Of a stretch of 23,504 bases of DNA, positions 1 to 23,504 are shown one piece after another. The DNA comes from a virus, in IMG/VR virus record IMGVR_UViG_3300020467_000056, positions 1 through 23,504 of that record; one strand, written 5' to 3'. The translations under genes were made by a program, and so were the position numbers. Within the stretch, counting starts at the first letter, position 1. Each line of letters begins with the position of its first letter. The notes beneath the pieces were generated by a model, which did not search any database, had not been told where the DNA came from, and saw nothing but the letters and a program-made list of their open reading frames with translations.

Positions 1-15
1 TAAACTATTGGACAA
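1..15 (-). CDS. Start of an unidentified gene running off the left edge (TTG start)
   Basis: Only five codons are inside the window, reading M-S-N-S-L if TTG at 15-13 initiates. The start is supported by a strong Shine-Dalgarno sequence, AAAGGAGG, five to six bases upstream, and by a T4-type late promoter motif about 90 bases upstream at 106-113. No ATG lies at a suitable distance from this ribosome site inside the window. The product cannot be named. The late promoter suggests a virion or late-expressed gene. Confidence 0.4.
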
Positions 16-105
16 TTAGACCTCCTTTGTAAACTATTGACTCATAATATATGAGGTTTCAGTTCATCTTTGTTACTCCTAATTGTACCTTGCGGTGACT
101 ATCAT

Positions 106-113
106 TATTTATA
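106..113 (-). promoter_or_regulatory. T4-type late promoter (TATAAATA)
   Basis: The minus strand reads TATAAATA, the exact consensus recognised by the gp55/gp33 late sigma system in T4-like phages. It lies after the stop of the JmjC-like gene and before the gene that leaves the window at the left. Between them is a leader of about 85 bases that contains a small CTCATA-ATA-TATGAG hairpin. Confidence 0.6.
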
Positions 114-158
114 ACATTTGTGATGAATTGAAAACCTTAAGTTAATAAAAATAAATAC

Positions 159-785
159 CTAATCTGTTAAACTAATCCACTTTCTTTCTTCAAAGAAATG
201 ACCGAAATTATACATTGGGAAACTAACAGATAATCTAATTGACCTTGAAATTGCTTCATGTGGATGATAACGTGGTATCCAAATTGCATCTCCTGGTTTC
301 ATTACAACATCTAAAATAGGGTCTTCAGTTATATTCATTTTATAAGGTTGTTGTTCCCTATCTTTTACTTTATCCCATACTTTAAAGTTAGTTTCACCCT
401 CACATTGTACAATAACATTATCACTCCAATCAAAATGAGCACCAAAATAATGTTCTATATTGGTATTTCTACAAACATAAATGTGTGCATCAGTTTGTAA
501 TCTATACTCCTTCTCTAACATTTTAGAGAAGTCATTTACCTTCTTAGTACACTTTGTCATATCAGAAAAGAATATAATATTCTTATCTAATGCATCCTTA
601 ATTAAGGATGGTGGGAAACAATTAGGGTCTTTAGTCCATCCTGTATTACTCCATTTAAGACCACCTTCATCACCTAAAATGTTAACTCTATCGGTGGTCA
701 TTAATGGTCTAATGTTAATTAAACGCTCTAAGTCTTTCCAACTAAAAAGATCATCCCAATAATTTGCTTCATAATGTACTTTCAT
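159..785 (-). CDS. JmjC/cupin-like Fe(II)-dependent oxygenase-fold protein
   Basis: This 208-residue protein has the hallmarks of the JmjC/cupin fold. There is an H-x-D pair (H117-F-D119, in GAHFDWSDN), an acidic and hydrophobic strand region, then MKPGDAIWIPRYHPHEA, which supplies the distal histidine (H174 or H176), followed by the SIRLSVSFPMYN strand. In the family these residues bind Fe(II) and 2-oxoglutarate for hydroxylation. The substrate is unknown. I chose ATG at 785 rather than the in-frame ATG at 812, because 812 has no ribosome site and would overlap the upstream gene by 44 bases. The site before 785 is purine-rich (AAGATAAGAAGA). It is the last gene of the operon that starts at the 3208 promoter. 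Confidence 0.7.
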   Translation of the reverse strand: MKVHYEANYWDDLFSWKDLERLINIRPLMTTDRVNILGDEGGLKWSNTGWTKDPNCFPPSLIKDALDKNIIFFSDMTKCTKKVNDFSKMLEKEYRLQTDAHIYVCRNTNIEHYFGAHFDWSDNVIVQCEGETNFKVWDKVKDREQQPYKMNITEDPILDVVMKPGDAIWIPRYHPHEAISRSIRLSVSFPMYNFGHFFEERKWISLTD

Positions 786-1191
786 TCTTCTTATCTTTTG
801 ATGGATACACATACTTAGTTATGCCATAAGTGACACTACCAATAATAGAAAGTAATGCAATAGGCAACCAATATTCAGCAATTAATATTACACCTATACC
901 AATAGGAAGTATTGCCAATAAACCTAATCCACTTCCTCCACTACTATTAAATGCCCATTCAAATGCAGTTGGTCCCTTGTATCTGGTTCTTTCTGCATGA
1001 CGTTCAAAATCATTGTAGTCTCTTGGTTGTTCATTATTCATTGGACCTTTATATAATACACGAAGTACATTCATTCCGTACATACTTTCAGCAACATCAC
1101 GTGCTTCATTTTCGTACATACAATCTTCAATGATAACGGTACGATTGTAACCGTTATCACGTTCTAGTAATACTTCCCATTTGTTAGTCAT
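769..1191 (-). CDS. Small membrane protein with N-terminal soluble domain
   Basis: The 140-residue product has a soluble N-terminal part (about 1-80) containing ENEARDVAESMYG. I recognise that pattern from short cyanophage proteins, but no function is attached to it. Two adjacent hydrophobic segments follow (about 88-104 and 106-123), probably a membrane hairpin, and then a charged tail KDKKNE. It starts inside the stop of the preceding 43-aa gene (ATGA overlap) and its end overlaps the JmjC-like gene by 17 bases, so it is cotranslated in the run. A role at the inner membrane is inferred only from the hydrophobic segments. Confidence 0.7.
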   Translation of the reverse strand: MTNKWEVLLERDNGYNRTVIIEDCMYENEARDVAESMYGMNVLRVLYKGPMNNEQPRDYNDFERHAERTRYKGPTAFEWAFNSSGGSGLGLLAILPIGIGVILIAEYWLPIALLSIIGSVTYGITKYVYPSKDKKNESTL

Positions 1192-1319
1192 AGGTTTGCT
1201 AATACATCATAAACAGCATCATCTTCAGTACCTAATACTGATGATACCCAGTCATCCTCTTGCTCTTGACAGTTGTCATAATTCTCATCATAAACAACTG
1301 ATAGTTTTCTAGGTGTCAT
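1188..1319 (-). CDS. 43-aa acidic hypothetical protein
   Basis: A short open frame of 43 residues, starting MTPRKLSVVYDEN and very acidic afterwards (QEQEDDWVSS, GTEDDAVYD). It is supported by context rather than homology. Its TGA overlaps the ATG of the membrane protein (ATGA), and its ATG lies inside the end of the upstream 58-aa gene with an 11-base overlap. This is the same tight packing seen through the rest of the operon. No function is recognised. Confidence 0.6.
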   Translation of the reverse strand: MTPRKLSVVYDENYDNCQEQEDDWVSSVLGTEDDAVYDVLANL

Positions 1320-1485
1320 ACCCAAATCCTCGGTTAGTAAGTTGACGTGCTTTTTCCTTCTCATTTAATAATTTATTAAGAGAAGTCTTTAGTTTGATGA
1401 GTTCTTCATCATTGTAAAGATGTGACTGCTTAAGTGCCTTTCGGATGTACTTAATTTGCAGTTTATCGGAAAAGAATTTCCTCAT
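1309..1485 (-). CDS. 58-aa basic, probably helical hypothetical protein
   Basis: The 58-residue frame begins MRKFFSDKLQIKYIRKALK and continues through a Lys/Leu/Glu-rich stretch (about 28-47) that should be a continuous amphipathic helix. It starts with an ATGA overlap on the stop of the Dam-like methylase gene, and ends overlapping the next small gene, so translation is probably coupled. There is no recognisable motif. A small regulator or inhibitor is possible but not shown. Confidence 0.6.
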   Translation of the reverse strand: MRKFFSDKLQIKYIRKALKQSHLYNDEELIKLKTSLNKLLNEKEKARQLTNRGFGYDT

Positions 1486-2042
1486 GCTTGTAGTATAAGA
1501 GATTGAATAGGATTTGTGGTGAGATCTTGTGACACTTTATTGAATGGCACATATAATGTACCATACTTACCAAATACTTCATTGAAGTGAGTAAGATTGT
1601 CACCAAGATATATTATAGCAGATTGAAAAGGTGATGCACCTTTACCATCACCAAACTTCATACGTTTGTTGATAGCAATCCAAGGGTAATTACAACATGA
1701 TTTCCACCATTTAGTAGACACATCTAGTTTAATTAATAATACTAACTCCTTAGCATTTCCCTGTTGATATTGTGATACAGCGTATGGAATCCATTCCTTA
1801 CTATTACTATAAGGATGATTCATAAACACTTTACCATGCCATTTGTGTGATAGACCATCATCACTTTCATCATAATAATTGTTAGCAGGAACATTGGGAT
1901 TGTCCTTGTCATTACAACATGGGTCTAGGTCAATCGTACCAAAGAACTTAATAACATCTCCCACAAAATCAGTGGGAGTGTTCCATTTATCAGTACGATT
2001 ACCAGTCGTTGATGTTAATGCTTGAAGAGCAGTTGTTGTCAT
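1482..2042 (-). CDS. Phage DNA N6-adenine methyltransferase (Dam-type)
   Basis: The 186-residue product matches the compact phage DNA N-6-adenine methyltransferase family, which transfers a methyl group from S-adenosylmethionine to adenine, usually in GATC. Visible marks are DKWNTPTDFV (18-27), IDLDPC (37-42, the strand around the cofactor pocket), VPANNYY (51-57), the catalytic loop MNHPYS (74-79) and RMKFGDGKG (127-135) before the strand SAIIYLG. The usual catalytic tetrad is (N/D)PPY; here the second position is His (NHPY), a mild departure. The gene begins directly after the ParB-like gene stops, in the operon from the 3208 promoter. A MutH/Sau3AI-like nuclease, whose family cuts GATC, lies just upstream, so protection of phage DNA is a reasonable inference. 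Confidence 0.85.
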   Translation of the reverse strand: MTTTALQALTSTTGNRTDKWNTPTDFVGDVIKFFGTIDLDPCCNDKDNPNVPANNYYDESDDGLSHKWHGKVFMNHPYSNSKEWIPYAVSQYQQGNAKELVLLIKLDVSTKWWKSCCNYPWIAINKRMKFGDGKGASPFQSAIIYLGDNLTHFNEVFGKYGTLYVPFNKVSQDLTTNPIQSLILQA

Positions 2043-3080
2043 TTAGTCATCATCATCATTTTTACTTTCAAATACTTTAGTAGGGTCTTTTAGTTTGTTA
2101 CCAAATAGTAACTCCTCACCGATTGTAGAACCATCGATAACACCAGAACTAACAAGATCATTATACTTGAATACAATTCTTCTTGCAATAAGAACATCAG
2201 ATTGACCTCTTGTGTTCTTAATCCAATTTGATCTTCCTATTTTAGTGAAGTAAGTTTTAAGATACTCTTTCAATCCTGAATACTTTTTACCATCTCCACA
2301 TACATCAAGTAAATTAAATATACCTGCTAATGCTCCAACCATACTACCATCAATATATCCTATATGCCATTTATTAGCATATATTGGTGATAAGTAATCA
2401 ACTGCTTTTTTAGTATTAATCTTTTTCCACTTATCAATAGACTCTGCTACTTTTGCCCATCCTTTAACCTCTGGTCCATCTACATATCCAATACCTTCAG
2501 CATGTACACCAACATACTCAAAGTTCTCTTGGAACTTGATGCACTCTTCATCACCATAAGATAAACCAGCACGAACTTTGTCAAGTTTACTTGTATTCCT
2601 ACGAGAAGTATTCAAATCTTGGAATAATTCTGCTTCTATCTTAATACATTGTGGTAATGAAGCATTTGTATTATGAACTATAATTTGACAAGGAAGGTCT
2701 AAATCTTCACCTGAAAGATATGCCATAATTGCTTTATGTTGTCCATCAATGATCACATATTTACCATCAGGACGCAAAGCAATAACTAGAGTTTGACACA
2801 ATCTATAGTTAAATCTCTGTGCTTTCTTAATAGTAGATACACAGATAAATCTCTGATATGCTGAACTAATGAATAATTTGGATGCTTTAATGAAAGCGAA
2901 ATATATTTCTTTATCGACCAGTGAATCTTCTATTGGGTGTACAAATATTTTATCTCTATGTAATGCACCCTGTTCAAATGGTATAGTTAAATTGCCATTC
3001 TTATCTTTTAGTTTGTTTTTAGGGTCACAAACAACCTCCAACAGACTCCTCAACTGAGGGTCTTCAGTATAATTTTTCAT
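2043..3080 (-). CDS. ParB-like (DGQHR-type) domain protein
   Basis: The protein has 345 residues. The region about 70-137 carries a ParB N-domain-like signature: RFICVSTIKKAQRFNY, a strand, then VIIDGQHKAIMAYL with the D-G-Q-H-(R/K) motif at 112-116, followed by the strand LPCQIIVHN. In related families this fold binds nucleotides and has nuclease, CTPase or DNA-binding roles. The C-terminal 200 residues are of unknown fold and end in an acidic NDDDD tail. It is the first gene after the consensus promoter at 3180-3208 and is followed without a gap by the methylase. The ribosome site is AAGG/GAG in AAGGTAGAGACTAA before ATG. A role in DNA modification or host takeover is inferred from its partner gene only. 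Confidence 0.7.
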   Translation of the reverse strand: MKNYTEDPQLRSLLEVVCDPKNKLKDKNGNLTIPFEQGALHRDKIFVHPIEDSLVDKEIYFAFIKASKLFISSAYQRFICVSTIKKAQRFNYRLCQTLVIALRPDGKYVIIDGQHKAIMAYLSGEDLDLPCQIIVHNTNASLPQCIKIEAELFQDLNTSRRNTSKLDKVRAGLSYGDEECIKFQENFEYVGVHAEGIGYVDGPEVKGWAKVAESIDKWKKINTKKAVDYLSPIYANKWHIGYIDGSMVGALAGIFNLLDVCGDGKKYSGLKEYLKTYFTKIGRSNWIKNTRGQSDVLIARRIVFKYNDLVSSGVIDGSTIGEELLFGNKLKDPTKVFESKNDDDD

Positions 3081-3085
3081 TTAGT

Positions 3086-3173
3086 CTCTACCTTGTAGTT
3101 TGTTTTTCGTAAGAGTTGAGTTTACTACGAATAGGTAGGATTTACACCTACAGTCATCCTCTGTTTTAGACTG
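3086..3173 (-). promoter_or_regulatory. Structured 5' leader of the ParB-like/methylase operon
   Basis: The predicted transcript from the 3208 promoter has a leader of about 90 nt with two adjoining hairpins. The first is CAGTC/GACTG (3169-3173 with 3151-3155). The second is GTAGG/CCTAC with a seven-base loop (3147-3151 with 3135-3139). They share one base, so they stack or compete. A further TTACTA/TAGTAA inverted repeat (3122-3127 with 3175-3180) partly overlaps the -10 box and would not be fully transcribed. The T-arm-like second hairpin suggested a tRNA, but no cloverleaf can be completed. Confidence 0.4.
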
Positions 3174-3179
3174 ATAGTA

Positions 3180-3208
3180 ATTATAACAGATATTTTATCT
3201 ATTGTCAA
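3180..3208 (-). promoter_or_regulatory. Consensus sigma70 promoter for the ParB-like/methylase operon
   Basis: On the minus strand TTGACA (3208-3203) and TATAAT (3185-3180) are both perfect consensus hexamers separated by 17 bases. The promoter lies between the stop of the MutH-like gene and the ParB-like gene. As host sigma70 promoters drive early genes in T4-like cyanophages, early expression of the methylase operon is expected. Confidence 0.85.
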
Positions 3209-3222
3209 AAATGTTATGAAAC

Positions 3223-3828
3223 TTAAACATTAAATAATAACTTTTCAAAGTTTCTTGTTAGATAAAATGCCATATACTTATTCTTTAGTTGTTGACCATT
3301 ATATACTAATGGAGTGTAATTACCTTCCTTATTCTTACCTGCTTTAGTTCTAATTTGTAGTAGTTTGTTAACTCCATTCTTATCTCTAGGTCCATTAAAT
3401 GTTCTTAATTGTTCACCATTATTATATGCTGAACGAACACAATCACTAATATAATCCCAGTCCTCAGATAGTTGATCAAATATCAAAGGAGATGTATATC
3501 TATTGAAAATAAGATCAGTATCAAACTTACCTTCTTTAGTGAATCTAATAAACCAACAATTACTTAACTTTGCAAATACTTTACTCTGTTTAAATGATAC
3601 TCCATTAATCAGTTCATCTAAAACATGTTTTAATTGAGTAACAGCAATAGTTTGTCCTGTTTTGAATGATTTACCTTCACCATCATCAAAATCAAGTAAA
3701 CCAGAACACAATTCTTTACCTAATAGTTGTTCAATTATTTGTCCTCTCTTGCCTTTGTTTCTACCATAGTTAGGTATCAAACTTTTATCAAGAGAGTCAA
3801 ACTTAGATTTTGCTTCTCGAAGTAACAT
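3223..3828 (-). CDS. MutH/Sau3AI-family DNA endonuclease
   Basis: The product, 201 residues from ATG at 3828, resembles MutH along its length. KGKRGQIIEQLLG (25-37) corresponds to the MutH segment with the first catalytic Glu (here E33). LLDFDDGEGKSFKT (44-57) supplies a D...E-x-K metal-binding site (probably D48/D49, E51, K53). LLQIRTKAGKN (156-166) matches MutH LQIRPKAAN, and FYLTRNFEKLL (188-198) matches the FYLKKNF end. The family nicks or cuts at GATC, with methylation blocking cleavage. An in-frame extension exists to TTG at 3987, but its sequence coincides with predicted RNA hairpins, is visibly less AT-rich, and is not needed for the fold, so I prefer 3828. No clear ribosome site precedes 3828; a second candidate is ATG at 3894 right after GAGGAG. 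Confidence 0.8.
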   Translation of the reverse strand: MLLREAKSKFDSLDKSLIPNYGRNKGKRGQIIEQLLGKELCSGLLDFDDGEGKSFKTGQTIAVTQLKHVLDELINGVSFKQSKVFAKLSNCWFIRFTKEGKFDTDLIFNRYTSPLIFDQLSEDWDYISDCVRSAYNNGEQLRTFNGPRDKNGVNKLLQIRTKAGKNKEGNYTPLVYNGQQLKNKYMAFYLTRNFEKLLFNV

Positions 3829-3841
3829 GACAACAATAAAA

Positions 3842-4094
3842 TAGCTAGCGGATGTTAGTTCTTTCTTCGGTAGCGAACCGAGAGGCACATCCATCTCCTC
3901 GTTTTTGTGTGTAGGACTTACAGGGCGTAATTTCTCAACTGAATTGAGACAACCATAGACCCTTGCCCAAATGGTGAGCGAAAACAAAACTGAGGGTCTT
4001 ATGTGTGCATTACCCCAACGGTAATATCCTGCTTGCTAAATCGGTTGAATCAACCTACTTTGTCAGGTAGTCGGGAACTCGTTTGTTTTCGCTC
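3842..4094 (-). ncRNA. Predicted structured RNA upstream of the MutH-like gene
   Basis: About 250 nt between the 4099-4128 promoter and the nuclease gene have no convincing coding content but many helices. A perfect 13-bp stem (4082-4094 with 3976-3988) begins at the expected transcription start. It encloses three hairpins: 4067-4070/4055-4058, 4051-4055/4043-4047 (GGTTG-ATT-CAACC) and 4020-4025/4009-4014 (ATTACC/GGTAAT). Downstream are a 6-bp hairpin (3944-3949/3933-3938), a 6-bp stem 3887-3892/3850-3855 and, inside it, TCGGT/ACCGA (3877-3881/3867-3871). A 7-bp pairing (3993-3999 with 3957-3963) brackets the 3' arm of the long stem. The region is visibly less AT-rich than its flanks. It may be a regulatory leader, a free small RNA or a relic of a mobile-element guide RNA; I do not recognise a known family. 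Confidence 0.55.
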
Positions 4095-4098
4095 CTCT

Positions 4099-4128
4099 AT
4101 TATAATAGATGTCATTGCCTTGTGTCAA
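4099..4128 (-). promoter_or_regulatory. Strong sigma70 promoter of the structured RNA
   Basis: The minus strand has TTGACA (4128-4123), an 18-base spacer and TATAAT (4104-4099). The predicted start near 4092-4094 coincides with the first base of the 13-bp stem of the structured RNA, which supports the RNA as the primary product. The promoter lies just after the stop of the 66-aa gene. Confidence 0.85.
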
Positions 4129-4141
4129 CTAAGTGGACACT

Positions 4142-4342
4142 TTACTCACCGCCATACCCCAAATGCAATTTCTGTATCATATTCTCAAGTTGATACCTCA
4201 CCTCCTGATATGCTTCAGCAGTTAATAGTTTCTCTTTCTTCGCCTTAACTTCTAACTCTTTCATATATGATAAGAACGCATCCTTTAATAGTTGCTTTTC
4301 TCTATCATCTAATAATATACACTCAGGCAATTCAATGTCCAT
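4142..4342 (-). CDS. 66-aa hypothetical protein, helical
   Basis: The short protein begins MDIELPECILLDDREKQLL and is rich in Lys, Glu and Leu, predicting mostly alpha helix with a basic middle (KAKKEKLL). A GGGAG ribosome site lies nine bases before the ATG. It starts two bases after the preceding gene stops, so it closes the small-gene operon that runs from the promoter near 5309-5338. No domain is recognised. Confidence 0.65.
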   Translation of the reverse strand: MDIELPECILLDDREKQLLKDAFLSYMKELEVKAKKEKLLTAEAYQEVRYQLENMIQKLHLGYGGE

Positions 4343-4344
4343 TG

Positions 4345-4677
4345 TTAATACTCCCTCTTTTCAGACATATAATAATCACCCAATGAACCACTCATTAGAG
4401 TTTCACTAATATCACCATTTGGTGTACTAATAGTTGGTTCCACATGATTATTCTTCTTACCAAATGCTAATGGTGGAATATGAGGATTATCCATATTTCC
4501 AATAAGATCTATTACTTGATCTCGTAATTCCATCAACTCATTATAGCATAGTTGATTATGAGAACAAGACCTTAAATGATGATCAGGTTTATACAAAGAC
4601 TCTAATAAAAGAGTCCTTGCCCTGTTCCATTTATCTTGTTTTGATTCATCATCTTGAATCGTGTTCTGGTCTTTCAT
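4345..4677 (-). CDS. 110-aa hypothetical protein
   Basis: The 110-residue protein has a helical N-terminal half (KWNRARTLLLESLYK, then YNELMELRDQVIDLIGNM at about 44-61) and a low-complexity C-terminal half with GDISETLMSGSLGDYYM. It contains C38 and C44 around a His, but no full metal site. Its ATG overlaps the TAA of the 48-aa gene upstream (TAATG), which indicates coupled translation. I do not recognise the family. Confidence 0.65.
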   Translation of the reverse strand: MKDQNTIQDDESKQDKWNRARTLLLESLYKPDHHLRSCSHNQLCYNELMELRDQVIDLIGNMDNPHIPPLAFGKKNNHVEPTISTPNGDISETLMSGSLGDYYMSEKREY

Positions 4678-4823
4678 TACAGTGATGTTGTGTATTCTAT
4701 TTCTACTCCATCAAATGAAGCATCATCATACTCCAAATCATCTTCATCATATGATTCAGGTATCAAACCAGGAGATTGATCTGATATATCAACTCCTGGT
4801 ATTTTGTTTTTATCTAAGTCCAT
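4677..4823 (-). CDS. 48-aa acidic hypothetical protein
   Basis: The 48-residue frame starts MDLDKNKIPGVDISDQ and continues with a strongly acidic stretch (YDEDDLEYDDASFDG). Support comes from packing: its ATG lies within the last codons of the upstream basic 56-aa gene, and its TAA overlaps the next ATG. The contrast with the very basic preceding protein is notable, as the two could neutralise or bind each other, but that is speculation. Confidence 0.6.
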   Translation of the reverse strand: MDLDKNKIPGVDISDQSPGLIPESYDEDDLEYDDASFDGVEIEYTTSL

Positions 4824-4984
4824 TTTTCTTCCTCATAATAAGATTTGGTTTTAGTTTTTGATTTGGAGTTATCTTCCCCTCTATATTCAGACCTATTTGT
4901 ACCTCGTTGTCGCTTATCCCTTAGTGATTTACCTGGTGAAGAGTAACCTCTTTCAGAACCACCTCGTCTATAAGTTTTACCCAT
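4814..4984 (-). CDS. 56-aa basic hypothetical protein
   Basis: The 56-residue protein is rich in Arg, Lys, Gly and Ser: MGKTYRRGGSERGYSS at the start, LRDKRQRGTNR in the middle, KSKTKTKS near the end. It is probably disordered and may bind nucleic acid. It overlaps the following acidic gene by ten bases. The 44-base space before it (4985-5028) shows no clear promoter, so it is likely read from the promoter at 5309-5338. Confidence 0.6.
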   Translation of the reverse strand: MGKTYRRGGSERGYSSPGKSLRDKRQRGTNRSEYRGEDNSKSKTKTKSYYEEEKWT

Positions 4985-5028
4985 AGTTCTTAAAGATATT
5001 CAAATGATGGACTACAATTTTATATATG

Positions 5029-5286
5029 TTAATTTCTGTTCTCACCTGCCTTCGCTTCTAGTTCGGCAAGCACCCTTGGATTATTAAAATCCAATGGTTC
5101 AGGTTCTTCTGCTAGTTCATCATAGGGTGTAAATGCTTTAACGAGTTTTAACTCATCATAACAAAATCCTGAACCTCTAAGGAAATCGTCAACATTATCA
5201 ACTACATCATCAATATAATTTGAATCGAATGATTTAGTTGTAGTTCCTCCATTTTCGTCAATGGATTGCAAATAAAATGAGGGCAT
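5029..5286 (-). CDS. 85-aa hypothetical protein
   Basis: The protein starts MPSFYLQSIDENGGTTTK and has acidic patches (DDVVDNVDDFL, ELAEEPEPLDF), ending in a short helix and GENRN. ATG at 5286 is preferred over the in-frame TTG at 5298. It is the first gene behind the sigma70-like promoter at 5309-5338 and opens the small-gene cluster 4142-5286. The opening strand pattern followed by spaced acidic helices is seen in other small cyanophage proteins, but no function is known to me. Confidence 0.65.
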   Translation of the reverse strand: MPSFYLQSIDENGGTTTKSFDSNYIDDVVDNVDDFLRGSGFCYDELKLVKAFTPYDELAEEPEPLDFNNPRVLAELEAKAGENRN

Positions 5287-5308
5287 CTTTCTGCTCAATT
5301 ACTTCGCC

Positions 5309-5338
5309 AGTATAGCAGATTGTTGCCCTCTTTGTCTA
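5309..5338 (-). promoter_or_regulatory. Sigma70-like promoter for the 5286-4142 small-gene cluster
   Basis: TAGACA (5338-5333) and TATACT (5314-5309) with an 18-base spacer are each one base off consensus. They lie in the short gap between the end of the glycine-rich adhesin gene and the start of the small-gene cluster. This marks the switch from late structural genes to early or middle genes. Confidence 0.6.
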
Positions 5339-5351
5339 TAGGTATGCCAGT

Positions 5352-6686
5352 TTATTGTTTGGTTATCTTAATATATCCGTTACCTTGATATTGTCCACCA
5401 GTTGTTCCTGAGTTACCACCTTGAGTATTCTGTTGTGATGTTCCAGTGTTATACGAACCACCTCCACCTCCACATACACCATAAGATGACCAACTACCAG
5501 AAGTACCTCCTCCAGTCCATCCTCCAGCAGCACCAGGAGATGCCAAATTACCTCCTCCACCACCGCCAAATCCTCCAGCGTTACCATCTGTAGGTGCATA
5601 GCAATGATCACCTCTTCCACCTGTTAATCCATTATTCCATCCCTTACCCTTAGAGTTGTTCATGTTGCAATGACTTGAACCATCTGTTCCATCACTATAA
5701 TATCCTCCACCAGCAGCACCAGTATGAGGACCACATCTATTACCACCATATCCAGCAGAAGGTTGACTAGGTTGGCAATAACATCCGTATCTACCTCCAT
5801 ACTCACCACTTCTACCTTCACAATGACTAGTAGGTCTACCACATGACCATCCATAGTTACCACCCATAGAACCACCACCGCCTCCAGCGATTATTATTGG
5901 TGTATTATTTTTAACTACAAATGAACCTCCACCACCTCCACACTCATTACCATGAGGACAATAGTATTGGTTACCACCAACACCAACAACCATTTCTAAT
6001 TGATCACCCTTAGTCAATGCAAACGTACCTTTTATCTTTGCACCCCAAATATTATATTGTCCATAGTTTAAATCTCTACCTCCTCTAGCACCTCCACATT
6101 CAATTTCATAATTAGCATCTTCAGGTATAGTCCACTTTTGACAACCTGTAAATGAACCTTGTTGAAAATTAGTACCATCATTCCATGCTTCACCTGAATA
6201 TGCACTTGTTATTTGACTCCATGATGGTGCATCCTTTTCTCCTCTACCTACAATAGATTTGAATGTAAATGATGAGAAATCAAATAGAGTATTACCTTCA
6301 CCAGCACCAAATGGTGTTATCCATCCCGCTTCTTCTTCTTCATCATTATCTCCAGGTTCTCCAGGATCCCAGTACACTTCGATTGAATTTGAATCTGTAT
6401 TCCATCCTATCCTACCATTAATTAATCCACTGGTAGGTTTTGTTGATTCATCCCATGTAGGAAGTACATCCATTGCTCTTCCAACTGGAACCCATGTACT
6501 ACCATTCCAAACAACTAATTGTTCTAATGTTGAATCGTATATACAACAACCAGCATCACCACCTCCTAAACTTGTAGGACGTTGAGCAGTTGTAAATACT
6601 GGAAATCCCAGACCTCCATCTCCTGTAACCGAAGAGGTTGCAGATAGGTTTGTTGAATTTACTCTAGCAGCACTAAATTGAGACAT
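5352..6686 (-). CDS. Glycine-rich tail fibre adhesin, type A copy 1
   Basis: The protein has 444 residues. Residues about 25-70 form the fibre module common to this block (FTTAQRPTSLGG, then VVWNGSTWVPVG), with a second, weaker copy to about 130. From about 150 comes a domain like the glycine-rich domain of ALK/LTK receptors: QKWTIPEDANYEIECGGARGG, KGTFALTKGDQLEMVVGVGG, GGGGGSFVV, IIIAGGGGGSMGG. The rest is glycine-rich with many Cys and Tyr (YGWSCGRPTSHCEG, GCYCQPSQPS) and ends GNGYIKITKQ. Such polyglycine-helix bundles form receptor-binding tips in T4-type gp38 adhesins. It is clearly paralogous to the protein at 8660-9961. A late promoter sits at 6710-6717 and AAGGAG precedes the ATG. Confidence 0.8.
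   Translation of the reverse strand: MSQFSAARVNSTNLSATSSVTGDGGLGFPVFTTAQRPTSLGGGDAGCCIYDSTLEQLVVWNGSTWVPVGRAMDVLPTWDESTKPTSGLINGRIGWNTDSNSIEVYWDPGEPGDNDEEEEAGWITPFGAGEGNTLFDFSSFTFKSIVGRGEKDAPSWSQITSAYSGEAWNDGTNFQQGSFTGCQKWTIPEDANYEIECGGARGGRDLNYGQYNIWGAKIKGTFALTKGDQLEMVVGVGGNQYYCPHGNECGGGGGSFVVKNNTPIIIAGGGGGSMGGNYGWSCGRPTSHCEGRSGEYGGRYGCYCQPSQPSAGYGGNRCGPHTGAAGGGYYSDGTDGSSHCNMNNSKGKGWNNGLTGGRGDHCYAPTDGNAGGFGGGGGGNLASPGAAGGWTGGGTSGSWSSYGVCGGGGGSYNTGTSQQNTQGGNSGTTGGQYQGNGYIKITKQ
6022..6086. repeat. 65-bp block identical to 9342-9406
   Basis: This stretch, inside the type A adhesin copy 1, is identical base for base to 9342-9406 in copy 2. A second identical block of 50 bp pairs 5938-5987 with 9258-9307. 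Neighbouring stretches encode the same residues but differ at synonymous positions, so these blocks are more similar than protein conservation alone requires. Confidence 0.8.
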
Positions 6687-6709
6687 GAGATGAAATTAAC
6701 TCCTTTATA

Positions 6710-6717
6710 TATTTATT
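6710..6717 (-). promoter_or_regulatory. T4-type late promoter (AATAAATA) for the type A copy 1 adhesin
   Basis: The minus strand reads AATAAATA, one base from the T4 late consensus, 24 bases before the ATG at 6686. It overlaps the stop codon of the upstream adhesin gene. An AAAGGAG ribosome site follows it. Confidence 0.55.
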
Positions 6718-7861
6718 GATCCTGTGTGCCTGTTGCTGGAAATGCTCTATTTGGTCCCCATATAATTCTAACAGCACCAGTACCACCATACCAACCACCT
6801 GCGTCATTGGCACCTGCACCACCGCCATAAGTTCCACCTGGAGTTGGTTGGTCACTTGAACAAGAACCTGTACCATTTGTACCACCTGACCCACCTTGAC
6901 CAGCACCACAGTTACTAGAACTAGAACCTCCGCTAGTACCTTCACCTAATATTCCTACTCCACCGCCACCGCCACCATAATCTTCTCCACCATTTGTCCA
7001 ACCGCCACCACCAGCACCACCTGAACCTGACCATCCAGAGTTACCACTAGCATACTGTCCACAGTGTCCACCATTACCACCATTTCCTGAATATCCTCCT
7101 GCACCACCACCACCGCATGATGATCCAGTATCACTTAAACTACTTCTATTTCCATCTCCACCATTACCACCAAATCCTCCACCTTGTATAGTTCCACCAC
7201 TTCCACCATATCCTCCACCTTCACCACCGTAACCTGCTCTGTTAGAAGAACCGTTTCTATCTCTACCAGTTCCACCACCACCTCCACCATAAACAGTATT
7301 AGTGTCTATAAAAAATGAATCTCCACCATTATACCCATAACCACTTGTACTTGTTTGTGCTTGACCACCAGAACCAACACTTACAGCATAACTCTGACCT
7401 GGTTGAACTTGAATACCGTTTGCCCATCCGAGACCAGCACCACCACCTGCACCTCGTTCATCTCTAGTAGAACCACCTCCACCACCAACACATACTACTG
7501 AAACATCATAAACATTATCAGGACATGTCCAACTATATGTTCCTGCTGATGTATATGCCTCTTGACCTGTAGCAGAAGTTTCACCTCCACCTGCACCTCC
7601 ACCTCCTACTGGTGGTTGTGATATTAATAACCAATCACTACCATCATATACTTCTATACCCAACTTAGTTTCATTAATTCTGATCATCCCCTTTTGTGGA
7701 GATGAAGGTCTTTCATCTGTAGTGCCTGATGGAAGACATATTTGACCACCATGACTGGTTTTTAGAGTTCCTATAACATTTAAATGAGCAGTGTCCTTCA
7801 TACGGATTTTCATACCCGTCAATTCTGGACCCATTATCCCGTTTGTCTTTATGGTACTCAT
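6713..7861 (-). CDS. Glycine-rich tail fibre adhesin, type B
   Basis: The 382-residue protein opens MSTIKTNGIMGPELTGMKIR, then has the fibre module LPSGTTDERPSSPQKG...IEVYDGSDWLLI (about 42-80). A sandwich-like segment follows (YTSAGTYSWTCPDNVYDV, SVVCVGGGGG) and then about 230 residues dominated by Gly, Ser and Asn with regularly spaced aromatic residues. It ends with GAVRIIWGPNRAFPATGT, a C-terminal signature I associate with glycine-rich cyanophage fibres. Type B differs from type A in lacking the GNGYIKIT end. Its ATG overlaps the stop of the coiled-coil gene (ATGA), so the two are cotranslated from the late promoter at 8392-8399. Receptor binding is inferred. Confidence 0.75.
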   Translation of the reverse strand: MSTIKTNGIMGPELTGMKIRMKDTAHLNVIGTLKTSHGGQICLPSGTTDERPSSPQKGMIRINETKLGIEVYDGSDWLLISQPPVGGGGAGGGETSATGQEAYTSAGTYSWTCPDNVYDVSVVCVGGGGGSTRDERGAGGGAGLGWANGIQVQPGQSYAVSVGSGGQAQTSTSGYGYNGGDSFFIDTNTVYGGGGGGTGRDRNGSSNRAGYGGEGGGYGGSGGTIQGGGFGGNGGDGNRSSLSDTGSSCGGGGAGGYSGNGGNGGHCGQYASGNSGWSGSGGAGGGGWTNGGEDYGGGGGGVGILGEGTSGGSSSSNCGAGQGGSGGTNGTGSCSSDQPTPGGTYGGGAGANDAGGWYGGTGAVRIIWGPNRAFPATGTQDQ

Positions 7862-8361
7862 GCTGTTGCTATCTCCTCTTTAGGATCATCATCATCATCA
7901 AAATTAACAGGTATATGTCCTCTTCCAGCATTTATATCTGCTTCTAATATTTTTGCTGCATCTGGTTGCATAACAGATTCAACAGGAGAAGGATCGGAGA
8001 CAGTAGGTGCAACAAATTCCTTTTGTAATTTAAACTCCCTAGCGTTCATTTCTTCCTTCAACTCCTCAATATTTTTATTGAGTTTCTTTATTTCTAATTC
8101 TTGCTTCTTAACAGTTAATCCAAGTTCAACCTTCTCATCATCCTTATCAGTATCTTCTGGTCTAACCTTCAAAAATCCCAAAGGAAGATCATGAGAATTT
8201 ATATCCTCCTCACTATCCTTATCAGTTTGTGCAATAACTTCAGTCATTTGCATTACAAGACTTTCTTTAAGTTTTATCGCCTCTTCTAATTCGGTATCTA
8301 ACCTATTGATATTAACATTAGATTCTGAAATTAATTTTTCAAGTTCTTTAAAAGTTCTCAT
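7858..8361 (-). CDS. Coiled-coil structural or fibre-assembly protein
   Basis: The protein is 167 residues from ATG at 8361, which has a good AAGGA site five bases upstream; an in-frame TTG at 8376 lacks one. Two heptad-like helical stretches are visible, about 3-40 (FKELEKLISESNVNINRL and on) and about 78-115 (ELGLTVKKQELEIKKLNK and on), separated by an acidic linker. The C-terminus is acidic (NFDDDDDPKEE). Coiled coils of this kind trimerise fibres or act as fibre chaperones. Coupling to the type B adhesin downstream supports a role with that fibre. The exact function is not known. Confidence 0.65.
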   Translation of the reverse strand: MRTFKELEKLISESNVNINRLDTELEEAIKLKESLVMQMTEVIAQTDKDSEEDINSHDLPLGFLKVRPEDTDKDDEKVELGLTVKKQELEIKKLNKNIEELKEEMNAREFKLQKEFVAPTVSDPSPVESVMQPDAAKILEADINAGRGHIPVNFDDDDDPKEEIATA

Positions 8362-8391
8362 TAGTCCTTGACACAATAATAGACCTAATCT

Positions 8392-8399
8392 TATTTATA
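8392..8399 (-). promoter_or_regulatory. T4-type late promoter (TATAAATA) for the coiled-coil/type B adhesin pair
   Basis: An exact TATAAATA on the minus strand lies about 30 bases before the ATG at 8361 and directly after the stop of the zinc-ribbon gene. Confidence 0.65.
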
Positions 8400-8401
8400 C
8401 A

Positions 8402-8656
8402 CTACCACTTACCAATAGGGCATTTGGCATCTGGATGTTTACTTTTCATTTTCATAAAACATTGACATTTCTCACATAAAAAATTGACCTTATCATAACT
8501 GTCACAGTTATTACATAACGCCAATCTTTCATTTTGTAACTCAGGTCTAACAAATGGTATGGGATCATTAAAATCAGTCCATGTCTGACCATCTGCCCAT
8601 GTTACAGGTTTATCAGTATACCAATGATAACGAGTAGTCCACTTTCTAGGTTGCAT
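8402..8656 (-). CDS. Cys-rich zinc-ribbon mini-protein, long form
   Basis: The 84-residue protein has a Trp/Tyr-rich N-terminal part (TTRYHWYTDKPVTW) and a C-terminal Cys cluster: C48-x2-C51, C61-x2-C64-x-C66-F-M, and C79-P-x3-W at the end. This fits a small metal-binding ribbon. The last 37 residues match the whole second half of the 59-aa protein at 12063-12242 (CQCFM/CGCFM and CPIGKW/CPLEKW). It begins three bases after the type A copy 2 adhesin stops, so it is read with that gene. Both zinc-ribbon genes follow a fibre gene, which suggests a fibre-assembly or accessory role, unproven. Confidence 0.7.
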   Translation of the reverse strand: MQPRKWTTRYHWYTDKPVTWADGQTWTDFNDPIPFVRPELQNERLALCNNCDSYDKVNFLCEKCQCFMKMKSKHPDAKCPIGKW

Positions 8657-8659
8657 GAA

Positions 8660-9961
8660 TTATGCTTTAGTTATCTTTATATATCCATTTCCTTGATACT
8701 GTCCACCTTCTGTTCCTGAGTTACCACCTTGAGTATTCTGTTGTGATGTTCCACTATTGTAGGAACCTCCACCACCTCCACATACACCATAAGATGACCA
8801 GTTACCAGAACAGCAACCACCAGTCCATCCTCCAGCAGCACCAGGAGATGTTAGGTTTCCACCTCCACCTCCACCAAATCCACCTTGGTTTCCAGTACCA
8901 CTACTAGGTGCATAACAATGGTCTCCTCTACCTCCTTGCAAACCGTTATTATATCCTTTACCACCTCTTCCATTTCCACAGTGTCCACTATATTGTGAAG
9001 TTCCATCACCCTGATAACCTCCACCACCATGACCTGTATATGATCCACAAACATTACCACCATATCCAGCAGTAGGTTGTGATGGTTGACAATAGCAACC
9101 ATAACGTCCACCATATTCACCACTTCTACCTTCGCAGTGTGATGTTGGTCTACCGCATGACCATCCATAGTTACCACCCATAGAACCACCGCCACCACCT
9201 GCTGCAATCAACAGAGTATTTGTAGTTTTATTCTTAACAAAGGAACCACCTCCTCCACCACACTCATTACCATGAGGACAATAGTATTGGTTACCACCAA
9301 CACCAACCGCCATTTCTATTTGATCACTTTGAGTTAAAGCGAACGTACCTTTTATCTTTGCACCCCAAATATTATATTGTCCATAGTTTAAATCTCTACC
9401 TCCTCTTGCTCCACCTGCTTCAATAGTATAATTACCATCTTCAGGTACAGTCCATTTTTGATAACCTTGATGATCACCTTGAGCAAAATTAGTACCATCA
9501 TTCCAAGGTTGTCCAGAGTATTCTGACTGCATCTGAGAGAATGATGGACCTTCATCCTCACCTCTACTTACTATAGACTTAAACGTAAAAGTAGTAAAAT
9601 TAAATAATGGACCACTACCTTCACCTCCAGCAGCAGAACCAAAAGCAATCCAATCCGAACCGTTAAAAATCTCTGCTTGTGATGTATCTGTATTAAATCC
9701 AAACTGTGCAAGAGATGGTGATGATGGACGTGTTTCTGTCGTCCATGTTCTCATATTACCAGCACCAAGACTTAACCAAGAACTTCCTTTCCACACCTCA
9801 ACGTCAGTTCCAGTTGTATTGTATATAACTGTTCCTGGGTCAGCACTGGACGGTTTACCAGAGTCGGCATAATTAGGTGCTTTCAATGCAGAACCAGCAG
9901 AAACTATGCCTGTTGCGTGTACATTCTGCCCATTAATAGTGTCTACGTTTAAGGTACTCAT
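8660..9961 (-). CDS. Glycine-rich tail fibre adhesin, type A copy 2
   Basis: The 433-residue protein is the paralogue of the 5352-6686 product. Its N-terminus differs (MSTLNVDTINGQNVHATG) and has two fibre modules (DVEVWKGSSWLSLG and AEIFNGSDWIAFG). From about residue 140 the two proteins align closely through the ALK/LTK-like glycine-rich domain (QKWTVPEDGNYTIEAGGARGG, KGTFALTQSDQIEMAVGVGG) to the end GNGYIKITKA. Long stretches are identical in protein, separated by short variable segments, as at YGGNVCGSYTGHGGGGYQGD. A perfect late promoter lies upstream, with an AAAGGAG ribosome site. A second host-receptor specificity or a hetero-oligomeric tip are both possible. Confidence 0.8.
   Translation of the reverse strand: MSTLNVDTINGQNVHATGIVSAGSALKAPNYADSGKPSSADPGTVIYNTTGTDVEVWKGSSWLSLGAGNMRTWTTETRPSSPSLAQFGFNTDTSQAEIFNGSDWIAFGSAAGGEGSGPLFNFTTFTFKSIVSRGEDEGPSFSQMQSEYSGQPWNDGTNFAQGDHQGYQKWTVPEDGNYTIEAGGARGGRDLNYGQYNIWGAKIKGTFALTQSDQIEMAVGVGGNQYYCPHGNECGGGGGSFVKNKTTNTLLIAAGGGGGSMGGNYGWSCGRPTSHCEGRSGEYGGRYGCYCQPSQPTAGYGGNVCGSYTGHGGGGYQGDGTSQYSGHCGNGRGGKGYNNGLQGGRGDHCYAPSSGTGNQGGFGGGGGGNLTSPGAAGGWTGGCCSGNWSSYGVCGGGGGSYNSGTSQQNTQGGNSGTEGGQYQGNGYIKITKA
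9342..9406. repeat. 65-bp block identical to 6022-6086
   Basis: This is the partner of the repeat in the type A copy 1 adhesin gene. It encodes the segment around GRDLNYGQYNIWGAKIKG. Confidence 0.8.
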
Positions 9962-9986
9962 TCTTCAGTTTGCTCCTTTATATTGT

Positions 9987-9994
9987 TATTTATA
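9987..9994 (-). promoter_or_regulatory. T4-type late promoter (TATAAATA) for the type A copy 2 adhesin
   Basis: An exact TATAAATA on the minus strand lies 25 bases before the ATG at 9961 and just after the stop of the LamG-adhesin gene at 9997. Confidence 0.65.
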
Positions 9995-9996
9995 AC

Positions 9997-12030
9997 CTAG
10001 TACATTAACTGATTACCTTCTGTGGTAACAGTATATGATCCATCAATAACATCACTCTTATCTACATTGGTGGTAGGGAATGATCTAGTGAATGAATCAT
10101 CACCCCAAATAATCCTTACAACTCCATGACCACCCATACCTTGAGCATCACCTGAGTTTGCACCTCCACCACCTCCACCTGGAAATCCTCCATCAGGACA
10201 TGTATAACTTGAGTTACCATTATAGGATGGATGATATCTATTATATCCAGAACCACTACCTTCAAAGGTACTGTTATTAGATCTATTAGAATATCCTCTT
10301 AATCCAGTATTATGTGCTGTAGAACCTCCCTTACCACAGAAATGTGTTTCGTTATTAGGATATGAGTTCTGACCATTATTTCCTCTTATACCATTAGGTC
10401 CTTGACCATATATACCAGTTCCACCTCCACCACCGCAGTAGTGACTAGAACTACCATTAGCAGAGGAACCTCCTCCACCTCCACCATTTTGTCCATTATT
10501 ACCATTACATCCACTATATTGAGGATTACTTACTCTACCAGAGTTAGTTTGCCCACCACCATTATATCCTCCACATCCTCCACCTGCTTGTCTACATCCA
10601 CTATAGTGTGATGATGCTCCACCTTCTCCTCCACCATCTCCATTTGAATAATAACCACCAGGAATATTCCAACATTGACTACCATAGTTTCCTTTACCAC
10701 CTGTTCCACCACCAGCAACAGCATATTGAACACCAGCAATATTTACATAACTATTACTACCATCTGGTCCATATTGACCCCATCCATTTGCCATTCCACC
10801 ACCACCAACATAAACAGTAACGCTATCGCCTGGTGTTACAGTAATATTATTCTTATATGACAACGATCCACCTGCACCGCCAGCACCATCATGGTTAGAT
10901 TCTCCTCCACCACCTCCACCGATAGAAAGTACTGAAATATTAGTTACTCCATCTGGTACAGTCCAACTATGCATTGTTGAAGTATTAGGACCACTTGCAT
11001 GAAATACTACTTCTCCAGGTGGAGAAGAACCACCACCAGCAGCACCAAATGGATTTTCTGTCTGTGCTTCAACTAGACCATTACCAGCATTAATTATGGC
11101 ACCTGGTGCTCTAGTTGCAACAGTAGGTGAAACAGCATTAAGACTTAACATTAACAATTCAACTGTTGCTGTTGAAGCACCTTGAGAAGTTGTTGTTAAT
11201 GATGAAATAGGTACAGTAAGTGATGATGAAGGATAAAGAGCATCCTCAGTTAAACGAACATTTGATATCCACCCTTTAAAGTAATTCATACTGCCGCCAA
11301 CATTTAATCTATTACCAAAATCATTTGAAGCAGTGAAACCAAATGATTTAAATGCTACACTTGTACCATCTATAAACATTCTCCAATCAGTATCACCATC
11401 AGAACCATCATCATAAGAACAAATTGCTACATGATGCCATTCACCATCACTCAAAGTTGTCCAAGCACCACTTGCTTGTAAATGAAGACCTGCACCTGAT
11501 TGATATGACCAAACAAGATCATTATTCTGTCTCTTTATATGAGACATCATTACATTTGTAGAACTCTCCCAAAATTCCAATAGACCAGCATTTTGATCTG
11601 TTGTTCCATCATCTTTCATCCAAAATTCTACTGTCCATACAGAATCACTTGAATGAACCCATCCAAGTGCAGCAGCATACGCAGTTAAATAATTCCACTG
11701 ACCATCAAAATATGCACTATATGATACTGCATCCTCTGAACTTGCTCCTTGTCTCTCAGTAAATTCACCATAAGCATACCAAGTCCAACCATCCCAATAC
11801 TCTACACCAATTTCACTTCCCTCTGCATTATTATCAGTATTATATCGTACATATCCTGCTTCTGGATTAGATGGTCTTTGTGCTGTATTACCAACTGGTA
11901 ATTGAAAAGCACCACTATTCCTACTTAAATCTATAGTTCCTTTATTATCCAAGACATGTCCAGCACTCAGATTAACTTGCCCAATAGTGGCAGCAATACC
12001 TTCTAAATTTTGAATAACAATCTTACTCAT
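9997..12030 (-). CDS. LamG-like plus glycine-rich tail fibre adhesin, type B
   Basis: The 677-residue protein has three parts. Residues about 40-90 are the fibre module (LPVGNTAQRPSNPEAG, GVEYWDGWTWYAYG). Residues about 104-275 form a concanavalin/LamG-like jelly roll, recognised by VWTVEFWMKDDG, GEWHHVAICSYDDG, WRMFIDGTSV and GWISNVRLTEDALY; such domains bind glycans. From about 345 to 640 is a glycine-rich Cys- and Tyr-containing region that begins HSWTVPDGVTNISVLSIGGG and ends GVVRIIWGDDSFTRSFPTT, as in the type B protein at 6713-7861. Carbohydrate binding at the phage tail is inferred. It has its own late promoter, and an AGGAGG site precedes the ATG. Confidence 0.8.
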   Translation of the reverse strand: MSKIVIQNLEGIAATIGQVNLSAGHVLDNKGTIDLSRNSGAFQLPVGNTAQRPSNPEAGYVRYNTDNNAEGSEIGVEYWDGWTWYAYGEFTERQGASSEDAVSYSAYFDGQWNYLTAYAAALGWVHSSDSVWTVEFWMKDDGTTDQNAGLLEFWESSTNVMMSHIKRQNNDLVWSYQSGAGLHLQASGAWTTLSDGEWHHVAICSYDDGSDGDTDWRMFIDGTSVAFKSFGFTASNDFGNRLNVGGSMNYFKGWISNVRLTEDALYPSSSLTVPISSLTTTSQGASTATVELLMLSLNAVSPTVATRAPGAIINAGNGLVEAQTENPFGAAGGGSSPPGEVVFHASGPNTSTMHSWTVPDGVTNISVLSIGGGGGGESNHDGAGGAGGSLSYKNNITVTPGDSVTVYVGGGGMANGWGQYGPDGSNSYVNIAGVQYAVAGGGTGGKGNYGSQCWNIPGGYYSNGDGGGEGGASSHYSGCRQAGGGCGGYNGGGQTNSGRVSNPQYSGCNGNNGQNGGGGGGSSANGSSSHYCGGGGGTGIYGQGPNGIRGNNGQNSYPNNETHFCGKGGSTAHNTGLRGYSNRSNNSTFEGSGSGYNRYHPSYNGNSSYTCPDGGFPGGGGGGANSGDAQGMGGHGVVRIIWGDDSFTRSFPTTNVDKSDVIDGSYTVTTEGNQLMY

Positions 12031-12054
12031 AACATTCTATTGATATCCTCCTAT

Positions 12055-12062
12055 TATTTATG
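12055..12062 (-). promoter_or_regulatory. T4-type late promoter variant (CATAAATA) for the LamG adhesin
   Basis: CATAAATA, one base off the T4 late consensus, lies 25 bases before the ATG at 12030, directly after the stop of the 59-aa zinc-ribbon gene. Confidence 0.55.
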
Positions 12063-12242
12063 TCACCATTTTTCAAGTGGGCAATGCATTTGAGGTATTC
12101 TAACTTTTGCTTCCATAAAACATCCACACTGTTCACATTGGTGTCCTACCTTTAAAACCTTGTGAACTATAGGAAACTCTTTAAAATGCTCACATGATTC
12201 ACAGATAGACCATCTTTCCTTGATCGTATCTTGAAAACTCAT
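12063..12242 (-). CDS. Cys-rich zinc-ribbon mini-protein, short form
   Basis: The 59-residue protein begins MSFQDTIKERWSICESCEHF and carries C14-x2-C17, C36-x2-C39-x-C41-F-M and C54-P-x3-W at the very end. The same order and ending occur in the 84-aa protein at 8402-8656, so the two are paralogues; the first CxxC to second CxxC gap is longer here (18 against 9 residues). Its ATG overlaps the TAA of the upstream fibre gene (TAATG), so translation is coupled. Metal binding is inferred from the cysteines. An assembly factor for the neighbouring fibre is possible. Confidence 0.7.
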   Translation of the reverse strand: MSFQDTIKERWSICESCEHFKEFPIVHKVLKVGHQCEQCGCFMEAKVRIPQMHCPLEKW

Positions 12243-13108
12243 TATTGAATATACAAATAAATGTTTGGTGTATGTGAATAAAAACCTGGTCCACTATTTA
12301 CACTACCATCAGTTCTATATCTTAATGTTAAACTGGTACTTGCAGATGTAGCACTACTAAATGATTGTAAATTAGTTTCATAAGGTTGATGCTGACTACT
12401 ACCAGCATTACCATATATATTTGGCCATGTAGGTGTATATGAACTACCGAACATGTACTCATATCTATACCAATCACAACACGATTCACTTGTTCCTTGA
12501 ATACTTGTTACTGCGATTCTTTGCCCAGAAAATATATAACCAAATTTTTGAAAATTTTGTTGAACAGTATTAGATATACTCCTACCATAAGTATATCCAC
12601 TATAATAACCATTTCCAGGAAACCATGTAGCAGAGATATTACCAGCACTACCAAGATTTAGTGCCATTTTTGAACCATTTTGTGTAGTAATCATTACTGG
12701 AGTAATGGTTTCTTGTCCTCCTTGCTCCGTTTGCATTAATATTGGGACATTATCTTGTGCCAGCGTACTCCACTCAGCAGCATTTGTAATAATTGGTGGG
12801 GGCGGTTCTTCCTCTGCACCTCCTCCTCCAGCACCAGCACCACCAGCAGTTCCTGGATTTATATAATCCCATCCACCTTTTCCTGGACCTTTCCAATACT
12901 CCAATTTACCTGTCCAAGTATTCATCCATGTTGAACCATACTTAGGATTAAGTGGTTTCTCATTATCAGGACCACCAGGTATAGGTGCATATGACTGCCC
13001 TTGCAATCTTAAGTCACCTTCTACTTCTAGAACGGAATCTCCATCCAATTCTACAGTAAAACCAGGAGATAACCCCTGTATATTAGCAACTTTAAGATCA
13101 CCTGCCAT
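12242..13108 (-). CDS. Tail fibre-like virion protein with Pro/Gly linker
   Basis: The protein has 288 residues. ATG at 13108 (MAGDLKVANIQGLSPG) is chosen because it overlaps the previous TAA and has GGAG upstream; an in-frame TTG at 13123 is less likely. The N-terminal part has a version of the fibre module (NEKPLNPKYGSTWMNTWTG, LEYWKG), followed by a flexible linker rich in Gly, Ala, Glu and Pro (GAGGGGAEEEPPPP, about 92-106). The C-terminal 180 residues form a distinct beta-rich domain with Tyr, Ser and a CC pair (SESCCDWYRYEYMFG). I do not recognise this last domain. It could be a receptor-binding head replaceable by recombination at the linker. Confidence 0.65.
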   Translation of the reverse strand: MAGDLKVANIQGLSPGFTVELDGDSVLEVEGDLRLQGQSYAPIPGGPDNEKPLNPKYGSTWMNTWTGKLEYWKGPGKGGWDYINPGTAGGAGAGGGGAEEEPPPPIITNAAEWSTLAQDNVPILMQTEQGGQETITPVMITTQNGSKMALNLGSAGNISATWFPGNGYYSGYTYGRSISNTVQQNFQKFGYIFSGQRIAVTSIQGTSESCCDWYRYEYMFGSSYTPTWPNIYGNAGSSQHQPYETNLQSFSSATSASTSLTLRYRTDGSVNSGPGFYSHTPNIYLYIQ

Positions 13109-13530
13109 TAGACTACACTCCAAGCAGCATTACTTTCAATGGTAACCGTATAACCATTGGCAATAGTTACGGGACCAGCAGTTAAACCGTTAGTATATTT
13201 AGCATCATTATTTGCAACTGGACCTATTGTTAAATTCTCTGAGATAGTTGGACCATTAGTCCTAATAATACTATCATCTCCTATAGAAGGACCACCACCT
13301 GCTACTGGAACCCAACCAGCACTACCATCTCCAATATCATTAACATATATCTCTGCATTATCTACATCACTGTTATATCTCATAGTACCAGCAACAATAC
13401 CAACAGGTCTTTGTGCTGTAGTACCAGATGGAAGTTTAAATACACTATTTGTATTTAAAAATGATAACGTTGTAATAATTGCTTCTGTTGATGTGGAAAT
13501 CTGATTTCCACTAATCCTTGAAATTGCCAT
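13108..13530 (-). CDS. Small tail fibre/virion structural protein
   Basis: The 140-residue protein starts MAISRISGNQISTSTEAI and has the shared fibre module in clear form: FKLPSGTTAQRPVGIVAG, MRYNSDVDNAEIYVND and AGWVPVAGG (about 31-80). It ends GYTVTIESNAAWSVV, a common ending of cyanophage fibre segments. AGGAGG lies six bases before the ATG. The late motif CTAAATA lies about 25 bases upstream. It is translationally coupled to the next fibre gene by a TAATG overlap, so the two probably form one complex. Confidence 0.7.
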   Translation of the reverse strand: MAISRISGNQISTSTEAIITTLSFLNTNSVFKLPSGTTAQRPVGIVAGTMRYNSDVDNAEIYVNDIGDGSAGWVPVAGGGPSIGDDSIIRTNGPTISENLTIGPVANNDAKYTNGLTAGPVTIANGYTVTIESNAAWSVV

Positions 13531-13552
13531 GAGATTCCCTCCTACTCAATAT

Positions 13553-13559
13553 TATTTAG
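13553..13559 (-). promoter_or_regulatory. T4-type late promoter variant (CTAAATA)
   Basis: CTAAATA on the minus strand precedes the small fibre gene and overlaps the stop of the 1320-aa gene. It is weaker evidence than the exact TATAAATA copies. Confidence 0.45.
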
Positions 13560-16500
13560 ATAGGTAATTCTAAGATATGAATTGTATCAGTAGTTAATGG
13601 TGCATCACCAGTGTTAAACACAATGTTAATACCATTAGCATCAACACCATAGTTAGTACCTGCTATTTGAGCAACACCATTTAAGAATACAGCAACAGAA
13701 CTTGCCGTATGTTTAATACCACCACCATAAGCAGTGAGAGCAAACGTTAATGTTGTACCATCACCTGTATATGATCGTGTAATATACTTATCAGATGCAA
13801 CACCACCTCTACCAGTTACAACTATATCACCATCAATTCTTACAGAACCAGTACATCTAATTCTATAGTCTGCTTGAGGATTTTCACCAATACCAATATG
13901 TTTAACACCAGCGAAATCACCAATTTCAATTTGTCCTGTATCTGTTAAACCAAATTCCTTCCATGCTTGACTATAATATATCCATCCAAGTGATTTACCT
14001 GGAGTCCAGTTAATATTATAAACTAAATCACCATCAGAAGGTGTATCATAATCAGTAATATTAGAGAAGTCAGGTAGTCCATTAGCCAATTCTGGTGCTA
14101 GTAGAGTCTGCTTAATAACTGTACCATCTTGGTTGAAGTAAGATAACTTCTTAGATTGTAAGTTCTTAGTAGATGTAACTAAACCTTGGAATGTAACAGG
14201 ACCAGCGAATATAGATTCTAACTGGTTAGATGCTCCACCAATTACAGTTAACTTATCAGTTAATACTAACTCAGAGAATGTTTCAATAGTAGTATTCTCT
14301 TCACCAATAACATTAAGTTGTGCAATATCTTCATTTGTTATCTGACCTGTAACTGGGTTAATAACCTGGTTACCAATGAATAGGTCACCATTAGAGTTAA
14401 GACCAGAGTAGAAAGCAACTCCTGCTTCTTCTTTTATACTCTGTGAGAATCTAACTTGGTTTTGTGTGAGAGTCTCAACCTGAGTTTGAGGGAACGCAGT
14501 AGAATAGTTACCAGGACCGAAACCAAGATACTCAAACGTATGATTACCTGATCTAAGGATTGAGTGTCGTCTAAACTCGACATTGATTGGTGCGACTGTT
14601 CCGTCATTATTCTGTCTTATCTTAATTGATCTGGTTTCTTCATCACCAGCACGAGCAGTCAATTCAATATTAGATAATCTCTTGTTAACTGAATCATAGT
14701 TAGGTGTACTACCTGGTTGAGTCCAACCTGTGTCTTGTAATAAGAACTCTGTAGATTCCTTAGTAATTGATAACTTAGGATCTAAATTAGGAGTTGGTGT
14801 AGCACCATCAGTTGCGTTAACTAATCCAATAATTTGATTATCTGCAACAGATACAGAAGCATTAGGGTCAGCAAGAGGATTATCTCTGTCAAATGTAGGA
14901 TATACCTCATTAACATTCTGAGAGAAGAATCTATCATTAAAGTTAGAAGTTGAAGGTGCAATAGAAGCACATAATAATGTTAGATAATAGATACCATCAT
15001 CAACACCTCGAATAAATGGTTGTACTACTTCAATATCATACACATAATAACACTTAGATAATGAATATGATGTTGTATCACTATTCAATGGTTGTAATAC
15101 ATAACCAGATAGAGGGTCTCTTGGTAATGGATTAGTCTTATCCTTATCAATTACATAACGGACTCTGTAAGTTCTATCTTGTAAATCTCTTGGATCTGGG
15201 ATTCTCTTGAGGAAAGTAGTAGGAGTGAAGTTAACAGTATTATAAACGTTATTAGTCGAAAGAGTAGTATAAATTTCATTATTCTCTGCACTAACAGCTA
15301 GATACCATCCACCTACCTGATCAGGATTACCATTAATAGTATATGTTCCTGCATCATATTGTAATGGGGAACCAGGAGTACCAGCAGCAACACCAGATAC
15401 ACTAGGTCCATAAGGTGTAATACTTGCAGATTGAACAGTAGGTTCAGTTGCACCATTAGCAATCAACAGACAATTAAGTTTATCTGCTACAGCAGTATTT
15501 CCAGTACCATCTTGTCTAGCACCAACTGTATAACCCTGTACTCTTGTTGTTGGTGGTGATGCTTCAACAACATATCCATATAGGTACAATCTTGTTCCAG
15601 GAGTACCGCCCTGTCCTGCTAATGCAGAGTTAATTGTTTTAGTTCTTCCAATATCAATATTTGTCCAGTTAACAGAAGTCTCTTCACCGAATATAATATT
15701 ACCATTAACAACAGCATCATTAGCAGCACTCAAAGTAACTACTCTAGTATTAGTATTAAAACTTCCAACAGTTGCACCAGTAGCAATACCAACACCATGC
15801 ACTGTCATTCCCTGAACCAATCCATTAACACTACCATCATTAGCAAGTGTTATTGAAGTTGCACCAATTGCACCATTAGCAGTAGTTGATATAACATTAA
15901 GTGCTTTAGGTGGAATAACGTGAGTTAATGCACCTGCCTTATCTTTAGAAAATGCTTTTGCTTTAAATCCAGCAGATCTTAATGCAGTATTACCAAAGTT
16001 ACTGTTACTGTTGGTAATTGACATGTCAGCACCACCAATAGCAGAGAAGTGAGCATAATATCCAACAGCGAACACCGAGACCGCCTGAATAAATGCGTCA
16101 TTAGATGCAACAATGTGCCTATGACCCCAATCCTTTCTATATTCCGCATAACCATCTAAGTGAGCACCATCTCCAGATGTTGCTACATCATAGTTACCAG
16201 TTGATTGATTATATCTTACAAATGCTCTATCATCTTTCTGTAGTGATAGTCCAGTGAACTGTGCCACAACCATTGATTTGAAACCAGTTGCTTTAAGTCC
16301 ATCTGCATGCATACCATTCATACCCCATACAGAACGTAGTGATAGGTTGAACGCATAAGGTGATGCAGAGTCAACTGTATCAATCTCTGTCTTAACAGTT
16401 ACGTTTGAACCAACAGCATTACCAGAAGGTTCTGCTGACATTTGGTAAGTAAATACGTTACCAGATGCAGACGTAACAGTGAATGAACCATTATATATTC

Positions 16501-17518
16501 CAGAGTCTAATTCTGATTGAGGTCCAGTTGAACCTGTAACTCCAGAGATGTTAATGTTAACACCAACAGAGAATCCATGATCTCTTGGGTTATCAAATTC
16601 ATCAACAGTAACTGCCGTTGCTGTCTGACCGTTTCTTGTAATCTGTAGTACTCTGTATTCATCAGAAATCGGACCAACAATTCTGTTCTCCTCAACCCTT
16701 GCCTGAATTTGGTCAGTTGAAGGATCACCAGAAGTATCAGGAATAGTTGCGAATGCTTTAGATATCTTCTGATAATATATGTCTAGGTCAGTTCTTGAAA
16801 GTATATTAGGAACAGCAGAGTAATCAGCGTTAGGTACAGTTCCTTGAGATACGAGAGTTGATAATGGATTTAAACCATCAGCAAACTCAAAGCATGTAAG
16901 TCTATGATGTGAATACTTAGGTGGTAATGTCTCTACACTATCAGGTTTGAAATATACACCTTCTTCAGCACCATCAAAGAATGAGAATTGCCAGAAGTAA
17001 GTACCACCAGTTACTTTGAAGATTGCACTACGAGAAGGTACTTGCTCTTCTGTGTTTATACCTTTAGCAGCGTATGTTGTAGGGTATGGAACATATTTTG
17101 GAATTATTTTAGTTCTTCTAAGGTCACTACCAACAACAGAACAACCTCTAGGTACAATGACACCACCTTCAACGGAGTTGTATTTGTATAGTACATTATT
17201 AGGAGAGGTTAAATCTAGGTTAGAGTTAGCATCAATAGGAGCAACGTTTGTATATAATACATCACCAGGTCTGTTATCAATCTCATAGGTTGCAGGATAT
17301 AAGTAAATTGAAAATGCGTCAAATTCGTCATTACTTAAACCAACACGATATGAGAAACGTGCCACCTCAAGGAAAGCACGTTGCAAACTCTTAAACGGAC
17401 GTAATGCCGAGTTACCCCTATTATCAATGGCATCAGAAGCATCGAAATCGTCAGGGTTTACGTAGATAATACGTCCAGTTCTGGACGTAATAATATTCTT
17501 TAACCTAGTTAGTGACAT
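13556..17518 (-). CDS. Large virion structural protein (tail/baseplate-associated, 1320 aa)
   Basis: This is the largest gene in the window. The protein opens MSLTRLKNIITSRTGRIIYV and continues with NRGNSALRPFKSLQRAFLEV. I recognise this N-terminus from large uncharacterised structural proteins of T4-like cyanophages. A middle stretch (about 460-530, including AHFSAIGGADMSITNSNSNF and RSAGFKAKAFSKD) reads like coils of a right-handed beta-helix. The C-terminal quarter contains a fibre-type module (DTPSDGDLVYNINW, YSQAWKEFG) and ends with GVAQIAGTNYGVDANG and HILELPI. A long trimeric fibre or baseplate-linked spike is the best reading; assignment to a specific T4 protein is not possible from sequence alone. 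A late promoter lies upstream, but no strong ribosome site. Confidence 0.7.
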   Translation of the reverse strand: MSLTRLKNIITSRTGRIIYVNPDDFDASDAIDNRGNSALRPFKSLQRAFLEVARFSYRVGLSNDEFDAFSIYLYPATYEIDNRPGDVLYTNVAPIDANSNLDLTSPNNVLYKYNSVEGGVIVPRGCSVVGSDLRRTKIIPKYVPYPTTYAAKGINTEEQVPSRSAIFKVTGGTYFWQFSFFDGAEEGVYFKPDSVETLPPKYSHHRLTCFEFADGLNPLSTLVSQGTVPNADYSAVPNILSRTDLDIYYQKISKAFATIPDTSGDPSTDQIQARVEENRIVGPISDEYRVLQITRNGQTATAVTVDEFDNPRDHGFSVGVNINISGVTGSTGPQSELDSGIYNGSFTVTSASGNVFTYQMSAEPSGNAVGSNVTVKTEIDTVDSASPYAFNLSLRSVWGMNGMHADGLKATGFKSMVVAQFTGLSLQKDDRAFVRYNQSTGNYDVATSGDGAHLDGYAEYRKDWGHRHIVASNDAFIQAVSVFAVGYYAHFSAIGGADMSITNSNSNFGNTALRSAGFKAKAFSKDKAGALTHVIPPKALNVISTTANGAIGATSITLANDGSVNGLVQGMTVHGVGIATGATVGSFNTNTRVVTLSAANDAVVNGNIIFGEETSVNWTNIDIGRTKTINSALAGQGGTPGTRLYLYGYVVEASPPTTRVQGYTVGARQDGTGNTAVADKLNCLLIANGATEPTVQSASITPYGPSVSGVAAGTPGSPLQYDAGTYTINGNPDQVGGWYLAVSAENNEIYTTLSTNNVYNTVNFTPTTFLKRIPDPRDLQDRTYRVRYVIDKDKTNPLPRDPLSGYVLQPLNSDTTSYSLSKCYYVYDIEVVQPFIRGVDDGIYYLTLLCASIAPSTSNFNDRFFSQNVNEVYPTFDRDNPLADPNASVSVADNQIIGLVNATDGATPTPNLDPKLSITKESTEFLLQDTGWTQPGSTPNYDSVNKRLSNIELTARAGDEETRSIKIRQNNDGTVAPINVEFRRHSILRSGNHTFEYLGFGPGNYSTAFPQTQVETLTQNQVRFSQSIKEEAGVAFYSGLNSNGDLFIGNQVINPVTGQITNEDIAQLNVIGEENTTIETFSELVLTDKLTVIGGASNQLESIFAGPVTFQGLVTSTKNLQSKKLSYFNQDGTVIKQTLLAPELANGLPDFSNITDYDTPSDGDLVYNINWTPGKSLGWIYYSQAWKEFGLTDTGQIEIGDFAGVKHIGIGENPQADYRIRCTGSVRIDGDIVVTGRGGVASDKYITRSYTGDGTTLTFALTAYGGGIKHTASSVAVFLNGVAQIAGTNYGVDANGINIVFNTGDAPLTTDTIHILELPI

Positions 17519-17543
17519 TACTTATACGCTATTCCTATATGGT

Positions 17544-17551
17544 TATTTATT
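17544..17551 (-). promoter_or_regulatory. T4-type late promoter variant (AATAAATA) for the 1320-aa structural gene
   Basis: AATAAATA on the minus strand lies 26 bases before the ATG at 17518, just at the end of the 483-aa gene. Confidence 0.55.
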
Positions 17552-19001
17552 ATAGACCAAACACTCTAGTAGAAAGTGCTGTTGATGCATCTTCAAATCC
17601 AATGAGACTGAATGAATTGTTTGCAGTAGTACTGTTAACAACTAATCTTTCTCCAGGTCCAATAACGATAGAAGTTATTCTATCAACTTCATTGTTACCA
17701 TTGGTAACACCATTAACAATGTAATTAGCATCTTCAAGAGCAGTAGTTGCTACATCAACAGAGCTCACAGTAGCAAAAGATCTAGTTGCAGTATTCAATT
17801 TAGGGTTATCCCTAAAGCTATCAGTACCAGCAAAATCAGTAGAACCTATACCTTTAATTACATAAGCAGTAGTACCATCATAACTACGAATGTAACCATA
17901 TGGTTGAACATCTTGAGCAGTTACAGTAAATGTTGTAGCCTGTTGAGTAAATGTATCTGAACCATTTACCCAAGTTCCTTCTACATTATAAACATACATG
18001 TCAAGGTATGTGAAGTTACCAGATATACTAAAGTTACGAGTAGGTCCACCATAAGCAGCACCAGCATTAGCAGTGGTATTACCATCATAGAAGTATAGTA
18101 ATCCAGCTAATGATGTATTCGCAGCAAAATCATATTGCACGTATCCATTAGCACCATCACCAGCAGAACCACTTGATGTTTTACCAGTAGTGTACTCTAC
18201 ACCATTATCTGTTGTAGCCGCTGCATCATTATCAGGACCATATTCACCGTTAGCAGTGGTGGACAATCTAAACAATCTACCACTCATTGATGCATCACCA
18301 ATATCAAATCTATATACCCTATCAGAGAATAATTCCAACACTTCACCTATGTAAGCATTATATGTACCACCAGCAGTTGTTGTTGAATAACAGAAAGTTT
18401 GAACACCTGTAGCAATACCACCTGTGGAAATAGTTGATGTAGCACCACCAGAACCAGTTATACTATCACCATCTGCAAATTCAGCACCAGAACCATTTAT
18501 AGTTGATGGTCCAAAACGAAGGACTGCTCCCTGTACAGAATATATAACCGCAGTAGTTGTATCACCACCAGTTCCTTTAGTTACTGTTTCTCCAACTGTA
18601 AATGTACCTGTAGTTGATTCTGTTGTAACTCCTCTAAGTAAAAAATCTTTAACAAAAATTGTTGTTTGAGTTGGTGTAATAAAAGATTCAAAAACAAGTG
18701 TTTTCTCACCATCATCACTAGTAATTGTATTACCTGCTGCTAATCCAGTAGCATTACTCATTGCGTTGTTAACTGTTACTTTATAACCAGTAATAACATC
18801 ACCTTCATGCAATTTATATGTCGATGCATCTAAGGTTAATTTCTGATCATAATCTTTTAATCCAACTTTATATGCTGAACCTGTGCCATCATTGGCAATA
18901 GTTAATACAGCACTCGCTGATTTGTCTGCTGCAGCACCATATAGCAGCGTATTAGTATTTGCACCTGGTTTAGATTGTGCTAAAAGTCCTTGGTCTGCCA
19001 T
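17550..19001 (-). CDS. Virion structural protein (483 aa)
   Basis: The protein begins MADQGLLAQSKPGANTNTLL and contains repeated beta-type units around TGTFTVGETVTKGTGGDTTT and GAEFADGDSITGSGGATST (about 130-195), a motif repeated in many cyanophage virion proteins. The C-terminal part (RSFATVSSVDVATTALEDAN, then RLVVNSTTANNSFSLIGFED) also resembles these proteins. The gene starts nine bases after the 442-aa structural gene ends, so both are probably expressed from the same late promoter at 20367-20373. Its exact place in the virion is not known. Confidence 0.7.
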   Translation of the reverse strand: MADQGLLAQSKPGANTNTLLYGAAADKSASAVLTIANDGTGSAYKVGLKDYDQKLTLDASTYKLHEGDVITGYKVTVNNAMSNATGLAAGNTITSDDGEKTLVFESFITPTQTTIFVKDFLLRGVTTESTTGTFTVGETVTKGTGGDTTTAVIYSVQGAVLRFGPSTINGSGAEFADGDSITGSGGATSTISTGGIATGVQTFCYSTTTAGGTYNAYIGEVLELFSDRVYRFDIGDASMSGRLFRLSTTANGEYGPDNDAAATTDNGVEYTTGKTSSGSAGDGANGYVQYDFAANTSLAGLLYFYDGNTTANAGAAYGGPTRNFSISGNFTYLDMYVYNVEGTWVNGSDTFTQQATTFTVTAQDVQPYGYIRSYDGTTAYVIKGIGSTDFAGTDSFRDNPKLNTATRSFATVSSVDVATTALEDANYIVNGVTNGNNEVDRITSIVIGPGERLVVNSTTANNSFSLIGFEDASTALSTRVFGL

Positions 19002-19010
19002 AGCTATTAA

Positions 19011-20339
19011 TTAAAATCCTGCGTAGAAAAATTGTTGTAGTCTTGTCCTTGAAGTTAAGTTTGCAGCACCGATACCAGCACCAAAGTTAACATCATCAAC
19101 GGTAACGTTCTCTGTAGAGAGAAGTGTCGCATCAGCATCAGGGAATCTAATTACCCTTGAGCTAGTAATGTTATCGACATTAATTATAACAGAACCATTA
19201 GGATTGACATCACTCTTTATTATTGGAGTAAATAAAGATTTAGACTTTAAGTCTTGAGTTGCCAACTCAGTAACAATGGTTGTTGTTATTGCACCACTGT
19301 TGTTATTTAGGACAGCAGTAGCTGGGAATTGATATCCAGTATTTGTTAATGCGTTCTGATTAGCAAGACTGAAATTAATCTTCTTAGTTACATCCGTACT
19401 ATCTTGAAGTATCAATCCACCAATACTCTTGTTAGTTAAAACTTGAGTAGAATCAGTTCCAACTAAGGTCAAACTTAAATCAGGAACAGTAATTGTTCTG
19501 TTTCCAGATAAACCACCAGTTGAAAATTGGGCATAATTTGTACCTTGATCAGAGTTAGCAGCAAGTCTAAGATTGACCATTGTCTTACTTAAGACAATCT
19601 GCTCTGTTTTAGTATCAAGTAAAGTAGAAGAAGTAGCAGTAGGTTCACTACCAGTTGTTACTGCACCAGCATCAGGTAAGAAATATGATCTTCTAGTTCC
19701 TGAAGTTGTTGGCCAGTTAATCTGGAAAATTGCCTCCTCAGTACCATCAACAATAACAAAATTATCCTCATCAATAAGAACAGTCTTATTTGTTAATGTC
19801 TGAGTAGTATCATCACCTACAATCGTAGTTCCATTTCCTTGAGTAATAGTAGGAAAAGTAAATACACGTGTTGTATTACCTGTTCCAACATTACCAACTT
19901 CAAACCGTGCCTTCGGACCTTGAGTATCTTCTAATACAAAAGAACCATCTTCAATCAAAAACTGACCTGTTACTTTAACAGAACCAGTACCCTTTGGAGC
20001 AAAAACTATATCAGTATTATTAGCAACATCATCAACAGCGTTTACATACAATGATGTACTACTATTACCATTATCAAGTCGAGTACAATATAAACCACCA
20101 TCACCAAAAGCAACACCTATTTGATCATAAGCATTCTGGTATATACCAGTATCCCTATCAAGGTCAAAGGTAAGACCAGGTTCCGCTTTGGTTCCCTGTG
20201 ATACACCTTTAAATAATTGATTTACTTTTGCTTTCCTGTTAGGAATCAATGGGTCAGATACAACAACAGGTAAAATCGCTTCACCCGATAAGTTGGAGTC
20301 TGATATTGTTTCTAACTGCGATATCTTCTTAGTTGCCAC
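19011..20339 (-). CDS. Virion structural/tail fibre-like protein (442 aa, GTG start)
   Basis: The product starts MATKKISQLETISDSNLSG, a typical opening for tail and fibre proteins of T4-like cyanophages. It contains two copies of a T-Q-x-L-T-N-K repeat (TTQTLTNKTVLIDEDNF near 182 and STQVLTNKSIGGLIL near 299), characteristic of trimeric phage fibres. GTG at 20339 is the only suitable start; the ATG at 20349 opens a six-codon frame. The first four codons after GTG fit the family. A CTAAATA late motif lies about 30 bases upstream, inside the end of the pyrE-like gene. Confidence 0.7.
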   Translation of the reverse strand: MATKKISQLETISDSNLSGEAILPVVVSDPLIPNRKAKVNQLFKGVSQGTKAEPGLTFDLDRDTGIYQNAYDQIGVAFGDGGLYCTRLDNGNSSTSLYVNAVDDVANNTDIVFAPKGTGSVKVTGQFLIEDGSFVLEDTQGPKARFEVGNVGTGNTTRVFTFPTITQGNGTTIVGDDTTQTLTNKTVLIDEDNFVIVDGTEEAIFQINWPTTSGTRRSYFLPDAGAVTTGSEPTATSSTLLDTKTEQIVLSKTMVNLRLAANSDQGTNYAQFSTGGLSGNRTITVPDLSLTLVGTDSTQVLTNKSIGGLILQDSTDVTKKINFSLANQNALTNTGYQFPATAVLNNNSGAITTTIVTELATQDLKSKSLFTPIIKSDVNPNGSVIINVDNITSSRVIRFPDADATLLSTENVTVDDVNFGAGIGAANLTSRTRLQQFFYAGF

Positions 20340-20365
20340 GAATAATCATACGTTTTGCTACAGTT

Positions 20366-20902
20366 CTATTTAGCAAGGTCATCAATAGTAAACAGACTTA
20401 TGAAGTCTAATCCTTCTTGTTCCATAATGGCACGACAATCATAATCTTGCCTATCAACTATAGTAACAACACGATCAACAACGTATCCTGCATCACGTAA
20501 CACATACACTGCTTTCAATGCAGATTGTCCAGTAGTTGTAACATCCTCTAGTACTGTTACTTTAGCACCTTTAGGTAATACTGGTCCTTCTATTTGAGAT
20601 TGAGTCCCATGACCTTTAGGTTCTTTCCTAATAATTAAACCATCAAGATCAACTTCATCTGCTGCTGATACTGTCACTACTCCACTTACTAATGGGTCAG
20701 CACCCAGAGTTAAACCTGCAACCGCAAATGTGTCTTCTTCTATACATTCAAGTAATAGACAACTAGCATAAAATAATCCTTTACCATTAAGTGTAACTGG
20801 TTTACAGTTTACATAATGAGTACTAAATGCACCAGAAGATAATGTAAACTCACCTTTACGATAAGCATCCTTCTTTAATAGTTCTAATAGTTGTTCTCTC
20901 AT
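20366..20902 (-). CDS. pyrE: Orotate phosphoribosyltransferase-like protein
   Basis: The 178-residue product has the orotate phosphoribosyltransferase signature. FTLSSGAFSTHYVNCK (19-34) is the N-terminal substrate motif, IRKEPKGHGT (91-100) is the flexible catalytic loop with R92, K93, K96 and H98, and VTVLEDVTTTGQSALK (115-130) is the PRPP-binding loop. The enzyme joins orotate to PRPP to make OMP for pyrimidine synthesis, in the cytoplasm. It is about 30 residues shorter than common bacterial PyrE, as in other compact versions. It overlaps the upstream 51-aa gene by ATGA and sits between the oxygenase cluster and the structural genes. Raising the nucleotide supply for phage DNA is the natural inference. 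Confidence 0.88.
   Translation of the reverse strand: MREQLLELLKKDAYRKGEFTLSSGAFSTHYVNCKPVTLNGKGLFYASCLLLECIEEDTFAVAGLTLGADPLVSGVVTVSAADEVDLDGLIIRKEPKGHGTQSQIEGPVLPKGAKVTVLEDVTTTGQSALKAVYVLRDAGYVVDRVVTIVDRQDYDCRAIMEQEGLDFISLFTIDDLAK
20367..20373 (-). promoter_or_regulatory. T4-type late promoter variant (CTAAATA) at the start of the structural block
   Basis: CTAAATA on the minus strand lies within the last codons of the pyrE-like gene, about 30 bases before the GTG of the 442-aa structural gene. It would separate late virion transcription from the small-gene/oxygenase group. Confidence 0.45.
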
Positions 20903-21054
20903 AGGAAAATAGCTCCAAGTACAAATCCTTTAGCAAATGCAATACAAAGCATTTGATAGTCTGTGAGGTTAAATTTATCCTGGAATTTTTTTGCCAATCT
21001 CTTGTCCCACTCTTTAAGATTGTAAAACGCCTTACCTATATTAAGATTCCACAT
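20899..21054 (-). CDS. 51-aa hypothetical protein with hydrophobic C-terminus
   Basis: The protein begins MWNLNIGKAFYNLKEW, is basic in the middle (KRLAKKFQDKF) and ends in a hydrophobic stretch (MLCIAFAKGFVLGAIFL, about 35-51) that could be a membrane anchor. A very strong ribosome site, AAGGAGG, lies ten bases upstream inside the preceding gene. Its TGA overlaps the ATG of the pyrE-like gene. No function is recognised. Confidence 0.65.
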   Translation of the reverse strand: MWNLNIGKAFYNLKEWDKRLAKKFQDKFNLTDYQMLCIAFAKGFVLGAIFL

Positions 21055-21205
21055 TTCTTTTCTCCTCCTTGATGTCGTATTCTATCACAATTTTCTTAGA
21101 AGTTCTACCGCTACTGGCAGATGTAGTCGATCTTGTCATTGTACCATCAAGTTCTGATGTTAACGTTAACAATTCCGCTATTAAATCTCCTTCATTTTCA
21201 ATCAT
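21041..21205 (-). CDS. 54-aa hypothetical protein
   Basis: The frame starts MIENEGDLIAELLTLTSEL and has a Ser/Thr-rich centre (TRSTTSASSGRTSKK) followed by IVIEYDIKEEK. It starts with an ATGA overlap on the upstream oxygenase gene and overlaps the next small gene by 14 bases. The strong ribosome site for that next gene is encoded in its KEE codons. Coupled translation is likely; function is unknown. Confidence 0.6.
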   Translation of the reverse strand: MIENEGDLIAELLTLTSELDGTMTRSTTSASSGRTSKKIVIEYDIKEEKRNVES

Positions 21206-21927
21206 TTAAACTTATCCTCACTTTTTTCATTAACATAGTTATCTAGCTTTTCAAAATTAATGTTAAATGCCAAACTTACTCTATCCGTTTTAGTTTCATT
21301 AGTTGATACACCATGATCTAAGTATGCAGGAAATAGTAACATCTTACCAACTTCAGCTAACTGAGATTGTTTATATCCATAATGACCAAAAACAAATGAT
21401 GTAGTATGGCATGGTGCAGGACTACTGAAATAAATATTACCTTCTGGTTGAGTTCCAAAAGAAGAACTTAACCCTTTTGCATCATTACTAGATTCTGCTT
21501 TAAAATAATAAACACCTGATATATCAGAAGCACCATGATTATGTACATGTGCATAATCTCTATAACCAAATTTAGACCACCAAGATTGTTGAATCTTATA
21601 CCTTATATTAGGTATATAACTACCATTATTTTCAAATCCTATAGCCCCTAAGAAATTAGAAAGATTCGCATGTATTGCTTTTTCTAATTCTTTTAAGTTA
21701 TCTTTAACTATAACATTACCACCAAAGGTAGTGTCCGATAATAAATGAGTCTGTCCAAAATCTTCTTTATACTCGTATGTACTATTGCGATAAGATACCT
21801 CTAATTCTTTCTGTATAGCTTCAGTGTTCTCACATCTACATGCAAATAATGGAGTAGAATATAGATGATATAAACACCCATTTGAGAATGACGCTATAGG
21901 GGCTTGAAAAGGGTATTGATCACTCAT
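21202..21927 (-). CDS. 2OG-Fe(II) oxygenase family protein
   Basis: The 241-residue protein belongs to the putative 2OG-Fe(II) oxygenase group that is abundant in cyanophages. The signature is HVHNHGASDISGVYYF (127-142), giving the first metal-binding His and acidic residue, then LLFPAYLDHGVSTN (197-210) with the distal H205, and R216 (TDRVSLAFNI) for 2-oxoglutarate. These enzymes hydroxylate or otherwise oxidise a substrate using Fe(II), O2 and 2-oxoglutarate; the phage substrates are not known. The gene overlaps its neighbours by eight bases upstream and four downstream. It shares the H-N-H-x-x-S-D-x-S-G motif with the oxygenase at 22545-23201. Confidence 0.75.
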   Translation of the reverse strand: MSDQYPFQAPIASFSNGCLYHLYSTPLFACRCENTEAIQKELEVSYRNSTYEYKEDFGQTHLLSDTTFGGNVIVKDNLKELEKAIHANLSNFLGAIGFENNGSYIPNIRYKIQQSWWSKFGYRDYAHVHNHGASDISGVYYFKAESSNDAKGLSSSFGTQPEGNIYFSSPAPCHTTSFVFGHYGYKQSQLAEVGKMLLFPAYLDHGVSTNETKTDRVSLAFNINFEKLDNYVNEKSEDKFK

Positions 21928-22117
21928 CTTCGATTCTCATACCTTCAACACTATCAATCAGTACAGATACTTCATTCAGACAATCGATTTTCATCATCAT
22001 GTCAGAAATATGCTTACTAATGTAAGGTTTCTCACTCCTTGCTGCGAAAGCTAATGCTTCTCTTAGTTTATCTTGTGCTTCATTTAAAGCAATTTCAACT
22101 TGTTTTGTCAGTGCCAT
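21920..22117 (-). CDS. 65-aa hypothetical helical protein
   Basis: The 65-residue product, MALTKQVEIALNEAQDKLRE onward, is predicted to be largely alpha-helical with heptad-like hydrophobic spacing and an acidic end (GMRIEDE). It overlaps the preceding basic 51-aa gene by 23 bases and the following oxygenase by eight. There is no clear ribosome site, so it probably relies on reinitiation. The function is unknown. Confidence 0.6.
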   Translation of the reverse strand: MALTKQVEIALNEAQDKLREALAFAARSEKPYISKHISDMMMKIDCLNEVSVLIDSVEGMRIEDE

Positions 22118-22250
22118 GATCAGATTGTTTTTTAAGTTTTCTGTGTTGTTTTTTTACTTGTTTTGCATAAAAAACATCCTTTTTGGAATACCAATCAGGA
22201 TGTTCTTTTGCTAATTTTATTAATTTCTTTGCTGCTTTAAAGTCATTCAT
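22095..22250 (-). CDS. 51-aa basic hypothetical protein
   Basis: The frame begins MNDFKAAKKLIKLAKEHPDW, continues YSKKDVFYAKQVKKQHRKLK and ends QSDHGTDKTS. It is strongly basic and helical. It starts inside the end of the 76-aa gene (8-base overlap) and overlaps the next gene by 23 bases. The composition suggests nucleic-acid binding, but nothing more specific can be said. Confidence 0.6.
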   Translation of the reverse strand: MNDFKAAKKLIKLAKEHPDWYSKKDVFYAKQVKKQHRKLKKQSDHGTDKTS

Positions 22251-22473
22251 CTAACTGTATTGGATGCTTCTTGTCTCTTAGATAGGTATTTATTACTTCT
22301 ATCTGGTCATGATAACGAGAGATCTTGTCTATTTCTACTTGAATTGCATCTGTTATATCTGAATGTTCACCTATACCAGCAGGATTACTAAGATATACTT
22401 CAACGTTTGCTCTATGTCTTTCAATCTCACCTTTAGCATGGGCAGATATTGCTTTTAATAATTGATCTCTCAT
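22243..22473 (-). CDS. 76-aa conserved cyanophage hypothetical protein
   Basis: The 76-residue sequence MRDQLLKAISAHAKGEIERH, then ANVEVYLSNPAGIGEHSD, matches my memory of a small protein widespread in T4-like cyanophages, always without assigned function. It is likely a helical hairpin: one helix to about residue 28, a conserved turn at NPAGIGEH, and a second helix from about 38. It follows a 71-base gap with an inverted repeat and has no obvious Shine-Dalgarno site. It opens the coupled run that ends with the pyrE-like gene. Confidence 0.7.
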   Translation of the reverse strand: MRDQLLKAISAHAKGEIERHRANVEVYLSNPAGIGEHSDITDAIQVEIDKISRYHDQIEVINTYLRDKKHPIQLDE

Positions 22474-22500
22474 GGTAACATTTGATACGCTGGTTTATAT

Positions 22501-22551
22501 AGGTAGTGGGCAGTCCTTCTACGTGGACATCTTTTGTATTCCCACTAAAGA
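22501..22551. repeat. Nested inverted repeat between the oxygenase and 76-aa genes
   Basis: In the 71-base gap, TAGTGGG at about 22505 and CCCACTA at about 22541 form a 7-bp inverted repeat that encloses a second one, GTCC...GGAC. The outer arm includes the stop codon of the oxygenase gene. On the minus transcript it is not followed by a U-run, so it is not a typical terminator. A processing or mRNA-stability element is possible. Confidence 0.5.
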
Positions 22552-23201
22552 AGATTATCTTTATCTAAATGATAACCTTTTGGTTTGTAACCTGCTCCTA
22601 TATTAGCAGATTTAAAATCCATGTCAAGCTTTATATTAAAAGAAACAGAAATACGTTCTTCTTGTGATTGATTATCTTCAACACAATGGTCTAAACTTGC
22701 TGGAAATAATACACATTCTCCTTCTTGAGGTTCAAATCTAAACTGTGTCCACAATCCATTATCATCCTTAAATTCATTAGAATATGCAACTACTTCCATA
22801 AACCTACTATAATTATTATAATCATCAAATACTAATGAACCCATATCAGGACCACCTTTAACCCAAAAAACTCCTGATAAATCACTATTAGGATGATTAT
22901 GTTTAATATTATAACATCCAGGTCCATTAATATTAATCCACATTGCCTGAACTTCTATACCCACACCTTTTTGAAATATATTATTCTCTTGAACATAACT
23001 AGATAACCCAGAAGTAAGTGCATCACTTAAAGGATTATTAAACATACAAAAATGATCTTGTGATTGCCATCCTCCTCTATTAGACTTTTGCATACCATGA
23101 GGGTCTTCCTTACGTTGTTGGTAGCAATATTCAATTATTGACTGTCTATCAAAATCAGGAATTTTAAATTCATGAACTAATGTAGGAAATAATCTAATCA
23201 T
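22545..23201 (-). CDS. 2OG-Fe(II) oxygenase family protein
   Basis: The 218-residue protein opens MIRLFPTLVHEFKIPDFDRQ, a typical start of the cyanophage 2OG-Fe(II) oxygenase group. It shows IKHNHPNSDLSGVFWVKG (99-116) with H101/H103 and D107, then CVLFPASLDHCVEDN (163-177) with the distal H172, and R183 in ERISVSFNI for 2-oxoglutarate. It is distinct from, but related to, the 21202-21927 product. The substrate is unknown; protein or nucleic-acid hydroxylation during infection are both open. It is coupled to the 41-aa basic gene by an ATGA overlap. Confidence 0.8.
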   Translation of the reverse strand: MIRLFPTLVHEFKIPDFDRQSIIEYCYQQRKEDPHGMQKSNRGGWQSQDHFCMFNNPLSDALTSGLSSYVQENNIFQKGVGIEVQAMWININGPGCYNIKHNHPNSDLSGVFWVKGGPDMGSLVFDDYNNYSRFMEVVAYSNEFKDDNGLWTQFRFEPQEGECVLFPASLDHCVEDNQSQEERISVSFNIKLDMDFKSANIGAGYKPKGYHLDKDNLL

Positions 23202-23323
23202 GAATGAAGTTTTTTCACAAACAATTTTGTACGTTTCTTTAATTGTCGTAAGCGAGCAGACGCTAGACGGGATTTGATGTTGCGTCCTCGCTTTCTAGGA
23301 GTTTCATGGCTTTTAAGACGCAT
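23198..23323 (-). CDS. 41-aa very basic hypothetical protein
   Basis: The frame reads MRLKSHETPRKRGRNIKSRL, then ASARLRQLKKRTKLFVKKLH, with about 17 Arg or Lys in 41 residues. It is the first frame after the consensus promoter at 23346-23374, starts about 20 bases after the predicted transcription start, and ends with an ATGA overlap on the oxygenase gene. Its charge suggests binding to nucleic acid or to an acidic host protein. Only its position and overlap support it as a gene. Confidence 0.6.
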   Translation of the reverse strand: MRLKSHETPRKRGRNIKSRLASARLRQLKKRTKLFVKKLHS

Positions 23324-23345
23324 TGGTCTGCTCAGTTACTAGATG

Positions 23346-23374
23346 ATTATAAGATATTTAGCTAGGATTGTCAA
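23346..23374 (-). promoter_or_regulatory. Consensus sigma70 promoter with an overlapping late motif
   Basis: TTGACA (23374-23369) and TATAAT (23351-23346) are perfect consensus hexamers with a 17-base spacer. The spacer also contains CTAAATA (23361-23355), a T4-type late motif. The -35 box is within the last codons of the upstream gene. It should drive the 23323-20366 operon early, and perhaps late as well. Confidence 0.8.
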
Positions 23375-23504
23375 CAAAATCCTGTCTAAATTCTTCCACT
23401 TGTTTGAGAACTTCCTCATCAACTGGAGGACCAGATTGAATTACTGGTGACAACAAAGCAACAGCACCTTCTGGAGATTTAATTCTCCAAACAGTACGAT
23501 TCCT
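23358..23504 (-). CDS. C-terminal 48 residues of an unidentified protein
   Basis: The open frame enters from the right edge and stops with TAA at 23358. The visible part reads RNRTVWRIKSPEGAVALLSP, then VIQSGPPVDEEVLKQVEEFR, and ends DFVDNPS. The end looks like a short helix after a Pro-rich turn. Too little remains to name it. Its last codons contain the -35 box of the downstream promoter, so coding and promoter sequence are shared. Confidence 0.6.
   Translation of the reverse strand, partial: RNRTVWRIKSPEGAVALLSPVIQSGPPVDEEVLKQVEEFRQDFVDNPS

Follow-up and report, generated by a model that had tools for sequence, protein, structure and literature searches.

The window (the whole DNA stretch analysed here, a 23.5-kb virus record of 23,504 nucleotides) carries on its minus strand, from about position 4094 to the AUG at 3828, a structured 5' leader of the mRNA for a MutH/Sau3AI-like nuclease. 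Comparative evidence supports a structured, modular RNA on this strand, between promoter and start codon; a sequence-only reading of the same DNA had recognized the structure but had missed three separable modules (A, B, and C) and a terminal palindrome of variable sequence. The leader is probably one assembly from a kit of leader-RNA modules found in marine T4-like cyanophages, and the function that best fits its arrangement is, with similar confidence, that of a cis-acting post-transcriptional leader that would control mRNA stability and translation.

Promoter, leader extent and downstream gene

The leader is preceded by a sigma-70 promoter that matches the consensus at 12 of 12 positions (minus strand, 4099..4128; TTGACA at 4128-4123 and TATAAT at 4104-4099, spaced by 18 nt); from the placement of this promoter, +1 is predicted at or just before a perfect 13-bp stem, consistent with the initial assignment of a strong promoter belonging to the RNA itself. 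Module A starts 4-5 nt past the perfect -10 box in the window, and an exact TATAAT was found in the 16-nt interval upstream of A in 39 of 72 distinct A copies, compared to 1.4% of random positions, usually at a distance of 7-9 nt to the first base of the A model. A promoter of sigma-70 type suggests transcription by the host polymerase early in infection. The segment is also less AT-rich than its neighbors, as had been noted from the letters (GC content 0.41-0.42 vs. 0.29-0.35 in nearby coding windows). Since the minimum free energy of the leader region is unremarkable (z about -1.5, unconvincing in isolation), the case for the leader rests on comparison.

The structured RNA had originally been delimited at 3842-4094; its structure was borne out in part, and the RNA runs on to the palindrome at 3849-3844 and then towards the AUG at 3828, through a U-rich spacer (minus strand, 3829..3843) without a Shine-Dalgarno sequence. 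Among the spacers between module C and the AUG, only 2 of 89 contain a Shine-Dalgarno 4-mer, and no intrinsic terminator was found on the leader strand, either within the leader or after the modules. A coding function or leader peptide through module C was rejected: the downstream AUG is randomly distributed over the three frames relative to C (42/35/28), which disfavors a fused peptide, and one C copy is frameshifted by a 1-nt deletion; the peptide encoded by an in-frame extension of the nuclease had already appeared unconvincing. A second leader at 3081-3222, before the ParB-like gene, was considered and rejected, as it has neither conserved relatives nor a fold signal.

The gene that follows the leader (minus strand, 3223..3828) encodes a predicted protein of 201 amino acids (PHROG 15364) whose structural model, of medium quality (pLDDT 63.8), has its best Foldseek match in MutH (2aor; probability 1.00, E 1.1e-3), followed by Sau3AI; the profile match to MutH is weaker (E 0.048), and relatives of the nuclease match the Pfam family MvaI_BcnI (E 6.5e-4). 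The earlier recognition of a MutH-like nuclease thus holds up as a predicted MutH/Sau3AI-like fold, a structure match with weak sequence support. The leader is missing from relatives of this nuclease at about 48% identity, and a specific tie between the leader and the MutH-like nuclease was therefore rejected. A ParB-like/DUF6551 gene and a gene for a Dam-type adenine methyltransferase share a gene run with the nuclease gene (window 1482-2042, 3223-3828); adenine methyltransferase matches were found in 99 of 187 leader-bearing loci, and the leaders are thus often located in a DNA-modification island. Elsewhere, the window encodes four long, probable tail or adhesion proteins that contain glycine-rich stretches (5352-12030, where the plus strand has a strongly negative GC skew), a JmjC-like gene and two 2OG-Fe(II) oxygenase genes (159-812, 21202-21927, and 22545-23201), and a product that by eye resembles orotate phosphoribosyltransferase without a Pfam match (20366-20902).

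Covarying modules of the leader

Module A, the 5'-terminal domain (minus strand, 3973..4094; supported by an nhmmer match), consists of the helices P1, P2, and P3 and an inserted hairpin. P1 is the perfect 13-bp stem at the predicted +1 (4094-4082/3988-3976), a length reached in none of 300 dinucleotide shuffles of the region, in which the longest perfect stem had 11 bp. Compensatory change in this stem, the check originally proposed for it, was found: P1 covaries across A subtypes, and its arms form duplexes of -17.3 kcal/mol on average with each other vs. -10.1 kcal/mol with the arms of dissimilar copies. The interior of the stem had been drawn as three hairpins; comparison replaces them with nested helices P2 (4076-4070/4019-4013) and P3 (4067-4064/4031-4028), with a hairpin of 27 nt, private to the window, inserted in the P3 loop (about 4063-4032). 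Across P2 and P3, 97.7% of the cells are paired vs. 83% after shuffling, and 6 of the 12 pairs show changes on both sides; in the wider sequence set, examples of P2 are UUCUUUC/GAAAGAG, GUUCAUC/GAUGAAU, UCUAAAC/GUUUAGG, and GUCAAAC/GUUUGAU, and P3 appears as GUCUG/CAGAC, CUCUG/CAGAG, CUAAG/CUUAG, GACUG/CAGUC, and CCUUG/CAAGG. P2 contains 49 G.U vs. 5 A.C cells, and therefore the folded molecule is the RNA of the transcribed strand.

Module B (minus strand, 3914..3967) is a hairpin with helices P1 (AGGG/CCCU) and P2 (CUCAA/UUGAG), a UUCAG loop, and a conserved asymmetric internal loop (UCUAUGGUUGU/AAAUUACG); it was found in 99 viral stretches by an IMG/VR pattern scan. Changes on both sides affect 7 of its 11 pairs, 99.1% of the cells are paired, and the internal loop is invariant. 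The sequence-only reading had proposed a switchable 7-bp pairing (3957-3963/3993-3999) that would compete with the long stem; this pairing is confined to the window, one of 28 A-B loci, and its B-side strand pairs inside B instead, with covariation.

Module C (minus strand, 3850..3901) is a near-invariant 52-nt element that ends in the palindrome and occurs in at least 119 viral stretches (IMG/VR pattern scan); relaxing the C pattern in P2 gave the same loci among the matches listed. Its hairpin UCGGU-UCGCU-ACCGA (minus strand, 3881-3867) contains four covarying pairs. Around this hairpin, the helices GAGG/CCUC and GGAUGU/ACAUCC would plausibly form a candidate H-type pseudoknot; both helices are invariant in 30 distinct sequences. 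The compensatory changes in A, B, and the C hairpin, together with the strand-specific G.U pairs, indicate that it is the RNA that folds. As a caveat, exact B and C patterns were the main means of retrieving the loci, so that variation inside these patterns is under-sampled, and the counts refer to distinct sequences and not to independent evolutionary events.

In searches against Rfam, the comparison that had been recommended at the outset, no known family matched: neither the window nor any of 23 related loci gave a match at the gathering score, nothing appeared at E<=5 over 3700-4250, and nothing at E<=2 over positions 3980-4500 of a related locus, L033. Together with the covariation and a promoter in register, this is in agreement with the original description of an undescribed structured RNA.

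Module chains in marine cyanophages

When the leader was compared to phage genomes by blastn, it matched in separate blocks that fall into unannotated gaps, in the Prochlorococcus phages P-SSM2, P-SSM5, and P-SSM7, the Synechococcus phages S-SSM4 and S-SSM6b, and single-cell marine viruses. The modules recur in the Kyanoviridae isolates P-SSM2, P-SSM5, P-SSM7, and S-SSM4, all with homologs of A, and across the roughly 190 viral loci that were retrieved; the isolate records have no annotated feature at the leader positions. The B and C patterns are each absent from 84,980 bacterial and archaeal genomes, and module A had no match in the plasmids searched; a host or plasmid origin was rejected on these grounds. 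A further pattern for A (ACGAGTTCCYRACTAC) was dropped, as the loci it returned looked unrelated.

The modules are strung together in different chains, including A-B-C, A-C, A-b (B inside A), D-F-C, A-d-B-C, and D-F-E-B, among others, and are separated by open, A/C/U-rich linkers. The P3 loop of A is either reduced to a 4-nt minimum (UUAG, UCAG, ACAG, or ACUG) or holds an insert; the inserts belong to more than 20 families, among them B, D, and E, and several of these are also found outside A. A shuffled order of A, B, and C was rejected: in P-SSM5, B is nested inside A. Module F, from related leaders, is a pseudoknot in which the hairpin stem covaries strongly and the loop helix shows one both-side change. 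P-SSM2 and P-SSM5 each harbor one D-based array, about 0.7 kb beyond A. Domain D, a second large domain with the outer stem GUGAGGG/CCCUCAC, has the same leader role as A and also accepts B in one loop; it was seen in L111, L115, L033, and other loci, and at 56701-56816 in P-SSM2. Module E, of about 145 nt (GGGCAAACGCAAGGCAGGGGUGAG...GUUGUAAGUCCC; loci L019, L070, and L072), is a larger and highly conserved RNA domain.

The distance between the last module and the AUG is mostly 10-30 nt, whether the leader ends in A, B, or C. Between the end of C and the AUG lie 21-28 nt in most contexts, with eight contexts at 7 nt, and 17 clusters of downstream proteins follow C at fixed spacing; they include the MutH-like nuclease, DUF6267, and an antirestriction-type protein (PHROG 36653), alongside many unknowns. 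A lies 16 nt before the AUG of an unannotated ORF in S-SSM4 and about 19 nt before the AUG in P-SSM7; as A occurs there without B or C, no single module set is required. The S-SSM4 copy (HQ316583.1, 1272-1366) precedes a small ORF of at least 40 amino acids, upstream of a tRNA-Val gene.

Other functions would account for parts of this pattern. In a riboswitch-like leader, B and the plug-in modules would be small-molecule aptamers, A the scaffold, and C the expression platform; the strictly conserved asymmetric internal loop of B on its covarying frame is what an aptamer could look like, and the cyanophage leader motifs manA and wcaG are riboswitch candidates (PMC2864571). Yet the downstream genes share no common pathway, the free combination and nesting of modules is unlike known riboswitches, and neither a conserved switch pairing (the proposed one is limited to a single locus) nor an intrinsic terminator on the leader strand was found, leaving this reading unlikely. 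The position directly after strong promoters, in several cases just downstream of terminator-like sequences, would also suit processive antitermination in cis on RNA polymerase, as by the put RNAs of phage HK022 or by Bacillus EAR; put elements, however, are short stem-loop pairs, and neither the fixed spacing from last module to AUG nor the palindrome would be expected, which makes antitermination improbable. Low probability is likewise given to the spread of the modules between loci and loops as selfish DNA, comparable to mitochondrial double-hairpin elements or REP: the same modules do occur at different places, nested in one another, and in some genomes only, but each complete genome has a single A, the modules keep a strict register with promoter and AUG, their G.U pairs are strand-specific, and B and C were not found in host genomes. 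The promoter and the compact, covarying domains could finally indicate a stand-alone small RNA that is processed from the leader and acts in trans, by titrating a host protein or pairing with a host mRNA, and the near-invariance of C and of the B loops would suit a conserved partner; such an RNA seems doubtful, since the spacing to the AUG that is kept for many genes would be poorly explained, and no terminator follows the modules.

Terminal palindrome, proposed function and related RNAs

In the window, the palindrome GCUAGC (minus strand, 3844..3849) follows the last nucleotide of C without a gap. An exact 6-nt palindrome follows C in 119 of 121 distinct contexts, compared to 1 in 64 expected at random, and takes seven sequences (GCTAGC 59, CACGTG 21, CCTAGG 15, CTATAG 14, CCATGG 8, TCTAGA 1, and GCATGC 1); the remaining two contexts have the 7-nt palindromes CCTTAGG and CCATTGG. 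Each of the three mirror pairs shows both-side changes, and pairing is kept in 30 of 30 rows. Two contigs carry two C copies each, with GCTAGC twice in L019 and CCATGG and CTATAG in L073. Because the palindrome takes several forms even where the C core is unchanged, or where the protein cluster downstream is the same, selection appears to act on self-complementarity and not on any single sequence. Neighboring nucleotides of a single RNA chain cannot pair with each other, and therefore the mirror covariation points to intermolecular pairing; the palindrome suggests that the RNA could pair with itself as a homodimer. Mirror covariation has been read as evidence of intermolecular contacts in the OLE and GOLLD RNAs (PMC12286853).

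The main alternative to an RNA dimer is that a dimeric protein, such as a regulator or a restriction-type enzyme, recognizes the palindrome in double-stranded DNA. Several of the seven hexamers coincide with common restriction sites, a gene for a MutH/Sau3AI-like nuclease follows the leader in the window, and adenine methyltransferases are encoded near many leaders; but the palindrome varies with the same C core and before the same gene while self-complementarity is kept, and the nuclease relatives at about 48% identity have no leader, so that a DNA site, too, is assigned a small probability. The suggestion that the RNA is what remains of a TnpB/IscB guide RNA or a self-splicing intron, prompted by a structured RNA upstream of a nuclease gene, can practically be dismissed, since the window has neither a TnpB/IscB or intron signature nor an Rfam intron or HEARO/omega-RNA match, the nuclease has a MutH/Sau3AI fold, and the same RNA precedes non-nuclease genes.

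A regulatory leader was among the options of the sequence-only reading, and it remains the best fit, with modules placed between promoter and AUG before many genes, but without the switch pairing, which is not conserved. The individual biochemical steps of such a cis-acting leader are less certain than the cis-acting role itself. The comparisons support an arrangement in which A begins within a few nucleotides of the predicted +1, closed by its long helix, and accepts other structured modules in one of its loops, the socket; modules beyond A (B here, others elsewhere) follow as beads on the A/C/U-rich linkers, and C, nearest to the start codon, ends in a hexamer that stays self-complementary as its sequence changes. 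As to function, the 5' helix may shield the mRNA from RNase attack that depends on the 5' end; C, just outside the ribosome footprint, may tune initiation at an AUG without a Shine-Dalgarno sequence; the palindrome may pair two transcripts as an RNA homodimer; and the interchangeable modules could be binding or recognition domains. It is only tentatively proposed that these features together constitute a new RNA system, a combinatorial, recursively nested domain kit with a socket loop and an end module that imposes mRNA homodimerization via a diversifying palindrome. Structured phage mRNA leaders are known, and none with swapped, nested autonomous RNA domains was found in the open-licence PMC literature. 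Ocean cyanophages commonly carry the kit, the cultured P-SSM2 among them, yet it was invisible to annotation; it is a naturally occurring collection of portable RNA folds, and it allows a direct test of palindrome-driven mRNA homodimers, as phage and host are both cultured.

The cyanophage leader RNAs named in open-licence PMC papers are manA, wcaG, PhotoRC-II, the glutamine riboswitch, and CfrI; the Rfam comparison covered the first four and gave no match to the leader. The manA and wcaG motifs (RF01745, RF01761) are structured RNAs in potential 5' UTRs of T4-like cyanophage genes (PMC2864571). The leader described here also occupies a phage-gene 5' UTR, with the order and spacing of promoter, RNA, and AUG, but it precedes other gene sets and has interchangeable, nested modules and a terminal palindrome. 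In OLE and GOLLD, palindromic segments change in sequence yet stay self-complementary, and ROOL RNAs are described as phage- or prophage-borne (PMC12286853). The leader shares with OLE and GOLLD a self-complementary segment with mirror covariation (three of three pairs, 30 of 30 sequences); however, OLE, GOLLD, and ROOL are single large RNAs of fixed architecture, whereas here short domains are recombined before protein genes, and none of these families had an Rfam match in the window or in the 23 related loci. In STAXI, structured units that include pseudoknots are arrayed in tandem near genes for antirestriction proteins, among others (PMC2864571). Tandem structured units near such genes are found in the leaders as well, with a pseudoknot that in C is a candidate only; STAXI repeats one pseudoknot, whereas the leader kit mixes and nests distinct modules.

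The leader of phage T4 gene 32 combines a pseudoknot with an unstructured A/U-rich stretch before the AUG, and mediates autoregulation by gp32; the arrangement of upstream structure and an open A/U-rich stretch before the AUG is similar, but the T4 leader serves one gene and is bound by gp32, whereas the kit precedes many genes. Stable bacterial mRNAs such as ompA have 5'-terminal stem-loops and thus resemble the leader in that the mRNA starts with a helix; the helix in A differs in that a conserved core of several helices lies inside it, with a socket for modules. Finally, the dimerization initiation site of HIV-1 is a six-nt palindrome that varies between subtypes and stays self-complementary, as does the palindrome of the cyanophage leaders; in HIV-1 it occupies a hairpin loop of a packaged RNA genome, whereas here it forms the 3' flank of a helix in a phage mRNA.
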